In this document: positions 1-64,000 of the stretch, piece after piece | Layout of the letters: each line of letters opens with the position of its first letter | How positions within the stretch are numbered: the first letter of the stretch is position 1 | NCBI GenBank assembly: GCA_031763025.1 | Contig: JASSKH010000009.1 | Span: forward strand, 8,621,305 to 8,685,304 | Reading direction: 5' to 3' | DNA: 64,000 nucleotides | DNA from: Macrocystis pyrifera | Taxonomy: Eukaryota > Sar > Phaeophyceae > Laminariales > Laminariaceae | Made by a program: the position numbers and the translations under genes | The notes under the pieces: model-generated | The model's database searches: none | The model's input: only the letters and a program-made list of their open reading frames with translations | Told to the model about the DNA's origin: nothing

Positions 1-14
1 CCAATAGTGTTGCC

Positions 15-1853
15 ATGCGGAGTCGACTAAACCTCTTCGGCGGGAGTTTCGATGAAGATTTGGACTTGAGTATGCTAGGTGGTCGAACGCGTAGTGGTAC
101 AGGTGTGACTAGTGGTGCCGCAAGCGAAAGGGCGATGGACTTCGACCTGGACCTGAAGGCCTCCAGACACGGCGCTCTTTCTCCGGTCGCGAGGAAGCTG
201 TACGTTGCACGTACGGCTGGCGGCTTCACCCGGTTTTCCGATAACAAAGTTGAAACCTCGAAAGAGGTATATTGCAATGTTGTTCTCAAAGGAACCGGAT
301 TGCCGCTGGCTAGTCTTGTGGAGGATGCTATAGAAGAAGCACTTGGTGGAGGCGCTGGTCCTCCAGACGGGTTCAAAGACAACTTTGAGGGCAACAACAG
401 GCGGCTCTTTCGCGGGGTGTGGGAAACGACGTACTTGCTTGTTGTGGGCTCTCTTCTCTTTGCCCTGTGGGCGTATGAGGGAAGTTCGCCGAACGTTACC
501 GACTTAATAACGCTTGTGGTCTCCGCAGCAGGTTCTCTTGGCGTTGTCGCTAGGGCGTTCTCTGCGCGTGGCTACCTGGGAGTTATTTACGGGAAGTATG
601 TGGGTTCGGGAATAGTTGACCTTCCACCCGTGTCTGTCGGCGCATTGTGTCGGGGCATGAGCTTGGGAAAAGCATTGACCGATTGTGCGTTGTTGGTGAT
701 GGCGTTGCCGCTCTTGTTGCTTTATGCGATATTGAGCATATCGAAGGTTGTTCGCTTTGTTATCTACCTGGTGTTTGGAAGCGAAGACAACGGGAGCTGG
801 GTGCTGGGAACAGGAATACTGCGGTATCGGGACTGGGTGATAGCGATACCGTTCATGGAAAAGCGAGTGATGGGATTCAATCGAAGTACGCCCGGAAGGA
901 TACAGTGGCCCGGTGGTGCTTGGAGGACATATTTCGGCGGCCCCCCACAGGGCTCGTGGGCGCTGCACTTTTCCAGCAGAGGCTCCTTTCTGGCTGACCT
1001 AAGCTGCGAAAGAATCAGCCTTCAGTTCGGCACCGAAAGAAGGCTCATTGTTGAGGCCGGGTCGAGAACACTATCCTTCGCGATCGCAAGGCGGGACTCT
1101 CGAGGCGGGCTCCTTCTCGTTCCTGTCGAAACTTCGGGGGGTGTTCGAGTGCGGATTGGGCTTCCCGCTTTCTCCGGGGCAACAGGTGGCGTGACCATAT
1201 TGATGGCAACCGACTACCCGAAGAGAGAGCCCAGTCCAGAGGACGCGGTGGCGAAGGCCCTGAACCTAGAGGCCGACCCATTCTGCCTGGATGTGTCGGC
1301 ATGCGGAATCGGGGTGCCTGACGAGACCAAGAGTGGTGTTTTTGACGTACTCGACGGTGCAGGGGCGGGCGCTGTGAGCGATATGTGCCCCCTTTGGAGC
1401 TCACTGCCACGCATGTGCTTTCCATCACCCGCGGCGTCATGGGCGGCAGGATTCTTTGGTGGTCACTTCGGAATGCTCCATGAATACGGCCGCGATGGCA
1501 TGATAACCATTCACGAAGGGGAGGGAACTGGTAATCGTTGCGTCACCTTGACGCCATCTCACGATGGGCCGGCCCTGAAGATGTTGTTCGATGTCGTGTT
1601 GGGTGTACGGACACATGGACTTGGCATGCTCAAGGTTCCGGTGAACCAGGCTGAGGCAACCAGGTTGCCTCTCATTGCACCAACCAGGTTGCCTCTCATT
1701 GCACCAAACAGAATGTACTGGCGCATTCAATCTAAGGGTATCAGGGGAAAGTATTGCCTCATTCCCGGAGGTAATCACGCAAAGTGGAGCATCAATCCCC
1801 GTTCACGAGAAAAGAGGATCATGAGCGATTGTGAGGAGTGTTTGGTTGCATAG
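15..1853 (+). CDS. Hypothetical multi-pass membrane protein (intact copy of a duplicated gene)
   Basis: An uninterrupted 612-codon frame that I do not recognise as a named family. The N-terminal ~130 residues look soluble. Hydrophobic segments follow at about residues 139-154, 162-183 and 221-254, giving three or four membrane spans, with a long C-terminal region of about 350 residues that is mostly soluble. The best support for coding is a second copy at 48986-51118 that aligns over almost its whole length, with differences that largely respect codons. The frame stays open to the left window edge (codons at 3-14), and the other copy has a long extra N-terminal part, so the ATG at 15 may be internal and the gene may start outside the window. 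The C-terminus has a duplicated 8-residue unit (1657-1704). Function unknown. Confidence 0.7.
   Translation: MRSRLNLFGGSFDEDLDLSMLGGRTRSGTGVTSGAASERAMDFDLDLKASRHGALSPVARKLYVARTAGGFTRFSDNKVETSKEVYCNVVLKGTGLPLASLVEDAIEEALGGGAGPPDGFKDNFEGNNRRLFRGVWETTYLLVVGSLLFALWAYEGSSPNVTDLITLVVSAAGSLGVVARAFSARGYLGVIYGKYVGSGIVDLPPVSVGALCRGMSLGKALTDCALLVMALPLLLLYAILSISKVVRFVIYLVFGSEDNGSWVLGTGILRYRDWVIAIPFMEKRVMGFNRSTPGRIQWPGGAWRTYFGGPPQGSWALHFSSRGSFLADLSCERISLQFGTERRLIVEAGSRTLSFAIARRDSRGGLLLVPVETSGGVRVRIGLPAFSGATGGVTILMATDYPKREPSPEDAVAKALNLEADPFCLDVSACGIGVPDETKSGVFDVLDGAGAGAVSDMCPLWSSLPRMCFPSPAASWAAGFFGGHFGMLHEYGRDGMITIHEGEGTGNRCVTLTPSHDGPALKMLFDVVLGVRTHGLGMLKVPVNQAEATRLPLIAPTRLPLIAPNRMYWRIQSKGIRGKYCLIPGGNHAKWSINPRSREKRIMSDCEECLVA
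1657..1704 (+). repeat. 24-bp in-frame tandem duplication
   Basis: Two identical 24-nt units (1657-1680 and 1681-1704) encode the octapeptide T-R-L-P-L-I-A-P twice near the C-terminus of the membrane protein. The paralogue at 50.9 kb lacks the second unit, so this is a recent private duplication that keeps the frame. Confidence 0.9.
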
Positions 1854-3090
1854 GAGCGAAACGAACAATTGCGAACGTTTCCACCTTCGGCTCTTTCATC
1901 AACCCATCTCCTTGTTTATCGGCGGGGCTCGTATTCTATTTTATTCCCGGCAGAGGACACGTAAGCATCAACGGGGAGAGAGACAAACCTGATATCCCCG
2001 GATATACTATATATAGGGCGGATTTTTGTCCAATTGGCTCTGCAACATATGCGCCGACTTGTCCATGAGCCCGCAGGCGAGTTACTCGTCCTGAGCATAG
2101 GCACACCAAGTTGCTTGGTCGTAGAATTACCGAGACAAGTTGTTTTAAATTAGGTGCAAGTGAACCAAGCCACTTGATCATAAAATGCCCGCAGGGGCGG
2201 TAGGAGGGGAGGAGGCAGCAGCTACACGAAGACGCCTTAGCAGAGGCTCAGACCATGAGGCGGAAACAGCCGGCGGCCCTAGCCAAAGAAGAAGTGGTCA
2301 GAAGTAAGTTTTTGGGTTTTTGCAGTGTCTGAAAAGAAAACGGCAAACTTTCAAAATTATACACGGCGATTTCCGCCGCCCGCTACTCCACTCACAAGCA
2401 AGAAAACAAAATGCGAGTGAAGCGGAAAGAGAGGTCCTCGATTGATTGTAGGCGCACAATGACAGCTTGCAACCGCCGAGAGCTCCTACGAGCACGAGAC
2501 CACACATGGTTTTAAGGCCGGGCAGATTTCCCGTTCGCTTTGAGATCACAGCCAGCTGTATAAATGATCCACGCCATGTTGGCTCCCATCAACTTTGTCT
2601 GCTGGTCCACGTTGCCGCGCTCTGGTCCGCACGTACTTTCTTCGCTGCTTTGTGCATGGCTGATGGGTTGTGCTGTGATGTGCTTGCAGTAGATGCTCGA
2701 CGACAACATGCTTGTTGGGTACGTACGCATAAAATCCCCACCAAATCAAAGTAGGATCTCCTAAAACAGAAAGTGGAAAATAAATAAAGCTCACAGCAAG
2801 TAAGGAGAAGGATAAGATCAAAGTCGGCGTAAAATAACTCGAGGATATATCCTGCAGAGGTAGATTTCCCGTCGGCTGGCTCAGGAGACCCTCGGAGGCG
2901 AGAGAGTTGACGAGGATGTGGTCCGACGTAGGCGGGATCTGAGTAAGTTAGGCTATGTATACTAGAGATACGGCCACGTCTCCGCTCGTGGCCCTAGCCG
3001 TGCGTTGCCAAGAATTGTTGTACGGCCACGTCTCCGCGCGAACCTGCACCAGCTGTACGCACATCATCAGCTAATACTGCCGTACGCCGT
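1854..3090. repeat. Downstream part of a segmental duplication (partner about 51119-52378)
   Basis: This non-coding stretch aligns with 51119-52378 in the same order and orientation. Shared blocks include the sequence just after the stop codon, a block ending near 'cttgtttatcggcggggctc' (about 1910 and 51175), the 'gacgccttagcagaggctca' region (about 2230) and the CGGCCACG..TCTCCG region near 3030. Together with the gene this gives a duplicated block of about 3 kb. No gene is seen. Part of it (about 2375-2480) recurs a third time at about 61370-61490. Confidence 0.8.
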
Positions 3091-3114
3091 ATGACACGGA
3101 AGAAAGCATACCTC

Positions 3115-3150
3115 GGTGATAACATTTTGACATTTAAAAATATTATCACC
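3115..3150. repeat. Left terminal hairpin of the pogo-like element
   Basis: GGTGATAA (3115-3122) and TTATCACC (3143-3150) form an 8-bp perfect inverted repeat around a 20-nt A/T-rich loop. It mirrors the hairpin at 4784-4830. Confidence 0.7.
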
Positions 3151-3159
3151 GGGAGTGTT

Positions 3160-3440
3160 GTTGTGGGGGGGTGTGCTATCTAACGCATCCCCGGTGATAA
3201 ACACCATGCACGAGAGCCCCGCAGCTAGGGGGTGTGGTAACGAGGGGGTGTGCTAACGGCATTATTGGTTGATAAGGAGAGTTAACAGACCCCGGCCAGA
3301 TTCAGGGGGTGTGGTAATGAGAGGGCGTGATAACGGTATATCAACGATTGCTATGGAGTGAGTGTGAACAGACCCCGGCCATAATCAAGGGGTGTGATAA
3401 CAAGAAGGTGCGTTAGCAAGGGGTGTGCTAACACATGATA
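3160..3440. repeat. Subterminal GGGGTGTGNTAAC repeats
   Basis: Variants of GGGGTGTGNTAAC occur near 3168, 3229, 3246, 3305, 3390 and 3420. They are interspersed with a repeated block containing 'acagaccccggcca' (near 3287 and 3370). Related words (GGGGTGTTATCT) reappear near 4763 and 4846 at the other end. Repetition near the ends only is typical of transposase recognition arrays. Confidence 0.6.
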
Positions 3441-3589
3441 GGCTATGGTCTAAAACCAGTCTATGTTTCCATTCTCACGTATGGCCGGTGATGGTAGCGC
3501 ACACGCTTGCAACCCGGGGATACAAGCAAACATCCCCGCCTTGCTACGACACCGGAAAACGGTTACCGGTGCCGGTACCATACAGGTAC

Positions 3590-4182
3590 TCAATGATGAA
3601 AGCACACCCTGAAACCCTTCACTGCCCCCAACGCAGTTCCAGCCCACCCCCGCAGACGCTTCTGCCCTTTCCGCGTGACCGCCCGAATGGAAAGGCGGTA
3701 ACTCGCGAAAAAACCCTTGCACCAGTCCACCTTCTTGTTACGGTGCCTTGTGGATCCTTCAAGGTCGTGTGGCGGGGGGGGGAACGGCCCGACGAACATC
3801 GGGTTCAGTTCAACGGCCTTGTGGTTGGTTATACACGTAATCACACGGGCCGAGATTTCGTCCGAACGCAGGTCGTTGATCCAGGCTACCATCTCGTGCT
3901 CGAGCTCGACGTTAGAAGGAATTCTCCGGCGTTAACCGACAATTTCATTGCCTTTTTCTCGTTTTTGGTGCCGGATTCCGCCGTGGGTGCTTCCACCTCC
4001 TTGTCATACGTAGACCGGTTTTTAATCCACGATGTCAGTGTTGCCTTATCCAAAATTCTCCGCGCCCTGGTGGCATAAGTCAAGCCAACAGTGCCTTCCG
4101 ACTCCCTTCCACCCTCGACTACAGATTGCGCGAAACCGATGGCCTTCAGTTTGAACTCTATAGGGTATCTCTTGCGGTGCAA
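3590..4182 (-). pseudogene. Transposase N-terminal fragment, CENP-B/pogo-type double HTH (frameshifted)
   Basis: Two overlapping minus-strand frames join into one protein-like segment. The first (4182-3886) starts RKRYPIEFKLKAIGFAQ and continues to a T-L-T-S-W-I segment, the form of the first helix-turn-helix of pogo/CENP-B-like proteins. The second (from about 3910 to 3590) reads VAWINDLRSDEISARVIT, then W-C-K-G-F..Y-R-L-S-I-R, like the second (Tc5-type) HTH. A one-base frame change near 3890 separates them. The downstream DDE domain is absent. Could also be a host CENP-B-like fragment, but the repeat-rich ends favour a transposon. Identification is by motif resemblance only. Confidence 0.45.
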
Positions 4183-4202
4183 GCCGCCACCAAGCTCCGA
4201 AA

Positions 4203-4661
4203 TTATGAAGTGGGGCGCTTCAACTCCAGCTTTCCATATGTGTTCTTGCCCTTTTTCTTCGGGGGCTCAGAGAAGAGGGCTTTCCCGCAGCAGTTGTCCT
4301 GCCACTCGTGGCTCTCACCGGGCAGCATGGTCTCGCCGCTTGTCGCAATCGTAGTGGCTGGCGATTCGGCTGTTGCCGACGGGGCCTGAGGCCCTTTGGC
4401 TGGCGCGTTGGGCGTTGCTGCAAGAGCTGCGGGTGCTTCGCCGGTACCGTTACCGGCACCAGTAGTCGGGGCTTGGGACACGGCGGACGTAGGAGACGTG
4501 ATGACGCTATTCCAGTACCGATAAGCGCGCTGATCCAAGAGAAAAACGACCTGACCGTCGCCCCGAGGCGCGACAGCAGTAGCTTCAGGTGCGGTCGAAG
4601 CCGCAGACTCATTCGACCGACTGTGAGGGGGCGCAGCATTTGTCTCCTTGCTGGTGTCCAT
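4203..4661 (-). CDS. Low-complexity Ala/Pro/Thr-rich ORF next to the transposase fragment
   Basis: A 152-codon minus-strand frame rich in A, P, T and S, ending with a short basic segment (P-K-K-K-G-K). It lies just upstream of, but in another frame from, the helix-turn-helix fragment at 4182, with about 20 nt between them. It could be the N-terminus of the same transposon protein, or a chance open frame in G+C-rich DNA; the opposite strand is open too. No domain recognised. Confidence 0.25.
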   Translation of the reverse strand: MDTSKETNAAPPHSRSNESAASTAPEATAVAPRGDGQVVFLLDQRAYRYWNSVITSPTSAVSQAPTTGAGNGTGEAPAALAATPNAPAKGPQAPSATAESPATTIATSGETMLPGESHEWQDNCCGKALFSEPPKKKGKNTYGKLELKRPTS

Positions 4662-4783
4662 ACCGGTGCGGGTTGATCTTTAACTGTGGATGGTATCCAT
4701 CCGCCCGGTGGTGGTGTGATAACTGTGGAGTTTGACACTGTTTTCAGGCGCACGTACGTAGAGGGGGTGTTATCTGACGTACC

Positions 4784-4830
4784 CCCGGTGATAAAGTGAC
4801 GGTAAAAAAAATCAAGCATGTATCACCGGG
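4784..4830. repeat. Right terminal hairpin of the pogo-like element
   Basis: CCCGGTGATA (4784-4793) and TATCACCGGG (4821-4830) form a perfect 10-bp inverted repeat around a 27-nt A-rich loop. It is the counterpart of the hairpin at 3115-3150. Confidence 0.7.
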
Positions 4831-4959
4831 TGTGCTTATGTGGGGGGAGTGTTATCTAAGGGGGTTGTGCTTTGTTCCGTGCTATACGGCACGTACCTTC
4901 TGCATCTACTACTGCTGCACAACCTACTGCACGTATGGTTCGTGTAGTACAATTTTTCC

Positions 4960-5275
4960 TATGACGTTTCGGGTAATAACTTTGGATATACGACGAATTG
5001 GACGATAGTACTACCTCCCAGTCGTAGTCACTAGGGCCGAGTGAACAAAAAAAAAAAAATACGTACTGTTTTGACAGTTTTTAGTCTTCGTCTAAATTTA
5101 AATCAAGTAAGTTACAGCTGGTCACTAACCAAGTGAGCTGATTACACAAAAAAACATGAATACGTACTCGTAGAGTGTTTTTATATAAAAAAACGGAAAA
5201 CGCGCGTCAGCTGTGAATTCAACCGATCGGTCGATACTCAATTTTGCAAGGTGCGTGAACAATTTCGCGCGTTTT
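4960..5275. repeat. Dispersed repeat A plus 'CGTCAGCTGTGA' core repeat
   Basis: 4960-5150 resembles 55020-55210 in the same orientation (shared 'ataactttgga', 'tacgacgaattggacga', 'ttcgtct', 'gttacagct'). Within 5190-5275, the core starting CGTCAGCTGTGA and running to 'actcaattttgcaag' is related to copies at 55575-55660 (inverted) and 63590-63645. No coding potential. Confidence 0.7.
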
Positions 5276-6532
5276 CTATTATTTCCCCCGCGATTGACTA
5301 CTGGCCGGTGACTCCCCTGGATGCTGCCAGGGTGGACGAGACGATAGTACTTACAGCAGGCTCGATTTCCAATTGTTTCGGCCAGTACCATTTCGTGCAC
5401 TGAAACAGCAGATCGACAAGTAAAGGCCGGGGTACACAAGAATCGTATGTTGGCTTACATCAGTTAATTCGTGACAGGCACACCAAGACACTGGAAAAAA
5501 TACATAATCCCTGTAGATGTTGCTGCAGGTCTTGACGTGCAAGTAGTACTACTACGTGTTTGTTGGTGAATCTCACTATGTCGTACATCCTCCTGGTCTC
5601 CTCTGCTTTTGATACATGAAAAACACAGTAGTATTCACACACCTGTAAAGTTGCAGAAGATGATCCAATACCGCACGAGGTGATGTTCGTGTTTTCTGCA
5701 GGCAGGTTAGCGAGTGGCGGATTTTGATCCTACAGCTCTTTGTTCAGTCTCACACGATCTACCAGGCAAATACGATCACCGTGGAGCTGGATCTCAAAGC
5801 TCGCCCTGCACACGATGCCAAGAAGATGGAAACAAAAGGTAAACCTGAATGCGAGCGCCACTCTCGCAATCTCCCGTCGTGCTGATTTTGTCGACTCTCA
5901 ACGAAGTCCGGTCCCTTTTGTTCAATAAGGCCCGGATTTTGATAGGGGGGGGTTGTTTTACTTTTTCTTCTCCAAAAATTCTCCCGAGGTCATTTATTGA
6001 ATTTTTTTTACAAAACTAATAACGACAAAAAAGTACTTTAGCGCAATATTTCTAAAAAAATCGCGGTAACTTTTAGCTATCTGCTTCATTGGCCTACACG
6101 CACCGAGCACTATCCCGACGCAGAACGCATTGGAGTGCGCCAGCGGGTTGCCGCCGCTGCTCCGGTACACGCGTTCGACCGGTTGATGACGACATGAAGG
6201 ATGCGTCGTCCCTAAAAAAGGACTCGAGCTCGTACAGCCTTGCTTGTAGAGTGCGAGAGCATGACAGCTCGTGTATCATTTCGATTTCACCATACTGCGG
6301 CAGCAGCGGCCGCGGCAGCGGTGGAGCGGAGCGCGGCGGCGCTGTGGCGTGTGTAGGCCGAGCGCAGCAGCCGCAACAGCAGCAGCAATCCAAAAATGGA
6401 AGCTGGTTGGTGCTGGTGCTGGTGCTGGCGCTGTTTATTGTTGTTGCTCAAGCTGATGCTGCCCCTAGCTGAGGCTAGCGCTAGCTAGCTGCCGCTTGCG
6501 GTGCTGCCGCTTGCAGTCGTGGGACGGCCGCG
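5276..6532. other. No supported gene; left flank of the copia insertion
   Basis: Only short frames are seen. 5940-6070 is A/T-rich. Near 6411-6432 there is a short GGTGCT minisatellite, and 6371-6388 has CAG/CAA runs. A plus frame over 6089-6472 ends in a hydrophobic stretch, but it is compositionally explained by these repeats and I do not call it. The copia LTR begins at 6533. Confidence 0.4.
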
Positions 6533-6814
6533 TGTTCCTTATTCCACGATATGGACAGATAGACGAGCCTGACGCCTTCCCTCAGAAGGCACGTCGGTGT
6601 TGGCGGGACCCCTTGCAGGTACATAAATTAGAACGAGATCAAGCAGATCGAGGAGTGCGTCGGTGTGCAAACACGACGACATGACATAACATAATAACAC
6701 GTATCTCGATACTGCTGTATGTAGGTAACGCTAATTTGCAAATGCCTGCCAACATGTGCAACTCCCTGCAACGTAAGTTAAAGCAATGATGCTGCACTAC
6801 CAGTACAACTAACA
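6533..6814 (-). repeat. Copia 3' LTR
   Basis: 282 bp, starting TGTT and ending AACA on the plus strand, so the TG...CA form is kept. It matches 11678-12276 apart from the SINE insertion there and scattered substitutions. The adjacent inner sequence is CCCCC, the complement of a polypurine tract. Confidence 0.85.
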
Positions 6815-6979
6815 GCCCCCTTACTCGGTGCTCAGCACGAGAGTAGATTACGACCAAAATCTTAACAGAAGAAATCTGCTGTAGCGTCAATGCTCATCAC
6901 GAATTTCTGATACAAACACAAGACCTGTCTTTTTTTATGCTACAAATATCAAATTCCTCGCAGCAAGTTCCGGACCTTA

Positions 6980-7504
6980 GCTCATTACTCAAATTCATCA
7001 GGAAACCACGGTGGAACTCAAAATAATCCTTACACAAGGAATTCGTCAGGAAATCAGCATGCTGGTCTATATGGATGACCACAATATCCCCATGAAAGAC
7101 CAACTCTCGCAAATGATGATGACGCGCGTCGATATGTTTTGAATTCTAGTTGGCTATCGGATTCTGTGCCAACTGCCCTGCACCGTGGTTGTCCTCAAAC
7201 ACTTTCATGCATGGTACGCCTCTAGTAGAAAAAAAAAAACACCACAGGTGCCTCATAAAAAGAGCTTCCTGGCACACTCAGACATGGCCACATACTCGGC
7301 CTCTGTGGTTGAAAGCGCAACGCATTTCTGCGTCCTCGAAATCCATCTTACTGCTGCGCCTCCACACATTACTACTCCACCAGATACTGACCTCCGATCG
7401 GTCGCCTTACTGGCATAATCCGCATCGGCAAATACCTCTAAGCCTAATCCAGAACCTCGTTGACAAGTAATACCAAGATCACTCGTGGTCCTCAAGCACT
7501 TCAA
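6980..7504 (-). pseudogene. Copia RNase H and C-terminal end
   Basis: 7504-7253 encodes the copia RNase H: F-A-D-A-D-Y-A-S near the start, R-R-S-V-S-G-G, S-R-T-Q-K-C and L-S-T-T-E-A-E-Y, with acidic residues of the catalytic set present. A further piece (7112-6980) has the HIDQHADFL-like and D-Y-F-E-F-H tail segments seen at copia C-termini. The two parts are separated by frame disruptions around 7140-7250, and a frameshift near 7504 separates RNase H from the RT. Confidence 0.8.
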
Positions 7505-7550
7505 AAATATTCAATGCTGCTCCCCAGTGCACATATTTCGGGGCATGGGT

Positions 7551-8349
7551 TTACCTGGCTACTGCTCTTACGGCATTCGAGATACCGGGTCTAGTCTGGT
7601 TCGCAAGCCACATCAAGCTACCTACTACCTCGCGAAATGGCCAGTCACCCTCAGGCTCATCCGTCTCGAATACTTCAAGCTTCAGACCAACCACAGCCGG
7701 AATCGTCCGGTTAGAGGCAACACAAAACTTCTCCACGATCTTGTCGGTGAAAGCCTTCTCTGAACAATTCAGCAAACCCTTACTCCCATCCCTTGAAAAA
7801 TGGCATCCTGCATACCCGCAAAGTTCACCAAGATTGTAAATAGGAACTAGTTTCTTCAAGTCATTACAAAAGCGGTCACACCTCTCATACGTCCAACTGC
7901 GAAAATGCCATCTACATGTGCGACAGCAATAACAGATACGGAGCCATTTTCATTCAAGCGTAAAACACAAGTATCGGCAGCGCACTGCTCAAACCCAAGA
8001 GTTTTCATGCGGGTGAGCAAATGACTGTGCCACGAAAGCGATGCTTGCTTAAGGCCGTCAAGACTGCGGTTCAAACGTACCACCTTACCAGACATGTTGC
8101 CGCAGCCTTGTGGCAAACGCAGAAAAACATCCCCTTCAGGATTTATTGAACAAACGCTGGCTCGGCATCGAATTGACCAAAATCCAAGTATAATTCACGC
8201 GCGATAGCAGCCAGCAAACGGATGCAAGCAGCGGCAGGTGTTGGGACAAAAGTCTCAAAGTAATATATTCCTTCACGCTGACTAAAACCTCTTGCTACTA
8301 GTCTTGCCTTTGTCTTCGTCACTCTACGGTTCGTTCGTCTGTCTTCCAT
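7551..8349 (-). pseudogene. Copia reverse transcriptase (RVT_2)
   Basis: Three frames join. 8349-8143 has KARLVARGFSQREG and ends F-D-A-E-P-A-F-V-Q. 8116-7856 has the S-L-D-G-L-K-Q-A-S block and the catalytic loop A-H-V-D-G-I-F. 7859-7551 has N-L-G-E-L..A-G-C-H-F and L-M-W-L-A-N-Q-T-R-P. Frameshifts lie near 8140 and 7885. The usual catalytic pair V-D-D reads V-D-G, so the enzyme would be dead even with the frames joined. RT in the element converts RNA to cDNA. Confidence 0.85.
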
Positions 8350-8822
8350 GAAACACCCATTTCGCCGATATCACGTTCGCGCCCTTTGACTGCTAAGCCT
8401 CGCCAAAAGTCCCCGTGCCACATAGACCGAGATATTATTTTGCCGCCGCCTCGTGCCAGGTGTCCCTGAACTCGGATGCGGTTGCATCGGCGAACGAGGT
8501 CGGGGCTAACAGTTCGCGGGTCGGGGCTAACAGTTCGCTCGGCGGACACGTCGGCAATATAGCGAGAGGCTTGCTAGGCGGGCGTTTCTCTACAATCGCC
8601 TGGGCAATGTGGGCTTGGTTCGTCAGCATCGACAACTTGCCCCTTCGATGGGCCCTGCTTTGCGCTTGCGTCCACCCTGGTTATCGCTCATCGCCGTCTC
8701 CCGGCCCGGACAGGAGGTTGCTCAGCTGGCGAGTAACACGGTAAGGCGATGGTTGCGGCGACGATGGCGGAGACGCCGTGGACGCGGTTTAGACGGCCAT
8801 TTCTGCTGTTGTTGCGGCAGCG

Positions 8823-9821
8823 TCAGCGGCGTGGATGTCGATTCCGGAGGATAGATATTAACAACCCCCCCCCCCCCCCCCCCCCCCGGCCGGCCGGCTC
8901 TGGTAGCGTGAATGGCTCCCGATGGTGGGTCCACGTCACATCGCGGGTATACACGACCGCGCCGGACGGGAGCTTGACTTTGAATGACGACGACGGGTGG
9001 TTGCTTCCGCCATTCAGGTAAATACACATCTCAGGTTTGGGTTCCGCCTTACTGTCGCGGCGAGCGCGGCAGTATCCGGGCTGTAGGAACGGAAGCATTG
9101 ACATCGGTGGCACTGTGTCATGAAATCGATTCCATGGCGCGGCACGGCCAGGGTTAGCTTCCGTAGCAGATCGATTTAGTGCGTTATTGGCCCAGAAGCA
9201 CGCTTCGGCCCACAGACAGGCAGTCACAGGCGTTTGAACGTCGGGAAAAAGGCGCGGTGCCTCAAGGCAGGCGGCCTGCGCGGCCTCCTCGGCAATGGCC
9301 AGACCTCTCTCCACCACACCGTTTAGCTGTGGCGTGTCCAGCGTGGGGAATTCTTGCTGGATGCCGCGATCGTCACACAACTCCCTGAACGCTCCACCAC
9401 TAAACTCGGCCCCACCATCAGATCGGACGCACTCGACTACTGATGGTTTCGTGCTGTCACGAATATCGTTTAGGAACCACCGGAAAGTTGCACCGGCGTC
9501 GGATTTTTGCTTCATGAAATAAGTCCAACCAAAACGCCAGAAGTCGTCCTTGATGAGCATAATGTAAAGTTCACCTCCAACGGACTGGGTGGACTAAGGC
9601 CCCGCCAACTCGACAAACACCCGTTGCAAAGGGCGCTCCGAGCGAGTGAGAATGGTCTTTCGGAGAGGCTGGCGCTTCCCAGACATCGAACACCCCCCAC
9701 AAGGTCGAAAATTTCCCGTTAAGCGAAACCCTACTTGCTTAGCAGTCTCGTGTAAGATTCCAGGAGGGGCGTGCGCATATGATACATGCATGTCATCGAT
9801 GTCCATGGACTTAATGTGCAC
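8823..9821 (-). pseudogene. Copia integrase (zinc-binding and catalytic core)
   Basis: 9821-9594 carries the gag-pre-integrase/zinc segment (H-V-S-Y-A-H, then C-G-G-C) and V-F-V-E-L-A-G-P, where copia usually has an Asp in V-D-L-(S/A)-G-P. After an in-frame TAG following this motif, the same frame continues through K-D-D-F-W-R-F-G-W, R-S-D-G-G-A-E-F (second Asp) and N-G-V-V-E-R-G (Glu). It ends in a Gly run made by a 22-nt poly-C tract (about 8866-8887 on the plus strand). Both the stop and the first-Asp substitution argue for inactivity. Confidence 0.85.
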
Positions 9822-10150
9822 GGGCAGTGTTCCGGGGGCAATGGTGGCGGCGACAACGGGGGGTACTTCTAAGACCCCCGATGCGACAGGCGCTGAAGCA
9901 GCTTGGCAGGTAGCTGGCTACCAATAATGTCATTTCTCGGAAAACAAGTCGCCCGAGCGTCGCGTGGACCCCGGCGGGATCAATGACCGCGGCCTGCTGC
10001 TTCCCTACGACGTGAAGAGAAAAAAAAACAGCCCCAGGCCAGGAACATGCACCACGTTGTTCAACGTGACCACCACGTCTTCAATACTATGAAAAACCAA
10101 ATATAATTTACCGTAACATGCAATGGGTAACATCGCGAGGCCACCCACGA

Positions 10151-10495
10151 TCACCTGGTCGTTATCCACAGGGGGGGGGGAACGCAGTCATACATGCCGG
10201 CACAATCAGCAGTCATGGGCATGCTGCTACCACTGTCGCTGATCCATACCTCGCGGTCTTCGTCAGTGCGAGAAAAATAGGACTGTCCCGTTAATCCATA
10301 TTTACCAGACGGCACCATGCCAATTGTTGGGGATGCTGGTGTCCACCGGAAGGAGGAAACGAGTACGTCGGCACTACGGTGGACGTAGAGGTAGACGGAC
10401 CAGCAAAGCTCGGTGGCGGAGGTGGCGGTGCGACGACTACAGCATTGCCCTGCCCAACAGTACTGTTGGGATTTAGGGTGATAGTAGCCGTGCAC
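10151..10495 (-). pseudogene. Copia aspartic protease region
   Basis: The minus-strand frame contains V-W-I-S-D-S-G-S-S followed by M-T-A-D, the copia retropepsin active-site form (W-x-x-D-S-G-A/S). The Asp codon lies near 10230. The protease matures the Gag-Pol polyprotein. Upstream sequence is scrambled between frames, so the start is not defined. Confidence 0.7.
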
Positions 10496-11640
10496 TCGGT
10501 GTGTCGGCGTCCTTGTTGATTACACCTATAACGAAGCACCTATGGCCGGGACTGTGGGAAGAAAATCCCGTTGCTGCCTTTGAAAGGCTGCCCCTGGCTC
10601 GATGCAGATGCCCTCTCTGGAGTGCCCCTGCCTCCGCGACCACCACCGCGACCACCCCTATTCCGATTACCTCGGCGGACCATTTCCTCCAGCATCTTGG
10701 CCGCCACAACCCTTAGCGCCGGCGAACAAGGCATTCTGACGCCTCGCCGGCTTAGCAGCTTGCATTTCGGCAAAGTGATCCCGAAGGACTTCCTCAAGCT
10801 CGTTGGGGGGGAAGTTCACGATGCCTGAGCAGAGTACGGCGCTCGGTATTGTAGGCGTCAGTTACGTGGCGTACGATATGACGTCGGAGCACCACCTCGG
10901 GTTTGTGCACGCCAGCATATTCCCGGCATCGTCAACGCGACCGCACCATACCAACGGATCTTCCCCCTTTTACGCGGAGGGAATCAAATTTTGCGAGCCA
11001 CAAATCTTGTAGGGCAGCCCCTCTTAGCTCAAACCAATCCTCGACGACTTTCCAGCCGCCACTCGGCGACCCTGCCTGGAAGATCTTATTGGCCAGCAGA
11101 GCGAATTCTACTCCTTCGACCAAAATAGCCCAAGCGCGTGTCGCATCGTCTATCTCGCGGGTGGAACGTCGTTGCCGCAGCTCGCTGGGCATGACTTTAT
11201 CGTCCCCAACGAGGATTGGGTCATTTCGCGGCATAATTGCAACCAAACATAGATATGTGTGATAAAACCTTCTTTCGCCATATCGGGCACTGTGGTGCTT
11301 CTCCGAGAACCTTTGGCACATTTTGTCACCGAGACTGTATATGTACCTGATTGAACATCAGGCAGCGGTGGACTCGATCGATGTCCCGTACTGCGGGCAT
11401 CTTCGCTTGCCCCTTAGAGCGCGGCCAGCTTCGCGGCCTGCTCCGTCACCTGCGTGGATTGAGCGTCCATCGCGGAAGACTGGTCGACCAGCTGGAGCCT
11501 TTGAGCTGCAACTTGCCATGTGCTCTCGTAGACCTTGCGCATCAACGCTTTCTGGGACTCAAGCCATCTGCTGAACAACCCTATCGTTCGCCTCGGACAA
11601 TCCTTCCGAGCACGACCCTTCCTTCTAGCTTCTAGATCTA
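10492..11640 (-). pseudogene. Copia Gag with degenerate zinc knuckle
   Basis: 11321-10932 includes the copia Gag-like stretch A-T-R-A-W-A-I-L through N-K-I-F-Q, L-W-L-A-K-F-D-S-L. 10797-10540 carries an RGG-rich basic linker. At 10536-10492 a nucleocapsid knuckle is still visible as R-Y-R-C-N-Q-Q-G-R-R-H-T-E-C: the first Cys and the His of CX2CX4HX4C both read as Arg. The N-terminal part toward the 5' LTR (to about 11640) is in shifted frames. Confidence 0.65.
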
Positions 11641-11677
11641 TCGAACCGGATGATACCCGCTGATCAGCACGCTAGCG

Positions 11678-12276
11678 GGTTCCTTATTCCACGGTATGGA
11701 CAGATAGACAAGCCGGAAGCCTTCCCTCAGAAGGCACGTCGGTGTTGGAGGGACTCCTTGTAGAAAATATATTAGAACGAGATCAAGCAGATCGAGGAGT
11801 GTGTCGTTGTGCAAACACATCGACATGACGCAAGAATCATTTTTTTTTTTTTTTTTTTTTCATCATCACTTTTACTTTCCAGCCCACTCGTAGGAGGTTT
11901 TACCCTCGACGATCTTCTGGACAAGCCGTGGTCACAGGTGTCGTCCCTTCTCCCCCCCGGTACTTGCCTTTATTTTTTGTCGCGCATAGGATTCAACATT
12001 CCCACTGCTCGTCGATTTTCATCGAATGTAGCTAACTCACGCTCTCGCGCTTTCCGCTTATCAATTTTTTATGCAAGAAAAAGTCCCTACGAGCATGCAC
12101 TCGGTGAGATTTGAACCCACGAAATTGATCTTGATAGGCACGCGGACCACCTACCAAGCCACCGGGGACGCCGGATACTGCTGTATGTAACGCCAATAGT
12201 CAAATGCTTACCAATATGTACAACTCCCTGCAACGTAAGTTAAGCAATGCTGCTGCACTACGAGTACAACTACACA
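11678..12276 (-). repeat. Copia 5' LTR, interrupted by a SINE
   Basis: 11678-11826 matches the first half and 12174-12276 the second half of the 3' LTR (6533-6814). The middle is replaced by a ~340-bp insertion with a poly-T run on the plus strand. About 20 bp of LTR sequence next to the insertion point is missing, so insertion was accompanied or followed by a small deletion. Confidence 0.85.
11838..12172 (-). mobile_element. tRNA-derived SINE with poly(A) tail
   Basis: On the minus strand it begins with a tRNA-like head. Box A TGGCTTGGTAGGTGG (complement of 12147-12161) and box B GGGTTCAAATC (complement of 12108-12118) are spaced like an internal Pol III promoter. A T-arm-like GTGGG..CTCAC stem flanks box B. 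The acceptor-like ends pair poorly, so this is not a functional tRNA. A ~230-bp unrelated body and a poly(A) tail (poly-T at about 11838-11860 on plus) follow. It would be transcribed by Pol III and mobilised by a LINE enzyme. It lies inside the copia LTR. Confidence 0.75.
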
Positions 12277-13429
12277 GTGGTGGCACCGCGGTCAACTCTG
12301 CCGCCGACATCGTTGCTAGGCCGTCGTTGTTACTCGCACGCTGTTTTTTTGTTTTTCGTTCGCGTTCTTTTTGTGTTTTCCGCGTTGCCTCACCTCCCCA
12401 TTTCCCTTCTTAATTTTCAGAGGCGTCGCCTGCAGGATTTGGTTTACCTCACTCGCAAACACACCGAAATCAGGAAGGGAAGTAATTTCACTTTTTTTAG
12501 CGGAAGCAGAGTTTGTTTTTTTACCTCTGTCGCAAACACTCTAATATCTCGCGAATTTTTGCTTTCATCAAAAACGAGAAAACACGCAATCTGTGGATGG
12601 CCGAAAGATATTGTTTCTCACACCTTTTTTCACACTCGTATGTCGGTTGGGTGGCTATCGTGAACCATTGATATTTTCTGACGCACTGGATCTCACTTTT
12701 TGTGTATTGATGTGTCATTTTTTGTTTAACAACACTTAGGAAGAGCCTTCCCTCTAGGGAATGCCCATTAATAGTGCCGTCCAAATACGTGGTTTAGGTA
12801 GTTTCGTCAAAAGTCTAGCTCCCAGCCCATTGATCTCCGCTTATTTCTGTATTTTTATAATTACGGAGCCAAACAACATACGGAATAAAAACAGAATCAA
12901 GGAACATGTCCGCGGGAGAATATACAAGTTAGATGAGCTATTTGAAGGCAGCATGGACCTAGGGACCGATTACTTCCATGCAGATAGTGCTCCTGACTCT
13001 GCTCTGGTCACTCAAACAAGGTGCTTGGAGGTTTTCATTGTTGTATTGGTTGCTTGCTCGATCGCCGGATGTCTACTGAACGAAGGGGCGAGATATTCAT
13101 CAGCCAGGCAGGCGATACCGCCTGCCAGGTATGATAAGGGGACACTAGATACAAACCATAACGCCGCAACAGGGGAGAGGGGATACCATAACACTAGTTC
13201 ACTCAGAACGAAAGTATGTGATATTCATAGAAAACTCAAGCAGACCAAGAACATCCGGAGAATTCGGATAATGGATCGAAGATGCGGCGCTTCACAACCC
13301 ACTCCCACACCTCTACCTTGCAAAGAAAAGGCCGATTGATTACCTTGTACACGTCGAATCAGACAACAAAACGTCAGTAATATAACGATACACGAAAGGC
13401 GAAAACAGGCTACGGCCGCCGGGTCCACC
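12277..13429. repeat. Right flank of copia; dispersed repeat B (about 12575-12990)
   Basis: 12575-12990 resembles 55260-55785 in the same order, with shared blocks 'atctgtggatggccgaaag', 'tcggttgggtggct', 'acacttaggaag', 'agtgccgtcca', 'cattgatctcc' and 'ggcagcatggacctag'. A frame at 12761-13339 is open but consists largely of this repeat, so I do not call a gene. Nothing else is recognised. Confidence 0.7.
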
Positions 13430-14465
13430 TCATTGTTTGGTAAATGGGTGGAAGTTTCCACTCGACTTCCAAAACTTCCATTTGACGTCGAAAACTTCCA
13501 TAACTTCCATTTTGACGTCCAAAACTTCCATAACTTCCATTTTGACAAGTCAAAAGGCAAGTTATGGAAGACAAAAATAGAAGTTTTGGAAGTTGAATGG
13601 AAGTCGGGTGGAAGAATCCACTCTGACTTCCGAAACTGCCAAACCTTCCATTTTGACTTGAGTGTATGGAAGCGTCGGCGAACGCTGATGTAAGTTTCCG
13701 TGTAAATAGGGGATACATGTAAGGCTGGAAGTTGGATAATTGGAAGCGGATGTAAGTGAGTGGGATTAGGTGGAAGTTAATTTTGAATATGGGAGTGGAT
13801 GGAATTGTCTAACCCTACGTAGGTGGAAGTTTCCATTGAAATGGAAGTTAAACGGAAGATAAATAAGCATTTTGACGTTTAATGGAAGTGCGTGAGAAGT
13901 ACGTACAAATAGGTGGAAGTTGCGCTTGAATACGGGAGTGGACAGAAGATTCTGCGTACTCGGATGCGAGTTTCGTCGAAATTAGAAGTAAAAAATGGAA
14001 GTTTTGGACGCCAAGCGTAAGTTGTGGAAGTTGAATGGACGCGGATGCGAGTAGGTGGCGGTAAGTGGAAGTTACGGTTGAGTATGGGAGTGGACAGAAG
14101 ATTCTGCGGACGCCAATGGAGGTTTTCTTGAAGTCAGAAGTCTAATGGAACTTCTAAACGTGAAGTGGAAGTGGGTGACAGTAGGGGGAAGTAAATCAAG
14201 GTGTATGGAAGCTTGGTGGAAGCTGGACGAAGCTTCTACCGGGCATGGTTGTGGAAGCTTCCACTTTGCTTCCGCTTGCTTCCGCTTTGGAAACTTCCAC
14301 TGGCTTGCACTACCTTCCAACACTTCCATTTGGAAGTCAAGAACTTCCAAAACTTCCATTTGACTTCTACAACGTCCTTTTTGACTTCGAAAACTTCCAT
14401 TTGGAAGTCAAAAAGGAAGTTTTGGAAGTCGAGCGGAAGCTTCCGCTCATTCATCAAGCAATGAG
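13430..14465. repeat. TTCCA/TGGAA word-repeat island
   Basis: About 1 kb is dominated by variants of AACTTCCA and TGGAAGTT, often spaced 12-18 bp. The orientation switches: mostly TTCCA on plus to about 13555, TGGAA to about 14250, TTCCA to about 14405, then TGGAA again. The stretch can therefore fold back on itself. It yields repeated peptides in frames on both strands (e.g. V-Q-N-F-H-N-F-H-F-D), which I regard as a by-product. Confidence 0.85.
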
Positions 14466-15849
14466 GAACCCTGGGTAGGCTACCTGGGTGCTGAACTAAG
14501 AAAAAAACTCGAGGAAGCGGTGTCGCTCGCGGTACTACGAGCGACATAAGCTAAGGTTAGTCGAACAATGTACCAATAGTTTGCTAAAATTACCTCAGAG
14601 TGAAAAACGAAGGAAAACAAAACAAATTACCTTACCCTCTACGAAGACATGGGGGCACTTCGGAGATACGAAAAATGTACATAAACCAAAGATTTAGTAA
14701 CGTAGCGAAACATGTCATGGCGTGACGCAGCTCACTTGAACAGTATATTAGTATCGGAATGTACGAAACCAAGCTAGGGGAAAGTCTGAAAGCTGCCAAG
14801 ACCCGATCTCGCTGTAGGGAGGACGGAACGAACGCATGGGAGATTTCGCCGACACTGAGCGCTGACAGAGACACAGAACATACCAAGGGCAGACAAGCGG
14901 TCGCTGAAGAACGAAATCTCTCATCTCGGCCTGCGTGGGGATACTAAGGAGGCGGAGGAGGAACGCAGGGACGGCGTCGTTGTCAGACCTGGGTATCGTG
15001 AAACATCCCGTACGGCAGTATGCGTAACTGAAACAGGAGATATACAAAACAACACAATGGCTCACGCTGGCCCAAAGAGGAGCGAGATAGATCGCAAGAA
15101 AGGAACACGAAGCGAACGAACGTTTCCACCGCTCTCGAAAGAAGGGACGAAAACCATCGTAGAAATAGAGCGCAAGAGACGCGTGACCGAGTGGCAAGGA
15201 GGCGGGGGTCAACCCAGTCGCATGCCCAACGGTACACGAAGTCAGCAGCCGGTTGCCGTGAAGGCATGAAGACGGCTGGAGAATTCCCGAAACGTCGGAC
15301 TAATAGAACACCCACAGCACAGCGAATGAAGCGAACCCATAAGCATTGCGACAATAACAGACCCAGCCCCAATTTTTGGAATGTGGTTGATGATGATGCG
15401 TCTCGTGAAGAGACTCGCAGATGAATGATGACACCCAGTGATCGTGATGTACACTTGCGTTGTTCAATAGAACAGAAGAGAGAGAGATGGTTTGCAAGGC
15501 GGCGCTTAGGTGTCTTTGCTGAAGAGAGCGGTGATGATGGCGAAGTGTGGGAGAGTCCTGGCGCTCACGTCTCTGGTGCGATCACCTGGTGTGATCACCC
15601 TGATAAGTCGTGCATAACGTATTCCACATGACCCCATGATATGATCACGTGCCAGTACGCCAGTACCCCTGTATTCCAGTATCCTATGATCCGATATACT
15701 ACGAGTAGTCGTATTCTACTAAGACGTTTTGTCCTGCCGACAATCTTACGGTAGATCATCGGAGGTCTACCGACCTCGGAATAATATACCAACAGACGTG
15801 ACAGTCTTCTGTATAACTACCAAAGGGACGACATCGGCTGCGGGGACAT
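14466..15849. other. No supported feature
   Basis: Open frames exist on both strands (e.g. minus 14748-15212 and 14983-15372), but neither has recognisable motifs and they overlap each other. I see no repeat shared with the rest of the window. Confidence 0.3.
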
Positions 15850-17350
15850 GTCCAAGTCGGCAGAGCCACTTAATTTGGCTTTGTGCGACTGGTCGATGTT
15901 GAGTATAATACCACACATGAGGGAGCTTCCTTGATGCACTTAGGAACACCATAAGTCGAGAACAGCTCCAAGGGTGGTAGCATACCGAGCAGAAGACAGC
16001 GCGACCTTCACCGGTCCGGAATCGCAAGAGAGTTAACTGCTTACTGTCCAGGAGTTGAAGTGAGAACAAGTTTGTTTCACCGAGCCACCAGAGATTATCT
16101 TGACCTTTGTATCAGAAGTAAGCATCGACGGCCAGGATGGTGCCATTGCGCCGACGAGTCCACGTTTGGTGATAGCCGTAGCTGTATCCAGGAGGAAGGA
16201 AAACGGTCGCCCTTATCGCGGGGCGAGCTCGCGTTCAGCGGCACTCAGGCGCATACGCGAGTACACCCGGTTCGACTGTCTACGTTACAGGGCGCGTCGG
16301 TCCAATATTCGAGGGTGTGTTGGCGAGGGTAAATGCACCCCGATTCGCGTTCCCAGGATGGCCGTAGAAGGCCTTTCCAAGGTGCGTCGTAGATAACCAT
16401 GATTACTCCGTCCCGGCCTCGCACGGACCGGTGGGTGAAGAGCCTGTCGACCTCCAAACGCTCGACGGATATACGTTGCCTCTGGTGCTGTGGAAGGGGG
16501 GGTTGGGTGGTGTAGTTGTTGAGGGCGTGTTGCGTTCTTCCAGTGGGGAGGTATCGAGGAAGGCCGATTGTGACGTGTGAATTGGCGCAGGGTTTGCACC
16601 GGGCTACCGAGACTCGGTATTGGGCGTCAGCGCCCGGCATGTCGTTACGGAGGTCCAAGTAAAGTAATTTAGCTGCCAGAGGGCGGCCGTCCGGCGTGGA
16701 GTAGGAGGGCGCGGGGCCGACGGCTAAAATTTCGAACCCATCCAGTTGAGCAATAGCTGCGCCTTGAGGACCTTGGCGTCTTAGCAGATTTGACGCCCTG
16801 GCAAATGGTCGCGATAGTGTTGCATATATATATACCCTGCCATCGGCGGTTTAGGTATGGATTTGTTTGAGTGCGTCTGAGAGCGCTGAGTTGCGGCGCT
16901 CTACGCGAGAGACCGTGGGGGCGTGTTATTCGCTCACCATTGCATACACTCGCCGTTGGCGTTCGGCTATGAGGTCTCAGTATTCCAGGTAGTCGCAACC
17001 GATGCTTCGGTGGCCTCAAACATGGTGTTGTTCGAGTGTTGGAGAAGGCAAAGCCAGGGAGGCGGTCCATGTGCCCCTCGCAGGATTACCTGGTGGTGGC
17101 TTTAATAGAATAGTTGTGGGAACAATTTACATGTGACAAGGGGATATTCCAGTCGTCGTGTCTTGGTGTGATTAACGTGCTCGACGCCAGTTGTGCTGTT
17201 GGGATGGTAGGCACTCGTCGGGATCTCCCGTATGCCTAGAAGCTTCTACACGGCCGGCAACAGCTTAGTGAAGAGCTGCATGCGACACCAGGGGCGGACG
17301 GCAAGGGGGGAGAGAGGGTGGGCCAACGCATCGTCTGTCTGGAAAAGTTT
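15850..17350 (-). pseudogene. Second gypsy remnant: integrase C-half, chromodomain-like end
   Basis: Minus-strand fragments align with the end of the gypsy element at 30060-31440. In order they match: L-L-G-I-R-E-I-P-T-S-A-Y and V-N-H-T (about 17200-17240); R-V-E-R-R-N-S-A-L-S-D-A-L (about 16880); L-A-V-G-P and A-K-L-L-Y-L-D-L (about 16700); V-A-R-C-K-P-C-A-N (about 16600); the block R-L-E-V-D-R..S-V-R-G-R and L-R-P-S-W-E-R-E (about 16350-16450); and a K-G-Q-D-N-L-W-W-L-G-E piece near 16100. Frames change several times and stops are frequent. No LTR is attached, so it is a truncated, old copy of the same or a sister family. Confidence 0.75.
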
Positions 17351-18028
17351 CGCGCCTGGCGCTGTAGAGAAGCACATGCTTCCCTTGGTAACACTTTATT
17401 TTACATGTTTGATGTGTACGTTAGTATCAAAATATCAAGTATAGCACTCAGATTGTGTATGATAATGTGAGTATCTATCACCACATAACACGCTTTGATG
17501 AAATATTTCCGCTGTGGCGCAACACATCTGCACCACACATCCACCGTGTTGCAACAAATACAACGCTAGCATACTTAGTGAAGTTTCGCAACCAATCACA
17601 CCAGTGAACCTCATGTCAGATCATACGATATCATATCATATGACAGCACAACCAGCATACGTGTTGCTGTGTGAGCATGTGTGTGTTCGCTGTGTGGGGA
17701 GTCACACAGCGGGTACACAAAAATGTACGATATCTCGTGATATTTAGTTTTTCTGAAACAAAAACAAAAAAATGGCGTATTGATGAGAGGAGGCGTTTGC
17801 CGCACTCTGATTTAGACTCAATAGGTTGGTTGGTTACAACATTGAAAAGTGAACAAAATGACCTTCCAGATCTGGTTTTTCCTCATCATAAGTCCGTACA
17901 CTTTTTTTTTTTTTTTTTTAACTAGGGCGAATAACAAGAGCTGTCCGAATCCGGTGTCGTATGTGTTTCCCGAGAAGTATACGCCCCAGGAAAACGTGAA
18001 CAAATTTTCAGTTTTTTTGGCATATAGA
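17351..18028. other. No supported feature
   Basis: A/T-rich sequence with short runs ('catacgatatcatatcatatg' near 17622; poly-T at about 17901-17919). No coding or repeat signal that I can place. Confidence 0.3.
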
Positions 18029-18258
18029 GGCTATTACGGGGGACAATAGTAAATAGGACCTACGGTAAACACAAAAACAAATGTATTGCCCCATTTTTAC
18101 TATTACGGAGGACCATAGTAAATAGCACCTACGGTACACATAAAAAACCTACATATTTACCTATTTTTACCAACAAAAAATGGTCCCATTTACTATGGTC
18201 CCCCGTAATAGCAACATTTAGTCCTATTTACTGCTGTATGGTCCCCCGTAATAGGAAC
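18029..18258. mobile_element. MITE-like element with long inverted arms
   Basis: The unit CTATTACGGGGGACAATAG (18031) with its extension 'taaataggacctacggta' occurs at 18031 and again, slightly diverged, at 18100. It is then found inverted at 18180-18216 (ACTATGGTCCCCCGTAATAG) and at 18218-18255. The block is thus two direct copies facing two inverted copies around a short A/T-rich centre. It is non-coding and of MITE size. Confidence 0.65.
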
Positions 18259-19071
18259 AAAGTAATACTTCGAAGTACATGTACATTATATAAATACTCG
18301 TATATATCCACAGATGTCTTCGCCTGGAGACAGGGCTTTTGACGGTGCTTTCGAGATTCGGAACAAGCACAGCCACCCCGACAAAAGTGTACCTATGTGG
18401 GGTGTTACAGATTGGAAAAATTGTCTTACACGGACCATATGAGTCACGACTACTGTACGTTCTACGGCCTCCCTGGCCTCGGTACACTGTCATTGGAACA
18501 GTGTCTATGCCGTACTCTACTGTAGGTCCACAATCATCCAAAGCTTGAAGTATCTTGTCCTGACGCTATCAATAGTAGTTAGTGCTGTCACTCGACCACA
18601 GAATTCCAAAATCCGTCATAGCCCCAAACAGCGGTCTCCCTGCTGTGAAAACAACTAACTCGTCCAAAAAAAACTTCAAAAAAACTCAAATTGAAGGCAA
18701 ATTTCTAAAGCATCCTGGCGTAAACTTCAACAAACTCCCTAACACTCAACTACCGTAACTAAGACCTCCGTCCGCGCAATCAAACGGCCATCAGTTCGGT
18801 GAATTTAACGCAAGAGTTGAAAAAAAACTACTACAAGATCACACGCACAAACGCCTCCCGGCTGTGTAGACATCGCCCTTCAAATGCAAAAGCTCAAATA
18901 AAAAAACCGCTCTCTTCCAAGTCAGAATAATACCACCCGAACCTCTCGACGTTTCATCAGTGAGCGGTATAGCTTACCAATGTCCTCAATATAAACCAAC
19001 CAAAACTACTCATTGCCTATCATTTAAAATCGCAGCAGTAATTAAATAAGCATAGGTACGGACAGCAGTGT
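18259..19071. other. No supported feature
   Basis: Short frames only (for example plus 18339-18548). 18640-19040 is A-rich on plus with no recognisable motif. Confidence 0.3.
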
Positions 19072-19123
19072 TATGATACTGCTTTGTACGAGCTTAAAAG
19101 CCCGGGAATTACTGCAGTATTCT
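19072..19123 (+). repeat. Fragment of the gypsy LTR start
   Basis: This matches the first ~50 bp of the gypsy LTR at 19742 (TGTTATGATACTGCTTTGTA onward). It is even preceded by the same word CGGACAGCAG found just upstream of 19742. It then breaks off into repeat C. Confidence 0.75.
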
Positions 19124-19418
19124 TTCACGCTGCCAACGATCATCCAAAGTAAGTATTGGATGGGATGAGACCTCCTGCTCCGGAGCAGGAGGGCCTCGCC
19201 CGGGATAAGCCCCGCGGTAAGTGCGCTCTCAGTGCGGCGCCCATCCCTGGGATTGAAATGATCGTGTTGAAAAAACACTACTAAGCCTGTAGGGTGGGTG
19301 GGAAGGTCATGTATTTTTCCTGTGACTATCACCCTGTTCTCGCAGGGTAGGCTAGGCTTCGACAGACTGATCGCTTCGTGCGTTATAACTGTGAGTAAAT
19401 CCAACAAATACAGGATTC
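19124..19418. repeat. Dispersed repeat C with a 20-bp perfect palindrome
   Basis: About 300 bp that is highly similar to 55795-56100 in the same orientation. It contains the self-complementary CTCCTGCTCCGGAGCAGGAG at 19172-19191, kept unchanged in the other copy at 55850-55869. A third, truncated copy starts at 19478. No open frame is conserved between copies, so a non-coding element or RNA-like unit is possible. Confidence 0.8.
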
Positions 19419-19477
19419 CTATCGTTGTACCAAAGATTAGTTCCTTGGATTGGGTCACGATTTTACTACAGATTTTT

Positions 19478-19545
19478 TTCACGCTGCCAACGATCATTCA
19501 AATTAAGTATTGGATTAGATGAGGCCTCCTGCCCCGGTCGGTGGT
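19478..19545. repeat. Truncated copy of repeat C
   Basis: It repeats 'cacgctgccaacgatcat' and 'aagtattgga' up to the palindrome, which is degraded here (GCCTCCTGCCCCGGTCGG), then diverges. Confidence 0.7.
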
Positions 19546-19741
19546 CCTACCCAAACTTCCTTCTGTTTCTTTGTTCGTGATTAGCCACCTACCGTGCGCT
19601 GTGTTGTCTCACCCAAACTTGCTTCGTACTGGTAAATTTTAGTCGTGCGTGGCCGCGCACGCAGAGAAAACTGACTCAACAACTGGAGACAGTGGCAGCT
19701 CGCTCGTGATTGGGCATTAGTGGTCCCGTTCCGGACAGCAG

Positions 19742-20019
19742 TGTTATGATACTGCTTTGTATGAGGTTGAAAGCCCGGTAGTTACATGGATTCAGGCACT
19801 GGGAACGTATCTGTAGTACTTGAAAGGCGTATCTTAGGTGGAAAACCACAGGTTTTCCAGCGACGCACGAGCTTGGTCTCAATCTCCGCGTGCACGAAAG
19901 GAATTAAACTGCTCTTCTTCTATCTCTAAGCAAACATCACATGTGAGTACCAACGAGTACCGACTTGATAGGCAAAGCTTTCCAGGGATACAAAGTATCC
20001 CGCATGCTTGATCTTAACA
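19742..20019 (+). repeat. Gypsy 5' LTR
   Basis: 278 bp with TGTTA/TAACA termini, directly followed by a primer-binding-like sequence. The same length as the 3' LTR, with about 10% differences and no indels that I can find. Confidence 0.92.
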
Positions 20020-20021
20020 AG

Positions 20022-20039
20022 TGGCGTCTTCGGCTTAGG
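20022..20039 (+). promoter_or_regulatory. Candidate tRNA primer-binding site
   Basis: TGGCGTCTTCGGCTTAGG begins two bases after the 5' LTR. It starts with TGG, the complement of a tRNA CCA end, as expected for minus-strand priming. I cannot assign the tRNA species. Confidence 0.6.
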
Positions 20040-20139
20040 ACTTTTCGCTTTTATGTCTGTTCGAGTTGTTTTGTCACTGTTGTGTTTTCGTTTTTTTTGC
20101 TTTTCTATTGTGGGGTAAGTTTTTTCCGGACACTGCACG

Positions 20140-22488
20140 ATGAAAACTCAAGAGGTGGGAGGGTCTGCTTCCCCTCACGGTGGCCAAGCCACTGAGACCC
20201 AGGGCCCCTCAGTGCTCCACCGCCCAAGGCCCTTCGATGCGGATAGAGCGTCTTGTACAACAGACCAACAAGAGGAGCACGAGTCTAGGCACGAGCCCCA
20301 TGAGAACGACGTGGATCGAGCGCCTTGTACAACAGACAATGAGGAGAAAGAGCTTCGACCAGAGCCCCCTGACGGGGCCCGAGCAGCCTCCGAAAGCCTC
20401 ATCCAACACCCCTTCCGTGCCTCGCTCGGCTGAGCGAGCTCTGCCGTCCAAGAAAACTGGACGCCCCCGCTCCTTAGAGCGCGTGACGCGCGTGATGAGC
20501 CAGGCCTTGGATCTTGCAGCTTTGACTCCCCACTCGTGCCCTCTGCCGTCCAAGCCACCTGGAAGACCTAGCTCCGCTGAGCGCGTACCCAGCCAGCCCG
20601 CGAGCTAGCTGCGTCTGCTCCGGGCTGGAGCACGTCGGACAAACCTGGACGCAGCGCTCTCCATGCAACCCAGCTGCGCTCTTCGCCGTCGGGTCTACCT
20701 GCTTCTGGGCCAGATGAGAGAGTATATCTGAGACTGTTTTTTCGCCTCGCATCCCACTGTTGTCTGACTCTGCCCGTACTCGTAGGATGGCCACGGGTGA
20801 TGCTGCCACTCGTGAATTTGTTTCCGTGCCGCCGCCACACGATGACACACTGGATTTCAGTGTTGAGCCTGCTACCTGCGCTGCTCTAGCTACAAACAGA
20901 GATCCTGGAAATTACAGTACTGCTTCAAGTTTTCATGCTGCTGTTAGAGGGAGCGCTACGGCCGCTCGTGAAATTCGTCCCAACCCTCGCCCACAAGACG
21001 GCACACTGGATTTCAGTATCGCGCCCGTTTTGCCCGCTGCTGTAACCACCCACGCCGATTCCGCTGGAAATTCCACTACTGATGCGAGTTCTCATGCTGC
21101 TGTTAGAGAGAGCGCTACGGCCGCTCGTGAAAATTTGCCGCCCCTCGCCCAGAAGACGGCACGCTGGATTTCAGTATTGCGCCCGCTTTGCCCACTGCCG
21201 TAGCCACCCACGCCGATTCCGCTGGAATTCCACTGCTGCTGCGAGCTTTCATGCTGCTGATAGAGGGAGTGCTACGGCCGCTCGTGATTTGTTTCCCGCC
21301 CCTCGCCCACAAGACGACACACTGAATTTCAGTACTGCGCCCGCTTTGCCCGCTGCGGTAGCCACCCGCGACGATTTTGCTGAGAATGCTCGTGCTGATG
21401 CGAGTTTTAATACTGACGTTAGAAGGGACGAAATTTTTAATAGGCCCTCCAGTACCGGAGTGCCCGCTGCTGTAGCCACCCGCGACGATTCTGCTGAGAA
21501 TTCTTGTGCTGATGCGAGTTTTAATACTGCTGTTAGAGGGGGCGATGCTTTTAATAGGCCCTCCAGTAGCCGAGACGTATCAAAACCAACCACACTTGCT
21601 GCTAGTACACGCACAAACCGCGACGACCGCCCTTCTATCGCGACACCTTCTGTGGTCGATGCTCGTCCCCCCAGCGCTCGTAGCGCTCGCCGTATGGCGC
21701 GCAACGCCTTGATCCCTGCTGTCCAGGTTGCTGAGCACGAGCCGCGGCTATTGCCTCCGCTGCTTCTGCGCTCCACGACCCTGAGAACCGCGGAATCTCG
21801 CTCCCCCCCCCTGCCCCGGCACCTTCCCCTGGTCCGATATATTGCGAGCGTCCCCGTCACACCATGTCACGGACGGAAAATACTCGGGAGGAGGCATCCC
21901 GCCCCGCCAGATCTATCAGCGGGCTGAGGACGTACGGCTCCCCTCCCTCGTCGGGACAAAGGACCCTCAAGCTCCCGGACCCCACGTCTCTGGAGGCCGA
22001 TGTGAACTACGAATACACGGATTCGGAGGACGCGCGGATGGCGGTCGCGGAGGACGAGCGGCTGGCAGCTGGGGAGGACGCGCGCCTGGCGGCTCCGGAA
22101 CCTGGCAGTACACAAGCGTCGCCTCTCTGCCTGCCTGGAGCCTGGACCCCCTCCCTTCCCCGGACAGGGCGGCCATTCTCCAGCACTGGCCCGCCATTTC
22201 AGGGTCCGCCGCGGGTCCGCCGCGGCGCCCGAGCGGGGGAGGAGACTCATCCGGTCATAATGGCGGTCCTGCCGTGAGCAGGGTACAGATCGAGCCGGGG
22301 CCACATCTCGGCGAAACGGGGCTGGGCGTCGGAGAACCTGACGCCAGGGAAATGAAAGCTCGAGCGACGGGCGCACCCGGAGATATCGCCCACGGGGAGA
22401 CGCTTCTCATGCTAATTCTTTCAGCTCCTCCACGGACGGCAGCGGCAAAGCCCCCGTCCCCGAGGTCACAACCAGCTCCAAGAGGCAA
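20140..22488 (+). pseudogene. Gypsy Gag, N-terminal repeat region
   Basis: It probably starts at the ATG at 20140. The first 97 codons contain two copies of a D-R-A-(S/P)-C-T-T-D-(N/Q)-(E/Q)-E unit. After a frame change the sequence runs through Ser/Arg-rich repeats and then at least four units of ~155-160 bp beginning D-D/G-T-L-D/N-F-S (about 20841, 20995, 21152, 21310). Two shorter ~117-bp units follow, with A-T-R-D-D..A-D-A-S-F-N-T (about 21361 and 21478). Further shifted frames (21864-22277, 22277-22504) are acidic, then Pro-rich. This long, repetitive, disordered N-terminus is unusual for Gag. Several frameshifts make the product non-functional as read. Confidence 0.55.
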
Positions 22489-24122
22489 GTGGTTCCCTCG
22501 CTGACTGATGTGATTTCTTCCGGCGCGCTTCTCGGTCGTTTGACCATGCCCGATGACCGCGCCATGCTCATGTCGCCTAACCTTGTTCACGCCCGAACAT
22601 CGGCGATCGACTCCGCCGCCGCTGCCGCCGCGAAAAAGCACACCGCCGACGTTCAACGGGCGTACAAACACCTGGGACTGAAGGATATTTCGCGCATTTC
22701 TGTCCTACCTTTTCCCTCTTCGATCAACCCTTTCGATGCTGCGCAACAACTCACTCGTTCGGTCATGGCCTCCGCTTCTGATATTCTCATGGTGTACAAC
22801 GATGTCAGTCATGAAGGCCTTAGTTCTACTGATTGAATCCCCGGTTGGGAGTACCCTCTCAAGAAATCCTTCGCGTGCGCCATCGCGCCTGAAAAGCCTA
22901 CAGCCCCTCTCACTACCTTGATGGATGATTTGTTTAGACAGGTGTCGCGCGCCCTCGTAGCCGGATCGACGGGACCGGAGGCGTTCACGCTCTTCGTGAG
23001 GTTTCTGAGCAACCACTTCGACCGCACCCGACACGGGGGCCAGCTACATCAAAGTGCATCCTTTTGGCGTGCCTAACGGGACCCCCTTTTCCGATTTTAG
23101 TCGTGCATTTCGAGGGTTGGTGTCGGCAGCGACGGGGACTGAGCGTGTTTTGGCAGCGGGGGTAGAGGTTGTTTTGAGGTGGTTCGGATGGCGGTGAACG
23201 AGCAGTGCCCCAGCTTGGTGCCCACGCTGTACCCGGGAGTTTTGGCTACGCGTTCGGCACTTGGACGCCATGTGCTTGGCTTTCGAGACTCTCGCGAATA
23301 ACAAGACACCTGCCATCAACGGCGAAAAATATTTTTATTTGCCTGCTTCTTCGACGGGTGTGCGGTCATCCGCCCCGTCGGGGCCCCGGCCCGCCAATGG
23401 TGGTCGCGGCCAGGGCCGGACGCTTCCCCAGTCGCCTTCTTGGCAGACGGGATCGCGCAATAATCCGCTTGTGATGAATGTCAACAAATCCATCCCTGAC
23501 TGCCTCGACCCGTGGTTTGACACCTCTTCCAATTGCTGATCCCTTGAAGAACACCAACATGCTGAAGTTCACGCCGTTTGCATGTCCATCCAGACCCCTC
23601 TGGAGCGGCCTCCTTTCATCGTCCGCTCGCGCAGCCACCCTCAGCGAAAACCGAGGGCATTGTTTGTACTGCCACGAAGACACACACTCTCTCCGACAGT
23701 GTAGACACCCTTTTCTAAACCTTAGTGGTATCTTAAACCCCGACCTTGGAACGCTCGGCGAGGACGGCGACGTGTTCCACCGTCGGCAAGAACGCACGAT
23801 CAGACACCGCCGCGAGATCAGACACCGCCGCGAGAACAATTCACGACCGAACAAACACAACCAGAAGAAACACAGGTGTCGTCCCGGCCACTCGCGAGGG
23901 CAACATCACGGCCAGGATCAGCAAAACAGACAAGGTGACGGCTACAACACACACGCGGATCGAGGACACCAGCAGTCTGACTCCGGACATCACGGTGGTG
24001 GTTCGACCGCCCCTGCCCCTTCCATCGCAGCTCCCGTTTCGCGGGTTCGCTACGGTGCCTCCCATAACACTGGCAGAAACCCGAACGGACGCCAGCCAGG
24101 CACCTTCCGCGCCGGCAACTGA
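22489..24122 (+). pseudogene. Gypsy Gag, capsid-like part and nucleocapsid zinc knuckle
   Basis: 22489-22836 and its continuation in other frames to about 23540 form a helical, capsid-like stretch (e.g. P-L-T-T-L-M-D-D-L-F-R-Q-V, then T-L-F-V-R-F-L-S-N). The frame from 23478 contains a perfect CX2CX4HX4C knuckle, C-L-Y-C-H-E-D-T-H-S-L-R-Q-C, at 23661-23702. A His/Gln/Arg/Gly-rich tail follows, as expected for a nucleic-acid-binding nucleocapsid. Stops and frameshifts occur near 22836, 23070 and 23540. Confidence 0.7.
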
Positions 24123-25089
24123 CAGGTCGACGGCGGTTCGGCTCCTCCTGCCCGCCCGCCGCCAGCATTGCCGGGAGAAAAAACATTGATTTCACAAGAT
24201 GCTCACGTCCCAGACTCACTCAGCGACTCAGCGTCGACCTGCTCCGCTTCCGCCCCGCGCGTTTACTCCGTACGTCGGACCGACGCAGCGACTCAGCTCC
24301 ACTGCCTTTCCCGGGGAGCCCCCGGGCGCCTTCCCCGATGTCGGGATCCCGCGCCTCAAACGCCGCTCCCCTCAACCTGGGCACGAGAGCAGGCGCGATA
24401 AACACCGCTCTCCCGAACCACGCACCGCGCAGCTCGACGAGTGTCGCGCCGTCGCGTCGTTTTCTTCATCGAGGGTATCCCCCTCCTACACCTCCCAGTC
24501 ATGCGGTGGCGGTCGGTTTGAGGTGTGGGAAGGCAAACACCGAAACCCCGAGATCTCGGTTGAAGCTCGACTCGGCATTTCCTCGCAATAACGGTGGCCA
24601 CTCCACCCTTTTTCCTGTCTAGGAGGAATCAACAAGATTAACTACCTCGTCACCCTTCCCCACTAGTTCTACAGGACGGAAGCCCTCTCCGGTGGACCCT
24701 TTGTTGCCCCCCACCCGAGCACCGTTCTTGAATACGTCTACAGGGTCTGTAGGCCCTCTTTCGTCTTCGCGCACGCCACTCCACGTGCGCAACGCTCCTT
24801 CGGCTCCAGTGGAACAGGAGAAACCTGGCACTGTCCGTCGAGCCAGCGGTGACTCCACGGCCTCCGGTCAGATCAACCGGAAAGCATACCCGATAAGTTC
24901 GGAAGAATCGCAGCTCTCGTCAAGCAGAACGGCTCAGAGCCCCCTGCCCCCTTTGGTCCAGGACAGAGATCATCGGGCGCAGTAAGAGAACCTTCCGGCG
25001 ATTTTTTGCCTACGAGCAATGGTGACACAGAGCCAGTATACATCGAACCAAACTCGTCTCGTGCACCAGGGGCTCAGTGCTCTCAGATA
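24123..25089 (+). other. Proline/serine-rich spacer between Gag and the NADAR domain
   Basis: Overlapping short frames in all phases (24199-24591, 24338-24622, 24692-24985), rich in Ser, Pro, Arg and Thr, with no domain. It may be a degraded linker of the polyprotein. The last stop before the NADAR frame is the TAA at about 25087. Confidence 0.35.
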
Positions 25090-26110
25090 AGCACATTCCC
25101 CCAAACACACACCCGCAACTGCGGCCACCGACGACTCGGCACCGTCGGTCTTTGACCTTACTCTCGAATATTCAACGGAGCGGGTGGTACTGTTCTGGCA
25201 GCCCCCCTCCTATTTTTCGCAGTGGTCCCCCTCGTCTTTTGTCATCGACGATGTGTCATATTCCTGCGCGGAGCAGTATATGATGCCTGAAAAGGCTCGC
25301 CTTTTTCAGGACCACGACACAGCAGAGCGGATAATGGCCTCGCCAGACCCACGTGAGCACAAACGCCTCGGTCGAGGCGTGCATAACTTCGACTGCGCTA
25401 TCTGGGACCGCGTTCGGGAAGACGCCGTCCTCGCTGGTACTTTTGCCAAATTCTCGCAGAACCCGGCCATGAAGCAGCACCTATTGAGTACTGGCACCAA
25501 ACTGTTGGCTGAAGACAGCCCTTTGGACGTCGTGTGGGGCATCGGTCTCCGGGCAGACGACCCCGAAGCTCGAGACCCCTCTCCGTGGCGTGGGAAAAAC
25601 TTGATCGGGAACGCTCTTGCCGCCGTTCGCGACACCCTCAGCTCAAGTGAGGCCGGGTTGGCATACCCCGCCTCCTCTCATCAATTTCGCACTCCGACCA
25701 GGACTGACAGAATTCCTGAGATTGCACCGGCGTCGCCCCGCCCTTTGGCCGTGGCCCGCGCTTGCCCAGGTCCTCCCTTGGAGTTTTCGATCTATTTTTC
25801 CGACGCGCCGGCTGGTCACTGCCCCGAGGTTTTAGTTGTCGCACCTAGTGTCGATCCTCCTTCGCGCTGCCAGAACACGGTCCCTGCCTCGTCGGGGGCA
25901 CCATTACCCTCGATGACGCCTCTTTTACAACCAAAATTGCAATTCACAGCGGAGCTGGCGTTCTTGCACCTTTTGGTTCCGTGGCGCTTCTTGACGCTGG
26001 CTCCCCACAGACTTTCATCCGATGAGATGTTTTGGGTCGCATGCACTCGGTTGGTGCGGCATCCCTCGCATGCGAGCAGAAATGCGCCCCTCGTTCTTGG
26101 GGAGGGGTAA
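25090..26110 (+). CDS. NADAR (YbiA-like) domain embedded in the gypsy polyprotein
   Basis: This frame opens after a TAA near 25087 and runs intact to 26110. About 152 residues (25184-25640) read as a whole NADAR/YbiA domain: W-S-P-S-S-F-V-I-D-D-V-S-Y-S-C-A-E-Q-Y-M near the N-terminus, then K-A-R-L-F-Q-D, H-K-R-L-G-R-G-V, I-W-D-R-V-R, K-F-S-Q-N-P-A-M, L-L-S-T-G-T-K-L-L, V-V-W-G-I-G-L and W-R-G-K-N-L-I-G-N-A-L. Family members (E. coli YbiA, bifunctional riboflavin enzymes, eukaryotic proteins) act on N-glycosidic bonds of riboflavin intermediates or are linked to ADP-ribose metabolism. No stop or shift interrupts the domain, while Gag and Pol around it are broken. The ~150 residues after it are unrecognised. 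It overlaps the protease frame. The role in the element is unknown. Confidence 0.85.
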
Positions 26111-26330
26111 GCGAAATGGCCCCTCTGAAGAGTTCGACGAGTGTGCGCCCGTCCAATTTTTTCGAAAAAATGAGCCTACTTGCTCCCTCGCAGTTTGGGT
26201 CTGCGTGGTTCCCCCCTCAGTGATGCAGCATGCAGTACTATTGGGACGTGACAGCTAGATGCGTTTTAATTGCCGCTCTTACCGCTCTCTGCCACCTCGG
26301 CCGTCTGATCAACGCGTTTTTGGCGAGCTG
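25870..26330 (+). pseudogene. Gypsy aspartic protease (retropepsin-like), broken
   Basis: In a frame different from the NADAR ORF, the sequence reads G-T-I-T-L-D-D-A-S-F-T, then V-A-L-L-D-A-G-S-P-Q-T-F-I. This is the retropepsin active site with D-A-G instead of the usual D-T/S-G. An in-frame TGA follows (about 26022). After a frame change the second conserved motif V-L-L-G-R-D-S appears (about 26237-26255), with a TAG at 26256 where a Trp is usual, and then F-N-C-R-S-Y. It would cleave the Gag-Pol polyprotein if intact. Confidence 0.7.
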
Positions 26331-26353
26331 GAGTTCACCACGCCCCGACAGGC

Positions 26354-27754
26354 ATGTCCGTGTACGCCATCGACCCCGCCGCTTCGGGTGGAGGCTTCCA
26401 TCTACGCTACGATGGCGCGGCAGGGGTTACCCTGTCCGACAATCTTCAACTGCTTGCTGTTCACTTTGTTCTGAGCGATGGATCCCCGGTCCTCACTGGA
26501 CACTACTTGGTCGACATGATGCCCCAGCCCGACCTACCCTCGGTCGGGGAGCACTTCGTCTCCGCCGGACGACAGGTTCTTCCCCTCGTTGGAGTGGCGG
26601 CTCTCGAGTCGGGGGACATCCTCGGCGTCGCCCACGCCCCACTGCTGAGCGTCTCGCTGGACGTTTTGCAGCAGGACAACCGAGCCCCCAGCCTTCCCTC
26701 CGGACTATCTGAGGTGTTTCCGGTCTCACCAGTTACTGCTGCCCCCCTCGCAGCTCCAGCCTCGCCCTCGCCTGCACTGTTTTCGCGTTTAAGCCCAGCA
26801 CAGCGCGCTTCGTTCCTGAGCGTCTGGGCACGCTTGCCGTTACATCTGTGGGACGTGGGTTTTGACCTTCACGGCACGGGCTGGACCCATGAGGCCATCG
26901 AACAGCTGGGGGACGTTGTCTGCGAATTTCCTGACGTTTTCTCGAAGTCCAAGTCTGATTTAGGTTCCTGCTCGTTGATGTCTTTCGTGATTTCGGTCCC
27001 GGAAGGAAGCGCTCCTGTCACGTCCAGGCCGCACCGCATCAACCCCATCCTGGCCAAGGAAGTGGAGGCCACCTTGGATCAGTACCTAGCGGCAGGCCTG
27101 ATCCAGCACTCGACCTCTCCGTACTCGAGCCCGTTGGTGATCATCTCGAAGAAGTCTGGAGGCGTTCGGATCACCGTGAACTACAAACTCTACCAGATCA
27201 GCAACGTCAGCCAGCTGCATATTCCTCGCGTGGACCAAGTCTTCGACTCCCAGGGGAAGGGACGGGTGTTTTTCCTCTTCGATTTGGTCTCCTCGTTCCA
27301 CCAGATTACCGCGTACAAGGACACCGTCCCTCTCACAGCGCTTTTCACTCCCACAGGCCTCTACGAGTGGCTCGTCATGACCCAAGGCAGCAGTGCTTTG
27401 CCCGGCTGGTTCGTCAAAGTGATTAATGAAGTCATTAAAGGTCTGTCACAGGTGGTGGCCTACCTTGATGATGTGATCGTTTTCGACTCTGATCTGACGG
27501 CTCACGTCAAGACGATAAGAGCCCTCTTCGAACGCCTGCGCAAACACAACCTCAAGCTCTCCCCCTCGAAGGCTAGCCTCGGCGCCACGGACGCCAATTT
27601 TCTGGGCCACTCCATTTCCCTCGCGGGTATAAACCCTAATGCGGAACAGTTTTCGGCTTTGATGAAAATGTCTAGGCCCAAGAACCTCAAGCAGGTCCGC
27701 GCCCTGATGCGCGGCGTAGGATATTATCGCAAATTCTTTGTCCGACCTGTCTAA
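26354..27754 (+). CDS. Gypsy reverse transcriptase
   Basis: A 466-codon open frame. After a linker, the RT region shows F-P-D-V-F-S-K-S, P-H-R-I-N-P, E-V-E-A-T-L-D-Q-Y-L-A-A-G-L-I, S-P-Y-S-S-P-L-V-I-I-S-K-K-S-G-G-V-R, F-L-F-D-L-V-S-S-F-H-Q (first catalytic Asp kept), T-P-T-G-L-Y-E-W and the catalytic A-Y-L-D-D-V-I-V-F (YLDD at 27461-27472). The thumb/connection S-P-S-K-A..F-L-G-H and Y-Y-R-K-F follow. Some consensus positions differ (F-D-L-V-S-S-F). The frame is lost at about 27740 by a one-base shift, not at a natural end. It makes cDNA from element RNA. Confidence 0.88.
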   Translation: MSVYAIDPAASGGGFHLRYDGAAGVTLSDNLQLLAVHFVLSDGSPVLTGHYLVDMMPQPDLPSVGEHFVSAGRQVLPLVGVAALESGDILGVAHAPLLSVSLDVLQQDNRAPSLPSGLSEVFPVSPVTAAPLAAPASPSPALFSRLSPAQRASFLSVWARLPLHLWDVGFDLHGTGWTHEAIEQLGDVVCEFPDVFSKSKSDLGSCSLMSFVISVPEGSAPVTSRPHRINPILAKEVEATLDQYLAAGLIQHSTSPYSSPLVIISKKSGGVRITVNYKLYQISNVSQLHIPRVDQVFDSQGKGRVFFLFDLVSSFHQITAYKDTVPLTALFTPTGLYEWLVMTQGSSALPGWFVKVINEVIKGLSQVVAYLDDVIVFDSDLTAHVKTIRALFERLRKHNLKLSPSKASLGATDANFLGHSISLAGINPNAEQFSALMKMSRPKNLKQVRALMRGVGYYRKFFVRPV

Positions 27755-28501
27755 ACGGATACTTCTTCTCACCGCCCTTCCCCTAAAGGGGGTCAAGTAC
27801 GTCTTTACGCCGGTATGGAAGTTATCGTCCGCCAGATCCTCGCCGCTTCCCCACCGATTTTAGTCTTCCCTGACTAGGACGCCGTGGCCGACGGCTCCCG
27901 CCCCTTCCACGAGTACTGCGACGCCTGCATCGACGGTTTTGGTGCCGCGCTCGAACAAGAACAACCGGACGGCTCGGTACGGCCCATTACTTAGATCAGC
28001 CGCGGTACCCTCGATTCCGAGAGGCACTGGACACCGTTGGACCTGGCAGCTGGAAGCATTGTCTGGGCCATCAAACGACTCCGAGGTTACCTGTGCAGCA
28101 CGAAGTTTGAAATATGTTCGGACCACAAAGAACTTGAGAGCATCGGCAAAGTAGGGGACCATAACGCACGAGTCCAGCGGTGGCTCGAGTTCCTCACCGC
28201 GTTCGACTACACCCTCCAGTACCGTAAGGGCAGCGCCAATGGAAATGCTGACTTTCTCTCCCGCTTGCCGGAGCCCGCCACAGAAAACGACCGCAGTGGG
28301 TCTAGCACCCCCACTCCCGTCGAGAACGGTAGTATCTTCCTCATCCGAGCCTGCGGGCTTCGCACTCGCTCCTCGCTGACCCCCGGTGTCGGTTTGGGTG
28401 GGCTGGTGCCCCCGCACCGAAAGTGCCGTCTTGGGTGGGCTACCTTTCACCTCTTCGGATTTTCGCGATTTTCGCACACACGGGCCACGTATGAGGATTG
28501 A
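27755..28501 (+). pseudogene. Gypsy RNase H (RT-associated), two in-frame stops
   Basis: One frame carries I-L-V-F-P-D, a TAG (27875-27877), A-V-A-D-G-S-R-P-F, Y-C-D-A-C-I-D-G-F-G-A-A-L (catalytic Asp region), another TAG (27992-27994), then E-R-H-W, G-Y-L-C-S, C-S-D-H-K-E-L and N-G-N-A-D-F-L-S-R-L. All are hallmarks of the gypsy RNase H domain that removes template RNA. The first TAG stands where the family usually has Trp. Confidence 0.85.
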
Positions 28502-28861
28502 CGACCTCTCTGCTCCTTCGAGAAGATTCGTCGCTCGTGTATCTGCTTCCGTCGCCACCGTCGACCGCCGTCCTGGCTTGAGGGGTTTTCACCCCCCGCC
28601 AACGCCGCTTTCGCTTCGGTTTTTGTCGTACCCTCCGGGGGCGACCAGGGGTCCGCAGAAGACCCCGCTGCAGCGATAATTATCGCCCAGCGCGCTCCTC
28701 CCACGACGAGAACTTTACAGGGCGAAGATTCAGCCGCGAGCACTGCTCCGGCCGCGTTTTCCCTGTCAGGCCAGGGTTCTGCAGAGGCACCCGCTGCTGC
28801 AACGATTGTCGCCCAGCGCGCTCCTCCCCCGACGAGCACTTTACAAGGAGAAGATTCCGCT

Positions 28862-30681
28862 GTGATCACTGATCCGGCCGCGTCTGCCCCATTGCCGCCT
28901 GGTAACCCGGCGCCTCTGAATGTTTTGCCGTCTTCAGGCCGCATCTCAACTCGAACGCACCGACGAATAGCCGCCGCCGCTGGCATCGCGCCGCCTGCTG
29001 TTGATTATGGCTTCGGACCCGGCGGGGCCCATAGACCATCACTTTGGCGTGCTATCACCTTGCCGCGAGCCCCACGGCCGCGACCGCCTGCACCCGTCGT
29101 TATGGTCCCGGCTCCTGCCACCTCGTCGATCCCGACGGCACCCATCCCGTCCGACCGCGACCGCACCGAGCCCGTGGAAACTCCTCTTTTACGGCGTCTG
29201 CCGCCAACTGATGCCCCGCCTGTCACCACGACCGACTTGGACGCCCTCGGCGCAGCTGCCGAATTTCAGTTGGGTGATTCCGCAGCGCGCTATTCGCACG
29301 CCGTCTGGGCTCGGGAACAACACGCCAAGCCTGCGTGCAACGCCGCCATGCGCTACATAGCCCTTGGCCGGCCGGATGTTTTGCCCGCCGACTTCTTGTC
29401 GTGTTTCCCACCCCACCAGCACCCTCCCTTTTCGGAGGTTCAGGAACTGACTAACAAAGGCCGCTTGTACACCACCGACGCGGGCATCGGTCTACTTGTC
29501 CGAAAGGCGCCCCCCCCCCCTGCGTCGGATACGCAACGCCCGGTGGGTCGTACGGCCTGTTTATTGAACGACGAGCCTATTCGCATTTATGTTCCGCTGC
29601 TCATGCGCCCCTGGGTCATGCAGGCTTGCCATTCCACGGATTCTTGCCACCTACGAACCGTGCGCACCCTATATAGGCTCGAACTTTTCTGCTGGTGGAT
29701 TGGTATGAACATCTGCACCCGTGGTGGCTACGAAACTGCTTGAAGTGTCAAGCACGGAAAACGTCGAGGAAGACCGTCCGGTAGTCCTCCATCACGTTGC
29801 CCTTTCCAGAAGGGCCCGGCATCGCCGTCAGCATTGACTATTTCGGCCCTCTCCCGGTGACGCCTCGAGGTAATACCTACATATTTCTTTTCACTGATCG
29901 TTTCGGCCGCCGAGCCGACATGTACACCGTCACAGCGGCAGAGTTCACCGCTGAGGGCACAACTAACATTCCCATCAACCGGGGGTATAACTTTCTTTGG
30001 GGGTGCCCGCGCAGCATCCTCTCGGAAAACGGCCTCCAGTTCTGCTCCAACCTTTCGCACGCCATAAATCAGCTTCTCGGGGTTCGAAAAATTGCCACCA
30101 GCTCCTACGACTCAAACGCCAACGGTGAGGCGGAACGTGTAAACCACACGATGGCCCAAATGCTGGTAATGGTCGTCAACGAGCTCCAAAACAACTGGGA
30201 TGAACAGCTCCCTCACGTCGAATTTGCGTACAACAATTCCGTCCGCGCCACCATGGGTCTGGCTCCCAACGAGGTAAATATGGGTCGGCTGCCATGCCTC
30301 CCTATATTCGAGCGTGCTGAAGTCGCCGACCACCAGAGCTTGACCCGCGATCACCTTGCCTACTTCGACTTGGCGACGGACCGTCAGCAGCGCGCGTACG
30401 ATACCGTTCGCGAACACCACGCCCTCACTGTTGCTCGCGTGAATCGCCGCAACTCCGCCCTCTCCGACGCTCTGCGTCCGGTGACGTTGGCGGTTGGGTG
30501 TGGGTGTAAAATACGGCGGCCACCATCCGCCAGCGCGCGAAACCCGACACGGACGGCAAGGTCCTCAAGGCCAAACTCTCGCTCAACTGGACGAACCCCT
30601 ACAAAGTTCTCGCAGTTGGCCTCTGCTCCTCAGCGGACACCCCGGACGGATCTCCTCTCGGAGCAAAGCTCCTGTATTTGA
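28862..30681 (+). pseudogene. Gypsy integrase
   Basis: 28862-29743 is a Pro/Ala-rich linker ending in the H2C2 zinc-binding start (A-C-H-S-T-D-S-C-H, about 29620-29650). A frameshift near 29715 precedes the C-x-x-C pair (N-C-L-K-C-Q-A-R). 29797-30681 holds the core: first Asp in S-I-D-Y-F-G (29836-29838), L-S-E-N-G-L-Q-F where the second catalytic Asp reads Glu (codon 30025-30027), and Glu in N-G-E-A-E-R-V-N. F-A-Y-N-N-S and R-R-N-S-A-L-S-D-A-L follow. After about 30490 the frame shifts again (L-A-V-G, A-K-L-L-Y-L-N-L, V-S-V-Q-R-C-K-P-C-A-N). Integrase inserts the cDNA into host DNA. Confidence 0.88.
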
Positions 30682-30779
30682 ATCTTCCTTCCGATATGCC
30701 CGGCGTTGAGGCTCGCCGGCACGTATCAGTTCAACGCTGCAAGCCCTGTGCCAACCCCCACGACATTGGCGACATGCCG

Positions 30780-31480
30780 GAGTAGTTGTCGGCGGGGTTG
30801 ACGCAATACGTGCTCAATAACTTCTCCAAGAAGTCCCCCCCGTACCACGTCACCGATGACGACGTTTCGACCCCTCTTCAACGACTCGAAGTGGAAAAGA
30901 TTACTGGACATCAATCGGTTAGAGGTCGAGGTGGCGCCATCGCGGTGATGTACGAGACGCATTGAACAGGACTATCCCGTCCATCCTGGGAACGGGAAAC
31001 GGACCTTCAGCTTTCTCGCCACGCAATTTTGCGCTACTCTGCCGGCACCCCGAACCAACACCGCCAAACAAACTGCCTGTACTGCCGAATGAGAATAGGC
31101 GCGGCACAACGGGAGCTTTATCGGAGTAAGGGCAAGCGGTTTCTGGCACCCGACTATGGCTGCGTATCGCACGGCCAATTGGCTCCGCCGATACAGCAAC
31201 AATGTGCTTCCCTACGAGGACTACTTTGGGTACAAGGGCGACGACGGTCTGTGGTGACTGGGTAAAATCAGCGCAACTATGCCAACGGATGGAGTATATT
31301 AGGTTCGATTTTTAGACGATCCGGGACCGATCAAGCTTCCTCTTTCTCCGGCGCGCTACACGACTTCGACGAGAGCTGTACGAGGTTCTTGGTGTCTGCA
31401 AATTCACTTGGCTAGCGCGTTTGCACGGGGGGTCCTGCGTAACGTCGATGAATCTCGAGGCGCCGCCGTGGATAGCCTAT
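30780..31480 (+). pseudogene. Gypsy chromodomain-like C-terminus
   Basis: After a stop at about 30783 the sequence reads R-L-E-V-E-K-I-T-G-H..S-V-R-G-R-G-G, M-Y-E-T-H, a TGA (30963-30965) and G-L-S-R-P-S-W-E-R-E, the layout of a chromodomain-type targeting tail. Further on come R-M-R-I-G-A-A-Q-R-E-L and K-G-D-D-G-L-W followed by TGA (31255-31257), then L-G-K-I-S, and F-L-D-D-P-G-P-I-K-L-P-L-S. The minus-strand remnant at 15.85-17.35 kb has the same series of blocks. Such tails can guide integration to chromatin marks; that is inference here. Confidence 0.65.
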
Positions 31481-32054
31481 TTTCGCTTCTCGACTGCGCT
31501 CGATATTGTTTGTTCTATTTCATCGTTTTCCTGGACTATGGGAGGTGTTTTTTTTTTTTCTGTTCGGTGTGTTTCTGGTTTGTTTTCTTTTTTTTTCTTT
31601 TTGGGCTGGGTTGGGGATGATTTTTTGCGTATTTTGTCCTGCCTACCTCCCCCGCTCAGTTTCGGGGCTGGTCTAGGTAATCGGCCAAGCATTTGTGACT
31701 CAGGACGCGTTTTCAGAGTTGTGGTCTGGGTTTAGGTGGTTCTTGCCGTCTTCCCTGTTGTTTTCCTTCTCGTTTTTGGTATTCACGCTTCGCTTTTCCA
31801 TGCATCTTCCTCGCCTCCCCCCCCTGTGCGGGTGGCATGACGATGGCTTTCATTGACAATTTCTTCCTGCCCCGTAAGGCTAACTCTTCCTTTCATTTTT
31901 TTTCACGTACTTTGCCGGCTTCGTTGCCTTGCCGTTCAGAGTTGTTGGAGTGGGTTTTGAGGAGCCGCATCCTCGACTCATGTTCTAGTTCGTGGGATCG
32001 GGTTCCCATGAATTTCCCATAATTCTTCATATACGGCTCATCAGAATGGGCTAG
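31481..32054 (+). other. Gypsy 3' untranslated interior
   Basis: T- and C-rich sequence with long T runs (31549-31560, 31585-31601), between the end of Pol and the 3' LTR. No long frame with motifs. A short purine-rich word (AGAATGGG, 32043-32050) just before the LTR is the only polypurine-tract candidate and is weak. Confidence 0.5.
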
Positions 32055-32332
32055 TGTTATGATACTGCTTTGTATGAGGTTGAAAGCCCGGTAATCACCT
32101 GGGTTCAAGAACTGGGAACGTATTTGTAGTATTTGGAAGGCGTATCTTAGGTGGAAAACCAGGGGTGTTGAAGAGACGCGCGAGCTTGGTCTCAGTCTCC
32201 GCGTGCACGAAAGGAATAAAACTGCTCTTCTTCTATCTCTAAACAAACATCTCACGTGAGTACCAACAAGTACCGACTTAGTAAGCAAACCTGTCCAGGG
32301 ATACAAAGTGTCCCGCATGGTTGATCTTAACA
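32055..32332 (+). repeat. Gypsy 3' LTR
   Basis: 278 bp, TGTTATGATA...CTTAACA, collinear with 19742-20019. Confidence 0.92.
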
Positions 32333-33448
32333 GTAGCATAACCGTATAGAGTTCCTTCCTACGTACGTGACCGTACTTTATGCAGTAGCATTGTTAAAAG
32401 TAGTAGATAAAAAACCTGGCGAGGCGCGGGGGGGGCGGAGGGGGGATGGAAATAATCCTTCCAAAACAGTCCAGTACTACATATAAATAAACGAACGAAT
32501 TCCAACGCATAATATAATCCCCATCAAGCAAACATGTTTTTACTTTCATTATCCAGAATAAGACACGATCGTCCGGAATTTGCCTTCCTCCTCGAACCTC
32601 CACACCTTCACCACAACACCGGCCGGCCCAGTGAATTACCCATCCACCACCGCGCCACTTCCCTCGACCGCACCCGTTTTAAGCAGCTTGGCATCGTTGC
32701 GAATGGCCAGCTCAACCTGTCGGGATGAGTACGGCAAAGAACCAGAACGGCCCGGCGACGCCTTGTTGCGTGTGCTTACTTTTTTCAGGGTTGCACCGCA
32801 TTATAGCTTGTCTGCTCTTGTCCGCCACACACCCTTTCTACACTGCACACGCCCTCATGTTCTCTCTTCTGGCCAGGCCGCACACGGCGACCAAACAATA
32901 GGCGGTCCGACAAGACGAGACTAGGGTCGTGGATCATCGGCTGCTGTGTGGTCAGTGGGTGCGCGATGCTGTGCCTGGTGGTTGTTTGCATGTCTCTGCA
33001 TTTTAGTCTCCGAATTGGTTGGGTGAGTGTACGTTGTTTCTGGTATCAGGGTTCGTAAGAAGAACCCTGCCCCACACACCTCTCGAGACTCCTCTCCGTC
33101 CAAAGGCATATCTCCGAGTGGTACATGGGATCTGCTCTTTTCGATACAACGCCTATGTTGGGTGTTCGAGGAGTAGGGTTGAAGAACAGAAAGACCCGGA
33201 TATTTTACAAGGCACCTCTCAAGGACGTATTAACCGAGTAGTTGGTTGCGTTTTAGCCCCGATGCGCTCACGTCGTATTAATATTTCTTCTGTTTCAGCT
33301 CTCTCTTTTGTGACATGACCATTTCCACTCTCTCGCGCAATCGCGCCTTTTCTCCACACAGCTACTTTAGATCAGGAGCACCACGCGTGAGTGCCCCTAC
33401 TCACCACCCCGTACGTGAGCTTGAGAAAGCGTTTTTTTTCCGCCCCCA
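32333..33448. other. No supported feature
   Basis: Between the gypsy element and the LINE I find only short frames and a G-rich patch (about 32425-32447). Confidence 0.3.
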
Positions 33449-33460
33449 CCCAGCAGTACA
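33449..33460 (+). repeat. LINE target-site duplication, 5' copy
   Basis: CCCAGCAGTACA directly precedes the LINE fragment and recurs exactly at 34522-34533, directly after the poly-C run behind the LINE. Both are preceded by C-rich sequence (CCCCCA and C29). Confidence 0.75.
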
Positions 33461-34494
33461 GACCCGAACCTTGACACTAGGATTAAGAGATGTATCTTGA
33501 TGAACGTGATAGTACCAAAGCTAGAATATGCAGGAGAAGTATGGGAAGGGAACGCGAAACTCGTAAAACAGTTGGAAACAGTACAAATGACAGCAGCTAA
33601 AAAAATCCTAAGATGCTCAAGTACGACTAGTAATACAGTATTAAGAGCAGAACTGGGAATGCGCCCACTCAAGACAAATAGAGACATGAGAAAGTTGAAC
33701 TGGCAATATAAAGTAAGGAACAAGCCAAAAAAGAGGTTGCCAGCCATAGTTGATAGAGCTGTATGGGAGAAAGTAACTAAAGGGCGAGCCGGAATAAGGT
33801 GGGATGGCGTAGTTGAGAAAGTATGGAAGGATGTAGGGGGAAACCAAGAAGAGATGATGTCCGCCGGGAAATTTGGGAGGTACAAGGCAGAAGTAGAGGA
33901 AAGGATAGAAAGAAGGGAAAGGCTAGCGCTAAGAAACAAGGTGGAATCGGAAAAACATTTAGAGATATACGGGGGATTGAGGGAAGGAATAGGAATGAAA
34001 ACGTATTTGCATGGCCCAATGGACTTCGCGAAAACGCTGAAACTGCGCTTTCGTGTAGGGGACCTGGACCTGCCAGAAAGAAGAATGAGGTACACCAGTA
34101 GCCGGGAAGGAGGAGGAAGTAGACGCACAGATGTGCCCGTGTGGCAAAGCAATAGAGAGTAGAACTCACATAGTATGAGAATGTGAAATATACAAGGAGG
34201 AACGGGATGTGTTAGAAGAGGAGATGAGGAAAATAGACGAATGTGACATGGAGGAGTTTGATACAATGAATAGCAGCGAGAAAACAATCGCTATCCTAGG
34301 AGATAGATGGTGGCCACAGGAGGCCAAACAGGAAGGGGATAAGATTATCAAAACGTTTCTATGTAATATATGGAAACAACGTAATGAGCGCCCAATTGTT
34401 GGAGGTGTCTCTATTAGGAGTAGGAACGGTGCTCCATCTCGAAAGGGATGCGTGGTCAATGGTCAAATGACTACGGCAAGCAACAAATGAATAC

Positions 34495-34495
<1 letters not shown>
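33461..34495 (+). mobile_element. LINE (non-LTR retrotransposon), 5'-truncated copy
   Basis: A fragment of about 1.03 kb holding the C-terminal part of a LINE ORF2 plus the 3' end. Its first ~160 bp are nearly identical to 63842-64000, inside a second copy that also has the RT domain. It is bounded by the 12-bp duplication CCCAGCAGTACA at 33449 and 34522, the mark of target-primed reverse transcription. A run of 29 C separates its 3' end from the target duplication. Confidence 0.85.
33497..34490 (+). pseudogene. LINE ORF2 C-terminal region with CCHC-like zinc motif
   Basis: 33497-34162 reads V-I-V-P-K-L-E-Y-A-G-E-V-W, Q-L-E-T-V-Q..A-K-K-I-L-R, R-A-E-L-G-M-R-P-L, the segment after the RT in many LINEs. 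A frame change near 34135 leads to C-P-C-G-K-A-I-E-S-R-T-H-I-V, a TGA, then E-C-E-I-Y, a typical LINE C-terminal zinc motif interrupted by a stop. 34209-34490 continues with E-E-E-M-R-K-I-D and W-K-Q-R-N-E-R to the end. The RT domain itself is missing through 5' truncation. Confidence 0.8.
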
Positions 34496-34525
<30 letters not shown>

Positions 34526-34533
34526 GCAGTACA
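34496..34533. repeat. Poly-C run and 3' target-site duplication of the LINE
   Basis: C29 at 34496-34524, merging into CCCAGCAGTACA (34522-34533). The second LINE copy also abuts a poly-C run (62923-62938). Confidence 0.85.
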
Positions 34534-37248
34534 AGTACGGTACTTCCTCGCAACAACAATCGCTATGTTATATTTTCCCATCCCATTTGTTTCATTCGCT
34601 CTTCTCGCTCCTGCTGCCTCCTATTCGTAACTCAGATCCGAGGTCACTAAGTAGACTATTTTCGTTCTCTCCACTATGGCACGTGCCATTTGCATTTTTG
34701 TCGCGGGAAGAGTTCAGCGTGTTCTTCCCTCGTCGACTCGCGTCGAACTGGGCCTTTCTGCGCACCCAAGTTGTCGAGAGCTCTTTACCTTTACACGCGT
34801 TCTTACAAGACCTAACAATACCGGCACTGGGTGAATAAAAATGAGTGCGTGCTAAATGCGCTTAAGTATGCTCTATACCTACTTGAGGTTAGGATGGCTT
34901 CTGTAAACTTCAAGTGTGTATATTGGACGCATCGTTTAAAGAAATGATGCTGTTTCGGAAAATTGCTCTTGGTGAATACTCTTCTTTCAGCCAAAAACAT
35001 GGATGCTTCACCGTCCAAAGCACACGCGACTACTGCCTGTACTGGGGGACGCTGATCGTTCCTGAACTTTCTGCGCCAAAGCACCAGGTGATCCTTTCCT
35101 ACTTTACACACACGTCGTTCGTGAAAAACATTGAATCGCACGATTGTTTCACATTTCCCGTGTGTCACTCTTTCCACCAATCATAATCACCAAAACACCA
35201 GGTTGTGAATACAAAAGTGCGTTCCACGATAGGAGCCCAGCAAGGTAGCAATTTCGCAGCCGGAGGTCGAGGGGCGAGAGAAGGGGCACCGTTGCGCAGC
35301 CGGATGTTGAAGGGGCATTCCGCCGTAGGTAAGGAAGCAAACGTTCACCCCCCCCCTTCTCTGTTGATCACCGTACGTACGTTGAGTGGTGGCCTGCTTC
35401 AACATATTTTTAAGGGTAGCCGAATGGGACTACAGCCAAAGTTGTTAACCCCCGATCGGGGGTTGATTGTACAAGGCGGCGTGTAATTTAGCCTGTGGAA
35501 CAAACTTTTTTCTGGGACACGTTTACGATTTACCATTTTATCCAAGCAAACGGATATAATCTGCAAATATATCAATACATATTACCGATGAGGCGTTCTA
35601 CGGTAGATGTTCTCCCCAATGTTTCTGAAGCCCCTGTATCCCCCCAAGGTACAATGCGGAATTCAACGGGGACAGACATATGAACACGAGTGTGATGCTA
35701 CAAGCATCTCGTACGTGTGCCTACGTGTCATACGCGTCATACGCACCATGCGGAACAATGTAGAGCACAAGTTACATCTTCATCCTTCCTTCAACTGCCG
35801 CACGGTAAGGACGCCGTGGTGGCTCAGAAAGTTGTTTCCCCCCCTAATGCGGTACCGCTATCGTAGAACGCCTCCGACTCTATAACGCTTTCATGTCTGC
35901 CATTCTTCTATCTTATCATCGTTTTGCATTATTGTAGACCACGAACTCTTCCTTGCTAGTATAATTTTCTGCTTTCCTTCTACCTCGGTCCGTACGTCCG
36001 CTATTACAGTACTCTGCCCACTTATTCCAGAGGGCGGAAAACGATGAAATCGAACAGCTCAGATCTCATCATCTTGAATCTTGAATGGAAAAAATTGAAC
36101 CATCCTCTCTCTTCGAAGCCAACAACCAGAAGGCGACTGAAATTGACAGGTCACCCAATACATGGAGGCGGTGTCATATCAGGTAGTTTGCCACGGAATC
36201 CAAACCCTCCAAACAGCACCCCGCCACAACGCAACAATACCGGAGCTATGCTACCGCCGACGCAGGGTCGTGCTAGGCATCACCACAGACAGTAGTAGAC
36301 CCAACTTAGTTGGGGTGGTCTACGTACCCGTTTTTAGCTGGACAAATGGCTTCTGGGGAGGTCGGGGATGCTGGTGGCCGTTTGCCGTCGACTGCACTTG
36401 CTGTCGCTTTGTCAGCCCTCAACACAGTAGTGCACGCCCCACAAGCACATCATTTCTCTCTGGGCACATGGCACTTCATATTCGGCGACAGCGACGACGA
36501 GTCGGATGAAGAGGATGAGGACGCCAGGCGCGGGAGGCGGAGGTGGTGCTATAACCCCGGGCAGAGTGCCGAGCGTCGGCTTGAGCAGTTTTTCTCCGCA
36601 AGGCCGACCTTACAGACCCCACATCGTTCTCGAATCCTTTCCATCTACCAAGATACCACCTAAACTCCACAAGAAAACAAATCCTATTCCTCGATCATCA
36701 TAAGACAGTTCGATTTGATTTGTGATAATTAAATTACCAGCACTCAATCGGTTAAAAAATTGCAAGATCGAAGTCTCAAAAAAAGTAAGAACCAACCCAA
36801 CAGCAATTCGGCTGGTTGTCCAAACTAGATCATTATGCATTGCGCTATTTTGAGGATTCGATGTATGATGATCATCGTCTTCGCCTAATACCGACTCTTC
36901 ATTAATGTTAAATCCATCTACCTATTTTTTCTCTGCACTCGACCAATATTTACTTGAAACGCAGACAGAGTATTTTTTCTTTGACCTCTGTATGACTAGG
37001 AATGTGGTGTCGTTGTGCCGTTTCCGCTTTTTGTGTTCTGCCCCCGATTCAACTATGATATATTTGTATGAACCCCATGGCAGGACATAGTGTCGATTTT
37101 TTTTGCCTGTATTTGCCTGCAGCATCCTCGACCATTTCGGGAAGGCGCGGAACCGCAGGCGGGAGTAAGCTCACCGCGGCTAAGCCCCCCTCCTACTACG
37201 TACCAGGTATGTAGCAGGTACAATCGCATTCAAAACAATCCGTGTTTA
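34534..37248. other. No convincing gene; one acidic ORF noted
   Basis: Frames at 34587-34838 and 34914-35186 have no motifs. At 36310-36663 (plus) a 117-codon frame contains an acidic block (G-D-S-D-D-E-S-D-E-E-D-E-D) followed by R-R-G-R-R-R-W. It may be an exon or a remnant, but there is no family match and the other plus frames are also open. 35270-35330 has two copies of GCGCAGCCGGATG-like words. The rest is A/T-rich with nothing recognised. Confidence 0.3.
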
Positions 37249-37249
37249 A

Positions 37250-37412
37250 CTTAATGTGGAGTAGGTATGCTAGCATATGACGTGTCCATTATTTAGAGAT
37301 GTTCAGATATATTCACGGTACCCGGTATAACTTAATGTGGAGTAGGTATGCTAGCATATGAAGTGTCCATTATTTGGAGATGTTCAGATATATTCACGGT
37401 ACCCGGTATAAC
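37250..37412. repeat. 81-bp tandem duplication
   Basis: Two adjacent copies (from 37251 and from 37332) of a unit containing 'gtaggtatgctagcatatga' and 'gatatattcacggtaccc', differing at only two or three positions. Confidence 0.9.
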
Positions 37413-37841
37413 ATACGTATATGTTGTAGCGCACAGCAAAATACAAATCGATCGGAGATCTTGGAACACGCGTGCATGAATAGATACGGCATAAAGTCAG
37501 GCATGAAAGATTCTGCCTGTCTAGATCTCGGGTCGAAACGGGAGGTCCGTTGTGTGGACTGTGTTGGCCTCTCCCCTCAATCTAACTGGATGTTCCTCCT
37601 AGAAATAGACCCGACTGAGCGCCGTCCTCGAGACAGCTCGTGGTGTGGACCAACCTCGGTCTTGGTAAATGCTTGTTAAACGACACAAATAAACTCTGCT
37701 CGGCCTCGCGTCCGCGTAAACGACGCTGCAAGGGACCATCGCTCCGGGACCTCTCCAAGGCGACTTGTCCGCGACTTGATCGACTCCGGAACGAGCACAG
37801 CCTTTACATTGTTGATCTAAACAACAATTGAACTATATCTC
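37413..37841. other. No supported feature
   Basis: A short plus frame (37374-37679) overlaps the tandem duplication and has no motif. Nothing else seen. Confidence 0.3.
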
Positions 37842-38440
37842 GCAGTGGTTCTCCCTCGAAGAAATCTCGCTCTAGAGCGACACAGCAGCCGGCCGCAACG
37901 CCGACTCTGTCATCTTCTCGAGACGATAACTCTTTCAGCATCGTCAGGACAGTCAGTGATGGCGCAGCTCCGGCTGGTGACGAGGAGGAACCGAACGAGG
38001 AGGAGGAAGAGGAGGGCGAAACTTGTTCAGCTGCTGCTGCATCAGATGAAGCCACGCCCGGAGACTCAGCTTCTCTCTTAGAAATTGCTGAGAATTTCCT
38101 CGCCGGCCCGAACGCCCAGAGCTCGCTGCCGACGACAGGCCCGGTGCGTTTCGAGACTGCTGCGTTTTGGCCAAGTGTGTCGTGGAGGGGGTCACTCCCG
38201 AATCGTGGGTGTTGCAGGTGATGCTTCCGCCTGGCGGAGCGCATGCTGGCGCAACTCAGGCGCAGGTTGGACAGGTGGGGGTGGCGAACTCTCTCAACAC
38301 GCCCCCTTCGCAGCCCCCACAAACCGTAGCCGCGTCTTTGTTCGCGCCTAAACCACATCCGCGATCACACCCACCCGCACGCCGAGAAGCTCCGACAGCA
38401 ACAACAGCGCCAATCAACCCAAGGAGACTGAACATGTAGC
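37842..38440 (+). pseudogene. Degraded coding remnant, acidic and low-complexity (possibly Gag-like)
   Basis: The plus strand reads S-G-S-P-S-K-K-S-R-S-R-A-T, D-G-A-A-P-A-G-D-E-E-E-P-N-E-E-E-E-E-E-G, S-L-L-E-I-A-E-N-F-L to about 38170. After a frame change it continues V-A-K-C-V-V-E-G-V-T-P-E-S-W-V-L-Q and a Pro/Thr-rich tail to 38439. The style (Ser/Arg then acidic then Pro/Thr-rich) resembles the N-terminal Gag spacer of the gypsy element, but I cannot align them. The minus strand is also open (37804-38358); I think that is a shadow. Confidence 0.35.
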
Positions 38441-38780
38441 CACGACCACAGCCCATCTAGCTCCTGCTAGCTTGCCGACTGCGATCACGAATTCTGCAGC
38501 AACGAACGATGCCACGTCTGCGATGTCGAGACCTGCAGCAACGAACGATGCCACGACTACGATCTCGAAACTTGACGCCCCCCAAAACACGTCAAAATTT
38601 CGATAAAATTATGACATCCCATCCTCACTGATACTCGTTGAACCACCTGCCGAGGGTGTTCCCGAGCTAATGTCTAGTTTCCGATCACGCATCCGCATGC
38701 ACGCACCTGAGGGTACTCCTGAAGCAACTATCGATTACAACGCAAGTCACGTAGCTCCCTCTGCTAATTCGTCACGAAGT
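38441..38780 (+). repeat. Thr/Ala-coding remnant with 39-bp repeat
   Basis: The unit containing CTGCAGCAACGAACGATGCC occurs at 38494 and 38533 (period 39). One plus frame reads A-A-T-N-D-A-T repeatedly. It is probably the continuation of the remnant upstream; stops follow. Confidence 0.6.
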
Positions 38781-38989
38781 AGCTAACAGATATCTGAAAC
38801 GTGGAGAACAGACAAGCAACTGCGTATCTCAGCCCGGAAGAATCGAATCTCGGCATTCGATCCCCCGTGATCTGGTCTGACTGGACTAATCCCTGCACGA
38901 AAAATTATTTATACATGGTTCCCCTTCGGGGTGTGGGTAGCGTGCAATTCCGGGGGCGTCACAAGGCGAACAGGGAGTTACAGGTTTCA

Positions 38990-40500
38990 CACGTATAGCT
39001 GTTGTTCGCGGAAACGTGAGCGACAGCTTAGCGTACTGCTCGAAGGAAAGAGTATTAATAGTAGTAGTCAGCAGGAATTGAATACTACTCTTTCTGTGGT
39101 GAATACTACACTGCTACATGCACACGGTAGCATGGGCTGACTACTATTCTGTTATTATACACCACTACCACTACCTCGCAGATGTAGTACAGGTAGAAGC
39201 AGCATGCACTCCACAAAAAAATACCTAGTACACCCTCCTACTACGACTACCAACTATACTACTAAGTACTACTACTGAAGCACGACCAAACGCTCATACA
39301 ATGCAGACAACCTTATAGTAAACACAGAGGTCAAACAACCACGCGGTACCATGGGTTGGGGCATAGCTACTATACTGATACTATACGTCACTATCAGTAC
39401 TACATGGATGCAGTACAGGTAGAAGCAGCATTTATAGATACTACACTACTACCCTACTACTGCTACTACTACTGACTTTCTTACAACGGCAACGTAGCAT
39501 GCAAGCGGTACCATGGGTTGGGGGCATGACTACTATGCTGTTACTCTTAATGTATACCACCGCCACTATACTGCACGCAGATAGATGCACTATAGTAAAC
39601 GTAGAAGCAGCATGCACGCTGCAAAATACTATAATACTACGACCATTAATGATTTTGTAAAATGTACAGGCTACGTATATGTACGGTTAAGACAATGCCC
39701 TGCCATTGGCCAGGTAAAATCGGCATGCAGACGGCAACAACAGCAATAGCGGACACCACAACGACTACGACTATTGCTACTACATATACCACAGGTACTA
39801 CTATATTGCTGTTGGACAGGCAGTACTATTAATAGAAGCAGCATGCACCCGGTACCATGGGCTACTATGAATACTACTATTAACACAACTATTCTGTACA
39901 ATACCTACCTGGTACCTACTGCTACTCCTGCGTCTCAAAAGCAACGTCAATAGTACAGAAAGGCCATAAGATCTAAAACATCACTATTATTAATAGTAGG
40001 AAGACGCTTCTCTGTGTATTCATGTACAGGCATACGTAAGGTTGGGGCACGATGGAAAAGTTATCTATATTTATCATGAAATTTTTCTAGTTATGAATGT
40101 CCAATAAGTACTCACGGCAACGGCAGCTGGCTCGTGACAACAGCAGTAGAACTCTAACATCTCACTATTAATGTTAATAGGCAGAAACTCCGCTGTAATC
40201 ATTACTGTACAGGTCTACATACGATTGAGGGCATTACGAAAAAAAAGATCTGCACTTGTCATGAAATGTTCATCTCTACGTGTAAATTAATGACTGTCAA
40301 AAGCAATTATACTCATGGTTACAGCGGCAGACTCGTGTCAACAGCACCACTACTATCTACTATTATATTAATACTACTGTAGTACTACTATTACTAGTAC
40401 TAGTACTACTACTGCTACTACTACTGCTCTACTTTACTTACTACAACTACTACTATTACTACTACAACTACTGCTACTGCTACTACTACTACACCTACTA
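38990..40500. repeat. TAC/ACT-rich degenerate repeat block
   Basis: Dense TACTAC/ACTACT runs with embedded longer units. The unit joining GGTACCATGGGTTGGGGCA with TACAGGTAGAAGCAGCATGC recurs near 39123, 39348, 39515 and 39850 at irregular spacing. 39945-40135 and 40136-40350 form a diverged tandem pair (shared 'tgtacaggcatac', 'tcatgaaat', 'ggcagctggctcgtg'). 40370-40500 is near-pure ACT/TAC microsatellite. Non-coding. Confidence 0.8.
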
Positions 40501-40517
40501 CTATAACTATGCCGTAT

Positions 40518-41390
40518 GCACACCGAGACTGGGGGGGTAGAGAGAGACGGGCGGCAGAATGAGCCTGGCTCTGTGGCTCTTGCCCGATGCGATTACCTGC
40601 TGCTGAGATTGTGCGACTGGACAACTCGCCAGGTATGATACCTACCGTGGTATACACATACAGTAGGTACCTGGTAGACGGACCGAGGGAGCCAGTTTTG
40701 TGGTCATGTACGTGCTTGGTGTGAGGTGTGTGGTGTACGTCAAAGGGCTAGGTGAAACATATATGCCCTCGACAGACGTACACTGCTGCAGCTGTATCTG
40801 CTGTGGTATCTGCTGCTGCTGCTGAAGTTGATCAAAAGACAAAAAGTGGACGGGTAAAAGCGGGTGATTTCAATTTGGTTTGAGGTTTTCAACGCAGAGA
40901 AAGCAGAGATTTTGTTTCGTTGTTGAAAGTGCACATAGCTCGTCGTACGTCGTATCACGTACGTATCCTGACATTTTAGTCGTACATATAGGATATCAGT
41001 CAGGCAGTCGGGCAGTGTGGAGCGGATTAGTGCCACACCGAGACACAGTACAGCGAGACGGGAGGCAGTACGGGCCTGGCTCTGTTGGTCTTGCCCGTTG
41101 CGATTGCCTGCTGCTGAAAGCGTGCGACTGGACAACTAGCTATTAATATATACCTGGTAGGTATGACAATACCTGGTACCAAAAAAACTCCCAGGTACAG
41201 ACGGATCGAGGAAGGCAGTTTCGTGGTCACGAATAGGTGTACACCACCCGTCAAAGGCTTGGTGCAACAGATACGACGGCCGACAGATGTGTACTGTTTC
41301 TGCTGTATGTTTCTGCTGCTGCTGCCGCTGCTGCTGCTGTTGCTGCTTCTTATGCTGAGATTGAAAACATATGTACAGCAGAGGGAGTGG
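40518..41390. repeat. Diverged tandem duplication, about 525-bp period, ending in CTG/TGC runs
   Basis: 40518-40850 and 41035-41385 share, in order, 'gcctggctctgt', 'cttgcccg', 'cctgctgctga', 'gtgcgactggacaact', 'tgtggtcatg', 'gtgtac', 'gtcaaagg' and a (CTG/TGC)n tract (about 40790-40830 and 41295-41350). The CTG tracts encode Gln runs on the minus strand, but no gene is evident. Confidence 0.8.
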
Positions 41391-42578
41391 TGGGCTATTT
41401 TCTTGTATGAAAAATAAACTTTGGGGTTTTGTATGTTACCGACTCGGCTCGGCGAGGCGGACAGAAATCCCTTGTTTTTTAGAGCCAGCTCAGGTACGTG
41501 AAATGCCCCGAGCGTCGCCACGGTGCTCGGCCGGGATCCAGATATGCGTCGTAATGTACCCAGGGCCCCCTTGCTTCCCCCGCAGCCGAAAGTGCGAGGA
41601 AGAACCCTCGGCCACCGGAGAGCAGGATGCCAAAAAAAGCAAGGTGCATCTTATACATATACATGTATACATATATAGGTATGTGGATCTCAAACGGTAC
41701 CACCTCTTCGCTCAACTCTCCTTTGTATGTTACAACGTGTAATTCGACGCGAGTTGAAAAGAAAAGAAAGGGCTGACGTATCCTAGCGTAATAATGTAAG
41801 GTACGAACCATAGTGAGGAGGGGAGAGGGAAGCCTGTTACAATGGTGCGAGAGAAGCCTTTCGGCGAAAAAAGGGAAGTTTTCCAAGAGTCGGATCCGCG
41901 AGCCAGATGCGCGGGTTAGATATAGTACCAGTAGGGAGAAATACCGACATTTTCATCACAGTACACAAAGTGACTGATATGCCACATATTTTCCGATACT
42001 CGTACCAATTATGCACTACACAACCATGCATGAAAACGTATCATCGCTAATTATCCGTCCTGCTGAAACAGAAAACCTGATGCCATCCTTCACCAATCTT
42101 CACGTCAGGGGTCAAGAATATTACGGAAAACATCCACTAATCCTAGATAGAGAGACGTATTGAACAGAGATACGTGACACAACAAGGTGCATACGCATTG
42201 CAGAGTTGTGCCTGAGGTCCATTTTTGCATTTTTGGGCTAATTTTGTTTCCCTGACCGTTGTGAGTACAAACGGAATTTCATATTTTTATCAAATCGCAA
42301 TCAAGCTGAAATACAGCAGAGGTCCTAAACTTTCATCGTTTCAGGAACCGAGAACGAAGAGGCCAGAAGTCACCTGCCTGCAGAAAGTGGCAAGGAATTG
42401 ACAAAAAGCGAATACATATGTAGTATTTAGAGTACGAGTACTATTTTAATAATATCATGATGTAAATAGAACACAAGACGAGTACATATATACCTGCGAT
42501 ATTATACCAGGTACATATATTATTCAAGTAGATGATCAAAGGGACACGACACAGAAGCAGCAGCAGCAGAAGCGCGAG
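41391..42578. other. No supported gene; short dispersed repeat near 41740
   Basis: 41738-41830 resembles 60065-60180 (shared 'aattcgacgcgagt' and 'aagaaagggctga'). Plus and minus frames around 41371-41886 overlap and have no motif. 41900-42540 is plain A/T-rich sequence. Confidence 0.4.
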
Positions 42579-43142
42579 ATGAGTGGGGCACCGTGCCGAT
42601 GGTTCTCGTCCGGGTGGCGTCATGCATGTCCATGCTGCATCTTCTGCAAGCCAAGCCGTTCTTGGAGAAGCATGCTGGGCTGCTCTGCCTGCTGGCCAAA
42701 CAATAGTCCCTCGTTGTCACCCTCAAATATGAATGAAGTGAGGTTGTCCCTTTCCTTCTGGACCTTATACTAACCAACGACAAGCGAGCAATTTCCTCCT
42801 CCTGCCTCACCATCTCTCGTGCCTCTTGCACCCGCCTCTACTCCGACTCGACATCCAGCGCCGCTTGGGCTGCATGAGTTTTCGCTTCCGCGTGAGCCCT
42901 GCGCTCTTGCACACACGGCAATTCTGTTGCAGCTTGGCGTCTCCACAGCCCCTCGTTCTCCTTTGGAAGCTTTTGTTCCTCGGAAAATATTCCGCTGACT
43001 CGACGACCTTCGACCTCCTCATTGCATCGAGCAATGACAGCTTCGCGTGCCCGAGTTGGGTTTTGGCGGACCCACTCCAAAGCTTGATATTTACCGCGCT
43101 CTGCAGCTTTCTCTGCACGCCTGATCGTCGCCTATTCGCTTA
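42579..43142 (-). pseudogene. Remnant of a Glu/Arg-rich coiled-coil protein
   Basis: The minus strand from about 43125 downwards reads, in one frame, W-V-R-Q-N-P-T-R-A-R-E-A-V-I-A-R-C-N-E-E-V, F-S-E-E-Q-K-L-P-K-E-N-E and A-H-A-E-A-K-T-H-A-A-Q-A-A-L-D-V-E-S-E, then a stop and V-Q-E-A-R-E-M-V-R-Q-E-E-E-I-A-R-L-S-L-V. After frame changes it continues K-V-Q-K-E-R-D-N-L and Q-E-R-L-G-L-Q-K-M. The heptad-like charged pattern suggests a long coiled coil. No family is recognised. Stops make it a pseudogene or, less likely, several exons. Confidence 0.4.
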
Positions 43143-43830
43143 GCGTAGTTTTCCTGTGCGAACGACAAAATCATTGTTGATTTTTCGCTGAGAGTGTGCC
43201 AGGAGGTACCACCCGTATCAGAGAGCCAGTACTGGAACCGCTGGACTCTCTGCTATGATAGGCGATATTTTTTTTTCTTGTTTACTGTACTCCCAAGAAT
43301 AAATTCAGTCGCATCCAAGATGCCCAATGATATTCCTCCAAATTCCAATGCACGTGTTCCAGGACCATGTTCTCAGTTTGTAAAACTGAGTCTCCATTTG
43401 GGTAATTACAAATATGTCTGTCTGTCTGTCTGTCTGTCCGCATGCCCTATATTTTCGAATTTATGTCGGTACGTTCCAATTATCGATGCATAAGGTCATC
43501 ACAGATGATATTCATACGACGTATCCGACTCTTGCAGACCTTATATACTGAAACATACCATACCACCAGGCAATATTTAGCCACATAAAACATCCACCAC
43601 ACCGTACCATCATACCATACCACCACCATACCATATCACATACCGTATTTTTTTCTGCATAGTATATCAAACCGTACCATCATACCATATCAACATACGA
43701 TATCACATACCGTGCCACACCTCACACCGTACCACACCATACCCATACTTTACCAACACCACCCGAGGGGCTCAACCACACGAGGACTGAACCCGTGTAG
43801 ATACCATCCTACTGCTGTACCAATAAGGGT
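43143..43830. repeat. GTCT microsatellite and CCATAC-word repeat
   Basis: A (GTCT)n run lies at about 43413-43437. From 43550 to 43760 the sequence is built of CATACCA/CCGTACCA words, a degenerate minisatellite. 43770-43815 has a weak tRNA 3'-half resemblance, which I rejected. Confidence 0.75.
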
Positions 43831-44898
43831 ATTAGCCAATAATAGGTATACCTACGCCTTTTAGGCCATTAATAGGTACACTGCGCATTATACCCCGGAA
43901 AAGGCTTCCTGGCGCCGCCTGATATTTGGCCTGCGCTCCATCGTACCTACGAATGGCTCAAAAGGCCAAGGTACACCTACTATCAGCTATTCAACTTCCG
44001 TGTCACCTTCGCTTGGCTTCAATTGTACCTATAAATGGCTCGAACGATCACTTTTTCGCGATTGAAATAGAGACTAAAGACTGGGGAAACAGCACGAACG
44101 CAGATGACGCCGGAGACAACACCCACTTCTGAACTTCATACCAATCCACATATCCGAACTTCTTATATTTATTCGAGAAGCTCACCTTGTCTCGTGTTTT
44201 ATGGTGCCCTAGTTCATAACAGACCTAGTGGCGACTCGCACGTGTAGTATATTACTAGAAGAGACCAGTTAGTGTGTGAACCCGTAATCATCATCGCCTA
44301 TTCATAGATTGTGCATGTCGTGCCTGTCGTCCCCAGTGTAATGGCATGGCACTGCATTGTATACTGCTGCGCTTACTGCATGCGTAGTAACGTCGTGTCT
44401 CTGATGTCGCGTAGTTTTGTAGCCACAGAACTTGCATCTCTCTATTAATAGAGTTGAAGAATCGGCACGCACACTGGTTGTGCTGGATGTCGACGGGTAG
44501 AAAGAACGAACACAAACACATTCACTCACCCACGTTTGCTATGGTATATTGGTCCGGACCGCGCCAACGGTTGTGTAACTCAGACCCCCTGACCGGTATG
44601 ATGTACATGTATATACCGGAAAACTCTCACATTGCTTCCGCAGTCTTTTGTCGCTGTTTTAGTAGCGAAAAAGTGATCGTTCGAGCCATTTATCTATAGA
44701 TACAATTGAAGCCAAAAGTAGGTGACATGGAAGTTGAATAGCTGGTAGTAGGTGTACCTTGGACTCTTGAGCCATTCGTAGGTACGATGGAGCGCAGGCT
44801 GAGTATCAGGCGGCGCCAGGAAGCTTTTTTCCGGGTACAATTCGCAGTGTTCCGATTAATCGCCCAAAAGGCGTAGGTATACCTATTTTTGGCTAATG
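43831..44898. mobile_element. Foldback/TIR element with ~230-bp inverted arms
   Basis: The left arm (43831-44059) and right arm (44665-44898) are inverted copies at roughly 80-85% identity, starting ATTAGCCAAT..ATAGGTATACC. They share CTTCCTGGCGCCGCCTGATA, TGCGCTCCATCGTACCTACG, 'ggtacacctacta' and 'ctcgaacgatcactttttcg'. The ~600-bp centre has no transposase. This fits a non-autonomous DNA transposon. No clear target-site duplication is visible. Confidence 0.75.
44380..44525 (+). repeat. Dispersed repeat D, copy inside the TIR element
   Basis: The segment with CCACAGAAC..CATCTCTCTA, AATCGGCACGCACACTGG and GTAGAAAGAACGAA matches 56650-56735 and 56800-56900 (plus) and 57660-57720 (minus). The centre of this TIR element therefore contains, or donated, a sequence spread elsewhere. 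Confidence 0.6.
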
Positions 44899-44929
44899 TC
44901 CTACCAATTAACACCACAAGTAAGTACAC

Positions 44930-45340
44930 GAGAGCATGCCTTCAGGGCGGCAGAGCAGTAGCGAGTATAGATATCATACTGCTGTAGCAACACCACCAAT
45001 ACATAAGAGCATGCGAGCGCGCGATGAGCGATGACAGAGCGTCAAGTGCAAAAGAGCGTATGCCTTCAGGGCGGCAGAGCAGGAGTGAGTATAGATACCA
45101 TACGTGTATTGCTGTTCCAACACGACAAATACACAAGAGCATTTGAGCGCGCGACCAGCGATGGCAGAGCGTCAGCTCTCTGACCGCGTACTGCTGTACC
45201 AACAACACAAGTACACAAAAGCATTCCTTCAGGGCGACAGAGCAGGAGGACCGAGCACGCGACGAGCAATGGCAGAGCGTCGTCAGCTCTCTAACCGCAG
45301 AGCCATACGAGGACACAAGAAAAGCATGCCCCGCGCAGAG
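44930..45340. repeat. Tandem repeats, ~120-160-bp period
   Basis: CCTTCAGGGCGGCAGAGCAG occurs at 44939 and 45063, and with one change at 45225. Each is followed by 'tatagataccatac', a 'ctgctgtaccaacaacac' block, a 'gagcgcgcgacgagc' block and 'ggcagagcgtca'. Minus-strand frames read through the repeats and produce a repetitive peptide, but I see no evidence of a gene. Confidence 0.8.
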
Positions 45341-45401
45341 GACTCGAGCACGAAGTATCAACTTCAAAACGAAAATAAAGTATATCTCTTTTGAGTTGCA
45401 A

Positions 45402-46115
45402 TCCTCTGTGTGGTACAGATATCTCCTGTCTATTCGTCTGTCGATTACTTCGTAACCGTCGTGCGTACATGCGCAATAATATCAAGAAACTCCGCTGTAG
45501 ACCACTGCCGCCGTAGATCTGCCACATTCGTCATTCCCACTCTTCTAGTAATAGTAGGCTGTGAAAGAGTATGGTGCATCGCTACTATCAACAACACGAA
45601 AAAGATTGATTCGCGTTCATTGTGCGATCCTGTGAGTGGTGCAGACATCTTCGGTCGATTCGTCTGTCGATTACTTTGTAACTGCTTGTTGGGGTCATTA
45701 TATTTCGCTTTTATTTTGCGACCTCTGTGTGGTACAGACATGTTCTGCCTATTCGTCTGTCGATCACTTCGTGACCGTCGTATATTTCGGTACTCTTATA
45801 TTTCGCGGTACAGAGATCTCGTGTCAATCTGTCGTTTGCGTTGAAATAAGCAGCCGCAGCCGCAGTATCAACTTCAAGACGAAAATTAATTCGCTTTTTA
45901 GTTTCCAATCATCTGTGTGGTACGACGTGTTCGGCCTATTCTTCTGTCGGTCACTTTGTGACCGTCTTGCGTACAAGCGCAAAGCCAAGAAACCCCGCTG
46001 TTGAAAATACGCCGGAAATGCTGTTTTTGCGGAACTGCTTGCTTATTTTACAATCCTCTGTGTGGTACAGACATGTTCTGTCTATTCGTCTGTCAGTTAC
46101 TGCTGCACGTAGTAC
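45402..46115. repeat. Five spaced copies of a ~60-bp unit
   Basis: The unit CTCTGTGTGGTACAGACATG followed by 'ttctgtctattcgtctgtcg' and 'attacttcgtaaccgtcg' occurs near 45404, 45615, 45720, 45908 and 46052. Between them lie non-identical spacers. The last two or three copies are the most similar. Confidence 0.75.
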
Positions 46116-48985
46116 CGGTACGAGTATTACTGTGATTTCGGCGAGATTTTTTGTTGTTGTTGGTTTTCGGGCCTTGAGGCTGGATCTAGGCTTTTAAATT
46201 TTGAAAATTATCATTGTGAATTAAAGATTTTTCGGATTCGACAACATATGAGAGTGTATGACTTAACGAGCATGTATGAATGCTTCGTACGAGTATAACA
46301 CAGCTTGAGAAACAGGTACTTTTGGTGCGTACTATTTATTAGCTTAAATCCGAGCTCGACCATTATACGAGCACATACTTCGAGAATGCACGAGTACCAA
46401 TACGCACGCTCTGTTGTGCAGGGCTGCTGTGCTGTGCCTCTACCTATGACATTATGCTGGAATCTTGATTTCTTGGGTTTTGTTCCATAGATTTTCTTGG
46501 TTTGATAATAGTTTTCGCAACTTACACCCGGATCTTGGTTTTTTAATGCTAATAAAATGTGGCCCATTTTATTTGCTTTACATTAAAGTGGAGCACGAGT
46601 ATGAATGAAACATAAACGAATACGAGGCAGCTTTAGAGGCAAGCTGCACGCAGCTATTATACTGTAATTGCAGCCTGAACACGGGCACGAGTTGCCGCTG
46701 GTCGCCTGCTGCCCGACGACAACCTAAGATTTTTTGGTTGTTGTGTTGGACGCCCTCCATCTACAAGAACTGGCGAGTATAATCTACAACAGCAGCAGCA
46801 GCAAGCAGCAGTATATATGCATTCTAACAACCGAAGAGTTGAACGACTCAGGCAGAAGTCCGCCAGCTCGTCTCTCAGTGCTCTGACCACATAAAATCGG
46901 CGTGCGAGGCTCGGATCTAGCAAGAGAGATTCTTCTGAAGCTGACTACTCTCCATGGCTAGAAAACATGCAGCAAGCAGTCAGCAGCCAACCAACGTGCT
47001 GGCCCCGGATGCTTGATTGAGTCGAAATATCACTTTCAACACAGTCGACACGTCTCTTCGTGGCGGGGCTAAAGACTCAGTCGGCGTGGGCTCGGAATGC
47101 GCGAAAACAAGAACGAACGCTATTCCGAGTCACACGTGCTGTATGTATCAACCGGTACCAGGTACAAGATACATTGTACCTGTCGTAATTGCTTTGGTTG
47201 ATAATTCGATCGAAATCTGAAGCTCGGAATCGGATTCGCCTCAGAAATCATAAACAGTAATTCTATGACTGCTGTAGTAGTGTAGACGATTTGGTTATGG
47301 TGAAGTCTTGGCATTACTTTACATACTGCAATGACTAGTTTTTTATGTGCGTATTCTTGTTGTTTGGTATCTGTCGAACAAGTCGAATTGCTATCCTGCC
47401 CTACCCAAAGCATGCGTGCCGGCGTATGCCGGCAATCATGCGGAGTCATTGTGTTATATCAAAATGATACGCACGCGCGTTCAAGATAAGTAAAAACAAA
47501 AGCAACAAAAAACGAAAAATATATGATACATACAAACAAAGGCAAAGCCCAGCAACAGGGAGGGCTTCGAGTACACACGCGCGTTCAAGGGAAGAAAACA
47601 CGAAAAAAAAGCGAAATACCTGCTGAACGTACATATGCGAAGCAGGAAAAAGAAAAACAGAAGGAAAAAAGGACGAGCACTCCACGAGTTGGATATGAAA
47701 AATGAAGACGCTGCTGTAAATGAGAAAACTACGTATACATAAACAGTATTGAGATGAAGGATGGTAGCTGGAGCAGGGAACGTAAATATCGTCCGTGTAA
47801 ACTCTGTAAGCGTTCATGTGAAACTAGTTACACAGAGGCCCGTTCCCTGCTCTATTGATACGAGTATACTACTAGTAACGAGTAGATAGAGGTGAAGAAG
47901 TGATGAGACGCGCGCCTGAATCGGGAAGGCTCGAGAGATACGAATTTCACCCCGACGTCACTTAATGTTCTAAAAGCGGAAACACAACAAGTATTTTTGC
48001 TATTTTTACGAGTAAACATTACCTACAATATATCGTTGTGCATCCAGTACGAGTATGCACCAGGTATATGTATATGCATATGCATATGCACGCACCTACC
48101 AGGTATGATACTTATTTTTATCTTCATGACGTTCGTTGCTGCAATGCCCTTCCTCTCCCATGGCGATCGATGTTGCAGCGTGCTGTCTCTCCATTTATTT
48201 CACTCTTACCGTCGAATCCTCTTACTACTGCTGCTGTTGTCACAAGTGTAGACGCTACTACTGTGTGCGTCTATCTCTGTTTAGCTTCTATATTAGACAC
48301 ACTGGTATCGAGACGTGAGTCCCAGGGGTACACCAACACAGCCTTAATTAATCGAGATCGTCTGCGAAGCTGATGACGATCGACGCTTGGAAAACATCAC
48401 AAAAAAAAAACAAATTGATCGCTTGAGTGGCGAGGTAAGAAAAGCGCTATTTGCGCGAAGAATCGCGATCGTCGATCTATCGATATCATTGATACAGAAT
48501 GGATATCGGCCAAAACAACACTCGATCTCGATTTTCCAACACCAGCATTTTTTTCGACCCCGATCTCCAACCAGCCTTCGACACACCAGACCTAGCCAAG
48601 CCAATTCAACCCTTGGATTTACGTTGATGTGTTTGTCATTTTCGCATGTATCCCATGCATGTACGTCTGCATGCATGCATGTATGTATAAGGTATCGTAT
48701 ACCTGGTGTGTGTTTTTTTTGTTTTTACGCATTATCATGTCGCATCGGACGGTTCGAACTCCTGCTCTGCCTTACCCAAAGCATGCAGGCACCCATGCGG
48801 AGCCCTTGTATACAGTATATGATACTTGTTGGAATAGGAACTGCAGCAAAGTCACAAAAAACGTAAGGTGTGAACTCAACTAACAGCCCTTAAAAACAGT
48901 AGGGCGGGAACGAAATAACGAACAGCGACTCCTTGATAAGACACTTGTCTTGTTCTCCTTTTCGTCTGTGTGAACTCTTGTCAAC
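46116..48985. other. No supported gene; one dispersed repeat pair
   Basis: 47390-47460 and 48755-48832 share 'ctgccctacccaaagcatgc', 'catgcggagtc/cc' and 'tatgata'. Inverted words (GAGCAGGGAACG at 47771, CGTTCCCTGCTC at 47840) form a small foldback. Frames such as 48387-48866 have no motif. 46790-46815 is a short CAG run. Confidence 0.4.
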
Positions 48986-51118
48986 ATGCCCTTGCGCCCC
49001 GGATACTTCTCAGAGACAGCGTTGCTCGCAATGGAGGATGGGGAGGGATCTCCGGTGAGGGCTGCCATACCAAGCCCAGCGGGCACACCTGTACGAAGCG
49101 CGACAGACGAGGAAACAAACCCAACGGGCCTTCTTGCTGCGGTTGCTGCACAAGGCAATAGCATACTACGTTTCTTTGGAATATATGTAGGAAACCCGAA
49201 AGACGAGGAACCAAACTCAGCCGATCATGCTGCTGCGCTGACTCCACCAAGCCCTAATATACCAACCCCGTTAGGTACACCTGTAAAAAGCCCGAAAGAC
49301 AAGGAAACGAACCCAACGGATCATTTTCTCGCGCTGAGTCCACTAGGCGGTAGCAACGGGAGTATCAATGGCGGTTGGGGCGTCATGTCGCTAGGTGCTC
49401 GTCAGAGCAGTGGTGCCGCAAGCTGCAGAGCAATATATTTCGACCGGGAATTGAGGGCCCACAGACACGACGCCCTTTCTCCGGTCGCGCAGATGCTGCA
49501 CAAGGCTCGTATAGCTGGCGGCTTCACCCGGTTTTCCGATAACAAAGTTCACCCCTCGAAAGAGGTGTACTGCAATGCTGTCATCAAAGGAACCGGATTG
49601 CCGCTGGCTAGCCTTGTCGAGTAGGCTGTGGAAGAAGCACTTGGCGGGGGCGCTGGTCCTCCAGACGGGTTCCAAGACAACTTTGAGGGCAACAGCAGGC
49701 GGGTATTCGCGGGTGGGGGAAATGACCTACTTGCTTGTTATGGGCTCTCTTCTCTTCGCCCTATGGGCGTGTGAGGGAAGTTCGCCGAACGTTACCGATT
49801 TGATAACGGTTGTGGTCTCCGCCGCAGGCTCTCTTGGCGTTGTCGCTAGGGCGTTCTCTGCGTGTGGCTATCTCGGAGTTATTTACGGGTGCCATGTCGG
49901 TTCGGGAATAGTTGACCTACCACCCGTGTCTGCCGGCGCATTGTGTCGGGGCATGGGCATGGATACAGCCCTGACCAATTGCGTATTGTTGGTGATGGTT
50001 TTCCTGCTCTTGCTGTTTTATGCGATTTTGATCATAGCGAAGGTCATTCGCTTTGTTGTCTATCTGGTGGTTGGAAGCGATGACAACGGGAGCTGGGTGC
50101 TGGGAACAGGAGTACTGCGGTATCGGGACTGGGTGATAGCGATACCGTTCATGGAAAAACGAGTGATGGGATTCGATCAAAGTACGACCGGAAGGATACA
50201 GTGGCCCGGTGGCGCTTGGAGGACATATTTCGGCGGCCCCCCAAACGGCTCTTGGGCGCTGCCCTTTTCCAGCAGAGACTCTTTCCTGGCTGATCTAAGC
50301 TGCGAAAGAATCAGCCTTCAGTTCGGAACTGAAAGAAGGCTCATTGTTGAGGCCGGGTCGAGGACGTTGTCCTTCGCGATCGCAAGGCGGGACTCTCGAG
50401 GCGGGCTCCTTCTCGTTCCTGTAGAGACTTCGGGGGGTGTTCGAGTGCGGCTTGGGGTTTCCGCTTTCTCCGGGGCGACAGGTGGCGTGACCATATTGAT
50501 GGCAGTGGACTACCCGAATAGAGAGCCCAGTCCAGAAGACAAGGTGGCGGAGGCCCTGAACCTAGAGGTCGACCCATTCTGTCTGGACGTGTCGGCATGT
50601 GGAATCGGGGTGCATGAAGAGACCGAGACTGGCATTTTCGACGTACTCGACGGCGCAGGGGCGGGCGCTGCGAGTGATAGGTGCCCCCTTTGGAGCTCTC
50701 TGCCACGTATGTGCTTCCATCAGCCGCGGCGTCATGGGCAGCGGGATTCTTCGGTGGTCACTTCGGAATGCTCCACGAATACGGCCGCGACGGCGAGATA
50801 ACCACTCACGCAGGGCAGGGAACTGGTGATCGCTGCGTCACCTTGATGCCATCTCACGATGGACCGGCGCTGAGCTTGTCGTTCGATGTTATGTTGGGTG
50901 TACGGACACGTGGACCTGGCATGCTCAAGGTTCCGGTGGACCCGACTGAGAGCTTTCGCTTCTTTGACACGCTTCCCATGCACCGGCACATCCAATCTGA
51001 GGGTATCAGAGGAAAGTATTGCCTCATTCCCGGAGGAAGTCAAGCAAAGTGGAGCATCACTCTCCCTTCACGAGAAAAGATGATCATCGGCGGTTGTGAA
51101 GAGTGTTTGGTTGCATAG
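48986..51118 (+). pseudogene. Pseudogene copy of the multi-pass membrane protein gene
   Basis: This aligns with the gene at 15-1853 but is broken at three points. A TAG at 49622-49624 stands where the other copy has GAT. Then comes a frame change between about 49690 and 49720, and a one-base deletion near 50713 (CTTCC versus CTTTCC). The membrane segments and the soluble C-terminal region are otherwise recognisable. The 5' part (48986-49390) has no counterpart in this window and contains a repeated G-T-P-V-(R/K)-S..D-(E/K)-E-T-N-P-T unit, so the parental gene probably has this N-terminus too. Individual pieces could still be translated, but the full product cannot be made. Confidence 0.8.
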
Positions 51119-52378
51119 GAGAAACCAACAGTTGCGAACGTTTTCCACCTTCGGCTCTTTCAACTACCCATCTCCTTGTTTATCGGCGGGGCTCGTATTC
51201 TATTTTATTCCCGGCAAGGGACACGCACACAAGCCTGCCCGGGAGAGACAAAAACCTTTTATAACCGGATAAACTACACAGGGTTTTTTTTGTGCAACTG
51301 GTTTTGAAACATACGGGCTAGGGTTTCACATGGGCCCACAAGCAACTTACTTGCACTGCACGTAGGTACAACAAGTTACTTGGTCGTAGAGTGGCCGAGG
51401 GAAGTTTCTTGAAGCGGATAAAAGTGAACCAAGTCACTTGATACTTGAGTGACTCAATCAAGTTAGTTGATCGTAGAATGCCCACGTGGCGATAGGAGGG
51501 GAGGTGGCAGCAGCTACAAGGAGACGCCTTACTTAGCAGAGGCTCAGGCTATGTGCCGTAAAGAGCAAGTGGTCAGGGATTAACGAGATATATATTTGGG
51601 TGTTCTCAGAAACTGAAAGGAAACCGGCAAACGATTTTTTATCATTTATACCAAAATATTTCGCCGCCCGCTACGCTCTCGCTCACCAGGAAGAAAACAC
51701 AATACGAGTGAAGCGGAGAGAGCGTCCACGATTGATTGTAGATGCAAACTGACGACTTGCAATTCCGAGAGCTCCTACGAGTACGAAGATACACATTTTT
51801 TCTAGGCCGGGGATATTTCCATGTCTTCGTTCGTTGTGTATGAGAACACAGCGAGCTGTAGAATTGATCCAGAACATGCTGGCTCTTGCCAACTTTATCC
51901 GCTGGATTGCGTTGTTGCGCTCTCGTCTGCACCTACACGCTTTGCTGCTTTGTGCATGGCTAATAGGCTGTGTTGTGGTGTGCTTGCGGTAGGTTCTCGA
52001 CGACAACCTGCTTGTGGCACGTACAAGGAAGAGCCCCACAAAAGCAAAAGAAGGATCTTCTTCCAAAACAAAAAGTGAAAAAGAGAATAGGCTTGCCGGC
52101 AAGTAAGGAGAAAGATGAGATCCAAATCGACGTAAAATAACTCGAGGATCGATCCTGAAAAAGTAGTTTCCGGTTGAGGAGGCCCTCAGAGGTGAGAAAA
52201 TTGACTAGGGTGTGCTCCGTAGGCGCGATCTGAGTGAATTAGCCCATGCATACTATAGATACCGGCACGACTCCACCCTTGGCGCTAGCCCTCTGTGTTG
52301 CCAATTACTTACAGTGCGGCCACGGCTCCGCACGTACGTACATCCGCTACACACACATCAACTAATACTGCTGTACGT
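51119..52378. repeat. Downstream part of the segmental duplication (partner 1854-3090)
   Basis: Collinear with 1854-3090, with small indels such as an added block near 51440. It ends close to 52378, at the start of the satellite. No gene. Confidence 0.8.
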
Positions 52379-52439
52379 AAATGCGTATATTCTGTATCTA
52401 CCACACTCTGGACAATGGACACAACAATAGTCTATTGCT

Positions 52440-52915
52440 TCGACAACAGACAAGGAGGGGAATCTATCGATGTACATTATCTGCGACGGTAGATTGTGGA
52501 AGGTATCTATCGATAGGTATTGTCGGCGACAATGGACTGGTGATATTGTCGATCGATAGACATTGTCTATCACAATAGATGGTGAACTTCGTCCATCGAT
52601 GGCCACTGCAGGCCACCATAGAATGCGCGAGATGTCGATCGATGGCCATTGCCGGCCACGATAGATTGTGCGAGATGTCTATCGATAGCCATTGGTGACC
52701 ACAGTAAATTGTGCGAGAGGTATATCGATGGCCATTGCGGGCCACAATAGATTGTGCGAGAGGTCTATCGACGGCCATCGTCGACCACAATAGATTGTGC
52801 GATATGTCTATCGATGGCCGTTGCCGGCCACAATAGATTGTACGAGATGTCTATCGATGGCCATTGCCGGCCATATAGATTTTAGAAGCTATCCATCGAT
52901 AGCCATCTCGAGGAT
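52440..52915. repeat. 43-bp satellite array, first block
   Basis: At least six consecutive units from about 52630 of a 43-bp motif whose core words are CTATCGATGGCCATTGCCGG and CCACAATAGATTGTGCGAGA. Units differ by 10-20%. Before 52630 the units are more diverged. Confidence 0.9.
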
Positions 52916-53500
52916 ATTTTGCACTCATCCCACGATATACGAGGTGTGTCATGTTCTGTATGTATGTGGCAATTTGAACCGACGTCATCATGTTGTGGAC
53001 ACCATACGCTCTCACACTCTTTTGAAGAATACATTATATACACATGTCGCCATTAATAGAAACTCGCGCACCAAGATATTGGTAACTGTCATCAACTTGT
53101 GTGCGCTCTTAGTTTCGGGAATTGACTCGATTTAATACCCTTGCTTTGTCCTACAAGTCTATTAACTCCACTTTGAATAAAACGTGGATCATTAAACTCA
53201 AACCACCTTACGCTGAAAATTATATTTATTCAGTTTCTCATCTCGAGTTTGTTTGTCCCATACTGAAACCAAGTGAGTAAGAGTTATTTTTTCGGATGCT
53301 GGTCATCTATAATTCAGATTATTTTTTTGTTCGGAAATAAATTCGATTTGTTACCCTTACATTGTCCTCGATCAACTGCACTTTCAAAATAGTTTGGATA
53401 ATAAAAATAAAACCACATTGACAAGAAAATTATCTGTTTTCCGTTTCTTAACTCGAGAGTTTTGTCTCGTACTGAAATGAAGTAAGTCAGATTCATATTT
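52916..53500. other. Spacer between satellite blocks; local repeat pair
   Basis: 53120-53290 and 53300-53480 share words in order (GATTTAATACCC versus GATTTGTTACCC; 'ttgtcct', 'atcaactg/attaactccactttgaataa', 'aaaccacattgacaagaaaattat', 'gtttctcatctcgag'), forming a diverged ~180-bp tandem pair. No gene. Confidence 0.6.
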
Positions 53501-54130
53501 TTCGGAGCCCGGCCAACAATCTATTGTGGGTAGCGATGGCTATTGTTGGACACAATCGCGTACCTATTGTTGGCGGCAATAGAAGCTTCGGCAGTCGTCA
53601 AGAATGGCCATCGACATACATCATTCCACGGTATACAATAGGTTTAGGTAATAATCTATTACGAAAACACGCCCGACAGTCTACTGTGGGTGACGATGGC
53701 TATTGATGGATACAATTGCGTGTACACTGTTGGCGGCAATATCCATCGATAGGCAAACGTTTTGGTCTATTGTTCGAACAATATCTATCACGGTTGCTTC
53801 CCCAACATCTATTGTTCAGGGCAATGGCCATCTATGGACAACCTTGTGACTCTATTGCTAGGGCAAAGGCATATTGTCTCTACTGCCGAAAAATTATTGT
53901 TCCCTGACAATATATATCGGTAGACAGCGTTGCGTTAACAACATCTATCGATAGACAGCGTTGCCAGCCCATTGTGGTTAGCAGTGTCTATCGATAGAGA
54001 GTGTTGCCAGTCTATTGTGGTTTACAATGTCTATCGTTAGCCAGCGTTGCCAGTCTATTGTCGTTAACAATATCCATTGACACACGCTTTTTCGGGGCTA
54101 CTGTAGCGGCAATGTTCTATTTCCTTTCTA
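53501..54130. repeat. Degenerate satellite, second block
   Basis: ATCGATAG and TATTGTNG words continue at looser spacing (for example 'atctatcgatagacagcgttg' near 53942, repeated near 53985 and 54027 with period about 42-43). Confidence 0.75.
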
Positions 54131-54469
54131 TTGTCCAAGGTATATGCACATATTACCTCATCTATCTTATCCGTAAAGAGTGTAACCGATTTGGAACCAC
54201 TATTAATAACCCAGAGAACTAACCACAACAGCGCAGCCGACAATGCAACACACTTAACCCCCATGATGCCCACTGCCTTGTTGAGACACACAACGTTGCA
54301 GCCCTCCTTCATGCTATGCCATGTACCGACATTGCTGCTCATCACGATACACCATACACTCCTTCCATACTGGTGGTGATCACAAGATGAAAATATGACA
54401 TTGCTGCGGAACAAAATATTGCGTTGCTTAGTAAATCAGAGTGCATTGTAGGTGTGGAAATAGGCTGGT

Positions 54470-54910
54470 GATGGTGCCCATCGATAGACATTGTCCACCA
54501 CAATCGATTCTCAACGGTGTCCATCGATAGCAACTGCCGGCCACAATAGATTAGAAACGTATCTATCGATAGCCATTGCTGGTCACAATAGATTCAGAAA
54601 CATATCTATCGATTGCCAATACCGGTCACAATAGATCAAGCAATGCATCTATCGATAGCCATTGCCGGCCACAATAGATCAAGAAATGTGTTCATCGGTA
54701 GCCACTGTGGACCGCAGTAGATTCTGCAAGCTATCCGTCGATAGCCATTGTCGGTGACAATAGCTTCCAACCCAGGCACTTCAGCACACTCCTGCCTGAA
54801 CAATATGTTGGGGACGCAACCTATCGATAGGCATTACCGACGACAATGGATCGAGGAACGTGCCAATCGATAGCCTTTGCCGACGACAATAGACCCGTCC
54901 ATTGCACTAA
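54470..54910. repeat. 43-bp satellite array, third block
   Basis: About nine units of CATCGATAGCCATTGCCGGC and CACAATAGATNNAGNAA form, the same family as 52440-52915 with a different unit tail. Confidence 0.85.
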
Positions 54911-55019
54911 ATTATATTGCTATTGCAGGGGCCATTGTCTATTGTCCAGGGTGTGGTTATCTACAACTGATGCGCCTGCTACACCCATGGTCCGTGCGGA
55001 CAATTCCTCCTGTATATCG

Positions 55020-56100
55020 TTTTGGGTCGTTCTGGGTGATAACTTTGGAAATACGACGAATTGGACGAGAATACTCGTACTACCCCAGTCGTTATCACCA
55101 GGACCGAGCGAACAAGTACTGTTTCGACAGTTTTTGTTTTTCGTCTGCCAATACATTAAAACCAAGTATGTTACAGCTTGTCAAGAGTCAAATCAGCATA
55201 TTTCCCAACACGACAAAAAATCTCGAAAAACGTTGCTTCCAACAAAGAAGAGAGAACACCCCATCTGTGGATGGCCGAAAGGAATCGTTCCCACACTATA
55301 TTCATACATCGGTTGGGTGGCTGCCGTGATATTTCCGCGACTTCCTGGGTCTCGTTTTTTGCCTATTGGTACGTCAATTTTTGTTTTAAAACACTTAGGA
55401 AGGACACTCCCCCTAGTGCCGTCCAAGTACGTGGTTTTTATGGTGATGTTAAAAGCCTCGCTCCCAGTCCATTGATCTCCCGTTTTTTCTGCATTTAGAA
55501 ATACGGAATCACATATAGAATACGCGCGCTCGGTTTATCACAATAATTGTAAAATTAGGTAAAAATGGAATATAGACGAGGCGTATTACGCAGCTTGCAA
55601 AGTTGAGTATGAACTATTTAATCAGTCGAACTCACAGCTGACGTATTTCAAAATTGATAAAATACGGAACTCAACTAACATACGGAAAAAAGACAGAACC
55701 AAGGAACATCTCCGCGGGAGAATAAGCGACTAAGAAGTACTTTTGAAATATGTTAGGTGTCAAGGCAGCATGGACCTAGCGACAGCCTAATACAGTATTA
55801 TTTCACGTTGCCAACGATCATTCAATGTAAGCATTGGATTGGACGAGGCCTCCTGCTCCGGAGCAGGAGGGCCTCGCCCGTGATAAACCCCGCGGTGAGT
55901 GCGCTCTCAGCGCGGCGCCCATCCCTGGGACCGAAATGATCGTGTTGAAAAAATACTACTAAGCCTGTAGGGTAGGTGGGAAGGTCTGTATTTTCCCTGT
56001 ACCTATCACCCTGTTCTCGCGGGGTAGGCTAGGCTTCGACAGACTGATCGCTTCGTGCGTTCTAACTCTGAGTAAATCCAACCAATCCTGGATTAATATC
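55020..56100. repeat. Composite of dispersed repeats A, B, core and C
   Basis: 55020-55210 is repeat A (partner 4960-5150). 55260-55785 is repeat B (partner 12575-12990), and within it 55575-55660 carries the inverted CGTCAGCTGTGA core. 55795-56100 is repeat C (partner 19105-19418) with the perfect palindrome at 55850-55869. A and B are not adjacent to C in the other places, so the modules combine differently. Confidence 0.75.
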
Positions 56101-56640
56101 GTCAGATACTACCCGTATTATTTACTGCTTCGCCGTTGTAGATGTATGTACAACAAAGTGCATACTGGTGGCAGTACCTACTGCTGTAGTACCTGTGGGT
56201 GGATATTTTTTATGTCCTCCGGTGGATCTGTTTTCCATTTTAAGCTTGTTCTCCTATGTACAGAAATACAAGGATTTTTTTACTACCAGAAACAAAAACG
56301 GTTCTTATATTTATGGACGAATGGGTGATTGATACCAGGTTTCTTGATCGATGATTATTTCGGTGCCTTCATAATATTCAGCCCCAGTCCTGTTTTCTCT
56401 GTCTCAAACGCGGCAGCTATATGTCACTCCAGGGGTCCGTATGCTTCCCGTCTAGCAGCCTTTCTGATCTCCTTGCGTCATTTGTACTCTGTTTCACTGC
56501 AGAATATATTTTTGCATTGGCTTTTGTTCTTATTTTCTGGTCTTGCTTGTGTTGTTGTGTTCTCGTGCCCGATACGCTGGCACTTTTCACTTGCTTGACC
56601 CTTGAATTTGCGATTATTGTTTTGTTTTTGGTCTTCCTCT
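56101..56640. other. No supported feature
   Basis: Short frames on both strands (e.g. plus 56329-56598, hydrophobic) with no motif. Confidence 0.3.
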
Positions 56641-56649
56641 GTTTCACAG

Positions 56650-56764
56650 TCTGTGACCACAGAACCAGTATCTCTCTAGGACAAGGAATCAGCACGGACG
56701 TTGGGTGTACTGATGAAGCTGGGTAGAAAGGACAATTTAATGTGAAGACAACAACACTAACAGC

Positions 56765-56795
<31 letters not shown>

Positions 56796-56900
56796 GCAGC
56801 AGTCCGTGACTTGCAGAGTTAATATCCAGGACAAGGAATCAGGACGGACACTGGGTGTACTGATGAAGCTGTGGGTAGAAATAACGAGTTAATGTAAAGA
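56650..56900 (+). repeat. Dispersed repeat D, two copies around an AAC microsatellite
   Basis: ACAAGGAATCAGCACGGAC (56681) and ACAAGGAATCAGGACGGAC (56831), both followed by 'gggtgtactgatgaagct' and 'gggtagaaa', lie on either side of (AAC)n at 56747-56802. Related copies: 44380-44525 and, inverted, 57660-57720. Confidence 0.75.
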
Positions 56901-57109
56901 CGACAGACACCACCAATCCTGGTGCAATCGCAAGCAGCTCCCCGGGATGTAATCCAGGGTCACGTTAATATGATATATCGTGCAGGCAGGACTTACAGTA
57001 GGACGTATGCCCTAAAGTAAATCATTAAGGTTATTATATACCTCCTCATAGATCAGGAATATAACTGCCCTGAATATCTACTTTAGATCATAAAGTAGGA
57101 ATCGGTGGT
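56901..57109. other. No supported feature
   Basis: Plain sequence between repeat D and the tandem gene cluster. Confidence 0.3.
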
Positions 57110-57600
57110 CTTTCCGAGCTACTGTATTAATAGTACACTTTGAAACATCAACCAACGACAAACGCAAACGGGCGAAGACACGTGGCGTATGTGTGCCGCG
57201 AGGAGCAGGAGGGGGGGAGGAGGAAGAGGAGATGAAGGTGGGGGAGTAGGAGCGGGAGGGGTTCGTCCATCGACGTACAGTAGTACCTTATTCGAGCACA
57301 AATATACGCAACATACGAAAAAAAAATGCAACGATCGATAATAAACTTTGGTTGTGCTGCCAAAGGCAAAAATACGATTCACGATTCTTCGTGCCCATCA
57401 AAACTGTGGCAACCGCCACGCGCCAATGGCGACAACATGGTGGAAGGAGGATGCGCGGCGTCTAGTCTGTATGTAGCAAGACGGAGACGACATAGGCGGG
57501 GCTGGTCATTGCTTGATGCTTGCCTGATATATACCTCTCATCGACGAACACTTCGCAGCGCTCGGTCTCCAGGAGTTACGAACTGAGCACAAGCGACAAG
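57110..57600 (-). pseudogene. Unit 1 of a tandem family of small multi-exon genes (degraded)
   Basis: On the minus strand, an exon-like piece (about 57590-57535) reads L-L-E-T-E-R-C-E-V-F-V-D-E-R and stops at a possible GT donor (complement of 57533-57534). Further down (57300-57140) lies a Pro/Leu-rich exon ending A-A-H-I-R-H-V-S-S-P-V-C-V-C. Both match units 2 and 3. A TAA just before the first piece, and a weak donor (GTATAT), argue that this unit is decayed. Confidence 0.45.
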
Positions 57601-57659
57601 CGACTTCAAAAACACTACCAGGTACTGTAAGTACAGTACGTACATGTGCTCTCCACACC

Positions 57660-57720
57660 AAACCGTTCTTTCTGCCGGTCGACATCCAGCACATCCAGTG
57701 TCCGTGCCGATTCGCACGGT
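57660..57720 (-). repeat. Dispersed repeat D, inverted copy
   Basis: The complement reads GAATCGGCACGGACACTGG..GATGTCGAC..CAGAAAGAACGG, matching 44459-44515 and the copies near 56681 and 56831. Confidence 0.65.
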
Positions 57721-57779
57721 ACCCGACAGCGAAAAAAAAACAAGAGGAACTATCTGGCCTCGGGCTCATCTCAAGCCGT

Positions 57780-58200
57780 GCTATGCTACTAGGAACAAAA
57801 AACAGGGAGGGCCACATGCGGGTTTAGAGGTGAGAGTCTCGAGGCGCACACATCAAGACTGCAAGAGGATGTACCAGCAGGCGTGAGGCTCGCCGCCGAG
57901 GCCGCTGATCACTTTCTTCACGCTAGCCTTTCGGTGCGTGTACATCAAGATACAAAAAAAAAAAAAAAACGGTGGTTGGTACGGTAAAACTAAAAAACAG
58001 ACATATCGCTCTTCCTGCTCTTCGTATCTTTATTTGCGAACGGCAACGCAAGGGCAAGGGCGCGCGGCGTGTGGGTGCCACTACGAGGAGGAGGGGGGGG
58101 GGGGGGGCGCAGGCAGGGGGGTGGTTAGTGCTTGCTTACCTCTCGTCAGTGAGCGCTTTGGTGCACTGCGTCTCCACGAGATCAGAAACAAGCAAACGTG
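57780..58200 (-). pseudogene. Unit 2 of the tandem small-gene family
   Basis: The minus strand has three exon-like blocks. 58195-58140 reads V-S-D-L-V-E-T-Q-C-T-K-A-L-T-D-E-R and ends at a good GTAAGC donor (GT is the complement of 58138-58139). 58110-57995 is a poly-Pro run (poly-G on plus) continuing L-L-L-V-V-A-P-T-R-R-A-P-L-P-L-R-C. 57900-57790 is a block with A-C-W-Y-I-L-L-Q-S. The same blocks in the same order occur in unit 3, which gives the exon structure. The start exon with a signal peptide is not seen here. Confidence 0.5.
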
Positions 58201-58259
58201 ATTATACTGTAGTACAGTACGAGGCCAACAACATGAAAAATATATATGTTCTCATGCTA

Positions 58260-58740
58260 CGAGCGAAACAAAACTGGGGACGGCCACATGCGGGCTGGAA
58301 ATGAGAACCTCGAGGCGTACACACCAAGACCGTATGAGGACACAGCAGGAGGCGCGAGGTGCACACACCAAGACTGCACGAGGGAGCAGCAGCCGCAGGC
58401 GCGCTGCCCGCTGCCGAGGCTGCTCATCGCTGCCTGGTGTTTGCCTCTCGGTGTACCCGTCACAGCAGTATCCAAAAAATGAAAATCTCGGTGTTTGGTA
58501 CGATAAAAATTAAAAAGATCAGACGGACACCTCTGCCGTCTCTTCGTATCTTTTCGTAGGCGACAAACAACGCAAGGGCAGGACCGCCCGACGTGTGCGT
58601 GCCGTGATGAGGGGGGGCGGAGGAGGAAGAGGAGGAAGAGGAGGGCGAGGGGGACGGGGGCTGCGCTTTCTGTTGGATACACACCATAGTCACTGCACCA
58701 CCAACCACGGTGCTGACTGCTACGACAACAACAGCTCACC
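58260..58740 (-). CDS. Unit 3, probable downstream exons of the secreted-protein gene
   Basis: Downstream of the 58873 donor, the minus strand has a candidate acceptor (ATCCAACAG, cut near 58675). An exon follows that is Pro-rich then basic, ending T-R-R-A-V-L-P-L-R-C (parallel to unit 2). Further down is a Cys-rich block, R-A-C-G-C-C-S-L-V-Q-S-W-C-V-H-L (about 58415-58370). Exact exon limits cannot be fixed; in the Pro-rich frame a stop occurs near 58525. Conservation of these blocks between units is the main support. Confidence 0.4.
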
Positions 58741-58872
58741 GGATGGATATTCTTGACACCAATACATAAATCCGATTAAACAAGAACAATCAATGGCACC
58801 GGTACACACCCACCACAACACAGGCGTGCCCTGCAAAGCTGGGAGCTTAACTCCCTACGACTGCTCGCTCAC

Positions 58873-59046
58873 CTTTCGTCGGTGAGCGCTTCACAACACG
58901 CGGACTCCACGACGTCCTCCATGCCCTTGACGAGGGGGTTGGTCTGGCCTTCGTCGGGGGGGGTTAAAGCGGGAGAACGTGGGGGCAGCAGCATTGGAGC
59001 CACAGACCAGCCCGAGAGTCACGAGGGCAACGATGTCGGTGCGCAT
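58873..59046 (-). CDS. First exon of a small secreted protein (unit 3)
   Basis: The minus-strand ATG at 59046 starts MRTDIVALVTLGLVCGSNA, a typical signal peptide (short basic start, hydrophobic core, small residues before the cut). The exon continues A-A-P-T-F-S-R-F-N-P-P and, after a one-base frame change in a C8 tract (plus-strand G8, 58956-58963), D-E-G-Q-T-N-P-L-V-K-G-M-E-D-V-V-E-S-A-C-C-E-A-L-T-D-E-R. It ends at GTGAGC (GT is the complement of 58871-58872). The E-x-x-L-T-D-E-R end and the splice donor are shared with units 2 and, more weakly, 1. The indel may be a homopolymer sequencing error or a real break. Function unknown; predicted secreted or ER-targeted. Confidence 0.55.
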
Positions 59047-59513
59047 GACGGTGACGAGATTCTGTGTGGCGGTAGCAGGACTTGATACGCGACGCGTGTG
59101 CTGTAGGTGGTGGTGGTGGTGGTGGTGGCGCGAGGCTTGGTCTTGGCGGGTGGTGGTGGGACTGGTGTGAGGCGCACAGCACCGACAAAAAAAAAAACGA
59201 ACGACGTGTATTTTTTGCTGTGCGCTGTCTCGGTGGAAAACCAGGCACGAGACAGGATTGAGACAGGTGGGGCTGGGGGGGAGGGGGAGGGTGGGGGAGG
59301 TCTTGACTGTCTTTGTTGGCCGAGATGACGACGGGGATGTGTGATGAGTGCCATCATCACCCGCCACTCGGCGGGGCGGATTTACCGTCATTCACACGCA
59401 CGAAATCTCCATGCTCGCGATGCCATGCTCCGACATTTCACCCGTCAAGTGGCTCTGAAGTATAGTGCGTGGCGCCAAACCGTAAAACGGAAAGCTTTGG
59501 CTCTCGATTATCT

Positions 59514-59606
59514 CGACCAATCACCGAGCTACGGAGCTTGTTTGTCGATTGCTTGACCAATCACCACCGAGCTCGGAGACCGGTTATCGATTGCTCGACC
59601 AATGAA
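59514..59606 (+). promoter_or_regulatory. Three phased CCAAT boxes upstream of the secreted-protein gene
   Basis: CCAAT at 59517-59521, 59557-59561 and 59599-59603 (spacing 40 and 42 bp), each within a repeated TCGATT..(C/T)T(C/T)GACCAAT(C/G)A unit. They lie about 470-560 bp upstream of the ATG at 59046 on the minus strand. CCAAT boxes bind NF-Y-type factors in either orientation, so a promoter role is plausible. It could also just be a short tandem repeat. Confidence 0.4.
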
Positions 59607-60250
59607 GGCGAGGAGAGTAGTCCAACAACGGAGACGGCGCGCGGCGCAATCGCACAGTCCCGTTTACAGGTCCCTGGGCACGCTAATTTCGGAGCACGCC
59701 GACGATACGTACTCGTACTGGTACTGTGCACATAGTTGCACCACCTGCAGAAAAGCCATCGAATATAAGAAATGAAGTGCCTGGTACCTGTTACTGTACC
59801 GTACCGTACGTAATAAGAACAGAAGACTCACATTTTGGGGAGCGCTAAGTGGATTGGACTTAGAAACCGTACTCAGCGGAGAGGGCCACACTAAATCCTG
59901 CTCAAAAGCCTATGCTCAAGGTTGTTCAAGGATGGTGTCACGATAAGGTCCTAAGGCTTGGCCCCATCATCAGCCGTTTTTTTTAGAAGCCATACTAACG
60001 TATTCAAGTATCTTACTACGGTACCAAGACGGTACTATAAATATCACACTTTACGTCTGTACCAGGTACGAATAATTCGACGCGAGTCGACGAGGTAAGA
60101 AAGGGCTGAATAAATCCTCTCGCGATAAAAACGCAAGGCACAGGAGCCCTCCTAGTGGGGAGGAGGCAGGAGAGTCTTCCGTTTATATGTGACCCCAGAT
60201 CTGAGCTACGACTAATAATGGGAGAGAGAGGTAAAAGAGGGACAGATCAC
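59607..60250. other. No supported gene; short dispersed repeat at 60065-60180
   Basis: 60065-60180 is related to 41738-41830 ('aattcgacgcgagtc', 'aagaaagggctgaat'). The rest is unremarkable. Confidence 0.4.
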
Positions 60251-60254
60251 GAAG

Positions 60255-61190
60255 AAAACCATGGACCCAACCATAGTTCATCATGTTGTATGTCCCGTGG
60301 TGCAACCCATGGAAAACCCATGTACCACGGAATAGACCATCATCCAATCCATAGGTCCATGGTGAATACGGTGGTACATTCCGTGACATCTACGTGACCC
60401 GTGGCGTATTCCATGGTACACCATGAAAGACGCCATGATATACTCCATGGTGCCCGACGATGCCAGCGTGGACGTTTCGCCCATGAACCAACCTGCTGCA
60501 TGATACATGCCATCGTCACCCATGCCACGTTCCACGGAAGTTCCATGTGACCTTTCCCATGGCTAGTTTCCTCATGGTATACATACATATACAGTACTAA
60601 AGCACATTCCGTGAAACGAAACCGTCCATGGGGTTTGCCCTGACATAGGGTCATGGTGACGTTCATGGGAGATCCCGTAGACGGTCCCACAGATTATTCC
60701 GTGGGCGCACCTGGGTGCGTCCATGATTGCCTCGCGGCACGTGTCATAGACCATTGGTAGCAGAATCAATTGGAGAGTCCATGGAAGATCCCATGACCAT
60801 TCGTCACACCATGGGGGAAAGGAGTAGCCTATACTGTCTGAGAATCCTACACTACCATGGAGAAGCCTTTCCGGCATGGAAAGTCCGATCATGATGCACC
60901 CCATGGTGCATGCCATGGTGGGTCCACTGATGGTTAGATATATGGTGTGTCCCACGGGACGTTTCATGGAGAAACCCGTGATCTAACCCTAACCACAACC
61001 GGGGCCATGCTGTGTTGTGTTCCAGGGTGAAACCATGGCATCGACCACAGGCCAGTCCGTGGGGTAACCCGTGACGCACACCATGGTCGAACGTGGCGTG
61101 CCCAATAGTTCCACTCATGAAATATCCATGAACTATACCATTGGTCGTTCCGTGGTAGGCGTCCGTGGGCTGTTCCATGTTCGACGATGG
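60255..61190. repeat. CCATGG/CCGTGG word island
   Basis: Over about 0.93 kb, CCATGG, CCGTGG and one-base variants (CCATGA, CCATGT, TCATGG) recur every ~10-20 bp with variable spacers and no stable longer unit. The word is palindromic, so both strands look alike. Open frames run through on the minus strand (rich in M, H, G, T), which I treat as a consequence of composition. Confidence 0.85.
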
Positions 61191-61991
61191 TGCTGTCCAA
61201 GTGTTGTACGTAGATCATTGGAGTAGTGAGGGTGCCACGTTAGCTTACTGATGGCCACCGCTTGCAGACACACGTCGAAATTTGGCCTATCCATACTACT
61301 GTAGAGACGTACAGGTAGTATCTATTCCGTAGTAGGTGCAAGGCACTTCGCTCCGCGGCTACGCCGCCCGCTACGCTCGCTCAGGAAGGAAAAGTACATC
61401 AACTAATGCGAAGCGGACAGAGGTCCATCATTGAATATAGTGTTTTTATGACTGTAGTTGCAAACTGGCGACTTGATAATGTCAAGAGTCCCGCCGCCAT
61501 GCTTCAGGAGAAAACAGCTCGGGCGCCACATACGATTCCCGCCGTGGGTGGTTCCGCCCGCTGCGCTCGCTCACTTGACGTACGTACGTATATACCCCCG
61601 GGGTAGGGTACTTATTTTCTTCTTTTGATATGATGTACGTGCGAAAGAGAAAGCACAGCACGGCACAGCAGCCCCGCCGAAACAATGAAAATGAAACCGA
61701 AAATTTCGGAAAGAAAAAAAAAAAAACGTCCCCTCGCATGAAATAATTTTCTGTCTGATTGGAACACCTTGCACCGGTCAAAAAAGAAAAAAATCGAACA
61801 ACAGAGATTATCTCAGCCTCGTACGCCGCCCGCCCATCTTGCGACCACCTCGCCACCGATTCGGTCCGGGTAAAGCTTTCCTCACTCTTTGCCACAGTGA
61901 GCACCGTCGACCTCCTCGCGCTAAGCCAGTCACCGTGGCCCTAGTTCGCCAGCTCGACAATGTTGGTGCTCAGACTGGGTGGCTCTCTCTT
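61191..61991. repeat. Third copy of a duplicated-block segment (61365-61495); otherwise no gene
   Basis: GCCGCCCGCTACGCTCGCTC (61367), then 'gcgaagcggacagaggtcc' and 'gcaaactggcgacttg', match 2375-2480 and 51660-51770 of the segmental duplication. A shorter echo (TTCCGCCCGCTGCGCTCGCT) is at 61551. Frames around 61482-61904 carry no motifs. Confidence 0.7.
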
Positions 61992-62192
61992 TGACCTTCA
62001 GTTTGATCGCAAAAATAAACACCGCTTGAATCTTATCTTGCAATACCGAACGACCCGAATAGACTATCACATACTCTATCCAATATCACAGTGTGACCTT
62101 CAGTTTGATCGCAAAATAAACACCGCTTGAATCTAATTTTACAATACCGAACGACCCTAATAGACTATCACATACTCTATCCAATATCACAG
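61992..62192. repeat. 102-bp tandem duplication
   Basis: Two copies, starting at about 61992 and 62094, of TGACCTTCAGTTTGATCGCA through 'ctctatccaatatcacag', with few differences. Confidence 0.9.
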
Positions 62193-62938
62193 AGGGAGGC
62201 CAGACAAAGCTCATTCATGCTTCCCTCGTGTCTCGAGGCACACGCAACGCCTAGCCACGAGTACGGCGACCGCGCTCCTTGCCCCCCCTCTACCCGCCAG
62301 CCCCCCCGCGACGGCGCCGGGTTCGCCCGCGGTGCCGTGCTCCGAGTACACGCACGCACACGAAGCGAAAGAAGAAAAAAGGAAAAAAGGGCCGAAAGTG
62401 CCAAGAGAGATGTAGAAAACACAGAACCGTTGGAAAGGTCCGGCAAGTAATAAAGGGAGGCGATTTCCAAGTGGGAGCTCTGAGAGGCCAGGGATGTACC
62501 AACCGAGCACGCTCAGAGAGTGAGATATCTGTAAGTAGTTCTATACATATGCAAGCTACGAAAGCCTAACGTGATGATACCTTTTTGAAAACATACACTT
62601 ACTAACGGAGTTCGTACAGTAGTACAGCAGCATCAGCCGCAAGCACTGTTACGCGACAAGCTTAGTGTTGTTGTTCTTTAATTCTTTTCACATACGATGC
62701 ACACAGCAGTGAGTGTGGGAGAGTCCCGCGATCAGTCGCTAGAGCAGCCATGCTTCATCCCAGGTAACTATTGCCATGTATCGGTCTTTCTTGCAAGCTT
62801 TGTGCTGTTGTTGATATTGGCGCAAACCATCAGCAGCAGCCCGTACCAGTATTTTTCATCGATAGAGAAGAGGAAAACACAGCGCACTCGGATGTCCACG
62901 GCGCACGCTACTCTACTCAGATGCCCCCCCCCCCCCCC
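62193..62938. other. No supported gene; ends in a poly-C run
   Basis: Frames in 62200-62470 are open on both strands through C-rich and A-rich runs. 62697 onward has a plus frame that runs into the LINE, but its first ~75 codons have no motif. C16 at 62923-62938 directly precedes the LINE. Confidence 0.4.
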
Positions 62939-63559
62939 CTATAGAGGGATAACGCTACTAAGCGCAGTAGGCAAACTACAATGTAAGATTTTGAACGATA
63001 GAATGGGAACGATGATGGAGAAGGAACACAGAATAAACGAAGGGCAAGCAGGGTTTAGGCCAAACCGTAGCTGCGTAGACCATGTGTACACCTTAGGTAA
63101 GACAATCCAAGGCAGGAAAGACGCAAGACTAACGACGTACTGTTTCTTCCTAGATGTGCAGAAAGCCTACGACACAGTATGGAGAAATGGATTGTGGAAA
63201 AAAACTGTGGGAAATAGGAATCAGAGGAAAGATGTGGAGAATGATGCAAAAGACGTCGGAATGTGCGAGAAGTGCTGTGATGCTGGACGCGGAAATATCG
63301 AAATGTTGGTATTTTACAAGGAGTTGTATAGGGATGTACGTTGTCACCCAACCTATTCAAGACACATATTAAGGACCTGATAATAGCAGTCGAAGCAGCA
63401 AGGCAGGGAGTCACGGTAGGCGAAGATGCGGTGTCGGGATTGATGTTTACAGATAACTCTGTGGGGATATCAGAAACACCCGAAGGATTGCAGAAACAAA
63501 TAGAGAAGGCGCTAGAATACACTAGGAAATGGAGGGTGACGGCGAACGTCAAGAAATGA
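62939..63559 (+). pseudogene. LINE reverse transcriptase domain (frameshifted)
   Basis: It reads Y-R-G-I-T-L-L-S-A-V-G-K-L, E-H-R-I-N-E-G-Q-A-G-F-R-P-N-R-S-C-V-D-H and F-L-D-V-Q-K-A-Y-D-T-V-W (first catalytic Asp). Then, across frame changes (near 63200 and 63330), it reads G-C..L-S-P-N-L-F and L-M-F-T-D-N-S-V-G-I. The catalytic F-x-D-D box reads F-T-D-N, so the second Asp is lost. It ends W-R-V-T-A-N-V-K-K before the inserted repeat. In an intact element this enzyme primes on nicked target DNA. Confidence 0.85.
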
Positions 63560-63567
63560 GCAGTAGA

Positions 63568-63650
63568 TATTTTTTTACAAAATTATTAAATACGTCAGCT
63601 GTGAGTTCGACTGATTAAGTAGTTGATACTCAACTTTGCAAGCTGTTGTT
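63568..63650. mobile_element. Short repeat inserted in the LINE ('CGTCAGCTGTGA' core)
   Basis: About 83 bp interrupts the LINE reading frame; the LINE sequence resumes with N-E-D-K-V-N-P-V-N-F. The insert contains TACGTCAGCTGTGAGTTCGA and 'actcaactttgcaagctg', matching 5190-5275 and, inverted, 55575-55660. Its size and lack of coding point to a MITE- or SINE-fragment-like element. Confidence 0.65.
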
Positions 63651-64000
63651 TGCAACGAAGATAAGGTAAACCCGGTAAATTTCAGTTGGAAGTGGGGAGA
63701 AGATGAATTGCCGATTATAGACCAGTACACAATGGCGCAGAGATCTCAAAAGACTGCTCTTGGGATACACATATAGCAAAAGTAATAGGAAAGGGTAAGG
63801 CACAAGTAGGCAAGATGGATGCGATCCTAACAGACTCGCACCTTGACACCAGGATTAAGATATGTATCCTGATGAATGTGATAGTACCAAAGCTAGAATA
63901 TGCAGGAGAAGTATGGGAAGGGAACGCGAAACTCGTAAAACAGTTGGAAACAGTACAGACAGCAGCTAAAAACATCCTAAGATGCTCAAGTACGACTAGT
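63651..64000 (+). pseudogene. LINE ORF2, region after the RT
   Basis: It reads F-S-W-K-W-G-E-D-E-L-P-I-I-D-Q-Y, I-A-K-V-I-G-K-G-K-A-Q-V-G-K-M-D-A-I-L and V-I-V-P-K-L-E-Y-A-G-E-V-W across frame changes. It joins the RT to the C-terminal segment seen whole in the copy at 33497. Confidence 0.75.

What the first reader, a model, noticed from the sequence alone, without database searches (positions are those of the whole stretch)
25090..26110. A complete NADAR/YbiA-like domain inside a Ty3/gypsy polyprotein
Between the Gag zinc knuckle (23661) and the protease motif (about 25990), the element encodes an uninterrupted ~152-residue domain. It carries the NADAR series of motifs in order (Y-F-S-Q-W..P-S-S-F, C-A-E-Q-Y-M, K-R-L-G-R, W-D-R-V-R, K-F-S-Q-N-P, V-V-W-G-I-G, W-R-G-K-N-L-I-G). 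NADAR proteins process N-glycosidic bonds and are linked to NAD/ADP-ribose metabolism. I know of no standard gypsy architecture with this domain. It stays open while Gag, protease, RNase H and integrase are broken. Hypotheses: capture of a host gene by the element; a function against ADP-ribosylation-based host defence; or action on nucleotide/riboflavin pools during cDNA synthesis. All three are inference.
Basis: partly seen in the sequence, partly recalled or inferred. Interest (0 to 1): 0.85.

Follow-up and report, generated by a model that had tools for sequence, protein, structure and literature searches.

The report
NADAR enzyme inside kelp retrotransposon Pol
A family of jumping genes in what is very probably giant kelp carries, inside its replication polyprotein, a bacterial-type enzyme domain that in other organisms strips ADP-ribose from guanine bases; the same arrangement was reported in 2025 in another brown alga, so this copy extends a known oddity rather than being the first.

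Summary
Confirmed: window 25193-25639 encodes a NADAR domain (PF08719, E 3.9e-48) inside a 12.6-kb Ty3/gypsy element with 90%-identical LTRs. It is not a one-off: the genome holds at least 119 matches to the ORF, and three families (NADARs 47-53% identical) carry it upstream of RT. Family-1 dN/dS is 0.485, RT 0.490; off-frame 0.98 and 1.22. Of 13 ADP-ribose-contact positions of the Phytophthora NADAR, 12 are kept (one as Phe, one Val/Ile), with the YbiA-type glutamate. The domain groups with bacterial and phage YbiA proteins, only one eukaryotic protein being in the tree; host-gene capture is not supported but not excluded. Assembly statistics match Macrocystis pyrifera. [quoted passage not shown] Added here: a second genome, family diversity, a selection test, active-site evidence. 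Best mechanism (inferred, untested): removal of ADP-ribose from guanine in the element's RNA or cDNA. Verdict: new member of a known kind.

The parts
19742..20019 (+). 5' LTR (TG...CA), 90% identical to the 3' LTR
   Evidence: direct repeat D1 (19740-20019), ends read by eye
20905..21568 (.). tandem repeats (158 bp x 3, 114 bp x 1.9) in the leader between LTR and Gag
   Evidence: Tandem Repeats Finder
23478..24122 (+). Gag ORF with CX2CX4HX4C zinc knuckle at 23661
   Evidence: ORF; motif; no Pfam hit
25091..26110 (+). open reading frame holding the NADAR domain
25193..25639 (+). NADAR domain (PF08719, YbiA subfamily); contact residues at codons 25271 (Glu), 25292 (Lys), 25361 (Lys), 25370-25375 (Gly-Arg), 25403 (Trp), 25415 (Arg), 25511 (Glu), 25526 (Asp), 25535 (Trp)
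   Evidence: profile; codons; alignment to 8bau; fold
25970..26070 (+). approximate place of the aspartic protease motif, placed from other copies; the motif search found none in the window at this place
   Evidence: DTGS 801-803 bases after the NADAR start in 8 of 8 family-1 copies scanned; no such match near here in the window
26309..27754 (+). Pol piece with reverse transcriptase (RVT_1 at 27212-27616)
   Evidence: PF00078 E 5.1e-20
27995..28501 (+). RNase H piece
   Evidence: PF17917 E 5e-14
28502..29743 (+). ORF ending in the integrase zinc-binding piece
   Evidence: PF17921 E 0.0024 (below the curated cut-off)
29785..30681 (+). integrase core piece
   Evidence: PF00665 E 0.0017 (below cut-off); copy L019 E 5.5e-8, above cut-off
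30966..31130 (+). place of a putative chromodomain-like segment
   Evidence: resemblance by eye to the L019 segment with PF00385 E 0.0031, below cut-off; the window's own segment has no Chromo hit
32055..32332 (+). 3' LTR

Best explanation
The window holds one broken copy of a Ty3/gypsy LTR retrotransposon whose lineage took up a bacterial/phage-type YbiA NADAR domain into Pol, upstream of protease and RT, and has kept it as a working part. Shown: domain identity, fold, position, spread over many copies and at least three families, purifying selection like that on RT, conserved ADP-ribose-binding residues. Inferred: the bacterial/phage source (weakly supported trees); that the domain is carried with Pol in the virus-like particle; and that it hydrolyses ADP-ribose from guanine (or a related N-glycosidic ADP-ribose adduct) on the element's RNA or cDNA, clearing lesions that would stop reverse transcription or mark it for restriction.
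For: PF08719 E 3.9e-48. AlphaFold model of the window domain pLDDT 88.3, pTM 0.83; best PDB match 8bau, Phytophthora NADAR with ADP-ribose, E 1.7e-10, TM 0.81; second YbiA 2b3w. At least 119 genome matches to the ORF, 152 to the domain. NADAR upstream of RT in 20 of 20 family-1 loci fetched at 9-10 kb, 6 of 6 family-2 loci and 2 of 2 family-3 loci; the first 26 were chosen by NADAR match, the last two by RT match. NADAR, RT and RNase H in one frame in L027. Chosen by RT: 79 of the first 116 RT rows (137 rows) have a NADAR listed 1.1-2.6 kb upstream; the other 37 are undetermined because lists are capped; in reverse 39 of the top 60 NADAR rows have a listed RT. dN/dS NADAR 0.485 (95% codon bootstrap 0.339-0.706), RT 0.490, IN 0.473, Gag 0.457; off-frame NADAR 0.977 and 1.222. 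Twelve of 13 ADPr-contact positions named in PMC11543638 (section 12) are kept in representatives of all three families, counting Tyr/Phe and Val/Ile as kept; D86 is not. Biochemistry: Phytophthora NADAR reverses guanine ADP-ribosylation in DNA (PMC11543638, passages); all NADARs in a tested panel, with E. coli C7 NADAR, E. coli YbiA and a T4 phage NADAR among those compared, reversed it on RNA (PMC11833690, passages).
Against: No assay of this domain. NADAR substrates are not settled: YbiA acts on riboflavin intermediates (PMC11543638), and PMC9503650 (passages) argues that viral NADARs might prefer soluble ADP-ribose derivatives. D86 of the Phytophthora site is Cys, Glu or Gln here. No guanine-ADP-ribosylating enzyme was shown in the host. 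Within-family dN/dS mixes selection with neutral decay, and loci for it were chosen by NADAR match, which favours intact domains. Within family 1 the contact sites are hardly more conserved than other sites. Some RT copies in long open frames have no listed NADAR beside them (e.g. C161:219088).
Confidence: 0.5

Rival explanations
1. Counter-defence: the host or a co-infecting virus marks foreign RNA/cDNA or proteins by ADP-ribosylation, and the element's NADAR removes the mark or destroys an ADP-ribose signal, as proposed for NADAR and Macro domains in RNA-virus polyproteins.
For: PMC9503650 (passages): RNA-virus NADAR and Macro domains sit in polyproteins with the polymerase, are largely mutually exclusive in animal RNA viruses, and are argued to counter host ADP-ribosylation. 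Same kind of placement here.
Against: No ADP-ribosyltransferase-based immunity was shown in this host; searches for DarT-like genes did not complete. Pairwise dN/dS shows no excess of replacement changes, though single sites were not tested.
Confidence: 0.3
2. The domain has lost catalysis and serves as a structural or RNA-binding part of Pol.
For: Contact residue D86 is changed; no activity has been shown; within family 1 contact sites are hardly more conserved than others.
Against: E43, K50, E125, D130, W133 and the GR pair are kept in representatives of three families whose NADARs are only 47-53% identical.
Confidence: 0.1
3. Action on riboflavin/nucleotide pools (YbiA-like metabolism).
For: E. 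coli YbiA has such an activity (cited in PMC11543638).
Against: No known link between a Pol-embedded enzyme and riboflavin synthesis (my knowledge); the same YbiA also removes ADP-ribose from guanosine RNA (PMC11833690).
Confidence: 0.05
4. One-off insertion of a host gene fragment, decaying neutrally.
For: The window copy is broken and its LTRs differ by 10%.
Against: At least 119 matches, three families, dN/dS 0.485 against 0.98-1.22 off frame.
Confidence: 0.01

Closest known systems
NADAR-bearing Gypsy lineage of Ectocarpus, e.g. Gypsy-12_Ec32 (PMC12477816, passages)
   Same: [quoted passage not shown] blastp relatives of the domain almost exclusively bacterial; putative C-terminal chromodomain after integrase.
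   Different: Another genome (very probably Macrocystis, another order; orders recalled). Sequences of the Ectocarpus families were not on hand, so common descent was not tested. Here three families, selection and active-site tests are added. The paper calls the role unclear and suggests processing of RNA intermediates.
Phytophthora nicotianae NADAR (PDB 8bau) and E. coli YbiA (2b3w)
   Same: Fold (TM 0.81 and 0.76); E43, K50, E125, D130, W133 of 8bau kept.
   Different: Not part of a retroelement polyprotein; 31% and 23% identity in the structural alignment; contact residue D86 changed.
NADAR domains in polyproteins of animal RNA viruses (PMC9503650, passages)
   Same: NADAR placed in a replication polyprotein.
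   Different: Positive-strand RNA viruses with an RNA-dependent RNA polymerase; no LTRs, reverse transcriptase or integrase (recalled).
Tx1 LINEs of Crassostrea gigas with NADAR-like ORF1 (named in PMC12477816)
   Same: Retrotransposon with a YbiA-family NADAR.
   Different: Non-LTR element, domain in ORF1; described as divergent hits; not examined here.

Membership tests
NADAR (PF08719), YbiA subfamily | profile match above the curated cut-off over the whole domain | tested here: met
   164.2 bits against 35.1, profile 2-162 of 163
NADAR (PF08719), YbiA subfamily | YbiA-type glutamate (E125 of P. nicotianae), not Asp or His | tested here: met
   Glu at codon 25511; Glu in 28 of 28 family-1 rows and 6 of 6 family-2 rows (duplicates of nine loci left out); 2 of 2 family-3 rows by gapped alignment
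NADAR (PF08719), YbiA subfamily | NADAR fold | tested here: met
   predicted model matches 8bau and 2b3w
NADAR (PF08719), YbiA subfamily | hydrolysis of guanine-linked ADP-ribose or another N-glycosidic bond | not testable with these tools
   needs a bench assay
Ty3/gypsy LTR retrotransposon | two LTRs with TG...CA ends | tested here: met
Ty3/gypsy LTR retrotransposon | order PR-RT-RNase H-integrase in Pol | tested here: met
   PF00078, PF17917, PF17921, PF00665 in this order; the two integrase profiles are below cut-off in the window, rve above cut-off in L019; PR motif in other copies
Ty3/gypsy LTR retrotransposon | target-site duplication | tested here: inconclusive
   flanks GCAG / GTAG, 3 of 4 alike by eye
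[quoted passage not shown]
   upstream of RT in 28 of 28 loci: 20 family 1, 6 family 2 and 2 family 3
Ectocarpus NADAR-Gypsy lineage (Gypsy-12_Ec32) | domain carried by all families of the lineage | tested here: inconclusive
   26 of those 28 loci were chosen by NADAR match; chosen by RT, 79 of 116 rows have a listed NADAR and 37 are undetermined
Ectocarpus NADAR-Gypsy lineage (Gypsy-12_Ec32) | C-terminal chromodomain after integrase | tested here: inconclusive
   PF00385 E 0.0031, 17.8 bits against a cut-off of 25.1, in L019; none in the window piece
Ectocarpus NADAR-Gypsy lineage (Gypsy-12_Ec32) | RT groups with the Ectocarpus families in a tree | not testable with these tools
   Ectocarpus element sequences not held

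The most novel reading that the evidence does not exclude
Brown algae mark retroelement or viral nucleic acid by guanine ADP-ribosylation as an undiscovered form of immunity, and this gypsy lineage took up a bacterial or phage antitoxin-type NADAR as a counter-measure, keeping it since before Ectocarpus and kelps parted.
Probability: 0.15. Interest if true: 0.85.

Novelty: new member of a known kind. Interest (0 to 1): 0.42.

Why it matters
The physiological role of NADARs outside DarT operons and in eukaryotes is described as unclear (PMC11125620, discussion). A retrotransposon lineage with many copies that keeps nearly all of the known ADP-ribose site under selection suggests that ADP-ribose adducts matter to reverse transcription or to its restriction in brown algae, and gives a natural system in which to look for ADP-ribosylated RNA or cDNA. 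It also extends the published Ectocarpus case to a second brown alga, which would make the uptake old if the two lineages prove to be one.

Tried and rejected
Host-gene capture: searching the own genome with the Phytophthora NADAR letters gave 150 scored places of 796 candidates at 35-40% identity, none standing out; five that I compared by eye lie about 1.7 kb upstream of RT rows.

Independent captures by the families: in the free trees the gypsy NADARs need two changes; the best tree with all ten gypsy rows held together was slightly better than the free one (p-AU 0.595). One capture is neither shown nor excluded. The trees held 17 of the 20 bacterial loci, 1 of the 2 loci, 5 of the 665 phage records and one eukaryotic protein; one search warns that long branches (8bau and one phage row) meet.

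'Only some copies carry the domain': 61 of the first 116 RT rows lacked a listed NADAR at first. A domain-only search paired 18 more and a DNA search 6 more, with NADAR stretches of 454-458 bases instead of 456, i.e. frameshifted. 37 of 116 stay open; some of them (e.g. C161:219088 and C204:2370797) lie in long open frames and match L027 from just after the domain on, so copies without an intact NADAR may exist. The reverse check falls short in the same way (39 of 60, which was given the first 60 rows), so list caps and decay may explain it, but this is not proved.

Early indexing slip: one search read family-3 residues without allowing for a one-residue gap and printed A, L, G at E125, D130, W133; with a gapped alignment shows E, D, W.

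The IQ-TREE codon model printed no omega and was not used. The viral fold library was never reached. No date was computed from the LTR difference, as no rate was at hand.

Full report
What is there. The ORF at 25091-26110 holds a complete NADAR domain at 25193-25639 (PF08719, E 3.9e-48). It lies between the Gag zinc knuckle at 23661 and RT, RNase H and integrase pieces downstream, inside an element bounded by 90%-identical LTRs at 19742-20019 and 32055-32332, about 12.6 kb in all. The copy is broken: the Gag, NADAR, RT, RNase H and integrase pieces lie in separate ORFs. Flanks resemble a 4-base target duplication in 3 of 4 letters only, by eye.

Host. The window's assembly has 537,376,219 bases in 223 contigs and a largest contig seen of 26.5 Mb. 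PMC10498591 (passages) lists for Macrocystis pyrifera 537 Mb, 223 contigs, largest 26 Mb. This is an identification by assembly statistics, not by marker genes.

It is a regular part of a gypsy lineage. The ORF has at least 119 matches in the genome, the domain at least 152. In 20 of 20 family-1 loci fetched at 9-10 kb the domain sits upstream of RT, and in the 16 of 20 with a Gag match, downstream of Gag; these loci were chosen by their NADAR match. Two more families were found: family 2 (6 loci; NADAR 47-48% identical to the window; RT 69% over 280 residues in L041 and 74% over 170 in L040) and family 3 (2 loci, chosen by RT; NADAR 51-52%, RT 70-71%); in 8 of 8 of these NADAR is upstream of RT. 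The protease motif lies between the two in 8 of 8 family-1 loci scanned, 2 of 4 family-2 loci scanned and 2 of 2 family-3 loci. L027 has NADAR, RT and RNase H in one 1,696-codon frame. Chosen by RT, 79 of the first 116 RT rows have a NADAR listed upstream; 37 are undetermined under the list caps. Of the 14 RT rows at 71-72% identity, six have a NADAR beside them when I compare by eye; the rest were not seen.

Selection. Over 21 family-1 copies (210 pairs) dN/dS by Nei-Gojobori counts is 0.485 for NADAR (95% codon bootstrap 0.339-0.706), 0.490 for RT, 0.473 for integrase (19 copies), 0.457 for Gag (17 copies), 0.638 for the protease link and 0.572 (0.355-0.997) for the 69 codons after NADAR. 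Read in the two wrong frames, NADAR gives 0.977 and 1.222, so mutation bias does not make the low value. Copies were picked by NADAR match, mostly without stops, which favours intact domains; RT in the same copies is a partial control.

Active site. PMC11543638 (section 12) names the residues of the Phytophthora NADAR that contact ADP-ribose. In a gapped alignment the window, L027 (family 1), L037 (family 2), both family-3 loci and a bacterial relative keep E43, K50, K75, G78, R79, W89, R93, E125, D130 and W133; V81 is Ile in L065; Y84 is Phe; D86 is changed in all six. Across 28 family-1 rows E125, K75, G78, R79 and W133 do not vary, E43 is kept in 25 of 28, K50 in 27 of 28 (nine duplicate loci left out). 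In family 1 alone the contact sites are hardly more conserved than the rest (mean deviating fraction 0.036 against 0.042), so the stronger argument is the conservation between families. The AlphaFold model (pLDDT 88.3, 17-row alignment) matches 8bau best (TM 0.81).

Origin. One scan of bacterial and archaeal genomes returned 20 relatives, the best at 50% identity; 665 phage records match, the best at 53%. In trees of 35 and 34 proteins the gypsy NADARs fall among bacterial and phage YbiA proteins, away from Phytophthora; most branches are weakly supported, the Phytophthora row is a long branch, and it is the only eukaryotic row besides the elements. A single gypsy clade is not rejected (p-AU 0.595). 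Uptake from a bacterium or phage fits better than capture of a stramenopile gene, on this thin sampling; the Ectocarpus paper suggests horizontal transfer from its blastp hits.

Known or new. PMC12477816 (Genome Biology 2025; [quoted passage not shown] Full-text searches for 'NADAR domain' with 'gypsy' and 'YbiA' with 'retrotransposon' each returned that paper alone; 'NADAR' with 'LTR retrotransposon' and 'polyprotein' returned it and one fungal genome paper that I did not open. I saw no report for kelps in the 20 of 104 papers listed, the 10 of 80 listed, or the Macrocystis genome paper, whose main text has no 'NADAR'. So the architecture is known; the second genome, the family diversity, the selection test and the active-site reading are added here.

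How it most likely works. NADARs are hydrolases of guanine-linked ADP-ribose in DNA (PMC11543638) and RNA (PMC11833690); the essential residues are described as conserved across the superfamily (PMC11125620, discussion). A Pol-borne NADAR would be next to the element's RNA and cDNA in the particle. I infer that it removes ADP-ribose adducts from guanine there, either as repair or as counter-defence like that proposed for RNA-virus polyproteins (PMC9503650, passages). None of this was tested; the identity, conservation and placement of the domain are what is shown. I hold those at about 0.97 and the guanine-ADP-ribose substrate at about 0.5.

Noticed in passing
window 20905-21568 and 28645-28883: Tandem repeats of 158, 114 and 126 bp inside the element, in the leader before Gag and between RNase H and integrase.
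   Followed up: no
L019 7935-9221: After integrase a chromodomain-like segment (PF00385 E 0.0031, below cut-off), followed by a Trp/Tyr-rich stretch that looks Tudor- or Agenet-like by eye (no Pfam hit); the Ectocarpus paper reports a Tudor domain in another Gypsy lineage.
   Followed up: partly
L009-L028, 200-700 bases after the NADAR domain: Frame relation between the NADAR tail and protease/RT differs between copies: in 9 of 20 the tail aligns with the window's in one frame, in 11 of 20 the frame changes about 70 codons after the domain. Inherited indels or a different ORF layout.
   Followed up: no
G000 C207:3553608, C212:1417319 and similar rows: A further group of NADAR matches (39% to Phytophthora NADAR, query 3-115) in open frames of up to 2,349 codons; possibly a fourth family.
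   Followed up: no
phage hits H1, H7, H13: Phage NADAR proteins are annotated as GTP cyclohydrolase in several records, probably carried over from a riboflavin-pathway label.
   Followed up: no
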